Below are positions 1-64,000 of a stretch of DNA of 64,000 nt, piece after piece (the first letter of the stretch is position 1; each line of letters opens with the position of its first letter). Location of the stretch: contig NZ_FXBM01000001.1 of NCBI RefSeq assembly GCF_900177245.1, positions 310,001 through 374,000 of the forward strand, written 5' to 3'. Origin of the DNA: Rathayibacter oskolensis. GTDB lineage: Bacteria; Actinomycetota; Actinomycetes; Actinomycetales; Microbacteriaceae. The notes beneath the pieces are model-generated. The model did not search any database and was not told where the DNA came from. It saw only the letters and a program-made list of their open reading frames with translations. A program made the position numbers and the translations under genes.

Positions 1-1
1 C

Positions 2-991
2 TCCGTCGTGCGCGACGCGATCGGCTCCGGTGTCGACGGGGCGCGACTCTCGCTGACGCTGCGGGTCCCGGCCGGGGACGGTGGAGTCGCCGTCGACGTC
101 GATCCGCGGCGGGGGAACGACGTCGCGCGCGCCGCACGCCTCCGGCTCCTCCCGTTCGCGGCCGCGGTGCTGCTGTCGGGCTACCGCGAGGGCGTCGAGC
201 TGACCGCGGAGGCGTCCTTCTCGGAGGCCGTGCCCGTCGTCCGCGAGGTCGCGCGGTCGATCGACCTGTTCCGCGGGACGACGACCGTCGCCGTCGACGA
301 GGCGTTCCCCGGCGCGGCGCTGCTCGCCCTGGTCGACCCGCTCGATGCCGACCCGCGCACCTCCTCCCTGTCCCTGAGTGCTTCGTCCGCGAGTGCCTCG
401 CAGAGCTCGGTGTCGTCGGTGTCGATCACCAGGGAGGACACGGCGGCCGTCGCCGGCACGCTCGCAGCGACGCCGGACGAGGAGGCCGACGCGGGCACCG
501 CCGCGCGGACGTCGTTCAGCGTGCAGTCGCCCGACTACTCGACGGTCGTCGCGGGGTGGCTCGGCCTGCCCCTCGGCTCGCCGGAGCCGCCCCTTCCCGA
601 TCCCGCCGCGCCCGCGACGGCCGAGCCCGACCCGGCGGCTCTCGCCGCCGCGGAGTCGAGAGTGAAGGACTTCCTCGACCGGTCGGTGGCCGAGACGGGG
701 GTCCCGGCCGAGGTCGCGACTCGGGTCGAGGAGTGCTCGGACGGCCGCGGGTCGCGGGCTGCGGGCGGGGTGGTCATCCCGGTCTTCACGGTCTACGACA
801 GTGCCCAGGAGTCGTTCGACGCCGTCGTCGACGGCTGGACGGCCGACGGGTTCGACAGGATCGACCGCGCGTCGGGCCGCGACTTCTGGGGTGCCGTGAC
901 GCCGTGGGGAGGCGGTGTCATCTCGGCGAGCATCCGGGGCACGATCGACGGCCTGAGCCTGACGGCGGAGTCGGAGTGCGTCGTCGGCTGA
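2..991 (+). CDS. Unrecognised protein, 3' part only (5' end outside the window)
   Basis: The reading frame is open to the left edge, and the first in-frame GTG (position 8) has no visible ribosome binding site, so the gene very probably starts upstream. The visible 330 codons match no family I know. The middle (about residues 120-145) is a Ser/Ala-rich low-complexity stretch. A Pro/Ala/Glu-rich linker (about residues 190-215) follows. The last 110 residues form a compact region containing DFLDRSVAETGVP, DFWGAVTPWGGG and two cysteines, resembling small extracytoplasmic domains of actinobacterial secreted proteins. Whether a signal peptide or lipobox exists cannot be seen. It ends 15 bp before the convergent HAD gene. 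Codon use is normal for the region. Confidence 0.7.
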   Translation, partial: SVVRDAIGSGVDGARLSLTLRVPAGDGGVAVDVDPRRGNDVARAARLRLLPFAAAVLLSGYREGVELTAEASFSEAVPVVREVARSIDLFRGTTTVAVDEAFPGAALLALVDPLDADPRTSSLSLSASSASASQSSVSSVSITREDTAAVAGTLAATPDEEADAGTAARTSFSVQSPDYSTVVAGWLGLPLGSPEPPLPDPAAPATAEPDPAALAAAESRVKDFLDRSVAETGVPAEVATRVEECSDGRGSRAAGGVVIPVFTVYDSAQESFDAVVDGWTADGFDRIDRASGRDFWGAVTPWGGGVISASIRGTIDGLSLTAESECVVG

Positions 992-1006
992 GCCGCGCGT
1001 GGGGCC

Positions 1007-1654
1007 TCAGCCCAGGACGAGCACGAGCTCGTCGCCGTCGAGCTCGACGCGGGCGTCGGAGTAGTGCTCGACCCGCGGCAGTCCGACGGTCGACTCGCTC
1101 TCGTGCGAGCCGACGACCACGACCCGCATGCCGGCAGCGAGACCGGCGAGGATGCCCGCCTCGGCGTCCTCGAAGACGACCGCGTCGGCCGGGTCGACGG
1201 CGAGCAGCGCGGCGGCGGCGAGGTAGCCGTCGGGCGCCGGCTTGCCCCGCGCGACGTCGTCGGCCGTGACCACGACATCGGGGGAGGGGACTCCCGCCGC
1301 GGCCAGGCGGCCCGCGGCGAGCGACGGGCTCGCCGAGGTGACCAGCGCGACGGAGGTGCGGGGCAGCGCCGCGAGGAACGCGACCGCCCCGGGAATCTCG
1401 AGCGTCCCCTCCATGTGCTCGAGCTCGTAGGCGTTCAGCTCGGCGACGATCGCGCCGACATCGGTGCCCTCGGGCGCGAAGCGGCGGACGCTGTCCTCGG
1501 CGCGCACCCCGTGCACGGAGCCGAGGATCATCGCGCGGTCGAGCGCGAAGCGGTCGGCGAAGTCGCGCCAGATCGTCTCGACGACGGCCGTCGAGTCGAC
1601 GAGCGTGCCGTCCATGTCGAAGAGGACGGCCCGGGCTCGGAGTGTGTGCGGCAT
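1007..1654 (-). CDS. HAD-superfamily sugar-phosphatase/phosphoglucomutase-like hydrolase
   Basis: This 215-residue protein is a complete HAD subfamily IA hydrolase, a cytosolic Mg-dependent phosphatase or phosphomutase. All four motifs are visible: motif I DMDGTLVDS (about residues 13-21, nucleophilic Asp and acid/base Asp), motif II with LVTSAS, motif III Lys in ARGKPAPDGY, and motif IV FEDAEAG. A helical cap lies between motifs I and II. The family includes sugar-phosphate phosphatases (YniC/YfbT-like) and beta-phosphoglucomutases; the substrate cannot be read from sequence. The ATG start begins MPHTLRARAVLFDMDG, the normal distance before motif I. The gene converges on the upstream fragment and diverges from the LysE-type exporter. 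Confidence 0.9.
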   Translation of the reverse strand: MPHTLRARAVLFDMDGTLVDSTAVVETIWRDFADRFALDRAMILGSVHGVRAEDSVRRFAPEGTDVGAIVAELNAYELEHMEGTLEIPGAVAFLAALPRTSVALVTSASPSLAAGRLAAAGVPSPDVVVTADDVARGKPAPDGYLAAAALLAVDPADAVVFEDAEAGILAGLAAGMRVVVVGSHESESTVGLPRVEHYSDARVELDGDELVLVLG

Positions 1655-1782
1655 GCGTCCATCCTGGTGCCTGTGAGAAATCCGGCGCCTGTCCGAAGCC
1701 TCGAGCCAGTCGGGACGGTGGCGGCATGTCGCCTACCGCTACGGTCGACGCAGGGCCGTCTCGCCCGTAGATCGGAGTTCTC

Positions 1783-2421
1783 ATGCCTCCCGCCGCCGGC
1801 CTCTGGGCCTTCGCCCTCGCGTCGTTCGCGCTGATCGTCATCCCCGGCCCGAGCGTGCTCTTCGTCGTCGGCCGGTCGCTCGCCCTCGGGCGGAAGGGCG
1901 GGTTCGTGAGCGTTCTCGGCAACGCCCTGGGGATGCTGCCGGCGATCGCGCTCGTCGCGCTCGGCGTGGGCTCGGTCGTCGCCGAGTCGGTCGCGGTCTT
2001 CACCGCCATCAAGCTCGTCGGCGCCGCCTACCTCGTCTACCTCGGGGTCCAGGCGATCCGTCACCGGCACGACGACGGCTCCGCCTCGGCCGCCCCGAAG
2101 GCGAGCCCCTCGCTCGTGCGGCTGCTCCGCGAGGGCTTCATCGTCGGGGTCACGAACCCGAAGACGATCGTCTTCTTCGTCGCCGTGCTTCCTCAGTTCG
2201 TCGCCTACGACCGCGGCGGCATCCCCCTCCAGATGGTCGCTCTCGGCCTCGTGTTCTTCACCATCGCACTCGCCAGCGACAGTGCCTGGGCGCTCACGGC
2301 CGGAACCGCCCGGACCTGGTTCGCCCGCAACCCCCGCCGCCTCTCGCGCATGAGTGCGGGAGGCGGAGTCATGATGATCGGACTCGGCGGAACCCTCGCC
2401 CTCACCGGGACCAGAGCGTGA
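1783..2421 (+). CDS. LysE/RhtB-family amino acid exporter
   Basis: This 212-residue membrane protein has about six hydrophobic segments and the LysE-family opening: a first helix ending in IPGPSVLFVVGRS, then a Gly-rich cytoplasmic loop (LGRKGGFVSVLGNALG). Conserved features further on include YLVYLGVQAIR (about residues 85-95) and GVTNPKTIVFFVAVLPQFV (about 125-145). Such proteins export basic or neutral amino acids such as lysine, homoserine or threonine across the cytoplasmic membrane using the proton gradient. The length is typical. The gene is monocistronic, with a 128-bp gap to the divergent HAD gene; no dedicated LysG-type regulator is adjacent. Specificity cannot be assigned. Confidence 0.9.
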   Translation: MPPAAGLWAFALASFALIVIPGPSVLFVVGRSLALGRKGGFVSVLGNALGMLPAIALVALGVGSVVAESVAVFTAIKLVGAAYLVYLGVQAIRHRHDDGSASAAPKASPSLVRLLREGFIVGVTNPKTIVFFVAVLPQFVAYDRGGIPLQMVALGLVFFTIALASDSAWALTAGTARTWFARNPRRLSRMSAGGGVMMIGLGGTLALTGTRA

Positions 2422-2535
2422 GCCGACGGCGGCAGGCGAAGGTGCGCGCGCCCGGCTGATCGGAGGCAGCACCCGCCCGGTCGCTCCCGATCCCTGGTCG
2501 GGGTCCTCCTGCGGCTCTGCGGCTGAGGACGATCG

Positions 2536-3489
2536 TCACGGAGCGTCGGCGAGGCGCATCGTGCCGCCCGCCTGGGCGGCGAACGCCCTTGCGGTTGCGG
2601 CGATCGTGCGCTGCATGACCCGCACCGCGGCGGTCGGAGCGAGGTCCGCCGGGCGGGCGAGGCTGATGGTGCGGGTCAGGCGTGGCCGGTCGAGGGTCGG
2701 CTCCTCGATGCGGATCGAACGCAGGCCAGGGCGGCCCTGCAGCACCATCGCCGGGACGACCGCGATGCCCAGGCCGCGCTCGGCGAAGCGCAGCACCGCG
2801 TCCATCTCGGCTCCCTCGAGCACGACGTCGGGTGCCAGGCCGGCCGCCGAGAACGCGGCGTCGGTCGTCCGGCGCAGGTCGTAGCTCGAGTTGAAGACGA
2901 TCTGCGGGAGGCGGGCCACAGCCGCCAGATCGATCGCGTCGGCGTCGGCCAGGGGCGGCTCGGCGGCCGAGGAGACCACGACGAGCTCCTCGACGAGCAG
3001 CGGTGTCACGGTGAAGGCGCCGACGGCCGCCGTCGTCGAGGTCGTCACGAGGGCGAGGTCGAGCTCGCCCCGCGCGAGCCGGTCGAACAGGCTCCGCGAG
3101 CCGTCCTCGGCGAGGTGCAGCTCGATGGCGGGATGCGCCGCGTGGAACGCGTGCAGCACCTCCGCGACGAGGCTGATGCAGAGAGTCGGAGTCGCGCCGA
3201 AGCGGACCCGGCCGCGCTCGAGCCCGGCGAGCTCGGCCAGCTCGCGGCGCACCGACTCGGCGTCGGCGAGCATGCGCCGCGCGAGCGGAAGGAGGAGCTC
3301 GCCGGCCGAGGTGAGGGTGTTGCCGGCGCGCGCCCGGTGGAACAGCTCCGAACCGAGATCCTGCTCCAGCGCAGCGATCTGGCGGCTCAGCGACGGCTGC
3401 GCCAGATGGAGCTCCTCGGCGGCGCGGGTGAAGCTGCCCAGGCGCGCGATCTCGACGAAGCCGGTCAGCTGCTCGAAGTTCATTCTCAT
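2536..3489 (-). CDS. LysR-family transcriptional regulator
   Basis: This 317-residue protein has an N-terminal winged HTH (about residues 4-62, with LGSFTRAAEELHLAQPSLSR and LEQDLGSELFHRARAGNTLT) followed by a periplasmic-binding-protein-like effector domain (about 92-300), the standard LysR plan. The gene is divergent from the flavoprotein gene at 3560, with only 70 bp between starts. LysR regulators normally control the divergent neighbour, so it probably governs that reductase in response to a small carboxylate or similar ligand; the ligand is unknown. An ATG at 3484 (second Met) could be the true start, with little effect on the product. Confidence 0.92.
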   Translation of the reverse strand: MRMNFEQLTGFVEIARLGSFTRAAEELHLAQPSLSRQIAALEQDLGSELFHRARAGNTLTSAGELLLPLARRMLADAESVRRELAELAGLERGRVRFGATPTLCISLVAEVLHAFHAAHPAIELHLAEDGSRSLFDRLARGELDLALVTTSTTAAVGAFTVTPLLVEELVVVSSAAEPPLADADAIDLAAVARLPQIVFNSSYDLRRTTDAAFSAAGLAPDVVLEGAEMDAVLRFAERGLGIAVVPAMVLQGRPGLRSIRIEEPTLDRPRLTRTISLARPADLAPTAAVRVMQRTIAATARAFAAQAGGTMRLADAP

Positions 3490-3559
3490 AGCCTAGGTGC
3501 ATGGTGAGCAGCCGGTATATGCATTGGAGTAATCCACCGTCGGTGCCTACCGTGGAGGA
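3490..3559. promoter_or_regulatory. Divergent LysR / flavoprotein promoter region
   Basis: The 70-bp gap between the LysR start and the flavoprotein start must hold both promoters. It contains the small dyad TGGA-GTAA-TCCA at 3525-3536 and an AT-richer TATATGCAT at about 3516-3524 in otherwise GC-rich DNA. These are candidate LysR-binding or -10 elements. Nothing here identifies a specific operator. Confidence 0.4.
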
Positions 3560-5308
3560 ATGAGCACCTCAACGACCACCACCACGGAGCGTCGGATCTC
3601 CACCTCCGTCCTCGTCATCGGCACCGGCGGCTCGGGCCTGCGCGCCGCGATCGAGCTGGCCGAGGCCGGCGTCGACGTGCTCGCTCTGGGCAAGCGCGCG
3701 AAGTCGGACGCGCACACCTCGCTCGCCGCCGGTGGCATCAACGCCGCCCTCGCGACGATGGACCCCGACGACAGCTGGCAGCAGCACGCCGCCGACACGA
3801 TCACCGAGTCCTACCTGCTCGCGAACCCGCACACCGTCGAGATCGTCACCTCGAACGCCGCACGCGGCATCCAGGATCTCGAGCGCTACGGCATGCCGTT
3901 CGCCCGCGAGGACGACGGCCGCATCTCGCAGCGCTTCTTCGGCGCGCACACCTACCGCCGCACCGCCTTCGCAGGCGACTACACCGGCCTCGAGATCCAG
4001 CGCACGCTCGTCAACCGGGCCGCCCAGCTCGAGATCCCGATCCTCGACACCGTCTACGTCACGCGCATCCTCGTGAACGAGGACGGCGCCGTCTTCGGCG
4101 CCTACGGCTTCGACCTCGTCGACGGCACCCGCTACCTCATCCACGCCGACGCGGTGATCCTCGCCGCCGGCGGCCACAATCGCATCTGGCGCCGCACCTC
4201 CTCGCGCCGCGACGAGAACACGGGCGACTCGTTCCGCCTGGCCGTCGAGGCCGGCGGGCGCCTGCGCGACCCCGAGCTGGTGCAGTTCCACCCGTCGGGC
4301 ATCATCGAGCCCGAGAACGCGGCCGGAACGCTCATCTCCGAGGCGGCGCGTGGAGAGGGCGGCATCCTCCGCAACGGGCTCGGCGAGCGCTTCATGGGCA
4401 AGTACGACCCCGAGCGACTCGAGCTCTCGACCCGAGACCGGGTCGCGCTCGCCTGCTACACCGAGATCAAGGAGGGCCGCGGCACGCCCAACGGCGGAGT
4501 CTGGCTCGACGTCTCGCACCTCCCGCGCGAGACGATCATGACCCGCCTCCCCCGCGTCTACCAGACGATGCTCGAGCTGCAGATGCTCGACATCACGAAG
4601 GACCCGATCGAGATCGCGCCGACGGCGCACTACTCGATGGGCGGGGTCTGGGTGCGCTCGGACGACCACAGCACCGACGTCCCGGGGCTCTACGCCATCG
4701 GCGAGGCCTCCAGCGGTCTGCACGGCGCGAACCGCCTCGGCGGCAACTCGCTGATCGAGCTGCTCGTCTTCGGCCGGATCGTCGGCCAGGCCGCCGCGGA
4801 GTACTCCTCCTCGCTCACCGCGCAGACCCGCTCGGCCGCGTCGGTGCAGATCGCCCGCGATGAGATCGCCGACCTGCTCGCCGCCGACGGCGAGGAGAAC
4901 GTCCGCGCCCTGCAGCGCGCGATCCGCAACACCATGACCGAGCACGCAGGAGTCGTCCGGGACGAGGCCGGCCTGCTCACCGGACTCGCCGAGCTCGACG
5001 CCATCGAGGCCCGCATCGCCGACATCGGGATCCACCCCGACATCGCCGGCTTCCAGGACCTCGCCCACGCCTTCGACCTCAGATCCGCCGCCATGGCCGC
5101 CCGCGCCACCCTCGAGGCGGCGCTCGAGCGCCGGGAGAGCCGCGGCTGCCACAACCGCAGCGACTACCCGGACATCGACCCGGCCCTCCAGGTGAACCTG
5201 GTCTGGTCGCCCGCCACCGGGATCACCCGCGAGGAGATCCCGGCGGTCCCGGAGGAGATCCAGGCCCTCATCCGTGAGGTCGCCACCGCGGGCAAGCTGC
5301 TCGAGTAG
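3560..5308 (+). CDS. Stand-alone fumarate reductase/succinate dehydrogenase-type flavoprotein
   Basis: This 582-residue FAD enzyme belongs to the SdhA/FrdA/NadB family. The dinucleotide-binding motif is at residues 18-30 (VLVIGTGGSGLRA). HTSLAAGG at about residues 52-59 keeps the His that carries covalent FAD in SdhA/FrdA; L-aspartate oxidases usually lack it, which favours a fumarate/succinate role over NadB. Also present are HPSGI, the catalytic region around TRDRVALACYTEI, HYSMGGV and GEASSGLHGANRLGGNSL, followed by the C-terminal helical domain. No iron-sulfur or membrane-anchor subunit gene is adjacent, so the electron partner is unknown. Control by the divergent LysR regulator is likely. 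A soluble fumarate reductase or another alpha-beta dicarboxylate oxidoreductase are alternatives. Confidence 0.85.
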   Translation: MSTSTTTTTERRISTSVLVIGTGGSGLRAAIELAEAGVDVLALGKRAKSDAHTSLAAGGINAALATMDPDDSWQQHAADTITESYLLANPHTVEIVTSNAARGIQDLERYGMPFAREDDGRISQRFFGAHTYRRTAFAGDYTGLEIQRTLVNRAAQLEIPILDTVYVTRILVNEDGAVFGAYGFDLVDGTRYLIHADAVILAAGGHNRIWRRTSSRRDENTGDSFRLAVEAGGRLRDPELVQFHPSGIIEPENAAGTLISEAARGEGGILRNGLGERFMGKYDPERLELSTRDRVALACYTEIKEGRGTPNGGVWLDVSHLPRETIMTRLPRVYQTMLELQMLDITKDPIEIAPTAHYSMGGVWVRSDDHSTDVPGLYAIGEASSGLHGANRLGGNSLIELLVFGRIVGQAAAEYSSSLTAQTRSAASVQIARDEIADLLAADGEENVRALQRAIRNTMTEHAGVVRDEAGLLTGLAELDAIEARIADIGIHPDIAGFQDLAHAFDLRSAAMAARATLEAALERRESRGCHNRSDYPDIDPALQVNLVWSPATGITREEIPAVPEEIQALIREVATAGKLLE

Positions 5309-5326
5309 TCGAGCGCACGATGTCGT

Positions 5327-5357
5327 GCCTCTCACGAGAACGGTCGTCGTGAGGGGC
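5327..5357. terminator. Bidirectional terminator hairpin
   Basis: An 11-bp stem (GCCTCTCACGA / TCGTGAGGGGC, one T-G wobble) with a 9-nt loop lies between the convergent flavoprotein and SDR genes. There is no long T-run, which is usual for high-GC actinobacteria. Confidence 0.65.
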
Positions 5358-5364
5358 CTCGCCG

Positions 5365-6171
5365 TCAGCGGCGGCGGGCCGGGTCGGTGATGCGGTGCAT
5401 CAGCGCGGCGGTCCTGCGCCGGGTCAGCACGCGGCCGAGGTTCGCGCCGATCCGGTTGGAGCGGCCGTCGATCACGCTCGGGCCGGGGTCGCGCCGGTCG
5501 AGGTGGGCGAGTGCCGTGGCGACGACCTCGTCGGGCGTCCGCATCCGGGCGCCCGCAGTGGCGTCGTCGGTTCCGACGACGGCGTTGAACTCCGTGCTCG
5601 TCGCGCCGGGCGAGAGAGCGAAGACGGTGACTCCCGATGCGCGGGTCTCGGCCCAGAGAGACTCGGTGAAGCTGAGCACGAACGCCTTCGCCGCTCCGTA
5701 GACGGCCATGCGCGGGGTGGGCGCGTAGGCGGCCAGGCTGGCGACGTTGATCACGAATCCCTCGCCCGCCGCGACCAGAGCGGGCAGGAAGGCGGAGCTG
5801 ATCTGGACGGGTGCGCCGATGTCGACGGCGATCTCCTGACGGAGACGCTCGGGATCCTCCTCGACGAAGTCGCCGAAGGTGCCGAAGCCCGCGTTGTTGA
5901 CGACCCCCGTGATCCGGAGCCCCTCCGCAGCGACCGCGGCGGAGAGCTCGGCCCCGACGGACGCCGATCCGAGATCCTGGGCGATCACGGTGACGGTCAC
6001 GGCGTGCGCCTCCCTGAGCTCGGCGGCGAGTGCGTCGAGGCGATCACGTCGTCGGGCGACCAGCACCAGATCGTCCCCGCGAGCGGCGAGTGCGCGCGCG
6101 AAGGACGCACCGATCCCCGAGGAGGCTCCGGTGATGAGGACGGTAGGTCTCGGGTTCTTCAAAGCGGGCAC
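5365..6171 (-). CDS. Short-chain dehydrogenase/reductase (SDR)
   Basis: This protein of about 268 residues is a classical SDR using NAD(P)H. The cofactor motif TGASSGIG is near the N terminus, NNAGFG is at mid-protein, a catalytic Ser lies in the NVASLAAYAPTP region, and YGAAKAFVLSF carries the catalytic Tyr-x3-Lys. The GTG at 6171 (PALKNPRPTVLITG follows) has a GGAG six bases upstream. The frame stays open to an ATG at 6216 or 6240, but those starts lack a good binding site. The substrate is unknown. The divergent TetR gene 105 bp away suggests ligand-inducible control, a common arrangement for detoxifying dehydrogenases. Confidence 0.88.
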   Translation of the reverse strand: MPALKNPRPTVLITGASSGIGASFARALAARGDDLVLVARRRDRLDALAAELREAHAVTVTVIAQDLGSASVGAELSAAVAAEGLRITGVVNNAGFGTFGDFVEEDPERLRQEIAVDIGAPVQISSAFLPALVAAGEGFVINVASLAAYAPTPRMAVYGAAKAFVLSFTESLWAETRASGVTVFALSPGATSTEFNAVVGTDDATAGARMRTPDEVVATALAHLDRRDPGPSVIDGRSNRIGANLGRVLTRRRTAALMHRITDPARRR

Positions 6172-6276
6172 GGGTTGCTCCGATCGACGGGGTGGCGAGC
6201 GCGGACTGCAACTCATCGGCACGGTATGCCTTGGTGGCACTCGGGGTCAATCGGGCATCCCCTGTAGAGTCGCCGG

Positions 6277-6870
6277 ATGAGCACCGAGGCAACGCTGTGG
6301 CAACGATCGCGTCGGTCGGCGTACGCCGAGATCACCGGGGTGGCGATGGAGCTGTTCCTGGACCAGGGCTTCGAGCAGACGACGGTGGACCAGATCGCCT
6401 CGAAGGCGGGCATCTCGCGCCGCTCGTTCTTCCGGTACTTCGGCACCAAGGAGGACATCGTCCTGGGCGACCTGGCGAGTCAGGGGGAGCTCGTGCGGGA
6501 AGCGCTCGAGAACGTGCCCTCGACCGTCGGGCCGTGGGAGGCGCTCCGGGAGGCGTTACACGCGGTCGACGCGCTCGAGGTCGAGCCGGAGGTCACGCTC
6601 AAGATCGCGACGATGATGTACGAGACGCCGTCGCTCCGATCGCGCAGCATCGAGAAGCACCTGCACTGGCAGTCACTGCTGGTGCCCGACATCCGACGCC
6701 GCCTCGGGATCCCCGCGGACGACGTGTCGGACCCGGCGCCCGTCGCGATCGTCGCCAGTGCGATCGCCTGCCTGGATGTGGCAGGAGAGCTCTGGATCGC
6801 CGGCGGCGGCAGGGGCGACCTGGCGGCACTCTACGACCGCGCAGCAGCAGCCGTGCGTCTGGGCTCGTAG
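6277..6870 (+). CDS. TetR-family transcriptional regulator
   Basis: This 197-residue protein has an N-terminal TetR HTH (about residues 14-60; FEQTTVDQIASKAGISRRSF then FRYFGTKEDIV) and a helical ligand-binding C-terminal domain of low conservation. The recognition helix is the usual SRRSFFRYF. It most probably represses the divergent SDR gene and itself. The inducer is not predictable. No clear palindromic operator was recognised in the 105-bp intergenic region. Confidence 0.92.
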   Translation: MSTEATLWQRSRRSAYAEITGVAMELFLDQGFEQTTVDQIASKAGISRRSFFRYFGTKEDIVLGDLASQGELVREALENVPSTVGPWEALREALHAVDALEVEPEVTLKIATMMYETPSLRSRSIEKHLHWQSLLVPDIRRRLGIPADDVSDPAPVAIVASAIACLDVAGELWIAGGGRGDLAALYDRAAAAVRLGS

Positions 6871-6901
6871 TCCTCGCCGAGACCCTGCCGACACTCGCCG
6901 C

Positions 6902-7567
6902 TCAGACGAGGCGGTTCTCGTAGGCGTGCACCACGATCTGGATCCGGCTCCGCAACTCCAGCTTGGCGAGGATGCTGCGCACGTGCGTCTTCACCGTCGC
7001 CTCGCTGATGAACGCCCCCTGCGAGATCTCCGCGTTCCCGAGGCCCTTCGCGACGAGCGCGTAGATCTCTCGCTCGCGCGGTGACAGCACCGCGAGCACC
7101 TCGTCCGGGCGGCGCGCCCCCTCGGGCCGGGCGAAGCGGCGCACGATCGGATCGACGGAGACCGGCGGGGCGTCGCCGGCGTGCACCGAGCGGACCGTGG
7201 CCAGCAGCTGCTCGGGAGTCGCGTCCTTCGTGAGGAAGGCGCTCGCGCCCTCCTGCATCGACCGGAACACGGCCTCCTCCTGACGGAACGTGGTCAGGAC
7301 GACCACCTGCGGCGCACCGACGCGGTCCGAGCCCTCGCCGCCGGTGATCCGGCGGGTCGCAGCGAGTCCGTCGAGCACCGGCATGCGGATGTCCATCAGG
7401 ACGACGTCGGGGCTGCGGGCGGCGACGAGGTCGACTCCGGCGGCACCGTCGGAGGCGGTGCCGACCACGAGGAGGTCGGGCTGCGATTCGAGCAGCATCC
7501 GGATGCCGTGGACGAAGAGCTCCTGGTCGTCGATCACGACGACCCTGATGGGCGCCGTCGCGCTCAC
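6902..7567 (-). CDS. NarL/FixJ-family response regulator
   Basis: This 221-residue response regulator has a receiver domain (about residues 7-125) with acidic DD near the start, phospho-acceptor Asp in DVVLMDIRMP, LTTF, and the Lys in FLTKDA. A LuxR-type HTH follows at about 155-215 (LSPREREIYALVAKGLGNAEI, TVKTHVRSIL). The GTG start at 7567 overlaps the kinase stop codon (GTGA), so the two are translated from one message and form a cognate pair. The frame is open further upstream, but that part lies inside the kinase gene. Targets are unknown. Confidence 0.93.
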   Translation of the reverse strand: MSATAPIRVVVIDDQELFVHGIRMLLESQPDLLVVGTASDGAAGVDLVAARSPDVVLMDIRMPVLDGLAATRRITGGEGSDRVGAPQVVVLTTFRQEEAVFRSMQEGASAFLTKDATPEQLLATVRSVHAGDAPPVSVDPIVRRFARPEGARRPDEVLAVLSPREREIYALVAKGLGNAEISQGAFISEATVKTHVRSILAKLELRSRIQIVVHAYENRLV

Positions 7568-8820
7568 GCCGCCTCCTCCGCGCTCTGCCGCGGCTCGGTC
7601 GCCGCGGCGGCGGCAGCGGTCGGGAGGAACGCGGTCACCACGAAGGAGCCGTCCGGGTCGAGCCCCGCCGTCAGCCACCCGCCGGCCAGCCGGGCACGGT
7701 GCTCCATACCGGCGAGACCGAAGCCGCGTCGCTCGGGCACGGCGGCGGCCCCCTCCCCGGCTCGGCTCACGACGGTGAGGAGGAGCCCCGGCCCGTCCCA
7801 CGTGAGCGAGACGGCGGCCCTCGGATCCGCTCCGCCGTGCTTGAGCACGTTCGTCAGGCTCTCCTGCACGATGCGGTAGACGCAGAGCTCCTGCGCGGGG
7901 GAGAGCCCCGCGGGGGCGCCGAGCTCGCGGAGGACGACCGCTGCTCCCGTCCCCTCGATGCGGTCGATCAGCTCGGGCAGATCGACGAGCCCCGGCTGCG
8001 GCCGGTCGGTGTCGTCGGTCAGGCCCTCGATCAGCCCGCGCAGATCGGAGAGGGCGGCCCGGCCGGTCTCGGCGATGCGCTGGAGGGCCGCCTCCGTCGA
8101 CTCCGGCCGCGTCGCCCGGAGGAACCGCGACCCGTCGGCGAGCGCGATCACGACCGCGAGCGAGTGCGCCAGGACGTCGTGCACCTCCTGCGCGATGTGC
8201 GAGCGCTCGCGCATCCCCTGCAGCTCGTAGCCGGCGATGAGCAGTTCGCGCTCGGTCCGGTCCAGCTGCTCGACCGCCGCGCCGCGACGTGCGGCGAGGT
8301 GCAGCGCGAGTCCCGCCGTCCAGCAGCAGGCCCAGAGCAGGGCGTGCACGCCGCCGAGCGTGAGGGCCCACTGCAGGGCGAGCTGCGGGAAGTCGTTGTT
8401 CTCGCCGATGCCGATCCAGCTCAGCCACCCGCCGGAGAAGACCAGCGAGAACCCGACGGCGCTCGCCCAGACGAGGCCGGCGACGAGCCCGGCCCAGCGC
8501 ACCCGGTCGGACCCGAACCGCGCCGAGGCGAAGGCGAGCACGAGTGCTCCCTCGAGGATCGGCCACGTGGTCGATCCCGGTCGGAGGAGGACGACGATCA
8601 GCTGAACGACGGGAACGGCCAGCACCAGGGCGAGGCCGGCGGCGGGTCTCGCCCGCGAGAGCGCGATTGCGAGGCCGTAGGGGATCAGGGCCCCGAAGAG
8701 GTCGATCGCGTCGCGGCTCGTACCCAGGCGTCCGGCCTCGGCCGTGACCCAGAAGGCGATGAAGGCGGCGCCGAGGGCGGGCGCGAGCAGCGGGGGGAGG
8801 AGGCGCCTCGGAGTGGACAT
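7564..8820 (-). CDS. Sensor histidine kinase, HisKA_3 (NarX/DesK) type
   Basis: This 418-residue membrane kinase has about six hydrophobic segments in residues 1-175. A dimerisation/phosphoacceptor segment with ERSHIAQEVHDVLAHSLAVV (His near residue 214) follows, then a HATPase_c domain with an N box (QESLTNVLKHG) and a GFGLAGMEHRARLAGG G box. There is no obvious extracellular sensor domain, so the signal is probably sensed within or near the membrane, as in LiaS/DesK-type kinases. The C terminus is Ala-rich. It pairs with the overlapping NarL-type regulator. No ABC transporter or other typical target is adjacent. Confidence 0.92.
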   Translation of the reverse strand: MSTPRRLLPPLLAPALGAAFIAFWVTAEAGRLGTSRDAIDLFGALIPYGLAIALSRARPAAGLALVLAVPVVQLIVVLLRPGSTTWPILEGALVLAFASARFGSDRVRWAGLVAGLVWASAVGFSLVFSGGWLSWIGIGENNDFPQLALQWALTLGGVHALLWACCWTAGLALHLAARRGAAVEQLDRTERELLIAGYELQGMRERSHIAQEVHDVLAHSLAVVIALADGSRFLRATRPESTEAALQRIAETGRAALSDLRGLIEGLTDDTDRPQPGLVDLPELIDRIEGTGAAVVLRELGAPAGLSPAQELCVYRIVQESLTNVLKHGGADPRAAVSLTWDGPGLLLTVVSRAGEGAAAVPERRGFGLAGMEHRARLAGGWLTAGLDPDGSFVVTAFLPTAAAAAATEPRQSAEEAA

Positions 8821-9007
8821 GCGCTCACCGTAGGCGAGGAGGTCGCCGCCGCGACCGTCGCGATCCGCACTTTCAGCCCTGATGATGAGGGCTCCGTCGT
8901 CGCGCGGATGCGGCGTCCTGATCGCCGATCCTCAGCCGGGAGGAGAGGTCCCGGCGCTACGCTTCACCCTGATCACGGGCAGACGCCCTGAGGGGAGCGA
9001 GGACGCG

Positions 9008-10078
9008 ATGACGGACGAGAACCAGGCCGATCCGAACGGGAGCGGCGCGACCAGCGGCGGAACGGGAGCCTCCTCCTCCGGCCCGCGGGCGGGGTGGTAC
9101 CCCGACCCGGCCGGCTCTCCGCGCCAGCGGTGGTGGGACGGTTCCGGGTGGACCGACTCGCTCCGCGACGCCCCCTCCGCCGCGGCGCCGACCCCGCCGA
9201 CCCCGCCGACCCCGCCGACTCCGCCGACTCCGCCCGCTGCGACTACGCCCGCCGCGACTGCGCCGGTCGTGTCGCCGGTGACCGGACCGACGCCTCCCGT
9301 CGAGCCCGCGCGACCCGCCTACGGCGAGACCTCGAGCGGCCAGGCGACGAGCTACGGCACGTCGGCGTCGGGTCAGTCGGCACCCGAGCAGCAGGCGTCG
9401 CCGTACCAGCAGCAGCCGCAGAACCAGCAGCCGCAGAACCAGCAGCCCTACGGCCAGCAGCAGCCCGCCTACCAGCAGCAGCCCGCCTACCAGCAGCCGT
9501 ACGGCCAGCAGCAGCCCGCCTACCAGCAGCAGCCCGCCTACCAGCAGCCGTACGGCCAGCAGCCCGCCTACGCGCAGGGCCCTGCGGCCCCGCAGCAGCG
9601 CGACCCGAGCATCGTCAGCTCCACCCCGTGGATCTGGGTGGTCGTGCTCCTGCCGCTGCTCTCGGCGCTCTCGCTGTTCCTGCTCTCGCCGAGCTCGGTC
9701 GCCGACTCCTCGATGGCGTCGACCTACGGACCGCAGGCGTCGATGGGCATGTCCACGGCCTACCTCATCGGACTCGGTGCGGTGCAGGTCGTCGGGTTCC
9801 TCATCTACGCGGGCGAGGTCGTGTTCGCGTTCCTCGACTACCGCCAGCTCAAGAAGGCCGGCGTGCAGAAGCCGTTCCACTGGGCCTGGGCGTTCCTCGC
9901 GGCGCCCTACGTCTACGTGATCGGGCGCAGCGTCGTGGTCAAGCGCGTGACCGGGGGCGGCCTCCTGCCGCTCTGGATCTTCATCGGCGTCGTCGTCGTG
10001 AGCTTCATCATCGTGATCGGCTGGACCGCGGCCCTCTTCTCGGAGATGATGCAGGCGTTCCCGTCCTCGGGGCTGTAG
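9008..10078 (+). CDS. DUF2510 membrane protein with Pro/Thr and Gln/Tyr/Pro repeats
   Basis: This protein of about 356 residues has three parts. The N terminus carries a DUF2510 domain (GWYPDPAGSPRQRWWDGSGW, about residues 30-49). A disordered segment contains a PTPP repeat (about residues 62-76) and a Gln/Tyr/Pro repeat built on YGQQQPAYQQQPAYQQP (about 130-195). Three or four transmembrane helices form the last 150 residues. DUF2510 is common in actinobacterial envelope proteins, but its role is not established. The ATG at 9008 has GAGGGGAGCGAGGA upstream; an ORF start at 8882 would add 42 residues with no binding site. A strong hairpin follows the gene. Confidence 0.85.
   Translation: MTDENQADPNGSGATSGGTGASSSGPRAGWYPDPAGSPRQRWWDGSGWTDSLRDAPSAAAPTPPTPPTPPTPPTPPAATTPAATAPVVSPVTGPTPPVEPARPAYGETSSGQATSYGTSASGQSAPEQQASPYQQQPQNQQPQNQQPYGQQQPAYQQQPAYQQPYGQQQPAYQQQPAYQQPYGQQPAYAQGPAAPQQRDPSIVSSTPWIWVVVLLPLLSALSLFLLSPSSVADSSMASTYGPQASMGMSTAYLIGLGAVQVVGFLIYAGEVVFAFLDYRQLKKAGVQKPFHWAWAFLAAPYVYVIGRSVVVKRVTGGGLLPLWIFIGVVVVSFIIVIGWTAALFSEMMQAFPSSGL
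9397..9570 (+). repeat. In-frame CAG-rich tandem repeat in the DUF2510 gene
   Basis: The DNA coding for the Gln/Tyr/Pro segment is a degenerate tandem repeat based on cagcagcccgcctaccag, with long near-identical blocks (the YGQQQPAYQQQPAYQQP unit occurs twice almost exactly). Length variation between strains would be expected and would stay in frame. Confidence 0.8.
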
Positions 10079-10098
10079 ACCGCACGTCACGCACGACC

Positions 10099-10143
10099 CC
10101 GAGGGGCCCGTGGAGCCGGCATCGCCGCTCCCGGGCCCCTCGG
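10099..10143 (+). terminator. Terminator after the DUF2510 gene
   Basis: A perfect 12-bp stem (CCGAGGGGCCCG / CGGGCCCCTCGG) encloses a 21-nt segment that can itself pair partly (GGAGCCGGC / GCCGCTCC). It lies 21 bp past the stop codon of the DUF2510 gene and before the polyamine operon. Confidence 0.75.
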
Positions 10144-10216
10144 TCGTTCCGGCGGCGATCCCGACTCCCGACAGCAGGAGGCGCACGCGCGGACGGACCC
10201 TTTGAGAGCTGTAATG

Positions 10217-10230
10217 CGTTGTTTACAACG
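10217..10230 (+). promoter_or_regulatory. Palindromic operator candidate upstream of the polyamine operon
   Basis: The sequence CGTTGT-TT-ACAACG is a perfect inverted repeat of two 6-bp arms in a locally AT-richer stretch (about 10201-10265) ahead of the ABC operon. The shape fits a dimeric repressor of the GntR, LacI or TetR type. No such regulator gene is adjacent; the nearest is the Lrp gene at the far end of the operon. Confidence 0.5.
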
Positions 10231-10323
10231 GTTTCCATCGCTCCGGGCCCGAAATGCGCTTGAATGCGAAGCACACTGTTCGACGTGCGATCGCGCGCGT
10301 CCGACCGACGGGAGCCCCCTCCG

Positions 10324-11490
10324 GTGCCAGAGACCTCGCTCGCCCCCGTGCCGCCCACGACACCGGCCTCGACCGCGTCCGCCGAGGGGTCGGTCGTCCT
10401 CGAGGGGGTCCGCAAGCTGTACGGCAGCTCGGTCGCGGTCGACGGCATCGACCTGCGCGTCGAGCCGGGGGAGTTCCTCTCGCTCCTCGGCCCCTCCGGC
10501 TGCGGCAAGACCACGACGCTGCGGATGATCGCCGGTTTCGAGCACCCCGACGCGGGCGACATCCGCATCTCGGGGGAGTCGGTCCTGCGCCGTGCTCCGC
10601 ACCAGCGCGACGTGAACACCGTCTTCCAGGCCTACGCGCTCTTCCCGCACATGACGATCGCCGAGAACGTCGCCTACGGGCTCCGTCAGCGCCGCACGAA
10701 GAAGAGCGAGATCCGCGGCCGCGTGTCGGACGCCCTCGACATGGTGCGGATGCGCGCGTTCGCCGACCGCAAGCCCACCCAGCTCTCGGGTGGTCAGCAG
10801 CAGCGGATCGCGCTGGCCCGCGCCCTCGTGAACCGTCCCTCCGTGCTCCTGCTCGACGAGCCGCTCGGCGCGCTCGACCGCCAGCTGCGCGAGGAGATGC
10901 AGATGGAGCTGAAGCTGCTCCAGACGCGGCTGGGGATCACCTTCGTCTTCGTCACGCACGACCAGGGCGAGGCCATGTCGATGAGCGACCGCATCGCCGT
11001 CATGCGCGACGGCCGCATCGAGCAGCTCGCCGACGCCTCCACCGTCTACCACCGGCCGGCGTCGGCTTACGTCGCCGCCTTCGTCGGGCAGCAGAACTTC
11101 GTCGGCGGGGTGGTCGGCGAGAACGGCGCACTGGTGACTCCGGTCGCGACGATCACCGGCACCGAGGCGGCAGGCCGCCCGGGCGAGACCCGGCAGGCGG
11201 CGATCCGCCCGGAGTCGATCCGGATCCACGCGGCGCCGGAGCGGCCGTCGGGAGCCGTCGACACCGCCTCCGGCCGCGTCCTGTCGATCGCGAACCTCGG
11301 CGAGACGGTGCAGTACCTCGTGCGGCTCGACGCGGAGCACTCGGTGCTCGTGCGCCGGCCCGCGCCCGATGCGCCCGCGCTCGCCGTCGACTCCGCCGTG
11401 AACCTCAGCTGGACGAGCGCGAACACCCTGTTCTTCCCCCTCGACGCGGCGGCCGCAGCGGCCGGCCACGTCGAGCCGCCCACCGAATGA
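10324..11490 (+). CDS. potA: Polyamine-type ABC transporter ATP-binding protein (PotA-like)
   Basis: This ABC ATPase of about 388 residues has Walker A GPSGCGKTTT, Q-loop Gln in NTVFQAYALFPHMT, signature LSGGQQQRIALARALV, Walker B SVLLLDEPLGALD and H-loop VTHDQGEAM. A C-terminal TOBE-type regulatory domain follows (about residues 255-385; QAAIRPESIRIH). This is the PotA/FbpC class that energises import of polyamines or related cations. I prefer the GTG at 10324, which has GGAG nine bases upstream; an in-frame ATG at 10264 would add 20 residues without a binding site. The gene opens an operon with the binding protein 22 bp downstream. Confidence 0.9.
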   Translation: MPETSLAPVPPTTPASTASAEGSVVLEGVRKLYGSSVAVDGIDLRVEPGEFLSLLGPSGCGKTTTLRMIAGFEHPDAGDIRISGESVLRRAPHQRDVNTVFQAYALFPHMTIAENVAYGLRQRRTKKSEIRGRVSDALDMVRMRAFADRKPTQLSGGQQQRIALARALVNRPSVLLLDEPLGALDRQLREEMQMELKLLQTRLGITFVFVTHDQGEAMSMSDRIAVMRDGRIEQLADASTVYHRPASAYVAAFVGQQNFVGGVVGENGALVTPVATITGTEAAGRPGETRQAAIRPESIRIHAAPERPSGAVDTASGRVLSIANLGETVQYLVRLDAEHSVLVRRPAPDAPALAVDSAVNLSWTSANTLFFPLDAAAAAAGHVEPPTE

Positions 11491-11512
11491 CCCTCGAGCC
11501 CTCGGAGACATC

Positions 11513-12688
11513 ATGACCGCGAAGCACCCCGTGACCATCCTCGCTCCGTCGAAGGCCGTGCCGATCATCGCCCGGGAGCTCTCGCGGCGGCGCCTCTTCG
11601 GCGTCGCGGGCGGAGTGGGCGCGACGGCGTTCCTGGCCGCCTGCTCCTCGACCGGGGCGGGCTCGGCGCCGACGGCGACCGGAGGCGCGCTCGAGAGCGA
11701 CCTCTCGATCTACACCTGGGGCGACTACGACGCCCCCGACGTCATCTCGGCGTTCACCAGCGGCGAGGGCCCGCAGATCACGCTCGACTCCTACAGCTCG
11801 AACGAGGAGCTGCTCTCGAAGCTCACCGCCTCGAAGGGCACCAGCGGCTACGACATCGTGGTGCCGACCGGCATCTTCGTGCCCGGGATGATCGAGAACG
11901 GTCTGCTGACCAAGCTCTCGAAGGACCTGATCCCCAACCTCTCGAAGGTCGACCCGCAGTTCCTCGGGCAGGCCTGGGACCCCGACAACGAGTACACGGT
12001 GTGCAAGAACTGGGGCACCACGGGATTCGCGTACGACACCAGCGTCATCACCCGCGAGCTCGTCACCTGGGCCGACTTCCTCGACGCGGTGCAGAACGAG
12101 GGCAGCGGACGGACGTCGTTCCTGGACGACCCGATCGAGATCGTCGCTCCGTACTTCTGGGCCAACGGGATCGACTACACGACCGAGTCCGAGGACGACT
12201 ACGCGGCGGCGGAGGCGTTCATGGTCGACTCCATCGCCCCCCACATCGCGGCCTTCGAGTCGTACCCCGGCGGCTCGATCATCCCGCAGAACACGCAGGT
12301 CCTCGTGCAGTCGTGGAACGGCGACGCGCGCCTGGGCAAGCTCAACAGCGAGGACCCGGAGCGCTGGAAGTGGGTGCTCGGCTCGCCGACGACCGAGCTG
12401 TGGATGGACAACTGGGCGATCGCCGCGGGGGCGCCGCACCCCGAGGCCGCGCACGCCTTCATCGACTACGTGCTCGACCCGGCCAACGCGATCCAGGAGC
12501 TCGACTACATCGGCTACAACACCGGCACGCTCGACATCGAGGCGCTCGCCCGCGACGCGCAGCTCGAGTTCCTCGACGGCTACATCTTCTATCCGGAGGA
12601 GACCGTCTCGACGATGCAGACCGGCACCGTCACCAACCAGATGACGCTCGACGTCTACAACAAGGTCAAGGCGGCCGCGGGGGCGTGA
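11513..12688 (+). CDS. potD: Polyamine-type extracytoplasmic binding lipoprotein (PotD-like)
   Basis: This 391-residue substrate-binding protein starts with a twin-arginine signal (RELSRRRLFGVAGG, about residues 22-35) and a lipobox ending FLAACSS (Cys about residue 44). It is therefore likely a Tat-exported, lipid-anchored protein facing outward. The mature part is a periplasmic-binding fold of the spermidine/putrescine class: YTWGDYDAPDVISAF, GYDIVVPTG, YTVCKNWGTTGFAYD and SWNGDARLG. Length and order are typical of PotD. It should deliver ligand to the downstream permeases. A polyamine is the best guess given the family and the amine-oxidase-like gene at the operon end, but related amino compounds are possible. 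Confidence 0.9.
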   Translation: MTAKHPVTILAPSKAVPIIARELSRRRLFGVAGGVGATAFLAACSSTGAGSAPTATGGALESDLSIYTWGDYDAPDVISAFTSGEGPQITLDSYSSNEELLSKLTASKGTSGYDIVVPTGIFVPGMIENGLLTKLSKDLIPNLSKVDPQFLGQAWDPDNEYTVCKNWGTTGFAYDTSVITRELVTWADFLDAVQNEGSGRTSFLDDPIEIVAPYFWANGIDYTTESEDDYAAAEAFMVDSIAPHIAAFESYPGGSIIPQNTQVLVQSWNGDARLGKLNSEDPERWKWVLGSPTTELWMDNWAIAAGAPHPEAAHAFIDYVLDPANAIQELDYIGYNTGTLDIEALARDAQLEFLDGYIFYPEETVSTMQTGTVTNQMTLDVYNKVKAAAGA

Positions 12689-13620
12689 GCACCGTCAGCA
12701 CCCCCTCCCGCGTCGCCGCACCCTCCCGGCGGCGCGGGCCCCGCCTCCCCTTCGCCCTCGCGGTGCCGGCGTGGCTCTGGCTCGTCGTGTTCTTCGTTCT
12801 GCCGGTGCTGCAGGTCGTCTGGTTCAGCTTCGGCTACAAGCCCGGCGTCTTCGGCACGCACGCGAACGACGTGCTCTCGTTCGACCGCTACGTCGAGGCC
12901 TTCTCGCCGACGTTCTTCCAGACCTTCGCCAACACCCTCTGGGTCGGCGTGCTCGGGACCGTGCTGTGCCTCGTGATCGGGCTGCCCGTCGCCTACTGGA
13001 TGGCCGTCAAGGCGGCGCCGAACCGCCGGGGGCTCCTGATCGCGCTGGTCATGGTGCCCTACTGGACCAACTTCCTCGTGCGCACGATCGGCTGGCAGGT
13101 GATCCTCGCTCCCGAGGGCGTGCTCTCGGAGGCGCTCCAGGCGATCGGGATCCTCCCCGGCCCGATCGATCTGCTCTACACGCGCCCCGCGGTGCTGCTC
13201 GGGGTGGTCTACAACTACCTGCCGCTGATGATCCTGCCGCTCTACGTCGCGTTCGACCGCGTGACGCCCGCGCTCCGCGAGGCCAGCGGCGACCTGGGTG
13301 CGCCGCACTGGCGCACCTTCCGCGACGTCACGCTCCCTCTCGCGCGGCCGGGCATCATCGTCGGCGCGCTCCTGGTCTACATCCCGCTGATGGGCGACTA
13401 CATCACCGCCACCGTTCTCGGCGGCGCGAAGGGCAACATGGTCGGCCAGATGGTGGCGAGCCAGTTCCAGGTCGGCCAGAACTGGGCGCTGGGCTCGGCG
13501 ATGGCGGTCCTGCTGATCGTGGTGATCCTGGTGTCGGCCGCGATCGCGGGCGTGCTCGTGTGGGCGGCGACGCTGCCGCTGCGGCGGAGTGCGCGCCTCC
13601 GGCTCGGAGACGGCTCGTGA
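12685..13620 (+). CDS. potB: ABC transporter permease (PotB-like)
   Basis: This 311-residue inner-membrane permease has six predicted helices. The EAA-loop region is visible around ALREASGDLGAPHWRTFRDVTLPLARPGI (given by its ends, about residues 194-222), which docks on the ATPase. The first helix follows a basic cytoplasmic start. The GTG start overlaps the binding-protein stop (GTGA), so it is translationally coupled. Sequence type and order match PotB. Confidence 0.92.
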   Translation: MSTVSTPSRVAAPSRRRGPRLPFALAVPAWLWLVVFFVLPVLQVVWFSFGYKPGVFGTHANDVLSFDRYVEAFSPTFFQTFANTLWVGVLGTVLCLVIGLPVAYWMAVKAAPNRRGLLIALVMVPYWTNFLVRTIGWQVILAPEGVLSEALQAIGILPGPIDLLYTRPAVLLGVVYNYLPLMILPLYVAFDRVTPALREASGDLGAPHWRTFRDVTLPLARPGIIVGALLVYIPLMGDYITATVLGGAKGNMVGQMVASQFQVGQNWALGSAMAVLLIVVILVSAAIAGVLVWAATLPLRRSARLRLGDGS

Positions 13621-14474
13621 GCGGCGCGAAGGCCGGGCGCCGCTCGGCGCTCGACGTGGGGCTCGCCGTCTGGAGCGCCGCGGTCTTCGTCTTCCTGTTC
13701 CTCCCGATCCTCGTGATCGTGATCTCGTCCTTCAACACCGGGCGGCTCCTGGTGGCCTGGGAGGGGTTCGGGTTCGACGCCTTCGCGACGATCCTGACGA
13801 AGCCCGCCGTGCAGAGCGCGGTGATCGTCTCACTCCGGACCGGCCTGATCGCCGCCCTGCTCGCCACGCTTCTGGGCACCCTGGCGGGCATCGCCATCGC
13901 CAGACGGCCGGGTCGCTGGGCGGTCTGGTTCATCACCCTGCTGCTGCTCGTGTCGGTGACCCCCGAGATCGTCGACGCGGTCGCTCTGCTGCCCTGGCTG
14001 GTGTTCCTCGGGCAGGATCTCGGGCTGTCGATCTTCGACGACGGCACCGCGCGCCTGGTGGTCGGCCACTCGCTCTTCGCCGTCGCCGTCGTCTCGTACC
14101 TCGTGCGCGCCCGCCTCATCGGCCTCGACGAGAAGCTCGAGGAGGCGTCGGCCGACCTCTACGCGACGCCGATGCGCACCTTCTGGCGGGTCACCTTCCC
14201 GCTCGCGATGCCCGCAGTGCTCGCGGGAGGCCTGCTCGCCTTCACGTTCAGCCTCGACAACACGGTGATCGCCGCGTTCGTGCAGGTGTCGGGGTCGACT
14301 CCGTGGCCGGTCTACGTGCTCAGCGCGGTGCGCAGCGGGCTGCGGCCCGAGATCGCGGCCGTGTCGACCGTGATGCTGCTGCTGACCCTGATCGCCCTCG
14401 GTGTCGTCGCGCTCGTGCTGCGCCGTGCCGGCGACTCCGCCTCGCAGATCGCGAAGACCCTCGCGGGCGGCTGA
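13617..14474 (+). CDS. potC: ABC transporter permease (PotC-like)
   Basis: This 285-residue second permease also has six helices and an EAA loop (EKLEEASADLYATPMRTFWR, about residues 171-190). It forms the membrane heterodimer with the preceding permease. The GTG start overlaps the previous stop by the GTGA arrangement. The family is PotC: a short N-terminal cytoplasmic part, then the helix FLFLPILVIVISSFN. Confidence 0.92.
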   Translation: MSGAKAGRRSALDVGLAVWSAAVFVFLFLPILVIVISSFNTGRLLVAWEGFGFDAFATILTKPAVQSAVIVSLRTGLIAALLATLLGTLAGIAIARRPGRWAVWFITLLLLVSVTPEIVDAVALLPWLVFLGQDLGLSIFDDGTARLVVGHSLFAVAVVSYLVRARLIGLDEKLEEASADLYATPMRTFWRVTFPLAMPAVLAGGLLAFTFSLDNTVIAAFVQVSGSTPWPVYVLSAVRSGLRPEIAAVSTVMLLLTLIALGVVALVLRRAGDSASQIAKTLAGG

Positions 14475-14502
14475 GCCCTCTCTCTCGACAAGGAACCCCG
14501 CC

Positions 14503-16173
14503 ATGCCCCACGCCGATCTCGTCCTCACCGGCGGCCCCGTGTTCACCGCCGACGCCGTCCGGAGCCGCGCGAGCGCGGTCGCCGTCGTCGACGGGAGGAT
14601 CGCGGCGGTCGGCCACGACGCCTCCGACTGGATCGGCCCGCGCACCGAGGTGGTCGACCTGGCCGGCCGGCTGCTCGTCCCCGGCTTCCAGGACGCGCAC
14701 GTGCATCCGGTCTGGGGCGGCTTCGACATGATGCGCTGCTGGGTGGGCGACGGGGAGACTCCCCGCGACTACCTCGCGACGATCGCGGCCTACTCCGCCG
14801 CGCACCCCGACGAGCCGTGGATCCTCGGCGGCGGCTGGAGCATGTCGGCGTTCCCGGGCGGCACCCCGACCGCGGCGGCGCTCGACGCCGTCGTCGCCGA
14901 CCGGCCGGCCTTCCTGACCAACGCCGACGGCCACGGCGCCTGGGTCAACTCCGCCGCCCTGCGCCTGGCGGGCGTCGATCGGGACACCCCGGATCCGGCC
15001 GACGGGCGGATCGAGCGGCTGCCCGACGGCAGCCCGTCCGGCACCCTGCACGAGGGGGCGATGGATGCGGTGCGGCGCCTCCTCCCCGCCTCGAGCGACG
15101 AGCAGATGCGGCAGGCGCTGCTGCTCGGGCAGCGCTACCTGCACTCGTTCGGGGTGACCGGCTGGCAGGACGCGATCGTCGGCTCCTACGGCGACGTCGG
15201 CGATCCCGGGCCGGCCTACGTGCGCGCGGCCGAGGCGGGGGAGCTGACGGCGCGGGTCCGCGGCGCGATCTGGTGGGACCGCGCCCGAGGCGTCGAGCAG
15301 ATCCCGGAGCTGATCGAGAAGCGGGAGCGGTTCGACGCAGGACGATTCCGGGCGACCAGCATCAAGATCATGCAGGACGGGGTCGCCGAGAACTTCACCG
15401 CGGCCATGCTCGAGCCCTATCTCGACGGTCACGGAGGGCACACCCACAACGACGGGCTCTCGATGGTCGACCCGGAGGTGCTGAACGAGGCGCTCCCGCT
15501 GCTGGACGCGGCGGGCTTCCAGGTGCACTTCCACGCGATCGGGGACCGGGCGGTGCGGGAGTGCCTGGACGCTGTCGAGCACGCGATCGCGGCGAACGGC
15601 CTCCGCGGCAACCGGCACCACATCGCCCACCTGCAGGTCGTGCATCCGGAGGACGTGCCGCGGTTCAGGCGGCTCGGCGTCGCCGCGAACATGCAGATGC
15701 TGTGGGCGGCGCTCGAGCCGCAGTTGGTCGATCTGACCCTGCCGTTCCTCGGCGAGGAGCGGGCCGCCTGGCAGTACCCGTTCGGCGACCTGCAGCGCTC
15801 GGGAGCGGTGCTCGCGGCGGGCAGCGACTGGTCGGTGTCGACTCCCGACCCGCTCGCGGCGATCCACGTCGCAGTGAACCGGCTCTCCGCTCCGTCGCAG
15901 CGCGGGGCCGCCGGGCCCTACGACGTGTTCCTGCCCGAGCAGCGGATCGACCTGGCGTCGGCGCTCACCGCCTACACAGCCGGCTCGGCGTGGGTGAACG
16001 GACTCGAAGCGGTCACCGGGTCGATCGCGGTGGGCCGGCTCGCCGATCTGGTGGTGCTCGACCGCGACCCGTTCGCCGTCGATCCGCTCGAGATCGGCGA
16101 GACGCGGGTGCTCGAGACGTTCGTCGACGGCGTGCGCGTCTTCGCCGAGGGCGACGGGCCGGTGCTCCCGTGA
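14503..16173 (+). CDS. Amidohydrolase family protein (YtcJ/amidohydrolase_3 type)
   Basis: This protein of about 556 residues is a cytosolic metal-dependent hydrolase. The metal-binding HxH is in DAHVHPVWGG (about residues 65-74). Later ligands are probably HFHAIGDRA and HHIAHLQVVHPED, and the active-site Asp lies in AAGSDWSVS. A beta-sandwich formed by both ends encloses the barrel, as in YtcJ-like enzymes that cleave amides, N-formyl groups or cyclic ureas. The ATG at 14503 has AAGGA upstream and sits 28 bp behind potC; in-frame extension to 14401 would overlap potC. Its place in a polyamine uptake operon suggests it hydrolyses an amide-containing amine or its breakdown product. Confidence 0.88.
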   Translation: MPHADLVLTGGPVFTADAVRSRASAVAVVDGRIAAVGHDASDWIGPRTEVVDLAGRLLVPGFQDAHVHPVWGGFDMMRCWVGDGETPRDYLATIAAYSAAHPDEPWILGGGWSMSAFPGGTPTAAALDAVVADRPAFLTNADGHGAWVNSAALRLAGVDRDTPDPADGRIERLPDGSPSGTLHEGAMDAVRRLLPASSDEQMRQALLLGQRYLHSFGVTGWQDAIVGSYGDVGDPGPAYVRAAEAGELTARVRGAIWWDRARGVEQIPELIEKRERFDAGRFRATSIKIMQDGVAENFTAAMLEPYLDGHGGHTHNDGLSMVDPEVLNEALPLLDAAGFQVHFHAIGDRAVRECLDAVEHAIAANGLRGNRHHIAHLQVVHPEDVPRFRRLGVAANMQMLWAALEPQLVDLTLPFLGEERAAWQYPFGDLQRSGAVLAAGSDWSVSTPDPLAAIHVAVNRLSAPSQRGAAGPYDVFLPEQRIDLASALTAYTAGSAWVNGLEAVTGSIAVGRLADLVVLDRDPFAVDPLEIGETRVLETFVDGVRVFAEGDGPVLP

Positions 16174-17558
16174 TCAACGGCGACGTCTCGTTCTGGTGGT
16201 CCTCGCTCGGGCGCCCGGAGCCGCGACCGGCGCTCCCGGGGCCGCTCGACGCCGACGTCTGCATCGTCGGCGCGGGCTACACGGGGCTCTGGACCGCCTA
16301 CTACCTCAAGCGCGCCGCGCCCGACCTGCGCGTCGTGATCCTCGAGCAGCGCTTCGCCGGCTTCGGCGCCTCCGGTCGCAACGGCGGCTGGCTGACCAAC
16401 GAGATCACCGGAGGCGTCTCCTCCTATGCGCACAGCCACGGGCCCGAGGTGGTCGACCGCTTCCAGCTCGCGGTGAACGAGACGGTCGACGAGGTGATCG
16501 CGGTGGCGCTCGCCGAGGGGATCGACGCCGACATCGTGAAGGGCGGCGAGTACCAGGTGGCGCGCGGCGCGGCGCAGGAGGCGCGCCTCCGGGAGACCGT
16601 CGCAGCCGCTCGGGCGCGGGCGCACACCGACGTCGAGCTGCTCGATGCTCGGGAGGCGGCTGCGCGGATCGCGGTGAGCGGCACCTCCGCCGGCATGTGG
16701 CACCCTCACTGCGCGCGGATCCACCCGGCGAAGCTCGCGGCGGGTCTCGCCCGCGCGGTCGAGGCGCTCGGCGTCGAGATCTACGAGGACACGCGGGTCG
16801 ACGAGATCCGCCAGGGGTCGGCCGTGACGGCGCGCGGGAGCGTCCGCGCGCGGTTCGTGCTGCGCGCGACCGAGGGCTTCACCGCGCAGCTCGCCGGGCA
16901 CCGCCGGGAGTGGCTGCCGATGAACTCGTCGCTGGTCGCCACCGAGCCCCTCGGTCAGGAGGTGTGGGACGAGATCGGCTGGGCGGGCCGCGAGACCCTC
17001 GGCGACTTCGCCCACGCCTACATGTACGCGCAGCGCACCGCCGACGACCGGATCGCGATCGGCGGTCGCGGGGTGCCCTACCGCTTCGGCTCCGGGATCG
17101 ACGACGACGGGGCGACCGACCCGCGCACCGTCGGCAGGCTCCGCGAGATCCTCGAGCGCTTCTTCCCGGTGCTGCAGGGCGTCGGCATCGAGCACGTCTG
17201 GTCGGGCGTCCTCGGAGTGCCCCGCGACTGGCACGCGACGGTCGGGCTCGACCGCGCCACCGGGCTCGGCTGGGCGGGCGGCTTCGTCGGCACCGGCGTG
17301 ACGGCGACGAATCTCGCCGGGCGGACCCTCCGCGACCTGGTGCTGGGGGAGCTCGGTCGGGAGGGGAGGACCCCGCTCACCGGACTGCCGTGGGTCGATC
17401 ACCGGGTGCGCCGGTGGGAGCCGGAGCCGCTGCGCTGGCTCGCCGTCACGACGCTCTACGGCGCCTACGGGCTCGCCGACGCCGCGGAGGCGCGGGGCCG
17501 CGCCACGACGTCACCGCTCGCGAGCCTCGCCGACGCGGTCGCGGGGCGCTCGCACTGA
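16170..17558 (+). CDS. FAD-dependent amine/amino acid oxidoreductase (DAO family, PuuB-like)
   Basis: This protein of about 462 residues has an N-terminal FAD-binding motif (DVCIVGAGYTGLWTAYYLKR, about residues 29-48), the GASGRNGGWLTNE segment typical of DAO/PuuB/OrdL oxidases, and a C-terminal FAD motif (WAGGFVGTGVTATNLAGRTL). Relatives oxidise gamma-glutamylputrescine or secondary amines, giving an aldehyde and ammonia or amine. The GTG start overlaps the amidohydrolase stop, so it is coupled. Following a polyamine importer, amine catabolism is the natural reading. No gamma-glutamylputrescine synthetase or aldehyde dehydrogenase gene is in the operon, so the full Puu pathway is not shown here. 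Confidence 0.87.
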   Translation: MINGDVSFWWSSLGRPEPRPALPGPLDADVCIVGAGYTGLWTAYYLKRAAPDLRVVILEQRFAGFGASGRNGGWLTNEITGGVSSYAHSHGPEVVDRFQLAVNETVDEVIAVALAEGIDADIVKGGEYQVARGAAQEARLRETVAAARARAHTDVELLDAREAAARIAVSGTSAGMWHPHCARIHPAKLAAGLARAVEALGVEIYEDTRVDEIRQGSAVTARGSVRARFVLRATEGFTAQLAGHRREWLPMNSSLVATEPLGQEVWDEIGWAGRETLGDFAHAYMYAQRTADDRIAIGGRGVPYRFGSGIDDDGATDPRTVGRLREILERFFPVLQGVGIEHVWSGVLGVPRDWHATVGLDRATGLGWAGGFVGTGVTATNLAGRTLRDLVLGELGREGRTPLTGLPWVDHRVRRWEPEPLRWLAVTTLYGAYGLADAAEARGRATTSPLASLADAVAGRSH

Positions 17559-17585
17559 GCGGGTGAGCGGGTGAGCGGGTGAGCG
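17556..17585 (+). repeat. 8-bp tandem repeat over a stop codon
   Basis: TGAGCGGG occurs three times in a row, followed by a partial fourth unit (TGAGCG). The first TGA is the stop codon of the oxidoreductase gene. Each unit repeats the stop, so expansion or contraction would not alter the protein. Confidence 0.85.
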
Positions 17586-17588
17586 CGC

Positions 17589-18026
17589 CTACGCCTCGCC
17601 GCGCTGGATGAGCCGCGACAGCACGATCGCCGAGCGCGTGTGGTCGACGTTCGGGGCGATGCGCACCTTCTCGAGAGCCAGCTCGAGGCTGGGGATGTCG
17701 CGCGAGCGGATGTGCACGATCGCGTCGGCGGAGCCCGTCACCGTCCCCGCGTCGACGACCTCGGGCACGGCCGAGAGGATGCGGCGCAGCTCGTCGGGCG
17801 CGACCGTGCCGCGGCAGAAGAGCTCGACGTACGCCTCCGTGCCCATGCCGTCGACCGCCGGGTCGACCTTGATGGTGAACCCGCGGATCACGCCGTCGGC
17901 GACGAGCCGGTCGACGCGGCGCTTCACGGCGGAGGCCGAGAGCCCGACGACTCCGCCGATGTCGCCGTAGCCCGCCCGGGCGTTCTGGCGCAGCAGATCG
18001 AGGATCTTCCGATCGATGTTGTCCAT
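17589..18026 (-). CDS. Lrp/AsnC-family transcriptional regulator
   Basis: This 145-residue regulator has an N-terminal AsnC-type HTH (MDNIDRKILDLLRQNARAGY, then VGLSASAVKRRVDRLVADGV) and a C-terminal RAM/ligand-binding domain (about residues 65-140; GTVTGSADAIVHIRSRD). Length is normal. It converges on the end of the polyamine operon and diverges from the VTT-type membrane gene. Lrp-type proteins sense amino acids, so control of the adjacent amine operon is plausible but not shown. Confidence 0.93.
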   Translation of the reverse strand: MDNIDRKILDLLRQNARAGYGDIGGVVGLSASAVKRRVDRLVADGVIRGFTIKVDPAVDGMGTEAYVELFCRGTVAPDELRRILSAVPEVVDAGTVTGSADAIVHIRSRDIPSLELALEKVRIAPNVDHTRSAIVLSRLIQRGEA

Positions 18027-18068
18027 GCGTCGAGGATAAGCGGGCCGGGCCGCCGTCCACCCCCGGGA

Positions 18069-18106
18069 CGTGGTGCGAGGCAAGGGTAGCCTTGCCTCAC
18101 ACCACG
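18069..18106. promoter_or_regulatory. Long dyad resembling a DtxR/IdeR iron box
   Basis: Two 17-bp arms (18069-18085 and 18090-18106) pair with a single mismatch around GTAG. The core AGGCAAGG-GTAG-CCTTGCCT resembles the actinobacterial iron-box pattern (half sites AGG..AGG facing CCT..CCT). It sits 23 bp before the start of the VTT-type membrane gene and 43 bp before the divergent Lrp gene. An iron-responsive repressor site is the best guess; a hairpin in the 5' leader is the alternative. Confidence 0.55.
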
Positions 18107-18128
18107 ATCGAGCAGGAGGGAGCCCCGC

Positions 18129-18641
18129 GTGCCCGCGTTCCTCGACGAGCTGGGCTTCGTGGAGCTCCTCGTCGCGCTGTTCGTCATCGTGTTCCTCCGG
18201 GCGCAGGCGACCTACTGGCTGGCGCGCGCAATCGTGACGGGTGCCGCCTCCCGCCGCTTCGGCCGGTGGCTCGAGTCGCCGCCGATGCGCCGCGCCTCGG
18301 CGCTGCTCGCCCGCTACGGCGCTCCGGCCGTCACCCTCAGCTTCCTGACGGTGGGGTTCCAGACGGTGCTCAACGCGGCGGCGGGGGCCGCGCGCATGCG
18401 CTGGGTCGTCTACCTCCTCGCCATGCTGCCGGGCTGCGCGGCCTGGGCCCTCGTCTATGCGACGGTCGGCTTCGCCGTGCTCTGGGCCGTCGTCGGGGCC
18501 GCGGCCGGATCGCCGATCGGGATCGCGATGCTCGTCGCGCTCGCCGCCGCGCTCACCGTCTCGATCGTGCTCCTCCGACGATCTCGCCGATCCCTCCCTC
18601 GTGGTTTCGGCACGCAGGGGCGCGACTCGGGGCACCCGTGA
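18129..18641 (+). CDS. Small membrane protein of the DedA/VTT-like type
   Basis: This 170-residue protein has four or five hydrophobic segments. The middle region (FGRWLESPPMRRASALLARYG, given by its ends, then a helix, then GAARMRWVVYLLAMLPGCAAW) resembles the VTT/SNARE-associated domain of DedA-type lipid scramblases, including an amphipathic re-entrant-like segment and an Arg before the next helix. It is shorter than classic DedA proteins (about 200 residues), so the assignment is tentative. The GTG start has AGGAGGGAG upstream. The last 15 residues are polar and probably cytoplasmic. An iron-box-like dyad lies just upstream. Confidence 0.65.
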   Translation: MPAFLDELGFVELLVALFVIVFLRAQATYWLARAIVTGAASRRFGRWLESPPMRRASALLARYGAPAVTLSFLTVGFQTVLNAAAGAARMRWVVYLLAMLPGCAAWALVYATVGFAVLWAVVGAAAGSPIGIAMLVALAAALTVSIVLLRRSRRSLPRGFGTQGRDSGHP

Positions 18642-18676
18642 CCGCCGTCGCCACGACGAGGAGCGGGAGTGCGCCC

Positions 18677-19539
18677 TCAGGACGACCCGAGGGTCCGCAG
18701 CCACGCGGCGAGGGCATCGGCGATCTCGTCCGGTCGGTCCTCGGGGAGGAAGTGGGTCCCCTGTCCGATCGCCGCGAGCGTCATCGCACGGCCGTGCGAG
18801 GCGCACCATCCCACCTCGGCCTCGCCGATCACCGCGCCGGGGTCACCGTAGAGGACCAGCGTGGGGAGTCTCGGATCCCGCAGCGCGTCCTGATTGCGCG
18901 TGACCAGGTCCACGACATCGGCGGGTTCGCCGGCGATGGGATCTCTCGCACCCACTGCAGGATCGGTGCACGCGCTGCCGCATCGGTGAACGGAGCGCGG
19001 TACCCGTCGTGGTCGGAAGCGGCGAGATCGCGGACGACTCCAGCGGGCAGCACGACCTCGACGAAGAAGTTGTCCTCGATGACGGCCTGCTCGCCGGACC
19101 CCTGAGCGCGCAGTCGGGAGAACATCTCGGAGTCCGCCTCGCTCAGATCCGACCAGTCGTCGATCGGATGGAGGTGGGCTTCGAGGACTGCCGCACCGCG
19201 AACGGACGCCGGGCGCGAGCGTGCGAGGGCCAGCGCCAGGACACCGCCCCAGTCGTGGCCGACGAGAACAGGATCGGGAACGCCGAGTGCGTCCAGGAAG
19301 GCTTCGAGATAGGCGAGATGATCGACCAGTCGGTAGCCCCGGCCCGATGACCCCGACCGCCCCATGCCGATCAGATCCGCCGCGATCACCCGGTAGCCCG
19401 CCTCCGCCACGCCGGGGATGACGTTGCGCCAGAGATGCGACGAGGTGGGGTTGCCGTGCAGCAGCACGACGGTCGGTCCGGAGCCGGCCTCGAGGAACGC
19501 CATCGTGCTGTCGAGCACGGGCAGGGTCCGTCGTTCCAC
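18677..19539 (-). pseudogene. Haloalkane dehalogenase-like alpha/beta hydrolase with a one-base frameshift
   Basis: Two overlapping frames together encode a full alpha/beta hydrolase of about 288 residues of the haloalkane dehalogenase (DhaA-like) class. The first frame gives the oxyanion/halide region HGNPTSSHLWRNVIP and the nucleophile elbow GHDWGG with the neighbouring Trp. The second gives GEPADVVDLV, LVLYGDPGAVIG and the catalytic-His block GQGTHFLPEDRPDEIADAL. The frames join at about 18938-18940: the sequence reads through EIPSPANPP where the family has EIPIxGEPAD, and adding one base after the CC restores the family pattern exactly. GTG at 19539 has GGAGG upstream. It is either a real recent inactivation or a sequencing error. 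If intact it would cleave carbon-halogen bonds or act on a related ester. Confidence 0.8.
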
Positions 19540-19620
19540 GTGCGTTCCTCCTCCCCGGTCGCACGACTCGAGGACGCTCCGCTTCGTACTCGTCCGCTCT
19601 GTCGCGCGCGTCCGTCGCAC

Positions 19621-19684
19621 CAGCCTCGTCCACTCCGGCAGCCTCGTCCACTCCTGCAGCCTCGTCCACTCCGGCAGCCTCGTC
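19621..19684 (+). repeat. 18-bp tandem repeat upstream of the dehalogenase-like gene
   Basis: Three copies of CAGCCTCGTCCACTCCGG (the second with TG at the end) and a partial fourth lie in the 302-bp gap between the dehalogenase-like gene and the MFS gene. On the minus strand it could encode DEAAGV repeats, but no start or binding site supports a protein there. Apart from this repeat and the dyads at 19774-19796, the gap holds nothing I recognise. Confidence 0.85.
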
Positions 19685-19773
19685 AGAGGCGGCAGGACTC
19701 CGCCCCGAACTCCGACGACGGGATCGGCGAGAGGTCTCCCCGAAAGGCGAGCCAGGCTATATAGTTGCTCTCG

Positions 19774-19796
19774 GTCAATAGTTGACGTAGGTCAAC
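19774..19796. promoter_or_regulatory. Overlapping dyads, MarR operator candidate
   Basis: Two overlapping inverted repeats share the half site GTTGAC: GTCAA-TAG-TTGAC (19774-19786) and GTTGAC-GTAG-GTCAAC (19781-19796). They lie about 45 bp before the MFS start, and a TATATA stretch (about 19759-19764) that may be a -10 element is close by. MarR proteins bind such dyads and autoregulate, and a marR gene is the second gene of this operon. Confidence 0.55.
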
Positions 19797-19841
19797 CAGT
19801 GCCGGTCGTCGACCGCAGACCGCATCGTCAAGAGGAGCAGA

Positions 19842-21623
19842 ATGTCCCGCCCAGATCGCGCGCTCGCCACTGCGGAGCGCGCCACCCCCGCCGGCCCCGA
19901 CGGGTCGATGTCGCACCGCCAGGTGCTCGAGTCCCTCAGCGGCCTGCTGCTCGGGATGTTCGTCTCGATCCTCGCGGGCACGGTCGTGTCGACCTCGCTG
20001 CCGCTGATCATCTCCGACCTCAAGGGCGACCAGAACGCCTACACGTGGGTCGTCACCGCGACGCTGCTCGCGACCACCGTCTCGACTCCGCTCTGGGGCA
20101 AGTTCGCCGACCTCTTCAACCGCAAGCTGCTGATCCAGCTCGCGCTCGCGATCTTCGTGATCGGATCGGCGGCCGCCGGGTTCTCGCAGGACACCGACAT
20201 GCTGATCGTGTTCCGCGTGTTCCAGGGCCTCGGCGCCGGCGGACTCGCAGCGCTGAGCCAGATCATCATGGCCGACATCATCAGCCCGCGTGAGCGCGGC
20301 AAGTACGCCGGTCTCTTCGGCGGAGTGATGGCCATCGGCACCGTCGGCGGCCCGCTGCTCGGCGGCGTCGTCACCGACGCGTTCGGCTGGCGCTGGAACT
20401 TCTTCATCGCGCTGCCGGTCGCGATCGTCGCGATCATCCTGCTCCAGGTCACCCTCCGCCTCCCCGCCCACCCCAAGCGCACGGTGAAGATCGACTACCT
20501 CGGTGCCGTGCTGATCGCGGGCGGCGTCTCGCTCCTGCTGATCTGGGTGTCGCTGGTCGGCAAGAACTTCGACTGGGCCTCGTGGGAGACCGCCGTCATG
20601 GTCGGCGGAGCCGTCGTCCTGCTCATCGCCGCGGTCATCACGGAGCTGACGGTCGCCGAGCCGATCATCCCGATGAGCATGTTCAAGAACCGCACCTTCA
20701 GCCTCGCGGTCGTCGCCAGCATCTCGGTCGGAGTCTCGCTGTTCGGCACCGCGGTGTTCCTCGCGCAGTACATGCAGCTCTCGCGCGGCGCCACGCCCAC
20801 CCAGTCGGGCCTCCTGACGATCCCGCTGATGGCGGGGCTGCTGATCGCCTCGACGATCTTCGGAGGCATCATCTCGCGCACCGGAAAGTGGAAGGCGATC
20901 ATGATCACCGGCGCCGTCTTCTCGGTCGTCGGCACGTCGCTCCTGAGCCAGCTGCGCTACGACACCAGCTTCGTGTACGTCGGCCTCTCGATGGCGGTCC
21001 TCGGCGCGGGTCTGGGCATGCTGATGCAGAACCTGGTGCTCGTCGTGCAGAACTCGATCGAGGTCAAGAACCTCGGAGTCGCCACCAGCGCGGTCACCTT
21101 CTTCCGCAGCCTCGGCGGCACCATCGGCGTCTCGGTCCTCGGGTCGATCCTCGGCACCGTCATCGCGGACCGCACGGCGAGCGGCATCGCCGCTCTCGCT
21201 CCCGCCGACCAGGCGGTCGCGGCGCAGGCGCTCGGCGGCGGTACCATCCCGCAGGTCTCGACCCTCCCCGACGCCGTCCGCGTCGTGGTCGAGAGCGCCT
21301 ACGGGATCGGCATCGGCGACGTGTTCCTGTTCAGCATCCCGCTGGCGCTCGTCACGCTCATCGCCGTCGTCCTGCTCCCGAACGTCGACCTCGGCACCAA
21401 GAACGCGGTGCAGCTGAAGGCGGAGCCGGCGCGCACGATCAAAGCCGCCGAGGACGCCCTCATCGGCGCCTCCGACGGCCAGGCCGCCCTGCGGCCCGTC
21501 GGTCAGGCGCAGCCCGCCGAGCAGACCGAGCACCTCGCCCGTCACGCGGCTCCCGCCGCCCACGCGCGGCACGCAGCGGACGCCCGCCCGACCGGCTCGA
21601 TCGACGTGGTCGAGCAGCGCTGA
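19842..21623 (+). CDS. MFS drug-efflux transporter, DHA2 (EmrB/QacA) family
   Basis: This 593-residue transporter has 14 hydrophobic helices, as in the DHA2 family. Family motifs include WVVTATLLATTVSTPLWGKF with ADLFNRK (motif A region), FRVFQGLGAGGL (motif B) and GPLLGGVVTDAFGWRWNFFI (motif C and after). A 40-residue N-terminal tail and a 75-residue hydrophilic C-terminal tail rich in Ala, Glu and His flank the core. It should expel hydrophobic drugs or metabolites in exchange for protons. The stop overlaps the marR start by one base (TGATG), so the repressor is translated with its target. Confidence 0.93.
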   Translation: MSRPDRALATAERATPAGPDGSMSHRQVLESLSGLLLGMFVSILAGTVVSTSLPLIISDLKGDQNAYTWVVTATLLATTVSTPLWGKFADLFNRKLLIQLALAIFVIGSAAAGFSQDTDMLIVFRVFQGLGAGGLAALSQIIMADIISPRERGKYAGLFGGVMAIGTVGGPLLGGVVTDAFGWRWNFFIALPVAIVAIILLQVTLRLPAHPKRTVKIDYLGAVLIAGGVSLLLIWVSLVGKNFDWASWETAVMVGGAVVLLIAAVITELTVAEPIIPMSMFKNRTFSLAVVASISVGVSLFGTAVFLAQYMQLSRGATPTQSGLLTIPLMAGLLIASTIFGGIISRTGKWKAIMITGAVFSVVGTSLLSQLRYDTSFVYVGLSMAVLGAGLGMLMQNLVLVVQNSIEVKNLGVATSAVTFFRSLGGTIGVSVLGSILGTVIADRTASGIAALAPADQAVAAQALGGGTIPQVSTLPDAVRVVVESAYGIGIGDVFLFSIPLALVTLIAVVLLPNVDLGTKNAVQLKAEPARTIKAAEDALIGASDGQAALRPVGQAQPAEQTEHLARHAAPAAHARHAADARPTGSIDVVEQR

Positions 21624-22063
21624 TGACGACCGCGCCGGCGGCGAGCGCCCTGCTCGAGGTCGAGGAGCAGATCACCGCGCTCGCCGTCCAGGTGCGGGCC
21701 GCGGTCCGCGATGCGGCCGCGGCCATCGACCCGGGGCTGCCGCCCTTCGGGCTCCGGCTCCTCCGGATGCTCGAGCGCTGCGGACCGGTCCACTCCAGCG
21801 CCGCCGCGCTCCAGCTCGGAGTCGACCGCAGTGCGATCAGCCGCCAGGCCCGCCAGCTCGGCCGGCTGGGTCTGGTCGAGATGACGGCCGATCCGGCCGA
21901 TGGACGTGCGCGCTTCCTCGCGCTCACCGCCGAGGGGCGTGCTCGGATGGCCGACCTCGGCGGCCTCCAGCGCCGGCGGATGCAGGAGGCGCTGAGCTCC
22001 TGGCCCGAGGAGGATCTCCGCGCGTTCGCGGGCTACCTCGAGCGGCTGACGTCGGCGAGCTGA
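21623..22063 (+). CDS. MarR-family transcriptional regulator
   Basis: This 146-residue winged-helix regulator has helix-turn-helix SSAAALQLGVDRSAISRQAR and the wing with DPADGRARFLALT, both typical of MarR. It is the second gene of the MFS operon, overlapping its stop codon, and probably represses the operon through the upstream dyads until the exported compound binds. Confidence 0.92.
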   Translation: MTTAPAASALLEVEEQITALAVQVRAAVRDAAAAIDPGLPPFGLRLLRMLERCGPVHSSAAALQLGVDRSAISRQARQLGRLGLVEMTADPADGRARFLALTAEGRARMADLGGLQRRRMQEALSSWPEEDLRAFAGYLERLTSAS

Positions 22064-22088
22064 GGTTGTGATCCGATCGGGTGCTCAG

Positions 22089-22145
22089 CTCCTGCAGATC
22101 GCACCGCCTCCTGCAGACCGCACCGCCTCCTGCAGATCGCACGCG
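22089..22145 (+). repeat. 19-bp tandem repeat after the marR gene
   Basis: Three copies of CTCCTGCAGATCGCACCGC, with one base change in the second and altered end in the third, fill the space between the marR stop and the convergent TetR stop. No hairpin is obvious. Confidence 0.85.
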
Positions 22146-22151
22146 AGCATC

Positions 22152-22730
22152 TCAGGCCGGCGCGCCCACCAGCGCCGCGACGTGCACCACGAAGGCCCGA
22201 CGCCGCTCCCGGGTGGCCTCGCCCTCACCCCCGCGCTGCGCGAACGGCGTCAGGTGCCAGATCTCGCAGAGCCCGAGCAGCGCGATGAAGAGGTCGTCGG
22301 CCGCCCAGCTCGCGTCGACGACGCCGGCGCGCTGCCACTCGAGCACGCGGGCCTCCGGAGCCGGGATGCCGCCGAGCCGCTCGCCGGCCTCCTCCCAGAC
22401 GCCCTCGCCCTCGAGGCGAGCCCAGGTGAGCAGGCGCAGGAACTCCGGGTGCTCCCAGACGTGGTCGAACATCCGGCCGGCGAGGTCGGGCAGGTCGGCG
22501 ACCTCGGCGAGGAGCGTCTCGTCGAGCGCCCGCAGCGCCTCGACGACGGTCGAGACGAAGAGCCCGCGCTTGCCGCCGTAGTAGGCGTAGAGCCGCTCCT
22601 TGTTGAGTCCGGCGGCGGCGGCGACCCGGTCGACCCGGGCCCCCGCGAAGCCGTGGGCCGCGAACTCGGCGGTCGCGGCCTGCAGGATGCGCTCGCGCGC
22701 CGACGTCTTCTCGATGTTCGTCTGATCCAC
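22152..22730 (-). CDS. TetR-family transcriptional regulator
   Basis: This protein of about 192 residues has a TetR HTH (ARERILQAATAEFAAHGFAG, then VAAAAGLNKERLYAYYGGKR) and a C-terminal domain of the TetR_C type with WARLEGEGVWEEAGER. The GTG at 22730 has GGAGG seven bases upstream; upstream extension to 22775 would run into the divergent promoter. It lies divergent to a DHA2-type MFS gene and most likely represses it. Confidence 0.92.
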   Translation of the reverse strand: MDQTNIEKTSARERILQAATAEFAAHGFAGARVDRVAAAAGLNKERLYAYYGGKRGLFVSTVVEALRALDETLLAEVADLPDLAGRMFDHVWEHPEFLRLLTWARLEGEGVWEEAGERLGGIPAPEARVLEWQRAGVVDASWAADDLFIALLGLCEIWHLTPFAQRGGEGEATRERRRAFVVHVAALVGAPA

Positions 22731-22775
22731 GCTGACACCTCCAGGCGGTCGAACGTTACACTCGTCCGTGCCCAA

Positions 22776-22787
22776 CCAACCAGTTGG
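22776..22787. promoter_or_regulatory. TetR operator candidate
   Basis: CCAAC-CA-GTTGG is a perfect dyad in the gap between the TetR and MFS genes. It is surrounded by further CCAACC/GGTT half sites and lies next to the AACGTTACA stretch. It suits a TetR dimer, and the flanking halves might bind a second dimer. Confidence 0.5.
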
Positions 22788-22861
22788 GGTGGTTCAGCCC
22801 CAGTGATGCGGCTCGGATCCGGACCCGCCGGTCCCGCTCCCTCCGCTTCGAAAGGCCTGCA

Positions 22862-24289
22862 ATGACCGCGCCCTCCTCCTCCCGCCGCTGGTGGGTCCTC
22901 GTGATCCTCGCGATGACCCAGCTCGTCGTCGTCCTCGACGGAACCATCGTCACGATCGCGCTGCCCGCCGCGCAGGCCGACCTCGGTCTGACCGACGTCG
23001 AGCGCCAGTGGGTCGTCACCGCCTACGCCCTCGCGTTCGGCGCGCTCCTGCTCCTGGGCGGCCGCATTGCCGACTACACCGGCCGCAAGCGCACCTACCT
23101 GATCGGCATGATCGGCTTCGGCGCCGCCTCCGCGTGGGGCGGAGTCGCCTCCTCCGGAACCGAGCTCATCGCGGCCCGCGGCCTGCAGGGCGCCTTCGCC
23201 GCACTGCTCGCCCCCGCCGCGCTCGCCCTGCTCACCGTGTCGTTCCCCGGCGGGCGCGAGCGCAACACCGCCTTCGCCGTCTTCGGCTCGGTCGCCGGAG
23301 CGGGCGCCGCCGTCGGTCTCGTCCTCGGCGGTCTGCTCACCGAGTTCGCCGACTGGCGCTGGTGCCTCCTGGTCAACGTCCCCGTCGTGATCGTCGGCGT
23401 CGTCGCCGGCGCGCTGCTCGTCACCGAGAGCCGCGCCGAGGGGAAGAACCGCTTCGACATCGCCGGCACGATCACCGTCGCGCTCGGCCTCGCCAGCGTC
23501 GTCTACGGCTTCACCCTCGCCGAGCAGGGCTGGCTGCGCGTCGACACCCTCGGCTTCCTCCTCGCCGGAGTCCTGCTGCTCGCGCTGTTCGTCCGCATCC
23601 AGGCGCGCTCCGACCACCCCCTGCTGCCGCTGCGCATCGTCGCCGATCGGGTCCGCGGAGGCGCGTTCCTCATCCAGGCGATCGTCGGCAGCGTCATGAT
23701 CGGCTCGACCCTCTACCTGACGCTGCACCTGCAGCTGGTGCTGGGCCTCGCGCCGCTCGAGGCGGGCCTCGCCAACCTCCCGATGACCGTCACGATCATG
23801 ATCGTCGCGGGCGTCGCCACCAAGCTGCTCCCGAGCGTCGGACCGCGCGTCCTGATGATCGTCGGCCCGCTGATCGCGGCCGCCGGTCTCGTCTACCTCA
23901 GCCGCATCACGCCCGACGGCTCCTACCTCGTGCAGGTGCTGCCCGCGCTGATCCTGCTCGGCATCGGAATGGCGATGATCTTCGTGCCCGTGCAGAACGT
24001 GGCGCTGACCGGAGTCGCCGGGCACGACGCCGGTGCCGCCGGAGCGACCGCGAACGCCGCGATGCAGATCGGCGGCTCGATCGGCCTCTCGATCTTCACG
24101 ACGATCTACGCCGGAGTCGCGGGGGAGCAGGGCTCGCCCGTCACGTTCGTCGACGGTTACTCCGCGGTGTTCGTCGCGGCCGCGGTCGGCCTGGTGCTCG
24201 CCTCCGTGATCGCCTTCGCGATGATCCGCATCAAGAAGGAGGAGTTCCTCTCGCAGGCTCCGCAGGAGGCCGTGGCGCACCTGGGTTGA
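22862..24289 (+). CDS. MFS transporter, DHA2 family (14 helices)
   Basis: This 475-residue transporter shows VVVLDGTIVTIALPAAQADL in helix 1, WVVTAYALAFGALLLLGGRI and TGRKRTYLIGMIGF (motif A), and 14 hydrophobic segments. It should be a proton-driven exporter of a drug or metabolite. I chose the ATG at 22862 after GAAAGG; an in-frame ATG at 22784 overlaps the operator region. The divergent TetR gene is the likely regulator. It differs clearly from the other DHA2 transporter at 19842, so it is not a recent duplicate. Confidence 0.92.
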   Translation: MTAPSSSRRWWVLVILAMTQLVVVLDGTIVTIALPAAQADLGLTDVERQWVVTAYALAFGALLLLGGRIADYTGRKRTYLIGMIGFGAASAWGGVASSGTELIAARGLQGAFAALLAPAALALLTVSFPGGRERNTAFAVFGSVAGAGAAVGLVLGGLLTEFADWRWCLLVNVPVVIVGVVAGALLVTESRAEGKNRFDIAGTITVALGLASVVYGFTLAEQGWLRVDTLGFLLAGVLLLALFVRIQARSDHPLLPLRIVADRVRGGAFLIQAIVGSVMIGSTLYLTLHLQLVLGLAPLEAGLANLPMTVTIMIVAGVATKLLPSVGPRVLMIVGPLIAAAGLVYLSRITPDGSYLVQVLPALILLGIGMAMIFVPVQNVALTGVAGHDAGAAGATANAAMQIGGSIGLSIFTTIYAGVAGEQGSPVTFVDGYSAVFVAAAVGLVLASVIAFAMIRIKKEEFLSQAPQEAVAHLG

Positions 24290-24490
24290 GCGCTTAGGCT
24301 GGGGGGATGAGCAGCAAGGAGGTCGTCGGCGGTCGCACCGCCGGCGTCAGGTAGCGGCCGCTCCCGGTCCGTCCGCGGACGACCGGGCAGCGGCGCCTTC
24401 GAAGACCGGTCGACAGGCCGGCTCTCTTCGTCGCGCCTTCCTCCCCCTTGATTCCGCCCGGATCGCCGGGCCCCACCGAACGGTGCTCTC
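24290..24490 (+). other. 201-bp gap with a strong hairpin and a possible 15-codon ORF
   Basis: A terminator-like hairpin at 24363-24387 (CCCGGT facing ACCGGG around the palindrome GTCCGCGGAC) probably ends MFS transcription. Before it, ATG at 24307 opens a 15-codon frame (MSSKEVVGGRTAGVR) containing a second small hairpin (CGGCGGT-CGC-ACCGCCG, 24327-24343). The layout of short ORF plus hairpins ahead of the next gene resembles a leader. There is no support for its translation beyond a G-run before the ATG. Confidence 0.35.
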
Positions 24491-24982
24491 ATGCTGCCTC
24501 TGACCGAACAGACCATCCGCGACTCCTTCGTGAACGCCTCGCGCAAGGAGGTCGCCGACCTCTCGCTGCCGACCGGCTTCGACTCCTTCGACTGGGACGC
24601 GGTCGACCATCTCGGCTGGCGCGACCGCAAGATCGGCCGCCGCGCCTACGTCGTCGTCCCGCTCGAGGAGCGGCTCGTCGGCGTGGTGCTCCGCCAGGCC
24701 GACGCGAACCCGCGCTCGCGGGCGCAGTGCACGTGGTGCCGCGACGTCCGCCTCCCCAACGACGTGGTCTTCTTCGGGGCGAAGAAGGCCGGGCCGGCCG
24801 GTCGGGCGGGAGACACCCTCGGCACGCTGATCTGCGCGGAGTTCCAGTGCTCGGCGAACGTGCGCACCCGCCCGTCGGTCGCCTACGTCGGCTTCGACGT
24901 CGAGGCGGCGAAGGCCGAGCGGATCGCGACGCTGCGGGCGAAGACGACCGGCTTCGTCCGCGAGGTGCTCGGCGAGGTCTGA
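24491..24982 (+). CDS. FBP-domain (EF-G-binding type) treble-clef zinc protein
   Basis: This 163-residue protein matches the C-terminal zinc-finger domain of FusB-like elongation factor G-binding proteins. Two cysteine pairs hold the zinc: CTWCRDVRLPND (about residues 80-91) and CAEFQCSANVR (about 117-127). An N-terminal segment (LTEQTIRDSFVNASRKEVAD) precedes it. FusB-type proteins free EF-G from ribosomes stalled by fusidic acid. Actinobacterial homologues are usually annotated only as FBP-domain proteins, and a role in resistance is not established. The start ATG has no good binding site. Confidence 0.82.
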   Translation: MLPLTEQTIRDSFVNASRKEVADLSLPTGFDSFDWDAVDHLGWRDRKIGRRAYVVVPLEERLVGVVLRQADANPRSRAQCTWCRDVRLPNDVVFFGAKKAGPAGRAGDTLGTLICAEFQCSANVRTRPSVAYVGFDVEAAKAERIATLRAKTTGFVREVLGEV

Positions 24983-25002
24983 CCCCGGGGCGGACGGAGC
25001 CG

Positions 25003-25593
25003 TCAGCGCCTCGTCGAGGCGCGGACGTGCATCCGCTCGCCCTGCCGCCCGAACAGGCTGAGGAACTCGACCGCCCTCTCGTCGGCGCGGCCGAACCAGT
25101 GCGGCACCCGGGTGTCGAACTCGGCTGCCTCGCCGGCGGGCAGCACCAGATCGTGCTCGCCGAGCTTCAGCCGGAGCCGCCCGCTGATCACGTAGAGCCA
25201 CTCGAAGCCCTCGTGGGTCCGCTGCTGCTCGGGTTCGGGGACGGGACCTGCCGGGATCGTGGTCTTGAACGCCTGCAGCGCGCCCGCGTCGCGGCTGAGC
25301 GGCTGGATCACCATCCCGTGGCGTGAGATCGGGCGCCCGTGCACCCGCGGGTCCTCGGGGGCCGCTCCGACCAGCTCGTCGAGCGGCGCCCCGAGGGCCC
25401 GCGCGATCGGGAGGAGCAGCTCGAGCGTCGCGCGCCGGCCGCCGCTCTCGAGCCGCGACAGGGTGCTCGCCGAGATGCCCGTCTCGGCCGCGAGCGAGGC
25501 CAGCGTGCGGTCGCGGCGGGTCCGGAGGCGTCGCAGTCGCGCGCCGACGGCCGCCACGATCTCGTCATCGGAGAGAGAGTGCGCGGTGTCCAT
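25003..25593 (-). CDS. XRE-family regulator with C-terminal cupin
   Basis: This 196-residue protein combines an N-terminal HTH_XRE domain (about residues 15-72; TLASLAAETGISASTLSRLE) with a C-terminal cupin_2 domain (about 120-190; THEGFEWLYVISGRLRLKLG, and HWFGRADERAVEFLSLFG). Such regulators sense a small molecule through the cupin and often control the divergent gene, here the thioredoxin-reductase-like gene 88 bp away. The ligand is unknown. Confidence 0.92.
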   Translation of the reverse strand: MDTAHSLSDDEIVAAVGARLRRLRTRRDRTLASLAAETGISASTLSRLESGGRRATLELLLPIARALGAPLDELVGAAPEDPRVHGRPISRHGMVIQPLSRDAGALQAFKTTIPAGPVPEPEQQRTHEGFEWLYVISGRLRLKLGEHDLVLPAGEAAEFDTRVPHWFGRADERAVEFLSLFGRQGERMHVRASTRR

Positions 25594-25680
25594 GCGTCGA
25601 GCCTCCCACGGAGGCGGTCCGGTCATGCCGTTCCGGCACGGTTCCTCGCACTCGGATGCCGTCCGGCGCACCATCGGATC

Positions 25681-26631
25681 ATGACCTCCACCACCACTGC
25701 CCCCGCCGACGTCCTCATCATCGGCGCCTCCTTCGCCGGCCTCGCCGCCGCGACCGCCCTCGGCCGGAGCCTCCGCGACGTGCTCGTCGTCGACGGCGGC
25801 CCGCCGCGCAACGCCCCCTCGCCCGGCGCGCACAACGTCCTGACCCGCGACGGAACGTCGCCGACCGAGCTCGCGCGCCTCGGCCGCGTCGAGGCCGAGG
25901 GCTACGGCGCCCGAGTCGTCGAGGGGGAGGTCCTGAGCGCCTCGGCCGGTCCGGACGGAGTGTCGGCGACGCTCGCCGACGGCACCGTGCTGCGCGCCCG
26001 CCGCCTGCTGCTCGCCACCGGTGTCCGCGACCACCTGCCCGCGATCCCCGGGCTCGCCGAGCGATGGGGACGCGACGTGCTGCACTGCCCGTACTGCCAC
26101 GGCTACGAGGTGCGCGGCACGCGGATCGGCGTGCTCGGCAGCTCCTTCTCGGGTCACCAGGCGCAGATGTTCCGGCAGCTGAGCGATCGCACCTCGATCC
26201 TCTCGAACGGCGTGTTCGTGCCCTCGGCCGAGGAGGCCGAGGCCCTCGCCGCACGCGGCATCGAGCTGATCCCCGGCCTCGTCGAGGAGGTCGTCGTCGA
26301 GGGCGACCACGTCGTCGGCGTCCGGATCGACGGGCGCCTGCACCCGCTCGATGCGGTCGTCGTCGGCCCGCGGGTCGAGGCGGTCCTGCCCGAGGGACTC
26401 GGCCTCGAGCTCGTCGACCACCCCTCCGGGGCAACCCGCCACCTCGCCGCCGACCCGATGGGGCGCACCGGAGTGCCGCGCGTCTTCGCCGCCGGCTCCC
26501 TGGTCGAGCCGATGGCGCAGGTGATGGCGTCCGCCGCCGACGGCCTCCGCGTCGGCGCGGCGATCAACTACGACCTGATCGAGGAGGAGATCGTTGCGGC
26601 ACTGGGCACGAGCCGGACTGCCTCGGCGTGA
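25681..26631 (+). CDS. Thioredoxin reductase-like FAD/NAD(P) oxidoreductase
   Basis: This protein of about 316 residues has an N-terminal FAD motif (DVLIIGASFAGLAAATALGR) and the redox-active pair in HCPYCHGYE (about residues 137-145). The second nucleotide motif (IGVLGSSFSGHQAQMF) deviates from GxGxxG/A, with Ser at two positions. A C-terminal VFAAGSLVEPMAQVMASAADG FAD segment follows (given by its ends). Length matches TrxB, but no thioredoxin gene is adjacent, and the altered NADPH motif suggests a non-canonical partner or a TrxR-like oxidoreductase for a metabolite. The ATG at 25681 is the family start; the frame stays open upstream only as overlap with the XRE-cupin gene. The divergent XRE-cupin regulator likely controls it. 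Confidence 0.85.
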   Translation: MTSTTTAPADVLIIGASFAGLAAATALGRSLRDVLVVDGGPPRNAPSPGAHNVLTRDGTSPTELARLGRVEAEGYGARVVEGEVLSASAGPDGVSATLADGTVLRARRLLLATGVRDHLPAIPGLAERWGRDVLHCPYCHGYEVRGTRIGVLGSSFSGHQAQMFRQLSDRTSILSNGVFVPSAEEAEALAARGIELIPGLVEEVVVEGDHVVGVRIDGRLHPLDAVVVGPRVEAVLPEGLGLELVDHPSGATRHLAADPMGRTGVPRVFAAGSLVEPMAQVMASAADGLRVGAAINYDLIEEEIVAALGTSRTASA

Positions 26632-26632
26632 C

Positions 26633-27304
26633 CTAGCGCCGCCGGTACTCGAGCTCCGGGCGCCCCGGCGAGCCGTAGCGCGGGGCGCGCTCGGCGACTC
26701 CGCTGTCGGCCAGGTGCTCGAGGTAGCGCCGGGCCGTCACCCGCGAGATGTCGAGGCGCGTGGCGAGCTCGCCGGCCGAGAGTCCGACCGGCCCCAGCAG
26801 CGCGGTGACCGCGTCGAGCGTGTCGGCCGAGAGGCCCTTCGCGAGTCCCGGGGCGTTCGAGGTCCGCAGTGCCGCGAACGCTCCGTCGACCTCGTGCTGG
26901 CTCGCCACGGCCGCGCCGCGCATCCGTTCGCGGTAGGAGCGGTAGCTCGCGAGCTTCGCGGCGAACGCGCTGAAGACGAACGGCTTGATCAGGTACTGCA
27001 CGATCCCGGCGGAGACGGAGGCGCGCACCACCGCCGCGTCCCGCACGGCGGTGATCGCGATCACGTCGACGTCGAGGCCCGCCGTGCGGACCGCCCGGCA
27101 GAGGTCCAGCCCGCCCATGTCGGGCAGGTTCATGTCGAGCAGGATCAGGGCGATGCCGGAGTCGGCCCGCAGCGCGCGGATCGCCTCGGCGCCGCTGCCC
27201 GCGACCGCGGCGACCTCGAACCCGTCGACCCTGCGCACGTAGTCGGCGTGGGCGCTCGCGGTCAGCGGTTCGTCCTCGACCACGAGCACGCGGATCGGCG
27301 TCAT
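26633..27304 (-). CDS. Response regulator, CitB/DcuR type
   Basis: This 223-residue regulator has an N-terminal receiver domain (VLVVEDEPLTASAHADYV; phospho-acceptor in ALILLDMNLPDMGG; Lys in YLIKPFVFSAF). A C-terminal HTH follows (LSAGELATRLDISRVTARRY), typical of the CitB/DcuR group that controls transport of di- and tricarboxylates. Its ATG overlaps the kinase stop (ATGA), so they form one operon. The likely target is the divergent symporter gene at 29034. Confidence 0.93.
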   Translation of the reverse strand: MTPIRVLVVEDEPLTASAHADYVRRVDGFEVAAVAGSGAEAIRALRADSGIALILLDMNLPDMGGLDLCRAVRTAGLDVDVIAITAVRDAAVVRASVSAGIVQYLIKPFVFSAFAAKLASYRSYRERMRGAAVASQHEVDGAFAALRTSNAPGLAKGLSADTLDAVTALLGPVGLSAGELATRLDISRVTARRYLEHLADSGVAERAPRYGSPGRPELEYRRR

Positions 27305-28911
27305 CGCCGGGCCGCCTCGCGCAGCGGCAGCTGCACCGTGAACACCGCACCGACGTGCCGCGACACCTCGATGCTCCCGCCGAGCCGCTCGACCACCTGC
27401 TGGACCAGCGCCAGCCCGATCCCGCGACCGAACGCGTCCGACTCCTTGGTCGAGTAGCCGCGTGCGAACACGTCGGCGGCGGCCTCGACCCCCGGCCCGC
27501 TGTCCGAGACCTGCAGCACGAGATCCGTGCCGTCGGACAGACCCAGGTACACCTCGACCCACGGCTCGCGATCACCGGCGGAGGAGGCGGCCGCGTCGAG
27601 CGCGTTGTCGATCAGGTTCCCGAGCACGGTCACCAGGTCGCCCGGCTCGAAGCCCTGCGTCCCCGGTTCGAGGTGGGTCTCGAGATGCAGCTCGACCCCG
27701 CGCTCGCGGGCCTGCGCCGCCTTGCCGAGCAGCAGCGCGGCGATCACCGGCTCCTGCACCGAGCCGAGGACCCGGTCGGCGAGCCGCTGGCTCAGGTTCA
27801 GCTCGCCGGCCGCGAAGGCGAGCGCCTCCTCGGGGCGGCCGAGCTCGATCAGCGACGCGATGGTGTGCAGCCGGTTCGAGAACTCGTGGGTCTGCGAGCG
27901 CAGCGCGTCGGACATGGTGCGCATCGACTCCAGCTCGCCGCTCACGCGCTGCAGCTCGGTGCGGTCGCGGAGGGTCGTCACGGTGCCGAGCGGCCGCGCG
28001 CCGGGGGAGGCGGCCGGCCGCTCGTTCACCACCAGGGTCCGCTCGCGGGCGACCACGAGGCGGTCGGCGATCGGCTCGTCGGCCTGCAGCAGCTCGCGCA
28101 ACGACTCCGGGATGTCGAGCTCGGCGACCGGGACGGGGGTCTGCACGCCCTCGAGTCCGAGCAGCTCGAGCGCGTGGTCGTTGGCGAGCACGAGCCGCCC
28201 CCGGTCGTCGACGAGGAGCAGGCCCTCGCGGACCGAGTGCAGGACCGACTCGTAGTAGGCGAAGACCTGGCTTATCTGCTCCGGCCCGCGGCCGCCGGTG
28301 ACCCGGCGCAGGTAGCGGGCGAGCAGCCACGAGCCGAACCCCCCGAGCGCGACCGCGCCGAGCACGCCCCACGCCACGAACTGCACGCGCGAGACGAAGG
28401 AGGCGTCGACCGCCGAGAGCGTGACTCCCGCCGAGACGAGCGCCACGACGGTCCCGTCGGCGCTCTCGATCGGAGCGACGGCGCGCACCGACGGGCCGAG
28501 CGTGCCGGTGTAGGTCTCGGTGAACGTGCGCCCCTCGAGCGCAGGCGCGATGGTGCCGATGAAGGGCAGCCCGATCTGGTCGCGGTCGCGGTGGGTGTAG
28601 CGGGTGCGGTCGGGGTTCATGATCGTGAGGAAGTCGACGCCGGTGTCGGCCATGATCTCCTCGGCGTACGGCTGCAGCGCCGCCGACGGATCCGGCTGCG
28701 CGGTCGCCTCGAGCACGAACGGGTTGTCGGCCACGGTGCGCGCGACGACCAGGCTGCGCTGGGCCGCCTCCTCGCCCGCCCGGCCGCGGGCGTCGATCGC
28801 GAGAACGACGACCGCCGAGGCCCCGACCAGCAGGATGCACAGCAGCTGGATCGCGAACAGACGCGCCGCGATGCTCCCGCGCGGGCCGCGCGCGGCGGCA
28901 GGCCTGACCAT
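27301..28911 (-). CDS. Sensor histidine kinase, CitA/DcuS type
   Basis: This protein of about 536 residues has two membrane helices flanking an extracytoplasmic Cache/PDC-type sensor domain (about residues 40-175; FLTIMNPDRTRYTHRDRDQI is its classic citrate/C4-dicarboxylate sensor strand). A cytoplasmic PAS domain (about 220-320), a SPOB-type H box (SQTHEFSNRLHTIASLIELG) and a HATPase domain (NLIDNALDAA, GRGIGLALVQQVVERLGG) follow. This is the CitA/DcuS architecture for sensing external carboxylates. The ATG at 28911 has GAGGAGG five bases upstream and is preferred to 28953. It pairs with the overlapping response regulator and is divergent from a dicarboxylate symporter. Confidence 0.93.
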   Translation of the reverse strand: MVRPAAARGPRGSIAARLFAIQLLCILLVGASAVVVLAIDARGRAGEEAAQRSLVVARTVADNPFVLEATAQPDPSAALQPYAEEIMADTGVDFLTIMNPDRTRYTHRDRDQIGLPFIGTIAPALEGRTFTETYTGTLGPSVRAVAPIESADGTVVALVSAGVTLSAVDASFVSRVQFVAWGVLGAVALGGFGSWLLARYLRRVTGGRGPEQISQVFAYYESVLHSVREGLLLVDDRGRLVLANDHALELLGLEGVQTPVPVAELDIPESLRELLQADEPIADRLVVARERTLVVNERPAASPGARPLGTVTTLRDRTELQRVSGELESMRTMSDALRSQTHEFSNRLHTIASLIELGRPEEALAFAAGELNLSQRLADRVLGSVQEPVIAALLLGKAAQARERGVELHLETHLEPGTQGFEPGDLVTVLGNLIDNALDAAASSAGDREPWVEVYLGLSDGTDLVLQVSDSGPGVEAAADVFARGYSTKESDAFGRGIGLALVQQVVERLGGSIEVSRHVGAVFTVQLPLREAARR

Positions 28912-29033
28912 CGCGACCTCCTCGTTCCGTGAACAGTATGAACGCAACCCCACGGCCCCACGGAGGCGTTGCCAGCATCGTCCTGTGCCGGAGCCCCCGC
29001 TCCGCCGCCTCGACGAAGAGACAGGACACGCTC

Positions 29034-30452
29034 ATGGCAAAGACGCCCGGAAGCACTACCCGCAGGCGGATCGACCGCAACCACTGGCTCTACATCGCGG
29101 TCGTCATCGCCGTCGCCGCCGGCATCGTCGTCGGTCTCGTCGCGCCGGAGTTCGCGGCCGGTCTCGCACCCATCGGCAAGGCCTTCGTCGGCCTGATCAA
29201 GATGATGATCGCGCCGATCATCTTCTGCACGATCGTGATCGGCATCGGATCGATCGCGAAGGCCGCGACGGTCGGCAAGGTCGGCGGTCTCGCGCTCGGC
29301 TACTTCATCATCATGTCGACCTTCGCGCTCGGCATCGGCCTCGTCGTCGGCAACCTCCTGCACCCGGGAGAGGGCCTCGACATCTCGGGCGCCACCTACG
29401 ACACGAGCGACCTCAAGGCCGAGACCACCTCGGAGTTCCTGCTCGGCATCATCCCGGTCTCGCTCTTCTCGTCGCTGGTCGACGGCAGCATCCTGCAGAC
29501 CCTCTTCGTCGCCCTCCTCGTCGGCTTCGCCCTGCAGAAGATGGGCGCCAAGGGCCAGCCGATCCTCGGAGCCATCAAGCAGCTGCAGACCCTCGTCTTC
29601 CGCATCCTCTCGATGGTGCTCTGGGTCGCCCCGATCGGAGCGTTCGGTGCGATCGCGGCCGTCGTCGGCGAGACCGGCTGGGGTGCTGTCGTCGCCCTCG
29701 CCACCCTGATGATCGGGTTCTACCTCACCTGCGCGATCTTCGTGGTCGTCATCCTCGGGCTGCTGCTGCGCCTGGTCACCGGCGTCAACATCTTCTCGCT
29801 CATGAAGTACCTGGCCCGCGAGTACCTGCTGATCGTCGGAACCTCCTCCTCCGAGGCCGCTCTGCCCCGCCTGATCGCGAAGATGGAGCACCTCGGAGTC
29901 TCCAAGCCCGTCGTGGGCATCACCGTCCCGACCGGCTACTCGTTCAACCTCGACGGCACCGCGATCTACCTGACGATGGCCTCGCTCTTCATCGCCTCGG
30001 CCACCGGCGCGCCGATGTCGATCCCGGAGCAGATCGGCCTCCTCCTGTTCATGATGGTCGCCTCGAAGGGCGCTGCGGGCGTCACCGGAGCGGGCCTGGC
30101 CACCCTCGCGGGCGGCCTGCAGTCCTTCCGCCCCGACCTCGTCAACGGAGTCGGCGTCATCGTCGGCATCGACCGGTTCATGTCGGAGGCGCGCGCCGTC
30201 ACCAACTTCACCGGCAACGCGGTCGCCACCCTGCTCGTCGGCACCTGGACGAAGCAGATCGACATGGGGCAGGTCCGCGAGGTCCTCGGCGGACGTCGGC
30301 CGTTCGACGAGGCCACCCTCGGAGCGGACGAGCACGGATCCGACGAGCACCGTGCTCCCGCCTCGGGCACCTCGATCACCGAGGGGATCGCCTCGATCCA
30401 GGAGTCGGACGAGGCCGACCGCACCCGCGCCCAGCTCGCCGCCAAGCGCTAG
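29034..30452 (+). CDS. dctA: Dicarboxylate/cation symporter (DctA/GltP family)
   Basis: This protein of about 472 residues belongs to the DAACS family. It shows the Ser-rich hairpin GTSSSEAALPRLI, the cation/substrate motif GYSFNLDGTAIYLTMA, and a C-terminal VNGVGVIVGIDRFMSEARAV and NFTGNAVATLLVG region. Eight membrane helices and two re-entrant hairpins are expected. It imports C4-dicarboxylates (or glutamate/aspartate) with protons or sodium. The divergent CitA/DcuS-like sensor system argues for a carboxylate. The ATG at 29034 follows GACAGGA; the earlier in-frame ATG at 28929 lies too close to the divergent kinase start. Confidence 0.92.
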   Translation: MAKTPGSTTRRRIDRNHWLYIAVVIAVAAGIVVGLVAPEFAAGLAPIGKAFVGLIKMMIAPIIFCTIVIGIGSIAKAATVGKVGGLALGYFIIMSTFALGIGLVVGNLLHPGEGLDISGATYDTSDLKAETTSEFLLGIIPVSLFSSLVDGSILQTLFVALLVGFALQKMGAKGQPILGAIKQLQTLVFRILSMVLWVAPIGAFGAIAAVVGETGWGAVVALATLMIGFYLTCAIFVVVILGLLLRLVTGVNIFSLMKYLAREYLLIVGTSSSEAALPRLIAKMEHLGVSKPVVGITVPTGYSFNLDGTAIYLTMASLFIASATGAPMSIPEQIGLLLFMMVASKGAAGVTGAGLATLAGGLQSFRPDLVNGVGVIVGIDRFMSEARAVTNFTGNAVATLLVGTWTKQIDMGQVREVLGGRRPFDEATLGADEHGSDEHRAPASGTSITEGIASIQESDEADRTRAQLAAKR

Positions 30453-30464
30453 GCGAGTCGCCGC

Positions 30465-30498
30465 GAACGCCCCGCTCGGGAACCCGGGCGGGGCGTTC
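30465..30498. terminator. Bidirectional terminator hairpin
   Basis: A perfect 11-bp stem (GAACGCCCCGC / GCGGGGCGTTC) with a 12-nt loop lies between the convergent dctA and yczE genes. The second arm directly abuts the yczE stop codon. Confidence 0.8.
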
Positions 30499-31128
30499 TC
30501 AGTGCTTCCGCACCCCGAACAGCGGCAGCGTCACCGAGCAGAGCGGGCCGATGAGCGCTGCGAAGAGCAGGGTGCCGAGGCCGACATCGCCGCCGAGCGC
30601 CCAGCCGATCAGCAGCACGGTGACCTCCACTCCCGAGCGGCCGACCCAGATCGGAAGGCCCGTGCGGGTGTGCAGCCCGGTCATCAGCCCGTCGCGGGGG
30701 CCGGGCCCGAGACGCGCACCGATGTAGATCCCGCTGGCGACGGCGAGCAGCAGGAGTCCGCCGGCGAACATCAGCGCCCGCCCCCACCAGAGCTCCGGCT
30801 CGGGCAGCACGGCGATGCCGACGTCGATCATCGTCCCGACGACGAGCACGTTGAGCACCGTGCCGAGCCCCGGGCGCTGACGCAGAGGGATCCACAGGAG
30901 CAGGACGAGCAGGCCGATCAGATTCGTGAGCAGTCCGATCCCCAGTCCGGTCTGGCGCGAGAGGCCCTGCGCGAACACGGTCCACGGATCGACGCCGATC
31001 CCTGCGCTGATCATCATCGCGTCCGCGAATCCATAGAGTACGAGGCCGACCAGCAGCCGCGGAACGGGTCTCCAGCGCCACTGGCTCAGGGGAGGGGCGA
31101 CGGCGAGCGTCGGGGCGGTGCTGATCAT
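30499..31128 (-). CDS. yczE: YczE-family membrane protein
   Basis: This 209-residue membrane protein has five hydrophobic segments. Sequence features of the YczE/YyaS/YitT group are ISAGIGVDPWTVFAQGLSRQ near the N terminus and ARLGPGPRDGLMTGLHTRTG later. The function is unknown. In several bacteria yczE lies divergent to a MocR-type regulator called YczR, as here, which supports the family name. It may carry out membrane transport. Confidence 0.85.
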   Translation of the reverse strand: MISTAPTLAVAPPLSQWRWRPVPRLLVGLVLYGFADAMMISAGIGVDPWTVFAQGLSRQTGLGIGLLTNLIGLLVLLLWIPLRQRPGLGTVLNVLVVGTMIDVGIAVLPEPELWWGRALMFAGGLLLLAVASGIYIGARLGPGPRDGLMTGLHTRTGLPIWVGRSGVEVTVLLIGWALGGDVGLGTLLFAALIGPLCSVTLPLFGVRKH

Positions 31129-31145
31129 GACCCCATCCCACTCGA

Positions 31146-31174
31146 GGATTGGCCTTTCTCGCGCGGTCCAATCC
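31146..31174. promoter_or_regulatory. YczR operator candidate between yczE and yczR
   Basis: The inverted repeat GGATTGG (31146-31152) / CCAATCC (31168-31174) lies in the 61-bp gap between the divergent genes. MocR regulators bind paired half sites in such gaps. Just downstream, TACCTT (31178-31183) is six bases before the yczR ATG, an arrangement typical of leaderless transcripts. Confidence 0.55.
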
Positions 31175-31189
31175 GGCTACCTTGGACAC

Positions 31190-32626
31190 ATGGCCGATGT
31201 CCACTTCGGCGTTCGCGCCCTGCAGACCCTCCTCGGCGACTGGCGTGAGCAGCGGGGCACCCGCCCGGCGTACCTGGCCCTCGCCGACCGCATCCGCCTC
31301 CTGAGCATCGACGGCCGGATCCCGGCCGACAGCCGACTCCCCGCCGAGCGCGAGCTGTCGACCAGGCTCGGCGTGAGCCGGACGACGGTGGCCGCCGCCT
31401 ACCGGGAGCTGCGGGAGAGCGGCTACCTCGTCAGCGTGCGCGGCTCCGGCAGCGTGACGCGCCTGCCCGGTGCCGCGGTCCACGCCGTGCCCGCGCTCGC
31501 CCCCGACTTCCTCGACTTCACCAAGGCGGCCCTGCCCGCGGTCCCCGAGCTCGCGGAGGCGTACGCCCGCGCCGCCCGCCTCGCTCCCGAGTACTTCGAC
31601 TCCGGCTCCTACGACACCGTCGGCCTGCCGGTGCTCCGCCGGGCCATCGCCGAGCGCTACGAGCGGCGGGGGCTGCGCACCGAGCCCGGCCAGATCATGG
31701 TGACCATCGGCGCCCAGCACGCGATCGCCCTCGTGGCGCGGACGCTGCTCGCCCGCGGCGACCGCGCCCTGATCGAGGCGCCGACCTACCCGCACGCCTA
31801 CGAGGCGCTCCGCCTCGCCGGGGCGCGCCTGGTGCCCGTGAACGTCGACGGCGCCGACGGCTGGGACGCCGAGGGGCTCCTCGCGGCGCTCCGGGGCACC
31901 AGCCCCACGCTCGCCTACCTCATGCCCGACTTCCACAACCCGACCGGTCGCTCGATGGCCCCGGAGCTGCGCGAGCGCGCGATCGCGGCGGCCGCGCGGC
32001 AGGGCACCCTGATCGTCGCCGACGAGACCACGGCCGAGCTCGACATCGACCGGCGGATGACGCCGCTGCCGTTCGCCTCGTACGGACCGGAGGGCACGGT
32101 GATCTCGATCGGCTCCGTCGGCAAGACGCTGTGGGGAGGCATCCGCATCGGCTGGATCCGCGCCGATCGGAGCGTCATCCGCAAGCTCGTCGCCGCCCGG
32201 TCGGCCGGCGACCTCGGCAGCCCGATCCTCGAGCAGCTCCTCGTCGCCGACATGCTCGGGCGGATGGACGAGGTCTTCGCGCTGCGCCGCGAGCAGCTGC
32301 GCGCCGGCCGCGACCACCTCGAGGAGGCGCTCGCCCTGGCGATCCCGGAGTGGAGCGTCCCGCGCGTCTCGGGCGGCCTCTCGACCTGGGTCGGTCTCGG
32401 CCGCCCGGCGAGCTCGCAGCTGGCGCTGGCCGCGCGCACCTCCGGCCTGCTGATCACCGCGGGGCCGAGATTCGGGATCGACGGCGCCTTCGAGCGCTTC
32501 CTCCGCATCCCGATCGGCTACTCGCCGGAGGCGACCGACCGCGCCGTCGAGGCGCTCGCCACCGCCTGGGCGCAGGTCGCCCGGCACCCCGCCGCCGAGA
32601 CCGGCTATCTCGCCGACGTGGTCTAG
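31190..32626 (+). CDS. yczR: MocR-family regulator (YczR type): GntR HTH fused to aminotransferase fold
   Basis: This protein of about 478 residues starts with a GntR-type winged HTH (about residues 25-95; LPAERELSTRLGVSRTTVAA). A fold-type I aminotransferase domain follows (about 125-470) with TIGAQHAIALVARTLLARGD, MPDFHNPTG, a Tyr/Asp active-site region VADETTAELDID and the PLP-binding Lys in IGSVGKTLWGGIRIGW. MocR proteins use PLP or an aminated ligand to regulate a neighbouring gene. Its location beside yczE identifies the YczR subgroup. The ATG at 31190 may be the transcript start itself. Confidence 0.92.
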   Translation: MADVHFGVRALQTLLGDWREQRGTRPAYLALADRIRLLSIDGRIPADSRLPAERELSTRLGVSRTTVAAAYRELRESGYLVSVRGSGSVTRLPGAAVHAVPALAPDFLDFTKAALPAVPELAEAYARAARLAPEYFDSGSYDTVGLPVLRRAIAERYERRGLRTEPGQIMVTIGAQHAIALVARTLLARGDRALIEAPTYPHAYEALRLAGARLVPVNVDGADGWDAEGLLAALRGTSPTLAYLMPDFHNPTGRSMAPELRERAIAAAARQGTLIVADETTAELDIDRRMTPLPFASYGPEGTVISIGSVGKTLWGGIRIGWIRADRSVIRKLVAARSAGDLGSPILEQLLVADMLGRMDEVFALRREQLRAGRDHLEEALALAIPEWSVPRVSGGLSTWVGLGRPASSQLALAARTSGLLITAGPRFGIDGAFERFLRIPIGYSPEATDRAVEALATAWAQVARHPAAETGYLADVV

Positions 32627-32661
32627 ACGAACCCTCAGCCGGCTGATGGAAGACTCCTAGG

Positions 32662-35600
32662 GTGCATCTCCTCGCGGTCCTCAGCATGAAGAACCGGGCG
32701 CTCATCGCGCTCGTCACCGTCGTCGTCGCCGTCTTCGGCAGCGTCGCCCTCACCGGGCTCAAACAGGAGCTCGCTCCGTCGATCTCGTTCCCGCAGCTCG
32801 CCGTGGTCTCGAGCTATCCCGGAGCCGCGCCCGAGGTGGTGAACGACGACGTCTCGACCCCGATCGAGACCGCGATCCAGGGCGTCCCCGGGCTCGAGAC
32901 GACCAGCGCGACCTCGTCGACGAACTCGTCGCTGATCTCCGCCTCCTTCGTCTACGGCACCGACCTCGCGACCGCCGAGCAGAAGATCCTGCAGGCGATC
33001 AACCGCATCAAGAGCACCCTCCCCGAGGGCGTGGACCCGCAGGTGGTCACCGGCTCGTTCGACGACCTGCCGGTGCTGCAGCTGGCCGTCTCGAGCGACG
33101 GAGACGCGAAGGCCCTCGCGAGCGAGCTGCGCGCGAGCGTCATCCCCGATCTCGAGAAGGTCGAGGGCGTCCGCGAGGTGGCGCTCGTCGGCGAGAGCGC
33201 GCAGCGGGTCACCATCACTCCCGACGACGCCGCTCTCGCCGCCGCCGGGCTCTCGGTCACCGACATCCGCACCGCCCTGCAGCAGAACGGAGTGCTCGTC
33301 GCCGGCGGCGAGATCACCCAGGACGGCTCGACCTTCTCGGTGCAGTCGGGCGTGAAGCTCGGCTCGACGGACGACATCGCGGCGCTGCCCCTGCTGCCCT
33401 CGCTCCCGGCGTCCGCCGCCTCCGCGCCGCTCACCGCCGCACCGGTCCTCTCCACGATCGGCTCCGTCGCCACCGTCGCCGTCACGGATGCGCCGATCAC
33501 CTCGATCTCGCGGGTCAACGGGCAGCCCGCCCTGACCCTCTCGATCACGAAGCTCCCCGCCGCGAACACCGTCGAGGTGTCGACGGGCGTCACCGCTCTG
33601 CTGCCCGATCTCGAGGCGTCGCTCGGCGACGGGGCGACCTTCACCTCCGTCTTCGACCAGGCCCCCTACATCCAGGACTCGATCGAGTCGCTCGCGCAGG
33701 AGGGTGCGCTCGGCCTCGTCTTCGCGGTGCTGGTGATCCTGGTGTTCCTGCTGTCGGTGCGCGCGACGCTCGTGACGGCGATCTCGATCCCGACCTCGGT
33801 GCTGATCACCTTCATCGGCCTGCAGACCGCGGGCTACACGCTCAACATCCTCACGCTCGGCGCCCTGACGATCGCGATCGGCCGCGTGGTCGACGACTCC
33901 ATCGTCGTGATCGAGAACATCAAGCGGCACCTCGACGCGGGAGAGGAGCGGGCCGCCACGATCGCGGTCGCCGTGCGGGAGGTCGCCGGGGCGATCACCG
34001 CCTCGACGATCACGACCGTCGCCGTGTTCCTGCCGATCTCGTTCGTCGGCGGAACCACGGGCGAGCTGTTCCGCCCGTTCGCGCTGACCGTGTCGATCGC
34101 GCTGCTCGCCTCGCTCGTCGTGGCGCTGACCATCGTGCCGGTGCTCGCCTACTGGCTCCTGCGGCCCTCGAAGCGCGCGGGAGTGCGCGAGGCGGCGCAG
34201 GCGGCTCTCGCCGAGGAGCGCACCGCCACGGGCGAGGGTGCGCCGGTCGCCACCGGGCCGGTCGTCACCGCACCGGTCGCTACCTCCGAGGCACCCCACC
34301 ACGGCGCCCACGCGGCTCCGCGCCGCGGCTCCGCCCTGCAGCGCGTCTACGGCCCGATCATCGGGTGGACGCTGCGCCACTCGGTCGCCACCGTGCTGCT
34401 CGCGCTCCTCGTCCTCGTCGGGACCGGGGCGCTCTACCCGCTGATGAAGACCAACTTCCTCGGCGCGAGCGGGCAGAACACCTTCACCGTCACCCAGACG
34501 GTGCCCGTCGGTCAGAGCCTCGACGCGCAGGACGCGACCGCCCAGCAGGCGAGTGCCGCGATCCTCGACGTCGGCGGGGTCGAGACCGTCCAGCTCTCGG
34601 TCGGCTCCGCCGGCGGCGGTCTGCAGAGCGCCTTCGGCGGCGGAGGAGGCGGCTCGTCGATCCGCTACTCGGTCACCACCGACGAGTCGGCCGACCAGGA
34701 GGTCGTGCAGTCCGACGTCCGCGACGCGCTCGGAGCGATCGCCTCGCCCGACGACATCAGCGTGGCGGCCTCCTCCGGGTTCGGGGCCTCCTCCGACATC
34801 GAGGTCGACCTCTCGACCGCGTCGCAGAGCGACCTGCAGAGCGCGAACGACGCGCTCCTGGAGGCGCTGCGCGCCACCGACGGCATCAGCCAGGCCGAGA
34901 GCAACCTCTCCTCCTCCCTGCCCTACATCGCCGTGCGCGTCGATCGCGACGCCGCGGCGCGCGCGGGCCTCAGCGAGGTGGCCGTGGGCACGATCGTGAG
35001 CCAGGCGCTGCAGCCGACGCAGGTCGGCAGCGTCGTCATCGACGACCGGACCCTCTCGATCTACCTCGCCGACGCCCAGCCTCCGGCGACGGTCGACGAG
35101 CTCTCGTCGCTGCCGATCCCGACGCTCACCGGCGAGGTCGCGCTGTCGACACTCGCTGCCGTGGAGCAGACGAACGGGCCCGCGAGCATCACCACCGAGC
35201 GCGGCCAGCGCACCGCGACGATCACCGTGACTCCGGAGGGTGACGACCTCGCCTCCGCGAACGTCGCCGTGCAGAGCGCCATCGACGACACCGAGCTGCC
35301 GGCCGGTGTCTCGGCGTCGCTCGGCGGCGTCACCGCCGACCAGACCGATGCGTTCTCGCAGCTCGGCATCGCGCTGCTCGTCGCGATCCTGATCGTCTAC
35401 GTCGTGATGGTGGCGACGTTCCGCTCGCTCCTGCAGCCCCTTCTGCTGCTGGTCTCGGTGCCGTTCGCGGCGACCGGCGCGATCCTCCTCCAGGTGATCA
35501 CCGGCGTCCCGCTCGGCGTGCCGTCGCTGATCGGCGTGCTGATGCTGATCGGCATCGTGGTGACGAACGCGATCGTGCTCGTCGACCTGGTGAACCAGTA

Positions 35601-35886
35601 CCGCGAGCGCGGCATGCCGGTGCGGGAGGCGCTGCTGCACGGCACCGAGCGGCGGCTCCGGCCGATCCTGATGACGGCCCTCGCGACGATCTTCGCGCTC
35701 CTGCCGATGGCGCTCGGCATCACCGGCCACGGCGGCTTCATCTCGCAGCCGCTCGCGATCGTCGTGATCGGCGGTCTCGTCTCGTCGACCGTGCTCACCC
35801 TCGTCGTACTGCCGGTCGTCTACAACCTGGTCGAGGGGTATCGTGAGCGGCGGCGTGCGGCTCGCGCCGAGAGGGCGTCGGCATGA
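32662..35886 (+). CDS. RND efflux transporter (AcrB/HAE1 type)
   Basis: This 1074-residue protein has the complete RND layout: a first helix (residues 9-30), a large extracytoplasmic loop (about 35-335), helices 2-6 with the proton-relay motif GRVVDDSIVVIENIKRH (about 411-427), a linker, helix 7, a second loop and helices 8-12 ending in VLTLVVLPVVYNL. A Gly-rich GGGGGGS segment lies in the second loop. The family exports drugs or lipids by proton antiport. In Gram-positive bacteria relatives such as SwrC act without an outer-membrane channel, and no membrane-fusion or outer-membrane gene is present here. The GTG start follows GGAAG. The stop overlaps the next start (ATGA). Confidence 0.92.
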   Translation: MHLLAVLSMKNRALIALVTVVVAVFGSVALTGLKQELAPSISFPQLAVVSSYPGAAPEVVNDDVSTPIETAIQGVPGLETTSATSSTNSSLISASFVYGTDLATAEQKILQAINRIKSTLPEGVDPQVVTGSFDDLPVLQLAVSSDGDAKALASELRASVIPDLEKVEGVREVALVGESAQRVTITPDDAALAAAGLSVTDIRTALQQNGVLVAGGEITQDGSTFSVQSGVKLGSTDDIAALPLLPSLPASAASAPLTAAPVLSTIGSVATVAVTDAPITSISRVNGQPALTLSITKLPAANTVEVSTGVTALLPDLEASLGDGATFTSVFDQAPYIQDSIESLAQEGALGLVFAVLVILVFLLSVRATLVTAISIPTSVLITFIGLQTAGYTLNILTLGALTIAIGRVVDDSIVVIENIKRHLDAGEERAATIAVAVREVAGAITASTITTVAVFLPISFVGGTTGELFRPFALTVSIALLASLVVALTIVPVLAYWLLRPSKRAGVREAAQAALAEERTATGEGAPVATGPVVTAPVATSEAPHHGAHAAPRRGSALQRVYGPIIGWTLRHSVATVLLALLVLVGTGALYPLMKTNFLGASGQNTFTVTQTVPVGQSLDAQDATAQQASAAILDVGGVETVQLSVGSAGGGLQSAFGGGGGGSSIRYSVTTDESADQEVVQSDVRDALGAIASPDDISVAASSGFGASSDIEVDLSTASQSDLQSANDALLEALRATDGISQAESNLSSSLPYIAVRVDRDAAARAGLSEVAVGTIVSQALQPTQVGSVVIDDRTLSIYLADAQPPATVDELSSLPIPTLTGEVALSTLAAVEQTNGPASITTERGQRTATITVTPEGDDLASANVAVQSAIDDTELPAGVSASLGGVTADQTDAFSQLGIALLVAILIVYVVMVATFRSLLQPLLLLVSVPFAATGAILLQVITGVPLGVPSLIGVLMLIGIVVTNAIVLVDLVNQYRERGMPVREALLHGTERRLRPILMTALATIFALLPMALGITGHGGFISQPLAIVVIGGLVSSTVLTLVVLPVVYNLVEGYRERRRAARAERASA

Positions 35887-36407
35887 CCGGGATCGCAGGT
35901 CGGGGCACCACCGAGACGGTCGGCACCGAGACGATCGGCTCCCGCTGGCGGAGTGGCCCCGAGCGTGCGGCGGCGGTCCTCGGCGAGGTCGGCCCCGAGC
36001 GCTTCGTCGCCCGCGACTTCCGCCCCGGCACCCTGCGGCACATCGTCCTCTTCCGGTTCCGCCCGACGGCACTCGTCAGCGAGGTGGACGAGGTCGTCGC
36101 GCGCTTCGTGGCGCTCGGCGACGAGTGCGTCCGCGACGGTCGCCCCTACATCGTCTCGCTCGAGACCGGCCAGCAGCAGAGCACAGAGGGGGCGGGCGAG
36201 GGCTTCGACCGCGCCTTCGTGCTCACGTTCGCGTCGGAGGGGGATCTCAACTACTACCTCGGGCGACCCGCCGTCGAGGAGGCGGGCCTCTGGGATCCGG
36301 CGCACGACGCGTTCAAGGCGTCCGTCGGCCCGTTCCTCGACACCGCGGGCGTCGTCACCTTCGACTTCCGGCCCGAGCCCCTCGATTCCGGCGCCCTCGC
36401 CGGCTGA
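35883..36407 (+). CDS. Dabb-domain (stress-responsive alpha/beta barrel) protein
   Basis: This 174-residue protein has a variable N-terminal 45 residues and a Dabb domain (about residues 50-150): TLRHIVLFRFRP at the start, the middle FDRAFVLTFASEGDLNYYL, and HDAFKASVGPFLDTAGVVTFDF at the end (given by its ends). Dabb proteins are small dimeric barrels related to ferredoxin-like monooxygenases; their role in bacteria is unclear. Its ATG overlaps the RND gene stop (ATGA), so it is translated with the pump. Confidence 0.85.
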   Translation: MTGIAGRGTTETVGTETIGSRWRSGPERAAAVLGEVGPERFVARDFRPGTLRHIVLFRFRPTALVSEVDEVVARFVALGDECVRDGRPYIVSLETGQQQSTEGAGEGFDRAFVLTFASEGDLNYYLGRPAVEEAGLWDPAHDAFKASVGPFLDTAGVVTFDFRPEPLDSGALAG

Positions 36408-36410
36408 TCC

Positions 36411-36884
36411 GTGGCGACCCCCGACTTCATCCTGCGGCTGCGCGAGCGGATCGGCACCGAGCTCCTCTGGCTCACCGGCGTGACCGCGGTGATCCTCCGG
36501 GACGAGCCCGCGCGGCAGGTCCTGCTGGTGCGCCGCTCCGACACCGGCGCCTGGACGCCCGTGACCGGCGTGATCGATCCCGGCGAGACGGTCTCGGCGA
36601 CGGCCGCGCGCGAGGCGCTCGAGGAGGCGGGCGTCGTCATCGAGGTCGAGCGACTCGTCTGGGTGCACACCCTCGCACCGATGCAGTACCCGAACGGCGA
36701 CCGTGCGCAGTACCTCGACCACACGGTCCGCGCCCGCTACGTCTCGGGCGAGGCGCACGTCGCCGACGAGGAGTCGACCGAGGTCGGCTGGTTCGCTCCG
36801 GACGCGCTGCCGCCGATGTCGGCCGACCACCGCGAGCGCATCGCGCGGGCGCTGTCGGAGTCCGAGGTCTGCGCGCTGGACTAG
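36411..36884 (+). CDS. NUDIX hydrolase
   Basis: This 157-residue NUDIX hydrolase shows the box as GVIDPGETVSATAAREALEE followed by AGVVI (about residues 44-68), with all catalytic Glu and Arg positions kept. It cleaves a nucleoside diphosphate linked to another moiety; the substrate is unknown. The GTG start lies three bases behind the Dabb gene, so it belongs to the RND operon. The beginning TPDFILRLRERIG is common in actinobacterial NUDIX proteins. Confidence 0.92.
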   Translation: MATPDFILRLRERIGTELLWLTGVTAVILRDEPARQVLLVRRSDTGAWTPVTGVIDPGETVSATAAREALEEAGVVIEVERLVWVHTLAPMQYPNGDRAQYLDHTVRARYVSGEAHVADEESTEVGWFAPDALPPMSADHRERIARALSESEVCALD

Positions 36885-36903
36885 TCGCCCTCCGGCCGAG
36901 GCG

Positions 36904-37455
36904 CTACACGTGCTCCGACACGAGCACCGCGGTCGTCCCCGGCTCGAGCGCGTCGAAGACGTGCTGCTCGTCGCCCGGGTACGAGAGGTAGTCGCCGGGG
37001 CCGAGCTCGACGGGTGCCTCGGCCGGGCCGACGAGGGCGCGGCCCGTCGAGAGCACGACGTGCTCGAGCGTCCCGCGGGCGTGCGGGGCGGAGTCGCGGG
37101 CCGTTCCGGGCTCGCCGGCGACGAGGTAGACGTCGCGGCGCGCTCCCGGGGGGCAGGCGCTCAGCAGCGTGGCCACGTAGTCGGCGGTGGCGGAGGCGAT
37201 GCGCGGCCCGTCGCCGGCGCGGATCAGCTGCACGGTGCGGCGCGGCGGCTCGACGAGGTGCGAGAACGGGACGCCGAGCGCGCCGCCGAGGGCCCACAGC
37301 GTCTCGAGGCTCGGGTTGCCCTCGCCCGCTTCGAGCTGCGACAGGGTCGACTTCGCGATCCCGGCGCGACGGGCGACCTCGGAGATGCTGAGCCCGAGGC
37401 GGGAGCGCTCGCGGCGCAGGGCCGAGGCGACGAGGTCGCGGGGGGAGTCGGTCAT
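36904..37455 (-). CDS. XRE-family regulator with C-terminal cupin
   Basis: This 183-residue protein has an HTH_XRE domain (about residues 12-70; LGLSISEVARRAGIAKSTLS, QLEAGEGNPSLETLWALGGA) and a cupin (about 115-178; APHARGTLEHVVLSTGRALV, PGDYLSYPGDEQHVFDAL). ATG at 37455 is the family start; the frame remains open to 37509. It is divergent from azlCD by 63 bp, and regulators of this class next to azlCD probably control branched-chain amino acid export. Confidence 0.92.
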   Translation of the reverse strand: MTDSPRDLVASALRRERSRLGLSISEVARRAGIAKSTLSQLEAGEGNPSLETLWALGGALGVPFSHLVEPPRRTVQLIRAGDGPRIASATADYVATLLSACPPGARRDVYLVAGEPGTARDSAPHARGTLEHVVLSTGRALVGPAEAPVELGPGDYLSYPGDEQHVFDALEPGTTAVLVSEHV

Positions 37456-37474
37456 CGTTCGCTTCCGTGATCGA

Positions 37475-37494
37475 GCGTTCGACTTGACGAACGC
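37475..37494. promoter_or_regulatory. Operator and promoter candidate between the XRE-cupin gene and azlC
   Basis: GCGTTCG-ACTTGA-CGAACGC is an inverted repeat with two 7-bp arms in the 63-bp divergent gap. A further CGTTCGC half site lies at 37456-37462. The sequence TTGACG (37484-37489) within it may be the -35 box for azlC. Binding by the XRE-cupin protein is inferred. Confidence 0.5.
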
Positions 37495-37518
37495 GGGGCA
37501 GAGCGGCACGATGGCCGC

Positions 37519-38202
37519 ATGTTCAGCCTAAACGCCGCCCGTTCGTTGCTCCGAACGATCGACCGCGCCGATCTGCGGGCGATCGCGCTCGTCGGCCTCT
37601 CGGTCGCGGTGGTCGGCGTCTCCTACGGTCTCGGTGCCACGGGGGCGGGGTTCCCGCTGTGGCAGATCCTGCTGCTCGCGATCGCCGTGTTCGGCGCGTC
37701 GGCCGAGATCCTCTTCGTGGGAGTCGTCGCCGCAGGAGGCGCTCCGCTGGCGGCGGCGCTCGCCGCGCTGCTCGTGAACGTTCGGGCCCTGCCCTACGGG
37801 ATGGCGGTCGGCGGATTCCTGACCCCGGGCCGCCTCCGTCTGCTCGGTGCGCACCTCGCCAACGACGAGACCGTGGCGCTCGCGCTGGGCGGGGCGACTC
37901 CGGAACGCCGTCGCGCCCTCTTCTGGGTCTCCGGCGCGGCGGTGGCGCTCGCCTGGCCGCTCGGCGCGCTCACCGGCTCCCTCCTCGGAGCGGTGGTCGC
38001 CGACCCCGCGGTGCTGGGGCTGGACGCCGTGTTCCCGGCCGTCCTGCTCGCGCTCGCCCTGCCCGCCCTGCGGGGAGCTCGGACAGCGGCGGCGGCGACC
38101 GCCGGGGCCGTGATCGCGCTCGCGGCCCTGCCGATCGCGCCGCTCGGACTCGCGCCGGTGCTGGGTCTCGCCGGGCTCCTCGTCGCCGGGAGGCGCGCAT
38201 GA
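37519..38202 (+). CDS. azlC: AzlC-family branched-chain amino acid exporter subunit
   Basis: This 227-residue protein has six or seven hydrophobic helices. AzlC landmarks are GATGAGFPLWQILLLAIAVF with GASAEILFVGVVAAGG (the substrate-site segment), LLVNVRALPYGMAV and LLGAHLANDETVALAL. Together with AzlD it exports branched-chain amino acids. The stop overlaps the azlD start (ATGA). The XRE-cupin gene is divergent. Confidence 0.92.
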   Translation: MFSLNAARSLLRTIDRADLRAIALVGLSVAVVGVSYGLGATGAGFPLWQILLLAIAVFGASAEILFVGVVAAGGAPLAAALAALLVNVRALPYGMAVGGFLTPGRLRLLGAHLANDETVALALGGATPERRRALFWVSGAAVALAWPLGALTGSLLGAVVADPAVLGLDAVFPAVLLALALPALRGARTAAAATAGAVIALAALPIAPLGLAPVLGLAGLLVAGRRA

Positions 38203-38534
38203 GCGGCGCCGTGCCGAGCACGACCGCGGTCACGCTCGGCATCGTGGTCCTGGCGATCGGCAGCTTCGCGTTGCGCGCGGGCGGCGCGGTGCTGCGTGAC
38301 CGGATCGATCTCGGCGAGACGACGGGGCGCCTCCTCGACCGCGGCACGGTCGTGCTGCTCGTCGCGGTCGCCCTCGTCTCGGCGCTCGCCGACGGCACCG
38401 AGCCGGCGCCCGCCTCCCGCGCACTCGGCGTCGCCGCCGGCGCCCTCGCCGCGGTGGCCGGCGCGCCGCTGGTCGCCGTGGTGCTCACCGCGGCGGCGAC
38501 GACGGCGCTGGTCAGGGCGATCGGGTTGGCCTGA
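38199..38534 (+). CDS. azlD: AzlD-family branched-chain amino acid exporter subunit
   Basis: This 111-residue protein with four helices starts by ATGA overlap with azlC. SFALRAGGAVLRDRI is the conserved AzlD segment after the first helix. It is the small partner needed for AzlC function. The size is typical. Confidence 0.9.
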   Translation: MSGAVPSTTAVTLGIVVLAIGSFALRAGGAVLRDRIDLGETTGRLLDRGTVVLLVAVALVSALADGTEPAPASRALGVAAGALAAVAGAPLVAVVLTAAATTALVRAIGLA

Positions 38535-38555
38535 CGCGTGAAGTCCGCTGACGCC

Positions 38556-38954
38556 TCAGAGCGCCTTGGCGAAGCACACACCCGACGGGTCGCCGACGTA
38601 GGCGCCGAAGCCGTCGATCTCGACGAAGCCGAGCGCCTGCGCGGTGTCGAGGGCGTCCTGGGCGTCCGCCGCGACCCGGAAGCGCAGCGTGCGGATCCGC
38701 TGCACCCGCGCCCACGCCTCCGCGGCACCGATCAGGCGCCGGGCGACTCCGCGCCGCCGCGCCTCCGGGAGCACCGCGAGCGCGAGGAGCTCGGCGAAGT
38801 CGTCGGGCCCGGGAGCGAGCGCGATCGCGCCGACGGGCACCGCGCCCTCGCGGGCGGCGAAGACGCGCGCGTGCCGCGGAGGTGGTGGCGTGAGCAGACC
38901 GGCGAGATCGGGGGAGTCGCCCCGCTCGAGCCTGACCACGACGCCGCCGGTCAC
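38556..38954 (-). CDS. GNAT-family N-acetyltransferase
   Basis: This 132-residue protein has the acetyl-CoA binding region ELLALAVLPEARRRGVARRL (about residues 60-79), including the RRRGVA loop, followed by the helix and the strand TLRFRVAADAQDAL typical of GNAT enzymes. The length is short but covers the core fold. The substrate is unknown. The GTG start overlaps the stop of the esterase-like lipoprotein gene (GTGA), so the two are coupled. The longer open frame upstream is only the shadow of that gene. Confidence 0.87.
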   Translation of the reverse strand: MTGGVVVRLERGDSPDLAGLLTPPPPRHARVFAAREGAVPVGAIALAPGPDDFAELLALAVLPEARRRGVARRLIGAAEAWARVQRIRTLRFRVAADAQDALDTAQALGFVEIDGFGAYVGDPSGVCFAKAL

Positions 38955-39931
38955 GACGAGGGCTCCGACGCTCCCGCCGGCTCGAGGGAGAGGGTCTGCA
39001 CGGCCGGCGCGTCGAGCTGCGCGTGCAGGAAGTCGACGACCGTCGTGCGGAGCGCGTCGTCGAGCATGGCGATCGAGTGCATCGCCCCGGGGACGACCAC
39101 GAAGTCGACGCTCGTACCGGCCGTCTCGAGCGCCTCCGCGAACGCGCTCGACTGCGAGAGCGCGACGCGCTCCTCGGCCGAGTGCGCGATGAGGAAGGCG
39201 GGCTCGCTGCCGTCGACGTGCGCGATCGGCGACGCCTCCTCGGCCGCGGGGCAGGCGGTGAGGTCGGCGCAGTCGAGGTAGGTGCGCACGGCGCCGGCGA
39301 CGCCCGCGACCGGATCGTCGTCGGCGAGGCCCTCGGCGGTCAGATCGGAGGGGCCGCTGAGGTCGACGACCGCGGCCAGTCGGGAGGAGCTCGCGTCGAC
39401 GGTGCCGAGCAGCGATACGAGGTTGCCTCCTGCCGAGCCGCCGAACGCGGCGACGCGCTCGGGGTCGATGCCGAAGCGCTCGGTCTGCTCGGGGGCGAGG
39501 ACCCAGTCGAGGGCGGCCGAGACGTCGTCGATCTGCGCGGGGAAGACCGCGTCGGGTGCGAGTCGGTAGTTCACCGAGACCGTGACGAAGCCCTCCGACG
39601 CCAGCCACTGGCAGAGCGGGCGCCAGTTCGCGTCGGCCTTGTCGCCGCGCGCCCAGCTGCCGCCGTGCACGACGAGCACCGCGGGCAAGGCGGCGTCGGC
39701 GGCGTCGACCGGCGAGCACACGTCGACCGCCTGGCCGGTCTCCTCGTCGTAGACGAGATCGGCCGTGACGGGGATGTCGCTGTAGGCGGCGACCGGTTCC
39801 GCGCCCGCCGCCTGGGCGATCGGCTCCGAGACGGGCGTCGCGCTCGCGCACCCGGTGAGGGCCGCCGCGCTGAGCGCCAGGGTCGCCGCATACAGGGCGA
39901 GGAGTCGCGTGGGTCGGGTGGGCTCGCGCAT
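38951..39931 (-). CDS. Alpha/beta hydrolase (esterase) lipoprotein, HSL type
   Basis: This 326-residue protein begins with a lipoprotein signal: basic start, hydrophobic run and lipobox LTGC (Cys about residue 28). The mature part is an alpha/beta hydrolase with an HSL-type oxyanion motif (HGGSWARGDK), nucleophile elbow GGSAGGN, acid in the late HSAEERVAL region and His in PGAMHSIAM. Four cysteines occur in the mature sequence. It is likely an outward-facing membrane-anchored esterase or lipase of unknown substrate. The GNAT gene follows by overlap. Confidence 0.9.
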   Translation of the reverse strand: MREPTRPTRLLALYAATLALSAAALTGCASATPVSEPIAQAAGAEPVAAYSDIPVTADLVYDEETGQAVDVCSPVDAADAALPAVLVVHGGSWARGDKADANWRPLCQWLASEGFVTVSVNYRLAPDAVFPAQIDDVSAALDWVLAPEQTERFGIDPERVAAFGGSAGGNLVSLLGTVDASSSRLAAVVDLSGPSDLTAEGLADDDPVAGVAGAVRTYLDCADLTACPAAEEASPIAHVDGSEPAFLIAHSAEERVALSQSSAFAEALETAGTSVDFVVVPGAMHSIAMLDDALRTTVVDFLHAQLDAPAVQTLSLEPAGASEPSS

Positions 39932-39980
39932 GGGTGAGTCGAGCGTAGGTGACGGCGACGCCTCCGCCTAGAGCGACCCC

Positions 39981-40020
39981 GCGATCAGGGGGTGTGCTGC
40001 GCGATCAGGGGGTGGTCTGG
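39981..40020 (-). repeat. 20-bp tandem duplication over the EamA stop codon
   Basis: GCGATCAGGGGGTG occurs at 39981-39994 and again at 40001-40014, a 20-bp period. The second copy contains the TGA stop of the EamA gene on the minus strand. Confidence 0.85.
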
Positions 40021-40979
40021 CGCACGGGCGGCGCTTCGGGTTCCGCGATCGCGGGGCGGGGCGCCTCCGCCTGCAGTCGCACGAGAACCACGCCGACCAG
40101 GATGAGGGCGCCGCCCGCGAACTGGATCGGGGCGGGCAGCTCGCCGAGGAGCGCCCACGACGCGAGGATCGAGAACAGCACCTCCGTGAGCCCGACGAAC
40201 GAGGCGATGCGGGTCCCGAGCCGCGAGCCGCCGGCGATGCCGAGCAGGTAGGCGGTCACGGTGGACATGCCCAGGATCACTGCGGCCGGCATCAGCCACG
40301 ACACCTCGCCGCCGAGGAACAGCACGTCGCCGAAGCTCGCCCGCAACGGGATCAGGCCGATCGCGCCGAGCGCGAGCAGGAGGACCGCGCCGACCGTCAT
40401 GGCCCCGGCGGTGAGCGCGAGCGGCGGCAGCTCGGGGTCGATCCGCCCGGCGATGACGTAGTAGACGCAGAGACCGAGGGAGGCGGTGAGCGCCCAGGCG
40501 ATCCCGACCAGTTCGGGCGTCGCCTGGCCCGAGAGGTCGAGCACGAGGACGAGCCCGAGCAGTGCGAGTGCCGAGCCCCCGAGCACGAAGCGTCCGGGGT
40601 TCCTGCGCGTCCGCGCCCACGAGAACAGGACGAGGAAGACCGGAGCGAGGTACTCGATCAGCAGCGCGATGCCGACCGACATGTGCTCGATCGCGCTGTA
40701 GAAGCAGAGCTGCGCGGCGACCACAGCGAAGACGCCGTAGAGGGCGACGGTGCCGAGGTTCCGCCGCAGCACGTGCCAGCGGCCGCGGAGGGAGAGGGCG
40801 GCGGGGATCGCGAGGATCAGCGCGGCGCCTCCCGCGCGCCAGAGCACGGCTGCCGCCGGGGTCCAGCCGGCCTCGAGCAGCGGCTTCACGAAGGGACCGC
40901 CGAGCCCGAAGGCGGCGGCTGCGGCGAGCGCGAGGATCAGGCCGGAGCCGAGGCGCCGCGGCGGCGTGGAGAGGGTCAT
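40005..40979 (-). CDS. EamA-family transporter
   Basis: This 324-residue protein has ten hydrophobic helices in two EamA repeats (about residues 10-140 and 155-290). Typical phrases are WRAGGAALILAIPAALSLRG, EYLAPVFLVLFSW and VGLTEVLFSILASWALLGEL. EamA proteins export amino acids or other metabolites. The C-terminal 25 residues are polar. The gene is divergent from a CGNR-type regulator, which probably controls it. Confidence 0.92.
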   Translation of the reverse strand: MTLSTPPRRLGSGLILALAAAAAFGLGGPFVKPLLEAGWTPAAAVLWRAGGAALILAIPAALSLRGRWHVLRRNLGTVALYGVFAVVAAQLCFYSAIEHMSVGIALLIEYLAPVFLVLFSWARTRRNPGRFVLGGSALALLGLVLVLDLSGQATPELVGIAWALTASLGLCVYYVIAGRIDPELPPLALTAGAMTVGAVLLLALGAIGLIPLRASFGDVLFLGGEVSWLMPAAVILGMSTVTAYLLGIAGGSRLGTRIASFVGLTEVLFSILASWALLGELPAPIQFAGGALILVGVVLVRLQAEAPRPAIAEPEAPPVRQTTP

Positions 40980-41049
40980 CGGCAGATCCGTTCAGGAGTG
41001 TTCGGCGTTATGCTCGTGACAGTATCCGGTGCACTTGTCAGGAGTCAAT

Positions 41050-41607
41050 ATGGTCTTCGCTCATGACGTCGAGGCGGCTCTGACCGCGACCACCGTCCTC
41101 GTCAACACCCTCCCCGAGCTCTCGCAGTCGGGGGAGGACGAGTTGTCCACGCTCGACCAGCTCGACGAGTTCGTCGTCTCGAACCGCTACACCGGCAGCC
41201 GCGAGCACACCCCCGACGAGCTGGAGGCGGTGCGCGGCATCCGAGCGCCGCTGCGATCGCTCTGGCTGAGCCGGGCCGAGGAGGACCTCGTCGCGATCGT
41301 CAACAGGATGCTCGAGGACGCGCGGGCCCTGCCGCAGCTCGTCCGGCACGGCATGTACGGCTGGCACCTGCACGCCACCCGCGACGAGAGCCCCCTCGCC
41401 ACCCGCATCGTCGTCGAGGGGGCGATGGCGTTCGTCGACGTCGTCCGGAGCGACGAGCGCGACCGCATCCGGATCTGCGCGGCCGAGGACTGCGAGGCCG
41501 TGCTGGTGGATCTCTCCCGGAACCGCTCGAAGCGCTACTGCGACACCGGCAACTGCGGCAATCGCGCGAACGTCGCGGCCTACCGCGCGCGGCGGGCGTC
41601 GGAGTAG
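41050..41607 (+). CDS. CGNR zinc-finger (ABATE-type) regulator
   Basis: This protein of about 185 residues has an N-terminal ABATE/YjbE-type ligand domain (about residues 1-125) and a C-terminal CGNR zinc finger: ICAAEDCEAVLVDLS, then RSKRYCDTGNCGNRANVAAY with four cysteines. ATG at 41050 has AGGAG upstream and is preferred to 41029. CGNR proteins are presumed stress-responsive regulators binding DNA with the finger. It is divergent from the EamA exporter; a TGACA...TGTCA dyad (41017-41040) lies between them. Confidence 0.9.
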   Translation: MVFAHDVEAALTATTVLVNTLPELSQSGEDELSTLDQLDEFVVSNRYTGSREHTPDELEAVRGIRAPLRSLWLSRAEEDLVAIVNRMLEDARALPQLVRHGMYGWHLHATRDESPLATRIVVEGAMAFVDVVRSDERDRIRICAAEDCEAVLVDLSRNRSKRYCDTGNCGNRANVAAYRARRASE

Positions 41608-41662
41608 GACTGCCCCGCCCTAGCCAGCGACCATGCGCACCTGTAGACTCGCGCGGTCGGCT

Positions 41663-41705
41663 CTTGACTCCGTGCGCTGACGCGCGGATGGGTTTGTCAG
41701 TCAAG
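41663..41705 (+). promoter_or_regulatory. Structured leader or promoter element ahead of the DEAD-box gene
   Basis: The 286-bp gap before the helicase gene holds a 7-bp inverted repeat CTTGACT (41663-41669) / AGTCAAG (41699-41705) with an inner GCGC-TGAC-GCGC pair at 41674-41685. A -10-like TAGACT is at 41644-41649. Long structured leaders are common before cold-regulated DEAD-box helicase genes, and this could be one. Nothing else was recognised in the gap. Confidence 0.4.
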
Positions 41706-41893
41706 CGGGCCGGATCCACGACAGTCGTCGTCGGATAAATCACATGTGTGAATCGGCCCCGATCAGCGCGTCCCGCTCCGCCCCAGGAGCTGCGACTCGT
41801 CCGGGTTCTCGCAGGCCTGCCACCGAACGCCCCACGAGGGCGCGGCTCGTCGCAGCCTGCTCGCGCAAGACCTGAACCCAGGAAGCAGCAGTC

Positions 41894-43990
41894 ATGCCCA
41901 AGAACAAGAAGCCCACCGGCGGTCGCCCCGCCAAGAACTTCGAACCGAACCGCTTCGGCCCCTCCAGCGGCAAGTCGCAGCTCGGAGGCCGTTCGCGCTT
42001 CCCCGCGGCGAAGCCCGGCGCGCGCAGCGAGGGCCACCGCGGCTACCGCCCCGTCGACGAGAACGCCCCGAAGAAGGCGCGCTGGAACGCCGACGAGCGC
42101 GCGACCCGCGCCGCCGAGCGCAGCGACCGCCCGGCCGAGCGCAGCGACCGCCCGGCCGAGCGCAGCGGCTACGACCGGAGCGAGCGCCCCGCCCGTTCGT
42201 ACGACCGCGACGAGCGCCCGGCTCGCGGCTACGACCGCAGCGAGCGCCCCGCGCGCCCGAACGACCGGGAGGAGCGTCCCGCCCGTTCGTACGACCGCGA
42301 CGCCCGCCCGGCGCGCAGCTACGACCGCGACGACCGTCCCGCGCGCTCGTACGACCGCGACGAGCGCCCGGCCCGCTCCTCCGACCGGAGCGACCGCCCG
42401 GCTCGCAGCTTCGACCGCGCCGACCGCCCCGCCCGCGGCTACGACCGCGATGCCCGCCCCGCGCGCTCGAACGATCGCGATGAGCGCCCCGCCCGCTCCT
42501 ACGGCCGCGACGACCGGCCCGCGCGCAGCACCGACCGCGACGAGCGTCCGGCCCGCAGCTACGGCCGCGACGACCGCCCGGCCCGCTCCTTCGACCGCGC
42601 CGACCGCCCGGCCCGCAGCTACGACCGCGACTCCCGTCCGGCGCGCTCGCACGACCGCGGAGACCGGCCGACCCGCAGCTTCGACCGCGCCGACCGGCCC
42701 TCGCGCCGCGACTCCGGATCGGACTTCTACCCGAGCCGCGCCTCGCGCCCCTCGCAGCAGGTCGACGACGTCGTGCTCGAGCGCCTCGAGGCGACCTCGA
42801 CGCTGGCGGTCGACGTCGAGGGCGTCACCTTCGGCGACCTCGGCCTCGGTGCCAACATCGTCCGCCAGCTGACCGAGCTCGGAGCGGCGGCACCGTTCCC
42901 GATCCAGGCCGCGACCATCCCCGAGGTGCTCGCAGGCAAGGACGTCCTCGGACGCGGCAAGACCGGCTCCGGCAAGACGATCGCGTTCGGCGCGCCCGTC
43001 GTCGAGCGACTGATGGAGAACAACGGCGCGAAGGGCCGCAAGCCCGGCCGTGCGCCTCGTGCGCTCATCCTGGCGCCGACCCGCGAGCTGGCGATGCAGA
43101 TCGACCGCACGATCCAGCCGATCGCGCGCTCCGTCGGCCTCTTCACGACCACCATCTACGGAGGCGTTCCCCAGTACAAGCAGGTCGGGGCGCTCCAGCG
43201 CGGGGTCGACATCATCATCGCGACCCCCGGCCGCCTCGAGGACCTGATCGAGCAGGGTCGCCTCGACCTCTCGAACATCACCATCACCGTCCTCGACGAG
43301 GCCGACCACATGTGCGACCTGGGCTTCCTCGAGCCGGTGCAGCGCATCCTCCGCCGCACCGCCGACGGCGGGCAGCGCCTGCTGTTCTCGGCCACCCTCG
43401 ACAAGGGCGTGGCGACTCTCGTCGACGAGTTCCTCGTCGAGCCGAGCGTGCACGAGGTCGCGGGCGAGGACCAGGCGTCCTCGACCATCGACCACCGCGT
43501 GCTGCTGATCGAGCACCGCGACAAGGGCGAGATCATCGAGCAGCTCGCCGCCCGTGCGGGCAAGACGCTGATCTTCGCCCGCACCCGCGCGTTCGCCGAG
43601 CAGCTCGCCGAGCAGCTCGAGCACGCCGACATCCCCGCGACGAGCCTGCACGGCGACCTCAACCAGTCGCGCCGCACGCGCAACCTCGCGCTGCTCACGA
43701 GCGGACGGGTCGACGTCCTCGTGGCGACCGACGTCGCTGCTCGCGGCATCCACGTCGACGACATCGACCTCGTGATCCAGGCCGACGCCCCCGACGAGTA
43801 CAAGACCTACCTGCACCGCTCCGGCCGCACCGGTCGCGCGGGCAAGAAGGGCACGGTCGTCACGCTGATCACGCGCAACCGCCGTCACCGGATGGAGGAG
43901 CTGCTCGAGCGTGCCGAGATCGAGGCCGACATGGTCGCCGCGTTCCCGGGCGACCGCGTGCTGACCGAGATCAGCGCACCCGCCGAGTAG
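41894..43990 (+). CDS. DEAD-box RNA helicase with a long Arg/Asp-rich N-terminal repeat
   Basis: This 698-residue protein has a basic, disordered N terminus (about residues 1-285) dominated by a decapeptide repeat of the type YDRDERPARS. The two RecA-like domains follow: Q motif with PFPIQAATIPEVLAGKDV, motif I GKTGSGKTIAF, Ia PTRELAMQ, Ib TPGR, II DEAD, III SAT, V ATDVAARGIH and VI HRSGRTGRAGKKG. It is an ATP-dependent RNA remodelling enzyme of the RhlE/DeaD class. The repeat resembles RGG/RS-like RNA-binding or phase-separating tails, but placed at the N terminus. A hairpin follows the stop. Confidence 0.93.
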   Translation: MPKNKKPTGGRPAKNFEPNRFGPSSGKSQLGGRSRFPAAKPGARSEGHRGYRPVDENAPKKARWNADERATRAAERSDRPAERSDRPAERSGYDRSERPARSYDRDERPARGYDRSERPARPNDREERPARSYDRDARPARSYDRDDRPARSYDRDERPARSSDRSDRPARSFDRADRPARGYDRDARPARSNDRDERPARSYGRDDRPARSTDRDERPARSYGRDDRPARSFDRADRPARSYDRDSRPARSHDRGDRPTRSFDRADRPSRRDSGSDFYPSRASRPSQQVDDVVLERLEATSTLAVDVEGVTFGDLGLGANIVRQLTELGAAAPFPIQAATIPEVLAGKDVLGRGKTGSGKTIAFGAPVVERLMENNGAKGRKPGRAPRALILAPTRELAMQIDRTIQPIARSVGLFTTTIYGGVPQYKQVGALQRGVDIIIATPGRLEDLIEQGRLDLSNITITVLDEADHMCDLGFLEPVQRILRRTADGGQRLLFSATLDKGVATLVDEFLVEPSVHEVAGEDQASSTIDHRVLLIEHRDKGEIIEQLAARAGKTLIFARTRAFAEQLAEQLEHADIPATSLHGDLNQSRRTRNLALLTSGRVDVLVATDVAARGIHVDDIDLVIQADAPDEYKTYLHRSGRTGRAGKKGTVVTLITRNRRHRMEELLERAEIEADMVAAFPGDRVLTEISAPAE
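42117..42720 (+). repeat. In-frame 30-bp tandem repeat in the DEAD-box gene
   Basis: About twenty degenerate 30-bp units encode variants of YDRDERPARS, differing mainly at the first and the DE/DA/DD positions. Codons alternate between synonymous forms, so the array is old enough to have diverged but could still vary in copy number. Confidence 0.85.
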
Positions 43991-44013
43991 CCGGCGGCAG
44001 CACCACGCACGCC

Positions 44014-44047
44014 GAACGGCGCGGGTCCTCAGGGGCCCGCGCCGTTC
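44014..44047. terminator. Bidirectional terminator hairpin
   Basis: A perfect 12-bp stem (GAACGGCGCGGG / CCCGCGCCGTTC) with a 10-nt loop lies between the convergent helicase and aminopeptidase genes. Confidence 0.85.
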
Positions 44048-44071
44048 CCCGTGGCCCAGGGCCGACCGCGC

Positions 44072-45352
44072 TCAGTCGACCGGACCGAAGAACACCTCGA
44101 TCGCCTTCGCCAGCGCGACGAGATCGTCGACGTGCGCGAGCTCCCGGGCCGAGTGCATCGAGAGCAGCGGTACTCCGACGTCGACGGTGCGGATCCCGAG
44201 TCGGGTCGCGGTGAGCGGGCCGATTGTGGAGCCGCAGGGGACCGTGTTGTTCGAGACGAACTCCTGGTGCTCGACGCCCGCTCGCGCGCAGACGTCCGCC
44301 CAGAGCGCCGTGCCGCGTGCGTCGGTCGCGTAGCGCTGCGACGCGTTGATCTTCAGCAGCGGCCCCTTGCCCGCGACCGGCTGGTTCACCGGGTCGTGCT
44401 TCTCGGGGTAGTTCGGGTGCACGGAGTGTCCGGCGTCAGCCGACAGGCACCACGACTGAGCGATCGCCCGGGCGCGCTCGTCGACGCCTGCTCCGAGTGC
44501 GGCGCCGATCCGGTTCAGCACGTCCTCGAGAAAGGGGCCGCTGGCGCCCGATCGCGTCGCCGAGCCCAGCTCCTCGTGGTCGAAGGCGGCGAGCATGCTG
44601 ATGTGCTGCGCGTCGTCGGCACCGGCCGAGAGCAGCGCGACGAGGCCGGCGTGGACCGAGCTGAGGTCGTCCATGCGGCCGGCCGCGAAGAGCGCCTCGT
44701 CGAGACCGAAGCGCGCGGGCGGCTGCGTGTCGGCGGTGACGAGGTCGAAGCCGACGATGTCCGACGCGGCACCGAGCCCGGCCTTCGCAGCGAGCAGCTC
44801 GAGCAGGTCGGTGTCGGCCGCATCGCCCACGCCGAACACCGGGACCGTGTGCTTCTGCCGGTCGAGCTTCAGTCCGTCGTTCACTTCCCGGTCGAGGTGG
44901 ACGGCGAGCTGCGGGATGCGCAGGAACGGACCTGTCCGCACGAGCACCTCGGTGCCGTCGCCGGTCACGAGGCGCCCGGCCAGCTCGAGCTCGCGATCGA
45001 GCCACGAGTTCAGGAGGGGGCCGCCGTAGATCTCGACGCCGGCCTGCAGCCAGCCCTTCGAGGCGATCGTCGGCTTCGGCTTGAGCGTGAAGCCGGGGGA
45101 GTCGGTGTGCGCGCCCAGGATGCGGAACGGCGTCACCGCATCGGCGCCCGTCGGGAGGTGCCAGGCGATGACGGCACCGTCGCGGACCACGTAGTAGCGA
45201 CCGGGGGCGGTGGGCCACGACGCGGTCTCGTCCAGTCCGGTGAACCCGGCCGCCCCGAGCCGCCGAGCCGTCTCGGCCGCGGCGTGGAAGGAGGAGGGCG
45301 AGGCGCTCAGGAACGCGGCGAAGTCGGCGATGTGGTCGGCGTGATCGGTCAT
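44072..45352 (-). CDS. apeB: M18-family aminopeptidase
   Basis: This 426-residue protein is a zinc aminopeptidase of family M18 (aspartyl-aminopeptidase type). Metal and catalytic regions are GAHTDSPGFTLKPKP (first zinc His), GRMDDLSSVHAGLVAL (bridging Asp), FDHEELGSATRSGA (catalytic Glu pair) and HSARELAHVDDLVAL (final His). The N-terminal FLSASPSSFHAAAE is the family signature. It is a cytosolic, probably dodecameric enzyme that removes N-terminal residues from peptides. The gene is divergent from an AraC-type regulator, 98 bp apart. Confidence 0.94.
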   Translation of the reverse strand: MTDHADHIADFAAFLSASPSSFHAAAETARRLGAAGFTGLDETASWPTAPGRYYVVRDGAVIAWHLPTGADAVTPFRILGAHTDSPGFTLKPKPTIASKGWLQAGVEIYGGPLLNSWLDRELELAGRLVTGDGTEVLVRTGPFLRIPQLAVHLDREVNDGLKLDRQKHTVPVFGVGDAADTDLLELLAAKAGLGAASDIVGFDLVTADTQPPARFGLDEALFAAGRMDDLSSVHAGLVALLSAGADDAQHISMLAAFDHEELGSATRSGASGPFLEDVLNRIGAALGAGVDERARAIAQSWCLSADAGHSVHPNYPEKHDPVNQPVAGKGPLLKINASQRYATDARGTALWADVCARAGVEHQEFVSNNTVPCGSTIGPLTATRLGIRTVDVGVPLLSMHSARELAHVDDLVALAKAIEVFFGPVD

Positions 45353-45450
45353 CGTGCCAGTGAACCATCGCCTCCGGCACCCGAACCGGGGAGGAGCAGA
45401 GATCAGATCTTTCGTGCGTCCGGAGGAACCCGTCGGCTAGATTTCGCCCT

Positions 45451-46293
45451 GTGAGCGTTGAGCACCGCACTGCCGCCCTGCACGAGCAGCTCGACGCCTT
45501 CGGCTGGGAGGCGACCTCGAGTGTCGACTCGCTGCGCATCGACGGCGTCGGAGCCCCCGGCGCTCAGATCGGGCGCGCCTGGTCACCCGGAGGGTCGTAC
45601 CGGTCGAGGTCGGTGCCCGGCAGCATGTACGTGCTCTTCACGATCGAAGGCACCGGCAGAGTCGTCCACGACGGCACCGAGATCGCGTCGGAGCCGAACC
45701 AGCTGATCTTCCTCGACGGCGAGGCCGTCTCGACGATCGAGCTGCACGGGCCCACTGCGCGCTACCTGTGGCGCTTCGATTCGGGCGCTCTGCGCGACTC
45801 CCGCGTGCGCGAACGCCTCGGTGAGGCGATCCCGGTGCGCGACTCTCTCTGGACTCCCGTGCGCGCCCTCACCAACGGCCTCATCGACGGCGATCCGGAG
45901 CTCGCCCGATCGATCCACGCGGCCCGCGCCAGCGAGCACCTGCTCACCGCGATCTTCGAGAACACCGCGCTCTCGGCCCGTCCCTCCCGGAGCCCGGACG
46001 AGCTCTGCGGAGACGCCCTCCAGCTCATCGCGGCGCACAAGTGCGATCCGGCCTTCACCCCCGCTCGCCTCGCCCGCGAGCTGCAGGTGACGGAGCGGGC
46101 GCTGCGCGAGGCGTTCTCGTACATGGGAAGCACCGCGGCGCAGGAGCTCGACCGGCAGCGCGCCCAGGAGCTGCGAGGGCGGCTGGGCGCGGGGGAGTGG
46201 ACGGAGCGCGATCTGGAGCTGCACGCAGAGGAGTGCGGGTTCGTGTCGCCGGCCAGTGCCCGACGCGCGCTGGCACGGTGGGCGCTCGAGTAG
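45451..46293 (+). CDS. AraC-type regulator, edge member of the regulator set
   Basis: This 280-residue protein has an N-terminal cupin-like sensing domain (about residues 30-130; GSMYVLFTIEGTGRVVHDGT) and a C-terminal AraC-type HTH region (about 190-275; FTPARLARELQVTERALREA). The layout matches the three regulators further on, but similarity is weaker, and it has no divergent exported-protein partner; its divergent neighbour is the M18 aminopeptidase. TAGATT (45438-45443) ends seven bases before the GTG, so the transcript may be leaderless. It converges on the frameshifted regulator at 46312. Confidence 0.82.
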   Translation: MSVEHRTAALHEQLDAFGWEATSSVDSLRIDGVGAPGAQIGRAWSPGGSYRSRSVPGSMYVLFTIEGTGRVVHDGTEIASEPNQLIFLDGEAVSTIELHGPTARYLWRFDSGALRDSRVRERLGEAIPVRDSLWTPVRALTNGLIDGDPELARSIHAARASEHLLTAIFENTALSARPSRSPDELCGDALQLIAAHKCDPAFTPARLARELQVTERALREAFSYMGSTAAQELDRQRAQELRGRLGAGEWTERDLELHAEECGFVSPASARRALARWALE

Positions 46294-46311
46294 GTAGGGG
46301 CGGCGAGCCGC

Positions 46312-47215
46312 TCACGAGCGCCGCTCGAGGAGGCGCTCCGCCGCGCGCAGGGCCCGCAGGGACCGGAAACCGGAGAGGCGCGCGGATAATCTCCCGGTCG
46401 GCTTTCGACGGTGAGGCACGGCGCTCCAGGATCTGCTGCGCGGTGCGCACCCGGGTGCGGTGGATCTCGGTCAGCGGGGTGGTTCCCGCCCGCGCGTAGG
46501 CCTTGTGCAGGTGCGCGGGCGAGATCGAGAGGCGGGAGGCGAGGTCGGTCACTCCGAACTCCGCGTCGCGGTGGCGGGCGTCGATCACCTCCTTCGCGCG
46601 CTGCAACAGGCGGTCGACGGCGACGGAGGGGTGGACCGGGCTGGTCGGGCCCGCCTCGCTCAGCACCGCCGCGGCCGCGTTCTCGATGACGTCGTGCACG
46701 CGGTGCCAGCTCGTCTCGCTCGCCGTCGGTCCCGAGTTGAGGGTGGCAACGACGGCGGCCAGCAGGATGTGGGTCGCGCCCAGCTCGGGAGGCACGACGT
46801 GCAGCGTGCGCGGCGCGGCGACTCCGAGGCGTGACGCGAAGTCGGCCGCCAGCTCGATCTCGACCGTGCCGCAGGGGGCCGCGGCCTCGACGGTGACCGC
46901 GTCGGTGCTGACGTGCGCGTAGGCGGCGCCCTTGCTCAGGTCGTAGCGCCCCGAGGTGTCGGACACGGTGACGTCGCCGTCGGCAACGAGGGAGACCCGC
47001 AGTCCCTCGGTCGAGCGCGACCGCAGCACGCGGCGTGCGTTGTGATAAATCCGGCTGATCGCCAGGTCGCCGACCTGCAGGCGGTCGGCGTAGAGGCGCA
47101 GGTCGTCCTGCGACTCCACCAGGCTCATCCCCTCCTCCGCCAGCCAGTCGGAGGCTGCCGTCCCGGTCAGGACGATGCGGGCGACGTTCCGGGTCGTCGT
47201 CGTGGCTGCCGGCAT
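46312..47215 (-). pseudogene. AraC-type regulator of exported protein A, frameshifted near its end
   Basis: This gene encodes a regulator of about 300 residues when one extra base near 46384 is ignored. The first frame gives a sensing domain (WLAEEGMSLVESQDDLRLYA, through about residue 120) and a first HTH (DLASRLSISPAHLHKAYARA). It then reads ADREIIRAPLRF. Removing one base gives EIIARLSGFRSLRALRAAER and a stop at 46312, which aligns with ERIAHAAGFRTARTMAA in the paralogue at 52061. The uncorrected frame runs on over the next gene with Pro/Arg-rich nonsense. The ATG at 47215 follows GAGGGGG. It is divergent from the exported protein gene at 47441, which also has a frameshift. Confidence 0.8.
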
Positions 47216-47440
47216 CGCCACCCCCTCGCACTTCTCGTCGTCCGACCGTCGCGGCGGGGAGCCGCGCACCTGTTCATTGAGACAGCCGAGGCGGTCGTGG
47301 CGCTGCTGCTCGGCAGGACTGGCGGGAATCTCTTCCGTCTGGCGCAGAAAAGTCGCCTATCCCGGCCCTCGGCTTCCCGCCTCCGGAGCCCCTCCTGAGT
47401 ATGTGAGGAGTCCACAACTTCCTACCTCTGGAGAACTCCT

Positions 47441-49031
47441 TTGACGAACAAGCCCGAGAAGACCGAGCGCACGATCCTGGCCGGCGACGACTGGTCCGTG
47501 CCCGCTGAGAACGGCGTCGGCCGCCGCACCCTGGTGCAGGCGACTGCCTGGACGATCCCCGTCGTGGCCTCCGCGGTCGCGACTCCGGCGTTCGCCGCGT
47601 CGCTGTCGCCGACCCTCGAGATCGTCAACGGTCCGTTCGCCGTCACGGCCTGCTCTGCAGTGCCCACGGTCGTGGTACACGCGACCACCGACGGCTCCAC
47701 TCCCGTTGCGTCCGGCACTCCGATCACGATCACGCTGCCGGCCGGGTACTCCTGGTCGGACGGTACGACCGCCCCCAAGGTGTTCCCGACCGGTGCGAAC
47801 GGTGACGCGTCGGTGACGGGCGTCGTCGCGGGACCCGCGAACGGCACGGCCGTGATCACCGCAACCGGCAACGGCACGTCCGACACCACGACGGTGACCA
47901 CCACAGGCGAGAAGCTCTTCCTCAAGGCCGCGACTCCGACTTCGACCGGAGTGATCAGGTCCACGCAGTTCCCCGCAGGGCTGACCATCACCGACCTGCA
48001 GACGACGACGGGACCCGGCGGTATCACCTACCTTTACGCGCTGGCGAGCGATGGAAGCGTCTACATCTCGTCGTACAGCGGCAACGCTCAGCCCAGCGCG
48101 TGGTCCCAGGCCCCGACCCTGGCGGGCTCCGTCACTGAGATGGCAGCGGGCACGAACAACAGCGCCTTCACCTGGCTCACCGACGGCACCTCGGTGCAGT
48201 CGGCGACCAAGAACTCGGCGGGCTCCTACGTGACGGCGCCGGCGCTGCCGGCAGGCGTGACGATCACCGACCTCGAAGCGACGAAGGGTTCCGGCGGCAC
48301 GACCCACATCTTCGCCACGGGCAGCGACGGAACCGTGTACCACGCAACGTGGAACGGGACGGCGGCGTCGACCTCCAGCTGGACGGCGAGCCCCTCGCTG
48401 AGCGGCACGGTGACCGACGTGTCGGTCGGGACGGACGGAAGCGCCTTCGCGTGGGCGACAGACGGGACTTCCGTGACGTCGGTGACGGTGAACTCGTCGG
48501 GTTCCTACGTCTCGACGCCGACGTTCCCCGCGGGAGTCACCATCACGGACCTCACGTCGACGACCGGACCCGGTGGGATCACCTGGATCTACGGGAAGGG
48601 AAGCGATGGAAGCGTGTACTACTCGACATGGAACGGATCGGCGTCGTCGACGTCGGCCTGGACGAAGAGCCCGTCTTTCGAGGGCGACGTCGCGACGCTC
48701 ACCGTCACCAACAACAACTCCGCCGCCGGCTGGGTGACCGACGGCACGTCGGTGAAGTCCGTCACGCCGAACGGAGGAGGCGCGTACTACTCGACGCAGG
48801 TGCTCCCCAACGGCGCGTCCGTCAAGGACGTGCAGGTGACGAAGGGATCGGGGGGGTCTGACGTGGATCTATGCGCGGGGCAGCGATGGCAATGTCTACT
48901 ATTCGACCATCAACGGCAACGCCCAGCCCACCGCGTGGAGCACCAGCACCGCGTTCGACGGCACCGCCACCGATATGGCGCTGAACGACGACAACTCCGC
49001 GGTCGACTGGATCGTCGGAACGGCGTGCTGA
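47441..49031 (+). pseudogene. Exported two-cysteine repeat protein A (frameshifted in a G7 tract)
   Basis: With one G removed from the G7 run at 48850-48856 the gene encodes 529 residues. The pre-sequence GDDWSVPAENGVG leads into a twin-arginine signal (GRRTLVQ, about residues 27-33, then a hydrophobic stretch and AFAAS). An Ig-like domain with FAVTACSAVPTV (Cys 71) follows, then four repeats of about 92 residues, each opening with [FL]PAGVTITDL and containing SDGSVY and TDGTSV phrases. These resemble PLL/tectonin-like beta-propeller repeats. The corrected frame ends VGTAC, the only other cysteine of the mature protein. As sequenced, the last repeat is replaced by out-of-frame sequence. TTG start with GGAG upstream. 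The function is unknown; carbohydrate binding is possible. Confidence 0.78.
48850..48856 (+). repeat. Run of seven G causing the frameshift in exported protein A
   Basis: Seven G in the fourth repeat of protein A. With six G the frame reads KGSGGLTWIYARGSDGNVYY and continues to the C-terminal Cys. With seven it switches to an unrelated frame. It is either a slippage-prone switch or a base-calling error. Confidence 0.75.
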
Positions 49032-49067
49032 CCCTGATAGGCGTAGTCGTGCGGTGATCCGTCGATA

Positions 49068-49111
49068 CACGGAAGGACCCCGCTGTTGTGCAACGGCGGG
49101 GTCCTTCCGTG
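49068..49111 (+). terminator. Terminator after exported protein A
   Basis: A perfect 16-bp stem (CACGGAAGGACCCCGC / GCGGGGTCCTTCCGTG) with a 12-nt loop lies 37 bp after the corrected stop of protein A. This is the strongest hairpin in the window, and its distance supports the corrected stop as the true end. Confidence 0.88.
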
Positions 49112-49227
49112 CACTGATGCGAGGAGACGCGACGGGTCGCCTCCGTCGGGCGCCAACTCCGAGGCCGCCGCTCGATACCGGGTCAGGATGAGCGGCGGTC
49201 GCCGCGAGGCGGGTCTGGAGGATGTCG

Positions 49228-50220
49228 ATGGGCGCCATGGTGCTGTTCCCGCTGCTCGTCGGTGGCGTGCTGCTCGCCTCCGGGCTGGGCAAGATCGGGT
49301 CGTCGGGGCGGCTCGTCGAGGCGGGGATGCGGTTCGGCGTCCCACCGCGATGGGCCACCCTCGGCACGGCTCGCCTGCTGATCGCGGGCGAGATCGTGCT
49401 GGCGGTGGCCGTCCTGGTCGCGCCGTGGCCGCTCAGTGTCGGGGCGTGCGCGGCGGCCGTGGCGGTGCTCGCAGGATTCACGGTGCTGACCGCGCGGGCG
49501 CATCGGCGCGGCGACGACTTCGACTGCGGGTGCTTCGGGGTGCTCGCCGAGACTCGGGTGGGGCGGGGGCTCGTGGTCCGCAACTCGGCTCTGCTCGCGG
49601 CCGCCGTGGTCGCGCTCGTCGCGGCGGTCGGGTCGCGGCGCTCCGTGCCGCAGACTCTCGCGGCGTTCGGCGCGGAGGAGTGGGCCTGGCTCGCGGCGGT
49701 CACGGTGGTCTCGGCCGTGGTCGCCGTTATCAGCCGGCTTCTCGAACGGGACCGCGCTCGCCTGCCCGAGCCCGCCGAGGTCGCGTCGACAGAGGTCGAG
49801 CGCCTTCTGGGGTACAGGGTGGCGCCCACGTTCGAGGTGGTGCGCCGCGACGGCACCGTGGTCGACATGCACGCCCTCGTGGCGACGACTCCGCACCTGC
49901 TGGTGTTCGTCCGGCCGGGATGCGGCTCGTGCGATCAGCTGATGGAGGCGTCCGACGAGCTGCAGGCCTCTCTCGGTCACGCGGCTCACCTGGTCTTCGC
50001 GACGGGCGCCGCCCGGGAGGTGCTCGACGTCGCGCACCCGAGGCTCGGCGATCGCGTCGTCTTCGGGGTCGCCTCCGCCCGCGAGAAGCTCGGCGTCGAG
50101 AAGACGCCCGCGGCGGTGCTGATCGGCCTCAACGGCCGGCTCGTCGCCGGCCCGGTGCACGGTGCGCGTGCGGTGGTGGAGCTGGTCGAGAGCTCAGCAG
50201 GACTGCGGTCCTCCTGGTAA
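49228..50220 (+). CDS. MauE/DoxX-like membrane protein fused to a thioredoxin-like domain
   Basis: This protein of about 330 residues starts with four hydrophobic helices of the MauE/DoxX type (about residues 1-140; LLASGLGKIGSSGRLVEAGM and the cytoplasmic or loop DDFDCGCFGVL Cys pair). A further helix and a thioredoxin-like domain (about 185-320) with the redox motif VRPGCGSCDQLMEAS and a cis-Pro region EKTPAAVLIGLNGR follow. MauE-type proteins support disulfide formation in exported proteins such as methylamine dehydrogenase. The ATG at 49228 has GGAGG six bases upstream. Lying between two genes for exported two-cysteine proteins, it is a good candidate for oxidising them. Confidence 0.85.
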   Translation: MGAMVLFPLLVGGVLLASGLGKIGSSGRLVEAGMRFGVPPRWATLGTARLLIAGEIVLAVAVLVAPWPLSVGACAAAVAVLAGFTVLTARAHRRGDDFDCGCFGVLAETRVGRGLVVRNSALLAAAVVALVAAVGSRRSVPQTLAAFGAEEWAWLAAVTVVSAVVAVISRLLERDRARLPEPAEVASTEVERLLGYRVAPTFEVVRRDGTVVDMHALVATTPHLLVFVRPGCGSCDQLMEASDELQASLGHAAHLVFATGAAREVLDVAHPRLGDRVVFGVASAREKLGVEKTPAAVLIGLNGRLVAGPVHGARAVVELVESSAGLRSSW

Positions 50221-50257
50221 TGGCCCGGCCGCAGTCGCGTCGCTGCGCTCGAGGCGG

Positions 50258-50305
50258 GGCGTGGCTCTCTGCAGGACGCCGAAGCAGCGAGCAGAGGGCC
50301 ACGCC
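50258..50305. terminator. Bidirectional terminator between the MauE-like gene and exported protein B
   Basis: A 15-bp stem (GGCGTGGCTCTCTGC / GCAGAGGGCCACGCC, one T-G wobble) with an 18-nt loop lies between the convergent genes. Confidence 0.75.
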
Positions 50306-50347
50306 TGCTCCTTCACCGAAGGAGTCGGCCGTCGACGAGCAGTGTCG

Positions 50348-51847
50348 TCAGCATTCGGTCCCGGCGACAACGGCGTAAGCGTTGGTGTTCTCGTTCAGCG
50401 CCACGTCGGTCGCAGCGTTCGGGAACGCTGTGCTCACCTGCCAGCTTCCGAAGTTCCCGTTCGTCACCACGCTGCGATAAGCGTTGCCAGTGCTGCTCAG
50501 TGCGACGATGACGTTGTCGCCCGACGATGTCCGGACGCTCTCGAGCGAGAGCACCTGTCCTCCGTCCGGGAGGGTCGTGGTGTCCGTCCCGGCGAAGTTG
50601 CTGATCGTGGTGCCGTCCGTCAGGAAGGCATAGGCGTTCCCGCTGTTGTTCAACGCGACCAGAGTCGCCGAGCCGGGGAAGGCCGGGCTCGTCTGCCAAG
50701 GACCGAAGGCTCCGCTGGCCACTGTCGAGCGATAGACGTTCCCGTTGCTGCTGCGCGCGACCACCACAGGGTTTCCGTTGGGGTCCGTGATGGTGTCGAC
50801 CTCGACCACCTGACCACCGTCGGGAAGAGTCGCCGCGGCGGTGCCTGCGAAGTTGCTGATCGTGGTGCCATCGGTCACGAACACATACGCAGGTGTCGAG
50901 TTGTTTACTGCGACGAGAGTCGTGCTGTTGGGGAAGGCCGGGCTGGCTTGCCAGCTGCCGAAGTTCCCACCGGTGACAGTCGCCCGGTAGGCGTTGCCGT
51001 TGGCGCTGAGTGCGATCACGACAGGGTTTCCAGAACCGTCCGTGACGCTCTGTAGACCGACGATCTGTCCTCCGTCGGGGAGGGCGACGGAGTCCGTGTT
51101 GGCGAAGTTGCTGACAGTCGACCCGTCGGAGAGGAAGCCGTAGCCGTTTCCGTTGTTGCTCAGGGCGATGAGGGACGTCGCCTGCGGATACGCCGTACTC
51201 GTGCTCCAGGCTCCGAAGGAGTTTCCACCACTGTTGAGTGTCGTGCGGTAGGCGTTGCCGTCCGTCCCGAGGACCAAGACCTGCGTGTCTCCAGTGGACG
51301 TCCTGATGGTCTTGAGGTCGGCTACGGCGACACCGGTGGGCAGCCTGATGGCCGCGCTGCTGGAGAAGGTCTTCACCACGCCGGTCTCGCCCGTCACCTC
51401 CACCGACTCCGTCGCGGTGAGCGACCCACTCGCAGCGCTGATCGCAAAAGTGCCGTCCTTCGCGGGAGCCTCGATGCCGGTGAGCGAGACCTGACCGGCG
51501 GCATCGGTGACGAAGCTGCGCGGGGCGGTCGTGCCGTCGGACCAGGTGAGGCCGGACGGCAGGGTCACGGTCACCGACTGCCCGACGGCCGGTACGGACC
51601 CGTCGGTCGTGGCCTGGAGGATGATGGTCGGCAGTGCCGAGCACGCTGTCGCGCTGTAGGGCCCGTTGACGAACTCGAGGGTCGGTGCCAGTGACGCCGC
51701 GAAAGCAGGCGTCGCCACTGTGGCGGCGATGACGGGGACGGTCCACACGGCGCCCTGCACCAGCGTGCGCCGGCCGACTCCATCCAGGTTCGGGACGGTC
51801 CAGTCGTCCCCGATCTTGATCTCGCGGACTGGCTTTTCTCTGGTCAT
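50348..51847 (-). CDS. Exported two-cysteine repeat protein B
   Basis: This intact 499-residue protein shows the full design of the family. The pre-sequence IKIGDDWTVPNLDGVG (about residues 10-25) precedes a twin-arginine signal (GRRTLVQGAVWTVPVIAATV) and a cleavage region AFAAS. The Ig-like domain starts with YSATACSALPTI (first Cys) and contains LPSGLTWSDGTTAPRSF. Four repeats of about 86 residues follow, each with LPDGGQ, an ANGNAYRATV-type phrase, WQ.SPAFP and TDGTTISNFAG. The protein ends VAGTEC: the second cysteine is the last residue. The repeats resemble PLL-like propeller blades, two per unit. It is exported and, with no anchor, probably released or wall-associated. The divergent AraC-type gene at 52061 is the likely regulator. 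Confidence 0.85.
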   Translation of the reverse strand: MTREKPVREIKIGDDWTVPNLDGVGRRTLVQGAVWTVPVIAATVATPAFAASLAPTLEFVNGPYSATACSALPTIILQATTDGSVPAVGQSVTVTLPSGLTWSDGTTAPRSFVTDAAGQVSLTGIEAPAKDGTFAISAASGSLTATESVEVTGETGVVKTFSSSAAIRLPTGVAVADLKTIRTSTGDTQVLVLGTDGNAYRTTLNSGGNSFGAWSTSTAYPQATSLIALSNNGNGYGFLSDGSTVSNFANTDSVALPDGGQIVGLQSVTDGSGNPVVIALSANGNAYRATVTGGNFGSWQASPAFPNSTTLVAVNNSTPAYVFVTDGTTISNFAGTAAATLPDGGQVVEVDTITDPNGNPVVVARSSNGNVYRSTVASGAFGPWQTSPAFPGSATLVALNNSGNAYAFLTDGTTISNFAGTDTTTLPDGGQVLSLESVRTSSGDNVIVALSSTGNAYRSVVTNGNFGSWQVSTAFPNAATDVALNENTNAYAVVAGTEC

Positions 51848-51914
51848 GTCTTCCTCTGCATCGCTTGTCGGGAGGGAGGCGCTGGCGCCCCGGTACGCGA
51901 GCAATCGTCGTGAT
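51844..51914 (-). promoter_or_regulatory. Conserved leader with five-codon ORF before exported protein B
   Basis: About 70 bp directly upstream of the start are nearly identical to those before exported protein C (about five changes and one indel). The leader contains ATGCAGAGGAAGACATGA (MQRKT), whose stop overlaps the main ATG (ATGA) and whose sequence includes the AGAGGAAG binding site. Translational coupling is likely. Upstream of it, TACGCGAGCAATCGTCGTGA (plus-strand reading) is also conserved and may be a regulator site. Confidence 0.6.
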
Positions 51915-52060
51915 AAAGCGGCGAGCAGCGAAGCAGGAGTCGGGATAATTACCCTTTCTGGTCCGCTTCGCTTCCGATCTGCGTCGGAAGCGGGATTTCC
52001 TGCCCTCCTGGCCGTCTTGTGAGGGGAGCCGGGAAGTCCCCGGTGTCGAAGGGCTCGCGG

Positions 52061-53023
52061 ATGCAGGGCAGATCTCGTCTCGGCGCACCCGACGCGGATG
52101 CCAGCCGCGGGGTTGCGCTCTCCGACCGCGACGCGGTCGCCTGGCTCGCAGATCGAGGCTGGAGCGTCGCCTCCGACGAGCGGCCGTTGCGCCTGTACGC
52201 CGACGAGGTGCGCGTCCGCGGCTTCCGGATGGCGAGGGTGTGGCACACGCCCGCGCGTCTCTCGAGTCATCCGACGCGAGCACCCGACGGACAGCGCGGG
52301 CGGATCGAACTCGTGACCGTCGTCGACGGCGCCCTCTCGATGCGGTGGGGGGAAGGCCGATCGACGGTGTCGAAGGGCGATTCGATCCTCCTGCCGCTCG
52401 ACGACGCCTTCGAGATCGAGACGAGCGTGCCGACGGGTCGTGTCGAGTTCTCGCTGCCCCTGCGCGACCCGCTGGCGCGGCTGTCGGCGGCGACCGTCCT
52501 CGACTCCTCGGAGTTCTCCCGGATCCTCGTCGCTCTCGCGAGCTCGATCCTCGCCTCCCCGCTGACCCCGGCCGAGAGCGGCTACCCGCAGCTGACGACC
52601 GCCGTCGAGCACGCGGCCCTGGCTTTCCTCCGCAGCAGCGCGGCCGGCGATCGACCGGGAGGGGTCTCCTCGGCCGAGGCGGCTCTCTTCGCGCTCGCGA
52701 TCGATGTCATCGACGAGGAGGCGAGCGATCCCTCGTTCTCGGTAGCCGTACTCGCCCGACGCCTGCGCGTCTCGGCCCGCCGCGTCGGCCAGGTCTTCGC
52801 TGCGTACGACTCCACCGCGCAAGCGCACATCCGCTCGGCTCGCATCGGCGTCGCCACCCGCCTCCTCGAGCAGCACCGAGCCACTAGCGCCGAGGAGCGC
52901 GAGCGCATCGCGCACGCGGCGGGCTTCCGCACGGCGCGCACGATGGCAGCACGCCTGCGCGAGTGGGACGGCCGCCCGGCGGCGAGCCCGGGACAGCGGT
53001 CGGAGGATCGAGGCCGGCCGTGA
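52061..53023 (+). CDS. AraC-type regulator of exported protein B
   Basis: This protein of about 320 residues has an N-terminal sensing domain (about residues 15-145; AWLADRGWSVASDERPLRLY, IELVTVVDGALSM, SILLPLDDAFEI) and a C-terminal AraC-like HTH pair (about 215-310; VAVLARRLRVSARRVGQVFA and ERERIAHAAGFRTARTMAAR). It is close to the regulator at 54786 over its whole length. ATG at 52061 has AAGGG six bases upstream; an alternative GTG at 52043 is also conserved in the paralogue. Divergent from the exported protein B gene with a 213-bp gap. It contains no cysteine-based or metal motif; the signal is unknown. Confidence 0.85.
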   Translation: MQGRSRLGAPDADASRGVALSDRDAVAWLADRGWSVASDERPLRLYADEVRVRGFRMARVWHTPARLSSHPTRAPDGQRGRIELVTVVDGALSMRWGEGRSTVSKGDSILLPLDDAFEIETSVPTGRVEFSLPLRDPLARLSAATVLDSSEFSRILVALASSILASPLTPAESGYPQLTTAVEHAALAFLRSSAAGDRPGGVSSAEAALFALAIDVIDEEASDPSFSVAVLARRLRVSARRVGQVFAAYDSTAQAHIRSARIGVATRLLEQHRATSAEERERIAHAAGFRTARTMAARLREWDGRPAASPGQRSEDRGRP

Positions 53024-53182
53024 CCGGGCGGGGAGTTCATCCGCGCCGATCCGATCGACCGGAGCCGAGGGCAGGCGACCGGTGCCGGATCGTCGTGCGG
53101 CGCGGAGTCCTGGACCCCGTAGCACCCGCGAGGCGCGGAGGTCGAGGTGGCGGGAGACGGGATCGTCATCGTCCGCGCGCAT

Positions 53183-53217
53183 CAGGAGCCCCGCCGAGTG
53201 TCACGGCGGGGCTCCTG
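53183..53217. terminator. Bidirectional terminator between regulator B and exported protein C
   Basis: A perfect 13-bp stem (CAGGAGCCCCGCC / GGCGGGGCTCCTG) with a 9-nt loop lies 25 bp from the stop of exported protein C. The 160 bp between it and the regulator stop hold nothing recognisable. Confidence 0.82.
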
Positions 53218-53241
53218 CTGTTCAGGCCGGGCTCGGAGCGG

Positions 53242-54570
53242 TCAGCAGTTGCCGCCGGAGACGTAGCTGATGACGCTGGTGCCGCTGGACGGCACGTACT
53301 GTTCGACCGCCGAGGAGACGTTCTTCGCGATGAGCTTGTCGCCCTTGTAGAGGTCGCCGTTCGGGGCGAGGAACGTGGCGGTGCCGACGGCGGTCGAGCC
53401 GGCAGGGACGTTCACGTACGGGAACGTGTTGCCGTTCGTCGGGTTGTATCCGTAGGCGCCAGTCCCGTCGACGTACGAGATCCGGGTGTCGGTGCTGTTG
53501 GCGCCGACTCTCTGGATCGACGCGGAGGTGACTCCGGAGGACTTCACGACGGTGTCGCCGAAGTAGAGGGCTCCGGAGGGTGTCAGGAAGAGCCCCATGC
53601 CCACAGCCTCGGCGTCCGCCGGAACCTGCGTGAAATTGGTCACGTTCCCGTTGGTCGTGTTGTAGGTGTGCGCTCCGCTCGCGTCCATGTAGCTGACTCG
53701 AGTGCTGGCCGGGTTGTTACCGACGGTCTCGGTGTGGGCCGAGGTCACGTTGGAGGCGATCTTCCCGTTGCCGTAGTAGAGGTCGCCGTTGGGCGCGAGG
53801 AACGTGTTGAGCCCGACGGTCGTCGAGCCCGCCGGCACGCTCGGCGCCTGGCTGGCGTTCGGGTTCTGCGACACGTTGAAGTTGTAGCTGCCGGTCGCCG
53901 TGCTGTAGCTGACGATGTTGTCACCGTTGGCGCGGTTCTCCTCGGCCGCTGAGGTCACGCCGGTGGCGAGGAGCCTGTTGCGCAGCCAGAGCTCGCCGTT
54001 GGGAGCGAGGTAGATGCCGGTCCCGAGCGCGGTCGACCCCAGCGGCACGCTCGTGTACGCGGCCGTCCTCTTCGTGGCGGTGTTGTACTGGATCGCGGTG
54101 CCCGCCGGGTGGACGGTCACGGTGCTCGTCGCCGACGCCCCGGTGCTGCTCGTCGCGATGAGGGTGTAGGAGCCAGTGGTCGACGTCGCGCGGACGCCCG
54201 TCACCTCGAACTCGCCGTTCTGATCGGTCGTGAACGGGCGGGGCCCGGTGCTCCCGTCAGACCAGGTCAGTCCGGAGGGCAGCGAGACGGTCACGGTCTT
54301 GTTGGCATCGGCCGAGCCTCCGGCTGTGAGTTTCAGGTCGATCTCGTCGAGCTCGCCGCACGCCGTCACGTCGTAGGGGCCGTTGGTGAACACGAGCTCG
54401 GGGTCGGTCGTCGTCGATGCGGCGGCGAGCGGCGCGGCGGACGCCGCGGCGATCACGGGCACGGTCCAGACGGCGCCCTGGACGAGGGTGCGGCGGCCCA
54501 CTCCGTTCAGGTTGGGGACGCTCCAGTCGTCGCCGATCTTGATCTCGTGGACTGCTTCTTCTCTGGTCAT
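53242..54570 (-). CDS. Exported two-cysteine repeat protein C
   Basis: This intact 442-residue paralogue has the N-terminal half of proteins A and B: pre-sequence IKIGDDWSVPNLNGVG, twin-arginine signal GRRTLVQGAVWTVPVIAA, and Ig-like domain with YDVTACGELDEI (first Cys) and LPSGLTWSDGSTGPRPF. The repeat half differs: four units of about 71 residues beginning VPAGSTAVG, followed by FLAPNGDLYYGNGKIASNVT, STRVSYMDASGAH and YNTTNGN. The protein ends VSGGNC, so the last residue is again the only second cysteine. The change of repeat type behind one conserved leader domain points to module exchange. The divergent AraC-type gene at 54786 is its partner. Function unknown; a surface-binding role is inferred. 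Confidence 0.85.
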   Translation of the reverse strand: MTREEAVHEIKIGDDWSVPNLNGVGRRTLVQGAVWTVPVIAAASAAPLAAASTTTDPELVFTNGPYDVTACGELDEIDLKLTAGGSADANKTVTVSLPSGLTWSDGSTGPRPFTTDQNGEFEVTGVRATSTTGSYTLIATSSTGASATSTVTVHPAGTAIQYNTATKRTAAYTSVPLGSTALGTGIYLAPNGELWLRNRLLATGVTSAAEENRANGDNIVSYSTATGSYNFNVSQNPNASQAPSVPAGSTTVGLNTFLAPNGDLYYGNGKIASNVTSAHTETVGNNPASTRVSYMDASGAHTYNTTNGNVTNFTQVPADAEAVGMGLFLTPSGALYFGDTVVKSSGVTSASIQRVGANSTDTRISYVDGTGAYGYNPTNGNTFPYVNVPAGSTAVGTATFLAPNGDLYKGDKLIAKNVSSAVEQYVPSSGTSVISYVSGGNC

Positions 54571-54637
54571 GTCTTCCTCTGCATCGCATTGTCGGGAGGG
54601 AGGCATTAGCGCCCCTGATACGCGAGCAATCGTCGTG
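54567..54637 (-). promoter_or_regulatory. Conserved leader with five-codon ORF before exported protein C
   Basis: This copy of the leader also carries MQRKT with its stop overlapping the main ATG. Differences from copy B cluster in a short central segment (ATTAGCGCCCCTGAT against CTGGCGCCCCGGT), while the ends are unchanged, suggesting that both ends are under selection. Confidence 0.6.
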
Positions 54638-54785
54638 AAGGAGAGGCGGATCACGAAGAACGGAGGAGAAGAATTAGGGATTCACGTCCGCGATACTTTC
54701 AACATCCGTCCCGGGCGGTATTCTCCGACGCTCCGGACGTCTTGTGGGGGAAGCCGGGAAATGCTCGGTGTCGAAGGGCACGCGA

Positions 54786-55712
54786 ATGCAGAGCAGATCT
54801 CGACTCGGCGCAGCGGAAGCGGGCTCGACGCGCGGAGTCGCCCTCTCTGGCCGCGACGCGCGAGCATGGCTGGCCGATCGGGGCTGGGACCCGGTGCCCG
54901 GCGACGCACGGCCGCTCCGGCTCTTCGCCGACGAGGTGCGCCTCGGGAGCTACAGGGTGGCGAGGGTCTGGCACACGCCGTTCCGGATCAGGAACGTGCG
55001 CGGCCGTCCTGATCCCGAGCGTCCGGGGATCGAGCTCGTCACCGTCGTCGACGGCTCGCTCGCGGTAGGTGGGGCCGACGGCGAGTCGTCCGTCGCCAAG
55101 GGGAGTTCGATCCTCCTGCCGCTCGACAGCGCCGTCGAGATCTCGAGCACGGAGCCCACCGGCCGGGTCGAGTTCTCCCTGCCTCTGCGCGATCCGCTCG
55201 GTTCGTCGGCCCTGCCCTCGGCGGCGACGGTCCTCGACCCGTCCGACTTCTCGAGGATCCTCGTCGTGCTGGCGAGCTCCATCCTCGCGTCGCCCCTGAC
55301 GCCGGCGGCCAACGGCTACCCGCAGCTGATGAACGCGGTCGAGGACGCGGCGCTCGCGTTCCTCCGGAGCACCGCTGCCGCTGAGCGAACCGGGTACGTC
55401 TCGTCGGCCGAGGCGGCCCTCTTCTCGCGCGCGGTCGACATCATCGACGAGGAGGCGGGCGACCCGTCGTTCACCGTGGCCGTCCTCGCCCGTCGACTGC
55501 GGGTGTCGGCGCAGCGGGTCGGGCAGGTCTTCGCCGCGCAGGGCTCCACGGCGCAGGCGCACGTCCGGGCCGTTCGGGTCGCCCGCGCCACCCGGCTGCT
55601 GGAGGAGCGGCGGGTCACCAGTGCCGACGAGCGCGAGTCGATCGCGCGAGCGGCTGGGTTCCGCACCGCGCGCACGATGGCGGCGAGCATGCGCAGCGCT
55701 GGCCAATCGTGA
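54786..55712 (+). CDS. AraC-type regulator of exported protein C
   Basis: This protein of about 308 residues aligns with the regulator at 52061 along its length: AWLADRGWDPVPGDARPLRL, SILLPLDSAVEISS, LSILASPLTP-like ASSILASPLTPAANGYPQLM, VAVLARRLRVSAQRVGQVFA and ERESIARAAGFRTARTMAA. The sensing domain is cupin-like and the HTH pair AraC-like. ATG at 54786 follows AAGGG, and a conserved GTG lies 18 bp earlier. It is divergent from the exported protein C gene and should control it. Confidence 0.85.
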   Translation: MQSRSRLGAAEAGSTRGVALSGRDARAWLADRGWDPVPGDARPLRLFADEVRLGSYRVARVWHTPFRIRNVRGRPDPERPGIELVTVVDGSLAVGGADGESSVAKGSSILLPLDSAVEISSTEPTGRVEFSLPLRDPLGSSALPSAATVLDPSDFSRILVVLASSILASPLTPAANGYPQLMNAVEDAALAFLRSTAAAERTGYVSSAEAALFSRAVDIIDEEAGDPSFTVAVLARRLRVSAQRVGQVFAAQGSTAQAHVRAVRVARATRLLEERRVTSADERESIARAAGFRTARTMAASMRSAGQS

Positions 55713-55765
55713 GCAGGCGTGACCTCGGAGGAGGGCAGCCGGGCTCAGAACCGTACGGCCGGGAA

Positions 55766-55805
55766 CGCCGAAGGGCGGACGCCCTGAGGCGCCCGCCCTT
55801 CGGCG
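55766..55805. terminator. Bidirectional terminator hairpin
   Basis: A perfect 13-bp stem (CGCCGAAGGGCGG / CCGCCCTTCGGCG) with a 14-nt loop lies between the convergent AraC-type and fasciclin genes. Confidence 0.85.
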
Positions 55806-55821
55806 TGGTGGTCGTCAATGA

Positions 55822-56496
55822 CTAGCTGGCCGGGGGGGTCAGCACCGTGTCGATGAGGTAGACGGTCGCGTTGGCGGTCTGGACGCCTCCGCAGATGACC
55901 GACGCGTCGTTCACCTTGATGTCGTCGCCGGAACCGGTGACGGTGACGTCGCCGCCCTGGACGGTGGTGTGGGTTCCGTCGATGTCGTCAGGGGCGATCT
56001 GGCCGGGGACGACGTGGTAGGTGAGGATCGAGGACAGCGTCTCGGCACCCTCGGGGGTCTGCAGCGTCGCAAGGGTCGCGGCGTCGAGCTTGGCGAACGC
56101 GTCGTCGACGGGGGCGAAGACGGTGAACTCGCTGCCATTCAGCGTGTCGACGAGGTCGACGTCGGGGTTCAGCTGGCCCGAGACCGCCGAGGTGAGGGTG
56201 GTGAGCAGCGGGTTGTTCGACGCGGCGGTCGCCACCGGGTCGAGGGCCATGCCGGCGACCGAGCCGGCGCCGTCGGGGACGGTCTCGGCGTAGGAGGCGC
56301 AGCCGGGGCCGACGAGGTTGGCGGCCGGGTCCATGGTCGCCATCTCAGACGAGGTGGCCATGGGGGTCGACATCTCGGAGGCCGCATCGCTGGACTCGGT
56401 GGCGGTTCCGCTGCCGCTGGAGCAGGCGGTGAGGCCGAGGGCGGCGGTGCCGAAGAGGGCGAATGCGGCGAGGGTGGTGCGCTTGGTGGTTCGCAT
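55822..56496 (-). CDS. Fasciclin-domain lipoprotein (MPB70/MPT83-like)
   Basis: This protein of about 224 residues starts with a lipoprotein signal (basic [12 protein letters not shown], then LGLTACSS with the lipobox Cys about residue 25). A Ser/Thr/Met-rich linker ([16 protein letters not shown]) precedes a single FAS1 domain (about 75-224) with H1 motif [14 protein letters not shown] and the later [10 protein letters not shown] and VYLIDTVL segments. Two cysteines (GPGCASY and SVICGG) may pair, as in MPB70. It is a surface adhesion-type protein. ATG at 56496 follows AAGGAG. The upstream 296 bp (56497-56792) hold a GTAACGG/CGTAACG repeat-like stretch near 56667-56683 and possible promoters, otherwise nothing recognised. 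Confidence 0.9.
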
Positions 56497-56792
56497 GGGA
56501 GTACTCCTTCGTGAGACGGTCTCCACGAGTGCGGAGAACCTGATCTGAGGTGATCGGACCCGGACCTGAGGAGATCCGGATCGGAACTGTGTGGACCGTT
56601 TCGCGGCCGTTGACATGTCTTCGGAGCCCTCCGGGAGGGGGTTTGGAAATGTCTCGTTCATCTAGGTAACGGGTTCGTAACGTGGGCTCCGGCCCGTCGT
56701 TCCGCGGGTGCTGGCCGCCGCCGCGGGTCGATTACCCTGGAGGAGGCCCGCGCACCGTGCGCATTCCGGCCAGCGGGTCGAGGGGATCGAGA

Positions 56793-57422
56793 GTGCAGAC
56801 GCGAGGCGCACGAGTGGCACGCGGCTCCGTCGCCGCCGTCACCGCGACCGCCACTGCCGCCGCCTCGCACACCCTCGCCGGAGCGGAGGCGCCCTCCGCG
56901 CCGATCCTCGCTCTGGCGATCGCCTTCTCGGCCGTCGTCTGCGTCCTCCTCTCCGGTCGCCGCCTGTCGCTTCCTCGGCTGAGCGCCTCCGTGCTGCTGA
57001 GCCAGCTCGCCTATCACGCTCTGTTCCTGATGACGGGGAGCGGAGGCGACGTGAGCGTCGCCGGGACGACCGGCACGGGCATCACGAGCGCGCACTTCCA
57101 CGGCGGTGGCACCGTCGAGCTGATCGCCGGAGGAGGCGGCCACGCCGCGCACTCGCCCGGCATGCTCGGGGCCCACCTCGTCGCCGCGGCGCTCACCGTC
57201 GCCGCCCTCCGCCACGGCGAGCGGCTGTTCTGGACGCTGGGGGCGGAGCTGCTCGGGGCCGTCGTGCGTCTGGTCGCCCGCGCCTCCGCGCTCGCCACGC
57301 CCTCGCGCCCGTCCGTCGCCCTGCACGGCACTCCCGAGCCGCGCGCGCCCCGCGCGCTCGACGCCGTCCTCTCGGTCGACCGGCACCGCGGTCCGCCTGC
57401 GCGGGTCCTGCTCGCCGTCTGA
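56793..57422 (+). CDS. His-rich membrane protein of the copper group
   Basis: This protein of about 209 residues has four hydrophobic segments and a His/Gly-rich loop (SAHFHGGG and GGGGHAAHSPGM, about residues 110-140) facing one side of the membrane. No named family was recognised with certainty. It lies directly before YcnI and CopC homologues (113 bp gap), where such His-rich membrane proteins are common, so metal binding is likely. GTG at 56793 follows GAGGGG; GTG at 56757 or the frame start at 56682 are alternatives. The C-terminal 60 residues are hydrophilic and Arg-rich. Confidence 0.7.
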   Translation: MQTRGARVARGSVAAVTATATAAASHTLAGAEAPSAPILALAIAFSAVVCVLLSGRRLSLPRLSASVLLSQLAYHALFLMTGSGGDVSVAGTTGTGITSAHFHGGGTVELIAGGGGHAAHSPGMLGAHLVAAALTVAALRHGERLFWTLGAELLGAVVRLVARASALATPSRPSVALHGTPEPRAPRALDAVLSVDRHRGPPARVLLAV

Positions 57423-57534
57423 CGTCGCTCCGCGCGGAGCGCCTCGGTCGGCGTGCCCTGCGCGCATCGCGACTCCGCGCTGCGTTCTTCTCCTCCGGCG
57501 ACCAGCCGACTCTCCAGAAGGACCTCAGACCACC

Positions 57535-58311
57535 ATGCCCAGCACCACCACCACGTCGTTCCGCCCCGCCTCCCACCGCCGCCCCGGCTCGCGCCTGCGC
57601 CTCGTCGGTTCCGGAGCACTCGTCGCCGCCGGTTCGGTCGCGCTCGCACTCTCGGCACCCGCCGCCGCGAACGCCCACGTCACCGCCGCCGCGAGCAGCA
57701 CCGCCGCCGGCTCGTACACCGTCGTCACGTTCTCGCTCGCGCACGGCTGCGACGGCTCGCCGACGACGGGCCTGACGATCACGATGCCCGAGAGCGTCAA
57801 CTCCGTCAGCCCGACCGTCAACCCGAACTGGGACGTCGTGAAGAACGAGGTCGAGATCGCCGACCCGGTCACCGACTCGCACGGCAACACCGCGACCGAG
57901 CGCGTGTCCGACGTCGTCTACACGGCCAAGACCCCGCTGGCCGACGGGTACCGCGACACCGTCTCGCTCCAGCTGCAGATCCCCGAGGACGCCGCCGGGC
58001 AGACCCTCGAGTTCCCGGTGCTGCAGACCTGCGAGGTCGGCTCGACCGCGTGGGACCAGCCGACCGTCGAGGGCGAGGAGGAGCCGGAGCTGCCGGCTCC
58101 GGCGATCGTCGTGACCGCCGGCGAGGCGGGAGCCGACCACCACGGCGGGGAGGACGACGACGCCTCGGCGACGACCGCCTCCGCCACCACCGCCGTCGAG
58201 AGCCCCGACGTCGTCGCGCGGGTCCTCGGAGTCGGCGGTCTCGTCGTCGGAGCCGTCGGCGTCGCGGTCGCGCTGGCGTCGCGCCGTCGCGGCCCGAGGG
58301 CCTCTGCGTGA
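57535..58311 (+). CDS. ycnI: YcnI-family copper-binding exported protein (DUF1775)
   Basis: This 258-residue protein has a signal peptide ending in PAAANA, so the mature chain starts AHV or HV; the N-terminal His and a conserved Trp (NPNWDVV) form the copper site in YcnI. The beta-rich DUF1775 domain (about residues 48-180) contains FSLAHGCDGSPTTGL and VLQTCEVG with two cysteines. A His/Asp-rich linker (ADHHGGEDDD) and a C-terminal helix with RRR anchor follow. It should bind Cu(II) outside the cell. The stop overlaps the CopC start (GTGA). Confidence 0.93.
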   Translation: MPSTTTTSFRPASHRRPGSRLRLVGSGALVAAGSVALALSAPAAANAHVTAAASSTAAGSYTVVTFSLAHGCDGSPTTGLTITMPESVNSVSPTVNPNWDVVKNEVEIADPVTDSHGNTATERVSDVVYTAKTPLADGYRDTVSLQLQIPEDAAGQTLEFPVLQTCEVGSTAWDQPTVEGEEEPELPAPAIVVTAGEAGADHHGGEDDDASATTASATTAVESPDVVARVLGVGGLVVGAVGVAVALASRRRGPRASA

Positions 58312-58928
58312 GCGACCTCCGGACGAGGCTCCCGCGGGTCCTCCTCGCCGCGGCCGCGATCGGGCTCGTCGGCTCGGTCGCGGTGGCGGCGCCCGCCAGC
58401 GCTCACAACTACCTGGTCTCGAGCACCCCGGCCGCCGATGCGACCGTCACCGAGCAGCCGGGCGCGCTGACGCTCGTCACCAACGACGATCTGCTCGTCC
58501 TCGGGACGGACGGATCGGCCGCCGCCCTGCGGGTGGTCGGGCCCGACGGCCTCTTCTACGGCGACGGCTGCGTGAGCGTCGTCGGTCCGGAGGCGACCAT
58601 GCCGCTCGAGCTCGGCGCCGCCGGCTCCTACGAGGTGACCTGGCAGGTCGTGTCGACGGACGGGCACCCGGTCTCGGGGCAGTACGCGTTCGACTGGCAG
58701 CCCGGAGCCGACGCTGTGCTCGCCGAGGGGTCGGATTCGGTCCCCGACTGCAACGGGACGATCGACGTGTCGGGGCAGTCCGAGTCGACGTCCGACGACG
58801 CCGCGCCCGCGTCCGGAGCGGACCCGGCCCTGCTGGGTGACGTGCTCTGGATCGGCGGTGCGCTCGTCGCGGTGGTCGCGGCCGTGGGAGTCACGCTGCT
58901 GCTGCTCCGGCGCCGACCGCAGGGCTGA
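58308..58928 (+). CDS. copC: CopC-domain copper-binding protein with C-terminal anchor
   Basis: This protein of about 206 residues has a signal peptide ending PASA, so the mature form begins HNYLVSSTPA with the N-terminal copper-binding His. The CopC fold covers about residues 32-130, with STDGHPVSGQYAF holding the second His ligand. A two-cysteine pair (GDGCVSV and PDCNGT) may form a disulfide. A Ser/Asp-rich linker and one C-terminal helix with RRRP follow. It is coupled to YcnI by GTGA and likely handles external copper with it. No CopD or Cu-ATPase gene lies nearby. Confidence 0.92.
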   Translation: MSDLRTRLPRVLLAAAAIGLVGSVAVAAPASAHNYLVSSTPAADATVTEQPGALTLVTNDDLLVLGTDGSAAALRVVGPDGLFYGDGCVSVVGPEATMPLELGAAGSYEVTWQVVSTDGHPVSGQYAFDWQPGADAVLAEGSDSVPDCNGTIDVSGQSESTSDDAAPASGADPALLGDVLWIGGALVAVVAAVGVTLLLLRRRPQG

Positions 58929-58935
58929 CCGCGGC

Positions 58936-59003
58936 GGGCCTCCTGCGCACCCGGGCCTCGTGCGCACCCGGGCCTCCTGCGCACCCGGGCCTCGTGCGCG
59001 CGG
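58936..59003 (+). repeat. 17-bp tandem repeat after copC
   Basis: Four consecutive 17-bp units alternate GGGCCTCCTGCGCACCC and GGGCCTCGTGCGCACCC, the last with an altered end. They fill the gap between the copC stop and the convergent HAD gene stop. Confidence 0.87.
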
Positions 59004-59011
59004 CTCGCGGA

Positions 59012-59749
59012 TCAGTGCAGGAGGCTCGCCAGCGGCCCGCTGTCGAGGTCGGCGAGGATCGCGGAGGCGTCCTCGTAGACCGCGACGGCGCCCGCCTCGC
59101 GGAGCTCGTGCTCGCCGGTCCCGCCCGACATCACAGCGACGGTCGCCAGCCCTGCGCGTTCGGCCGCGATGACGTCCCAGGTGGCGTCGCCGATCATGAT
59201 CGCGCCGTCGGGCGAGACGCCGGCGCGCTCGAGGGCGACGCCGATCAGGTCGGGGCTCGGCTTCGCCGTCTCGACGTCCTCGCCGCTCGTGACGGCGTGC
59301 ACGGAGTCGTCGAGGTCGAGCACCCGCAGCAGCACGTCGAGCTCCTCCTGCGGCGCCGACGTCGCGAGGACCACGCGGACACCCCGCGCGACGAGGGCCG
59401 TGACAAGCTCGCGCGCACCGGGCAGCAGCTCGATGCGGGGGGTGAGCTCGGCGTAGTTCTTCGTGTGCAGCGCCTTCAGCTGCGTCTGCGTCGCCTCGTC
59501 GACGTCGTCGTCCACGAGCATGCCGAGAAGCTCGGACGCGTCCGCGCCGATCGCCCGCTGGATCCGCCAGGAGGGCACCTCGAGGTCGCACTGCCAGAAG
59601 GCACGGGCCCACGCCTCGATGTGCAGGAAGTTGGTGTCGGCGAGGGTTCCGTCGATGTCGAAGAGCACCGCGGTGGTCGTCGTGGTCGTGCCTGCGGTGT
59701 TCATCAAGCCTTCCGTGCTCGGGTCTGCCGTGCTCGCGTCTGCCGCCAT
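59012..59749 (-). CDS. HAD-superfamily hydrolase (phosphatase)
   Basis: This protein of about 245 residues is a HAD subfamily IA hydrolase: motif I in VLFDIDGTLADTN (about residues 28-40), motif II in VLATSAPQEELD, Lys in ETAKPSPDLIG and motif IV MIGDATWDVIAAERAG. It is distinct from the HAD gene at 1007. ATG at 59749 has GGAGG seven bases upstream; ATG at 59704 is an alternative that would still leave motif I intact, and the first 25 residues are low-complexity Thr/Ala. The substrate is not predictable. Confidence 0.9.
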   Translation of the reverse strand: MAADASTADPSTEGLMNTAGTTTTTTAVLFDIDGTLADTNFLHIEAWARAFWQCDLEVPSWRIQRAIGADASELLGMLVDDDVDEATQTQLKALHTKNYAELTPRIELLPGARELVTALVARGVRVVLATSAPQEELDVLLRVLDLDDSVHAVTSGEDVETAKPSPDLIGVALERAGVSPDGAIMIGDATWDVIAAERAGLATVAVMSGGTGEHELREAGAVAVYEDASAILADLDSGPLASLLH

Positions 59750-59877
59750 GGTGAGTCCTCCGTCGTCGTCCGTGCCCGCCGTCACCGGGCTGAGGTGGGA
59801 ACGCTACGCGCGCGACCGAGCCGCACGAGACCCCCTTGACTCGATCTCGTGACTCGACGTCGTGACTCGATGTGGTG

Positions 59878-61293
59878 TCAGAACGGCGGCGGTTCGTGTC
59901 CTGCACCTCGATACCGATCCCTGTACCAGTGCCGATCCGGACCCCGATCCCGATCCGGACCCCGTTCCCGGTCCGGATCCCGAGGCCGGTCGGGATCCCG
60001 GTCCGGCTCTGGTGGCGGTTCGGGTCGTGCGGGTGTGGTGGTGTGTCGTCGTCCGGTGGGGCTGGTCCAGTGGAGGGCCCCGCCGGGGTGGTGCTCGAGG
60101 GTCCAGGTGGTGGTGTGGCGGAGGCGGTGGTGGTGGCGGCAGAGGTGGGCGAGGTTCTCGGCGTCGGTGGCGCCTCCGTGCTGCCACTCGATTCCGTGAT
60201 CGACGTCGCTGCCGGTCGCGGGGCGGGTGCAGCCCGGGAACCGGCAGGTCCCGTCGCGGTGCTGCAGGTGCCGGCGCAGATCGGCCGGCACCCGGTAGGA
60301 GTCGCGCCCGACGGAGAGGACCGCGCCGCTCTCGGGATGCGTGAGGATGCGCGTGAAGGACGGCGCGTCGGCGGCGAGGCGCCGCGCGGTCTCGGGATCG
60401 ATCGGCCCGTACCCGTCGAGGGTGCCCGGCTCGTCCGAGCGCCCGAGGAGCGTCAGCGCGGGAACGGTCACGGACACTCGCGGGCGGAGGCCCGCCGGCA
60501 TCGTCGTCGCGGTGGTCCGGTGCCCGTCCGTCGTCGTCTCGCCGTCGAGCAGGAGCGCTGCCGCGACGTCGGCGCGCAGCTGGCCCAGGGTCCGCGTCTC
60601 GTCGGGCGCGTCGGCGAGGGAGCGCGCGGCGCGGTCGAGGCGGTCGAACGCCCCGTGCGCCTCCGGAGCCGGCAGATGCAGGTGCAGCGTCGCCATCCCG
60701 TCGGCCTCGCCGTCGAACCACACCCCTCGCCGCTCGGCGCACCGCCGGTGCCGCACCGTCGCCGACTCCGGGTGCAGCCGCTCGCGCAGCACGCGGAGGC
60801 GACGCCGCACCTGCGCGGGCGTGCACTCCGCGGCCAGGATCGCCGCCTCGACGTCGAACCTGCCCCGCACCTCGGCCGGGACCTCGAACGCGCACCGGAG
60901 GATCGTGCGCACGTGCTCGGGCGTGCAGCGCCCCAGTCGCAGCGCCGTCAACGTCTCGGGGAGCTCGTTCACGAGCAGTCGGCTCTCCTCGATCAGCGCT
61001 GCCGCATCCGACTCCGACATGCGCAGGCTCGTCGCGATCTCCGCGACCAGCGCCCGCTGCGCCGCCTCCATCACCTCGACGTGCACCTGCACGCGCGGAT
61101 CCACCAGCGCCTCCGGGAGCGCCACCGCCGCCCGTCGCGCCAGCTCGATCAACTCGAACCGCTGCGCCGCCGCGTGCGCCAGGAACACCTCGACCGCACG
61201 CGCCGCACCCACGGCCGACGCCAGAGCGTCGTCGAAGCACTCGCGCACCGACACGCCACCCGGCGGCCTCGCGTCCACATCCAGAAGAACCAT
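59878..61293 (-). CDS. DUF222/HNH endonuclease-domain protein (13E12 type)
   Basis: This 471-residue protein has the actinobacterial 13E12 layout: a DUF222 helical domain (about residues 20-300; RLGRCTPEHVRTILRCAFEV, AECTPAQVRRRLRVLRERLH) and a C-terminal HNH domain with RDGTCRFPGCTRPAT, DVDHGIEWQHGG and NLAHLCRHHHRLRH (about 345-395). The zinc cysteines and catalytic HH are present. The last 55 residues form a DPDRERGPDRDRG-type charged repeat. These genes are often multicopy in actinobacterial genomes and their role is not settled. The start codon is uncertain: ATG at 61293 has no clear binding site. Confidence 0.9.
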   Translation of the reverse strand: MVLLDVDARPPGGVSVRECFDDALASAVGAARAVEVFLAHAAAQRFELIELARRAAVALPEALVDPRVQVHVEVMEAAQRALVAEIATSLRMSESDAAALIEESRLLVNELPETLTALRLGRCTPEHVRTILRCAFEVPAEVRGRFDVEAAILAAECTPAQVRRRLRVLRERLHPESATVRHRRCAERRGVWFDGEADGMATLHLHLPAPEAHGAFDRLDRAARSLADAPDETRTLGQLRADVAAALLLDGETTTDGHRTTATTMPAGLRPRVSVTVPALTLLGRSDEPGTLDGYGPIDPETARRLAADAPSFTRILTHPESGAVLSVGRDSYRVPADLRRHLQHRDGTCRFPGCTRPATGSDVDHGIEWQHGGATDAENLAHLCRHHHRLRHTTTWTLEHHPGGALHWTSPTGRRHTTTPARPEPPPEPDRDPDRPRDPDRERGPDRDRGPDRHWYRDRYRGAGHEPPPF

Positions 61294-61430
61294 ACGAGGA
61301 TGACATCACGGACCACCGACATGCGACCGGCCAGGTACGCCGATGTGTGGACGAACCCCCCGGCCGCCTTCTGGGGAGGAGTGGGGCCCGAGTTCCGCCG
61401 GGCCGCCTCAGACCCTCAGAACGTCCGACG

Positions 61431-62165
61431 TCACACCCGCCGCGGCACCGTGAACACTGTCTCGACCCCCGGCGAGTACAGCACCGAGTCCGGCGCCCGC
61501 CCCGCGAGCCCCGGGAACCCCGCCGCCGCCAGCAGCCCGTCGTCGAGCGCGAGCAGCGAGGCCCGCTGCAGCGGCCACGGCCGGTGCAGGTTCCGGCCGT
61601 ACCAGGTCGATCCGAGGTGACTCTCGTGGTACGCCCATCGCGACGTCAGGAACGACGCGAGCGGATCCTCCGACGCGTCGGTCCCGGGGGTCGGCCGCAC
61701 CACCACCCGCGAGTGCGCCGCCGGATCGCCGATCCGCTCGGTGGAGTAGACCACGGCGCCGTGGCGGTGCTCGATGCTCATGCGAGCCCACCGGTAGGGC
61801 AGCCCGAACACGGCCTGCGCCGTGAGCACCGGCAGCAGGTGCGACGCCTCGAGCGAGACGAAGACCACTCCGCGGCGCCCCTGCGCGTCGACGGAGTAGA
61901 GCCGGACGTTGACCTCGGGGAACGTGCCCAGCCACGGCACCCGGGGGCCGCCGAGGAACGCCGTCCGCGACAGGCGGAACGGGATGAGGCCCACCCACGA
62001 CGAGCCGTCGTGCTCGTCGGGCCGCACTCCGGGAGGGAGGTGCGGAGCGACCAGGGACGGGTCCACCCGCCAGTGCAGGAAGGACGCCTCCGTCCAGCGC
62101 TGGCGGAGGATGCGCGGCCCGCCGAGCGCGGGCGCGGAACGGGTGACGGGGTCGACGGAGCTCAC
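61431..62165 (-). CDS. DUF2071 (YqjF-like) protein
   Basis: This 244-residue protein is of the DUF2071 family, an acetoacetate-decarboxylase-like fold. Landmarks are LHWRVDPSLVAPHLPPGVRP near the start, SWVGLIPFRL, FPEVNVRLYSVDAQGRRGVV, SLEASHLLPVL, and a final LYSPGVETVFTVPRRV. The function is unknown; YqjF of Bacillus is induced by nitroaromatics. The GTG at 62165 is the family start; the longer open frame upstream overlaps the divergent EamA gene. Confidence 0.9.
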   Translation of the reverse strand: MSSVDPVTRSAPALGGPRILRQRWTEASFLHWRVDPSLVAPHLPPGVRPDEHDGSSWVGLIPFRLSRTAFLGGPRVPWLGTFPEVNVRLYSVDAQGRRGVVFVSLEASHLLPVLTAQAVFGLPYRWARMSIEHRHGAVVYSTERIGDPAAHSRVVVRPTPGTDASEDPLASFLTSRWAYHESHLGSTWYGRNLHRPWPLQRASLLALDDGLLAAAGFPGLAGRAPDSVLYSPGVETVFTVPRRV

Positions 62166-62279
62166 GCGCCCATCGTGCTCCTCGGTGCTGCGAGGACACC
62201 TCGGCGGCGGAGGACGGCATCTGCCGCGGCGCGAGGCGTCCCGTCCGGCCGCCGTCGTGCGAGCGGCCACGATGGGTGC

Positions 62280-63215
62280 ATGACCTCGACCGCTCCCCGC
62301 GTCTCCTCGCCCGCCGGCGGGAGCGCGACCCTGCTCTGGGTCGCCATCGCGATCACGATCACCCTCTGGGCCTCCGCCTTCGTCGCCATCCGGGCCACCG
62401 CCGCGGACTTCGGTCCGGGCTCCCTCACGCTCGGCCGGATCGCGATCGGCTCGGTCGCCCTGACCGTCCTGCACCTCGCCCTCGCGGCGCGGCGGCGCAG
62501 GGCTGCGACGAGCGACTCCCGCACAGCCGTCCCGCGCGGGCGCCTGCTCCTGCTCGTGGTGCTCTGGGGCATCGCCTGGTTCGGTCTCTACAACCTCGCC
62601 CTCAACGCCGCCGAGCAGCACGTCGACGCGGGCACGGCTGCCCTCCTGGTGAACATCGCCCCGATGATCACCGCCGTCCTGGCCGGGCTCCTGCTCGGCG
62701 AGGGGTTCCCGCGCCGGCTCATCGGCGGCATGCTCGTGGCGCTCACGGGCGTCGCGGTGATCGCCCTCTCGACCTCGACCGGGCAGTTCGACGTCATCGG
62801 CGTCGTGCTGGGCGTCGCGGCGGCGGTGCTCTACGGAGGCGCCGCGACGCTGCAGAAGCTGCTGCTGCGCCGCATCGACGCCCCCACCATGACCTGGATC
62901 GGCTGCCTCGCCGCGACGCTCGCCTGCCTGCCGTTCGCGCCGGAGCTCGTGGGCGACCTGGCGACTGCGCCCGCCTCCTCCGTTCTGGCGGTGGTCTACC
63001 TCGGCGTGTTCCCGACGGCCGTCGCGTTCACCACGTGGGGGTACGTGCTCGCGCGGACGAGCGCCGGCCGCACCGCGGCGACCACCTACGCGGTGCCCGC
63101 CGTCGTGGTCGCCCTGTCGGGGCTCGTCCTCGACGAGACTCCGCCGCTCGCAGCCCTCATCGGAGGCGCGATCGCACTCGGAGGCGTCGCCGTCGCGACC
63201 CTGCGGCGCCGGTAG
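62280..63215 (+). CDS. EamA-family transporter
   Basis: This protein of about 311 residues has ten helices in two EamA repeats. Typical parts are LWASAFVAIRATAADFGPGS (start of helix 1 and loop), NAAEQHVDAGTAALLVNIAP and FPTAVAFTTWGYVLARTSAG, with C-terminal LIGGAIALGGVAVATLRRR. It probably exports amino acids or another small metabolite. It is divergent from the DUF2071 gene and differs from the EamA gene at 40005. Confidence 0.92.
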   Translation: MTSTAPRVSSPAGGSATLLWVAIAITITLWASAFVAIRATAADFGPGSLTLGRIAIGSVALTVLHLALAARRRRAATSDSRTAVPRGRLLLLVVLWGIAWFGLYNLALNAAEQHVDAGTAALLVNIAPMITAVLAGLLLGEGFPRRLIGGMLVALTGVAVIALSTSTGQFDVIGVVLGVAAAVLYGGAATLQKLLLRRIDAPTMTWIGCLAATLACLPFAPELVGDLATAPASSVLAVVYLGVFPTAVAFTTWGYVLARTSAGRTAATTYAVPAVVVALSGLVLDETPPLAALIGGAIALGGVAVATLRRR

Positions 63216-63216
63216 C

Positions 63217-63241
63217 CGGGGCTCCCTCACGACACCCCGGG
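63217..63241 (+). terminator. Short hairpin after the EamA gene
   Basis: CCGGGG and CCCCGG pair around a 13-nt loop immediately behind the stop codon. It is short for a terminator. TATGCT at 63244-63249, just after it, may be the -10 box for the following gene. Confidence 0.45.
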
Positions 63242-63302
63242 ATATGCTGTCCGCACGTTCATCCGCAGTCGGCGCCGAGCGCCAGGAACGGTGAGGAACC
63301 CG

Positions 63303-64000
63303 ATGACCGAGGCCCTGCAGCCGCCCGTCCAGAACGCCCTCTCTCTGACGCCGCCGGAGCCCGTCGCTGCCGTGCCGACCACGTCGGCGCCGTCGATCGC
63401 GCCGAAGGTGCCCGAGCAGGCGCTGCCCGGTCTCGAGGCCAAGGTCGACGGCTACCTGAACTCGCTGCTGCAGACGGAGGCGCGCAGCCCCGAGTTCGCG
63501 GCGAAGGCCAACGACATCCGCACGATGGGCGACGCCGACATCCGCTCGGCCGCCGACTCCTCGAACCGGCTGCTCAAGACGCCGGTGCGCGCGCTGCAGG
63601 AGGGCGGGCTCTCCGAGGGGTCGACCATCGGCAAGACCCTGCTCGAGCTGCGCCGCACGGTCGAGGATCTCGACCCCTCCGAGGACAACATCCAGAAGAA
63701 GATCCTCGGATTCATCCCCTTCGGCAACAAGATCACCGACTACTTCCGCCGCTACGAGAGCGCGCAGTCGCACCTCAACGCGATCATCCAGGCGCTCTAC
63801 GACGGGCAGGACGAGCTCCGCAAGGACAACGCCGCGCTCAACCTCGAGAAGCAGAACCTGTGGGACACGATGACGCGTCTCAACGAGTACATCTACGTCG
63901 CCGAGCGGCTCGACGTGAAGCTCTCGGCCAAGATCGCCGAGCTCGACGCGACCGATCCCGACCGCGCCCGGGCACTGCGCGAAGACGTCCTCTTCTATGC
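63303..64000 (+). CDS. telA: TelA-family toxic anion resistance protein, 5' part
   Basis: The first 232 codons of a TelA/KlaA-like protein (family PF05816) are visible; the gene runs off the window. After an Ala/Pro-rich N-terminal 40 residues comes a long helical region with KVDGYLNSLLQTEARSPEFA, a later LEEL-type ELRRTVEDLDPSEDN, and the family signature KKILGFIPFGNKITDYFRRY. TelA proteins are linked to tellurite and toxic anion resistance and to the Ter system, but their biochemical role is unknown. ATG at 63303 has GTGAGGAA upstream. Confidence 0.87.
   Translation, partial: MTEALQPPVQNALSLTPPEPVAAVPTTSAPSIAPKVPEQALPGLEAKVDGYLNSLLQTEARSPEFAAKANDIRTMGDADIRSAADSSNRLLKTPVRALQEGGLSEGSTIGKTLLELRRTVEDLDPSEDNIQKKILGFIPFGNKITDYFRRYESAQSHLNAIIQALYDGQDELRKDNAALNLEKQNLWDTMTRLNEYIYVAERLDVKLSAKIAELDATDPDRARALREDVLFY

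What the first reader, a model, noticed from the sequence alone, without database searches (positions are those of the whole stretch)
45451..55712. Candidate undescribed system: three exported two-cysteine repeat proteins, each with its own divergent AraC-type regulator
Three gene pairs (46312/47441, 52061/50348, 54786/53242) repeat one plan. Each has a regulator with a cupin-like sensor and AraC HTH, divergent from an exported protein with the pre-signal GDDW[ST]VP, a twin-arginine signal, an Ig-like domain and four long repeats. All three regulators are paralogues and all three exported proteins share the N-terminal half. A fourth AraC-type regulator and a membrane disulfide-type protein lie within the cluster. 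This suggests a set of separately switched surface or secreted binding proteins. That the system is undescribed is my inference from not recognising it.
Basis: partly seen in the sequence, partly recalled or inferred. Interest (0 to 1): 0.87.

Follow-up and report, generated by a model that had tools for sequence, protein, structure and literature searches.

The report
Separately regulated exported lectin-like propeller proteins
In Rathayibacter, a genus of plant-associated bacteria, a multi-copy family of exported proteins with a constant front part and a fast-changing repeated part that looks like a binding disc often sits back to back with its own regulator gene, which suggests a repertoire of separately switched binding proteins.

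Summary
The window is Rathayibacter. Three AraC-type regulator/exported-protein pairs and a fourth regulator form a 10.4-kb island (45368-55759) absent from the collinear Leaf185 locus. E1 and R1 are frame-interrupted. The exported family matches 15 of 15 genus genomes but 8 of 299 sampled family genomes. A divergent regulator lies at 31 of 47 places tested, 29 of the 38 strongest. Of 39 proteins with long tails, 37 are repetitive and 33 have an Ig cysteine plus one at the C-terminus. E2 models as Ig plus beta-propeller (pLDDT 86); Foldseek's best hits are Photorhabdus lectins. E3 did not fold. Between the nine closest pairs the N-terminal halves stay 58-84% identical; five tails, E2/E3 among them, are within 2 sd of shuffles, three clearly related. 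Best reading: a modular repertoire of exported, probably glycan-binding proteins, each locally regulated. Ligand, switching and export route are untested; no description was found in the library searched.

The parts
45368..55759 (.). island holding the whole cluster, absent between the M18 aminopeptidase and fasciclin genes in Rathayibacter sp. Leaf185
   Evidence: blastn window vs L001: 44058-45367 matches 11301-9986 (88%) and 55760-59851 matches 9967-6024 (82%), no hit between
45451..46293 (+). R4, fourth AraC-type regulator, divergent from the M18 aminopeptidase gene
   Evidence: regulator profile 3e-67; AraC_binding_2 and HTH_18, both below the gathering score
46312..47215 (-). R1, AraC-type regulator, frame interrupted between about 46408 and 46377
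47441..49031 (+). E1, exported Ig-like plus 93-aa-repeat protein; frame changes at or next to a G7 run at 48850-48856
   Evidence: DUF346 20.1 bits, below the cut-off of 22
49222..50220 (+). MauE-type membrane protein with a CxxC-bearing thioredoxin-like C-terminal part; not a conserved partner
   Evidence: PF07291 2e-21; best match per genome 32-40% identical in 15 of 15 genomes
50348..51847 (-). E2, signal, Ig-like domain and four 85-aa repeats predicted as a beta-propeller; C-terminal Cys
51848..52042 (.). divergent intergenic region E2/R2; aligns along nearly its whole length with the E3/R3 one
   Evidence: local DNA alignment
52043..53023 (+). R2, AraC-type regulator divergent from E2
   Evidence: HTH_18; regulator profile 2e-91
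53242..54570 (-). E3, signal, Ig-like domain and four repeats of about 72 aa of another type; C-terminal Cys
   Evidence: fold not predicted (pLDDT 38)
54571..54785 (.). divergent intergenic region E3/R3
54786..55712 (+). R3, AraC-type regulator divergent from E3, 71% identical to R2

Best explanation
A modular, multi-copy family of exported binding proteins, most with their own divergent AraC-type regulator. The constant N-terminal half (pre-signal, RR-type signal, Ig-like domain with one Cys) exports and holds the protein. The variable C-terminal half (usually four long repeats, ending in the second Cys) forms a radially symmetric beta disc; in E2 this is a beta-propeller, most likely eight-bladed with two blades per repeat, that resembles bacterial fucose-binding propeller lectins. 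The two cysteines probably form a bond that ties the C-terminus to the Ig domain. The regulator probably senses a small molecule through its cupin-like half and switches only its neighbour, so the cell chooses which binder to make. Diversification works by duplicating the cassette and then rapidly changing the repeat half. Shown by computation: pairing, two-Cys and repeat pattern, E2 fold prediction, faster divergence of tails than of N-halves. Inferred: glycan binding, disulfide, switching, release or wall attachment, biological target.
Against: Sequence support for a lectin is weak: only E1 touches DUF346, below the cut-off; E2 and E3 do not. The Foldseek matches to the lectins have query TM only 0.43-0.50, and non-lectin WD40 propellers score higher in VIA. 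E3 did not fold, and one relative of the E3 type passes a '4-fold beta flower' family cut-off by summed weak matches, so not all tails need be propellers. Three of the nine closest pairs have clearly related tails (z 4-7), and E2/E3 tails share a weak local match (24% over 181 aa, E 5e-6 with permissive settings), so divergence rather than replacement is possible. 9 of the 38 strongest places lack a divergent regulator. Regulators also serve other exported proteins. The 20-pair correlation includes orthologous pairs, which inflates it.
Confidence: 0.5

Rival explanations
1. Extracellular nutrient capture: each protein binds a plant or microbial polysaccharide for scavenging, and its AraC-type regulator senses the released sugar, as in sugar-utilisation operons; no host adhesion is involved.
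For: AraC/cupin regulators next to their targets are typical of sugar use (recalled); the regulator profile's N-terminal half finds cupin chains in the PDB.
Against: In the gene maps I saw no transporter or glycosidase that recurs beside the pairs, but neighbours were judged by eye from their first 45-80 residues, not by family search. Many paralogues with fast-changing tails would be unusual for a nutrient pathway.
Confidence: 0.2
2. Antagonism: polymorphic secreted toxins or bacteriocin-like proteins with a constant export half and a variable active half.
For: A constant N-half with a faster-changing C-half is the layout of polymorphic toxins (recalled).
Against: Most tails are regular repeats with two Cys, and Pfam scans of 11 and 10 members gave no believable catalytic domain. 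I saw no recurrent small partner gene that could be an immunity gene, by eye only; this was not searched systematically.
Confidence: 0.1
3. Ordinary lineage-specific gene family: exported proteins of no single function, with regulators carried along; interruptions show decay.
For: E1 and R1 are interrupted; several regulators elsewhere are in two pieces; strong matches were found only inside the genus at this depth.
Against: Pairing, two-Cys pattern and C-terminal Cys are kept despite strong divergence.
Confidence: 0.15

Closest known systems
PLL/PHL lectins of Photorhabdus (seven-bladed beta-propellers; I recall that they carry DUF346 repeats)
   Same: Foldseek's best matches to the E2 model; an E1 repeat touches DUF346; several homologues per genome (five in P. 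laumondii; abstract and passages of PMC12203525 seen).
   Different: E proteins carry an export signal, an N-terminal Ig-like domain and two conserved Cys; four equal repeats make eight blades likelier than seven; DUF346 is below its cut-off.
AraC/XylS-type regulators with divergent target genes
   Same: AraC HTH C-half, cupin-like N-half, divergent from the presumed target.
   Different: A paralogous series in one genome, typically one per exported protein; window copies are below the Pfam gathering score and below every NCBIfam cut-off.
Exported Ig-like protein with RCC1 repeats in another Microbacteriaceae genome (L239)
   Same: Same kind of signal, Ig-like domain, RCC1 propeller repeats above the cut-off, C-terminal Cys.
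   Different: No regulator of this family in L239; the Ig match is weaker (1e-12).
Polymorphic toxins
   Same: Constant N-half and variable C-half layout (recalled comparison).
   Different: No toxin domain or immunity gene recognised; immunity genes not searched systematically.

Membership tests
AraC/XylS regulators | C-terminal double helix-turn-helix (HTH_18) | tested here: met
   18 of 18 aligned members hit PF12833 at E<=0.01, best 2.4e-12; R1-R4 of the window are below the gathering score; the profile finds AdpA and other AraC chains, best 4e-8
AraC/XylS regulators | N-terminal cupin-like effector domain | tested here: inconclusive
   weak hits: AraC_binding_2 in 4 of 18, Cupin_6 in 2 of 18; profile positions about 63-113 align to cupin chains, E 2e-5 to 0.009
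AraC/XylS regulators | controls the adjacent gene | not testable with these tools
   needs expression or footprint data
PLL/DUF346 lectins | beta-propeller fold | tested here: met
PLL/DUF346 lectins | DUF346 repeat above the curated score | tested here: not met
   E1 20.1 bits against 22; none for E2 or E3
PLL/DUF346 lectins | seven blades | tested here: inconclusive
   the model has 28 strands of three or more residues after residue 104, which fits seven blades of four or eight of three to four; four equal 85-aa repeats favour eight; the higher VIA Z are to WD40 and cd1 propellers that I recall as eight-bladed
PLL/DUF346 lectins | binds fucose or another sugar | not testable with these tools
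   -
Tat substrates | RR motif before the hydrophobic stretch, A-x-A-like end | tested here: met
   RRTLVQ in E1-E3 and AFAAS or LAAAS at the end of the stretch; similar in the relatives printed; by eye, no signal predictor was run
Tat substrates | export depends on Tat | not testable with these tools
   -
MauE/MauD (methylamine utilisation) | MauE membrane domain | tested here: met
   PF07291 77 bits, cut-off 27
MauE/MauD (methylamine utilisation) | MauD equivalog score | tested here: not met
   TIGR02661 22.5 bits, cut-off 188.6
Phase-variable contingency genes | homopolymer tract at the frame break | tested here: met
   two regulators of one genome (G228): G14 and G10 at the break; R1 of the window has no such run and E1 has G7
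Phase-variable contingency genes | tract length varies within a population | not testable with these tools
   needs reads

The most novel reading that the evidence does not exclude
Rathayibacter carries a polymorphic binder repertoire: a constant export/Ig module fused to fast-changing symmetric beta-disc lectins, one sensor-regulator per binder, with some regulators switched on and off by poly-G slippage. The cell would display different glycan-binding discs in its different niches (grass tissue, plant-parasitic nematode cuticle, competitors), a bacterial analogue of a variable-receptor repertoire.
Probability: 0.15. Interest if true: 0.88.

Novelty: new variant of a known kind. Interest (0 to 1): 0.62.

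Why it matters
How Rathayibacter tells plant, nematode and competitor surfaces apart is open; [quoted passage not shown] This family gives concrete candidates: exported presumed binders with their own regulators, up to 12 places per genome, one with a confident propeller model, and proteins of a size that can be made recombinantly and put on glycan arrays. It is also a clear example of a constant export half joined to a faster-evolving repeat half that keeps its own regulator.

Tried and rejected
Pattern scan of genome contigs with the N-half found no relative, probably because the patterns were too strict; the profile search in whole genomes then found them. Plasmid collection: no match to E2. 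PDB by sequence: nothing below E 0.01 for E1, the E1-E3 profile, the Ig profile, one E3-type relative or the E3-type tails. Many single Pfam hits of repeat tails, some even above cut-offs (Rubredoxin, DUF3850, WYL_2), were rejected as sums of weak repeated matches in which no single stretch passes; the '4-fold beta flower' hit of one relative (38.5 bits, cut-off 25) is of the same kind and is left open. RCC1 in L239 has a stretch that passes alone. MauE as a fixed partner was rejected. I first thought that the poly-G tracts of L153 and L172 were the same site; reading the frames showed different positions (note 3 was written before that), so that argument was dropped. The first split of signal+Ig from tail was wrong for L167 and L159; one search repeats it with corrected splits, and its numbers are used. 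With them E2/E3 tails are 31% identical (shuffles 27%, z 1.7) instead of 23% (shuffles 28%). No sigma-70-like promoter was found, which says little for a high-GC actinobacterium. A shared operator was not established: the E2/R2 and E3/R3 intergenic regions align throughout because the cassettes are recent duplicates. The correlation is inflated by orthologous pairs. Literature: searches listed no paper on this family; the library lacks most subscription journals. I remember old work on bacterial adhesion to Anguina nematodes, but one search did not list it and nothing rests on it. The padloc library and signal predictors were not run.

Full report
Where it is. The window has about 72% G+C. The M18 aminopeptidase beside the cluster is 91% identical to that of Rathayibacter sp. 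Leaf185 and 80-87% to eight further Rathayibacter or close Microbacteriaceae genomes, so the window is Rathayibacter. No own genome is held. Against Leaf185 (L001) the window is collinear on both sides, but 45368-55759 has no counterpart: the two matching flanks lie about 20 bases apart there.

What is in it. Three regulator/exported-protein pairs, a fourth regulator and a MauE-type membrane redox protein. E1, E2 and E3 share pre-signal, signal and Ig-like half; their tails consist of four repeats with periods 93, 85 and about 72 residues. E1 changes frame at or next to a run of seven G, and its last stretch, which also ends in Cys, follows in another frame; R1 is interrupted near its C-terminus. 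Whether these are real or assembly errors cannot be told here.

How widespread. A profile of the Ig-like domain (15 rows) matched 15 of 15 genomes of the genus with 1-12 places each, 55 in all at E<=1e-5, but only 8 of 299 genomes sampled across the family at E<=1e-7. Six of those eight are in the genus set; the other two (G168, G280) match weakly (4e-9, 3e-11). The regulator profile (18 rows) matched 15 of 15 genus genomes at E<=1e-15 and 21 of 299 family genomes at E<=1e-25. In the two family-wide searches only up to 16 and 7 candidates per genome were scored, so those counts are lower bounds.

The pairing. I cross-tabulated 47 of the 55 exported-family places (E<=1.6e-9) with 85 of 128 regulator places (some are pieces of one gene): 31 of 47 have a regulator on the opposite strand upstream within 1.3 kb; among the 38 strongest (E<=1e-17) it is 29. 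The window's own three pairs are not counted. Of the nine strong exceptions, two have the regulator adjacent upstream in the same direction (G307, G309:C44), four have one within 1.3 kb in another orientation or position, and three have none within 2.8 kb. The places without any regulator nearby in G002, G003 and G308 are one conserved gene of another kind (see below). By gene maps of loci that were chosen for an Ig or regulator match, 23 of 42 Ig genes had a called divergent regulator as immediate upstream neighbour, two one in the same direction, 17 another gene; this lower figure counts split or uncalled regulators (such as R1) and array members as 'other'. 54 of the 85 regulator places are not beside an Ig gene. 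Of 24 other genes in these maps that carry the RRT[IV]V..AAWT[IV]P-type signal, 13 have a divergent regulator (examples, mostly about 200-290 residues); one group of regulators is kept in another context. Similar pairs occur outside the genus: L232 divergent, L226 divergent with a called 64-aa frame between, L234 in the same direction. So the regulator family goes with a class of exported proteins, of which the two-Cys repeat proteins are a large subclass here.

Anatomy of the exported family. Of 42 members at E<=1e-15 (three from the window), 39 have a tail of over 200 residues; 37 of these beat 20 shuffles in periodicity, typically four units of 68-93 residues or two double units (L170 and L166 about three); 32 of 39 have exactly two Cys; 33 of 39 have a Cys in the Ig domain and one within the last three residues. 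Repeats within one protein can be 90% identical (L165, L157), whereas neighbouring repeats of E2 are 46%, which points to recent repeat homogenisation in some members.

Modular evolution. In the nine pairs with the closest regulators (49-77%), N-halves are 58-84% identical and tails 25-46% (medians over 190 pairs: regulator 31%, N-half 45%, tail 29%). Five of the nine tails, E2/E3 among them, lie within 2 sd of shuffles, one is marginal (z 2.2) and three are clearly related (z 4.1, 5.9, 7.1). Local alignment with permissive statistics agrees: N-halves E 1e-50 to 2e-93 in all nine, tails E<=2e-23 in three, 5e-6 to 4e-7 or 2e-5 in three, 0.02 or worse in three. For E2/E3 the regulators (71-72%) and the intergenic regions align along their length. 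So the cassette was duplicated and the repeat half then replaced or changed almost beyond recognition.

Regulators. All 18 aligned members hit HTH_18; the profile finds AdpA and other AraC chains and, for the N-half, cupins. Several regulators appear in two pieces. In one genome two of the splits lie at G14 and G10 runs. In the eight genomes whose tract listing is complete, 3 of 54 G>=9 tracts fall in regulator genes against 0.13 expected (Poisson P 3e-4, from the listings; a post hoc test; the other seven genomes were not counted). This is a hint of phase variation, not proof; R1 of the window has no such run.

Literature. PMC5552033 (passages) describes secreted serine proteases of R. toxicus and has no occurrence of AraC or Ig-like. 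PMC6113626 (one passage) has no occurrence of AraC or secreted. PMC12203525 (abstract and passages) reports that Photorhabdus PLLs prefer fucosylated glycans and did not bind the cuticle of their nematode partner, a caution against a simple nematode-adhesion story.

Verdict. Function, ligand and switching remain to be tested.

Noticed in passing
L153:7178, L156:4314, L172:3824, L164:2384: G runs of 9-14 in, or in L164 at or just before the start of, regulator genes; two coincide with frame breaks. They are the only runs of 9 or more in the 485 kb scanned. Candidate phase-variable regulators.
   Followed up: partly
L181:2570-4261, L182:3058-4737, L183:2802-4403: An Ig-like exported protein of 533-563 aa in three genomes, always followed by a 485-aa gene that reads like amidophosphoribosyltransferase, without an adjacent regulator of the family; a protein in another genome (L239:1811-3409) has RCC1 repeats above the cut-off.
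   Followed up: partly
L184-L196, L226, L232, L234: Small exported proteins (mostly about 190-290 aa, several types) with the same W-x-P signal beside the same regulator family.
   Followed up: partly
window 47480-47600, 51700-51812, 54420-54530: The pre-signal GDDW[ST]VP and the hydrophobic stretch W[ST][VI]PV repeat a W-x-V-P motif on both sides of the arginine pair; similar pre-signals also occur before unrelated mature domains.
   Followed up: no
window 41894-43990: DEAD-box helicase-like protein with a long N-terminal array of DRPARSYDR-like repeats.
   Followed up: no
G006:C18:62642-63586, G007:C20:482218-483147: MauE/thioredoxin-type genes lying next to short matches to the same export signal, possibly an oxidase for cysteine-bearing exported proteins.
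   Followed up: no
L192, L193, L197, L198, L199, L200, L201: One regulator of the family recurs in a similar neighbourhood in several genomes, in most next to a small membrane-type protein instead of an exported one.
   Followed up: no
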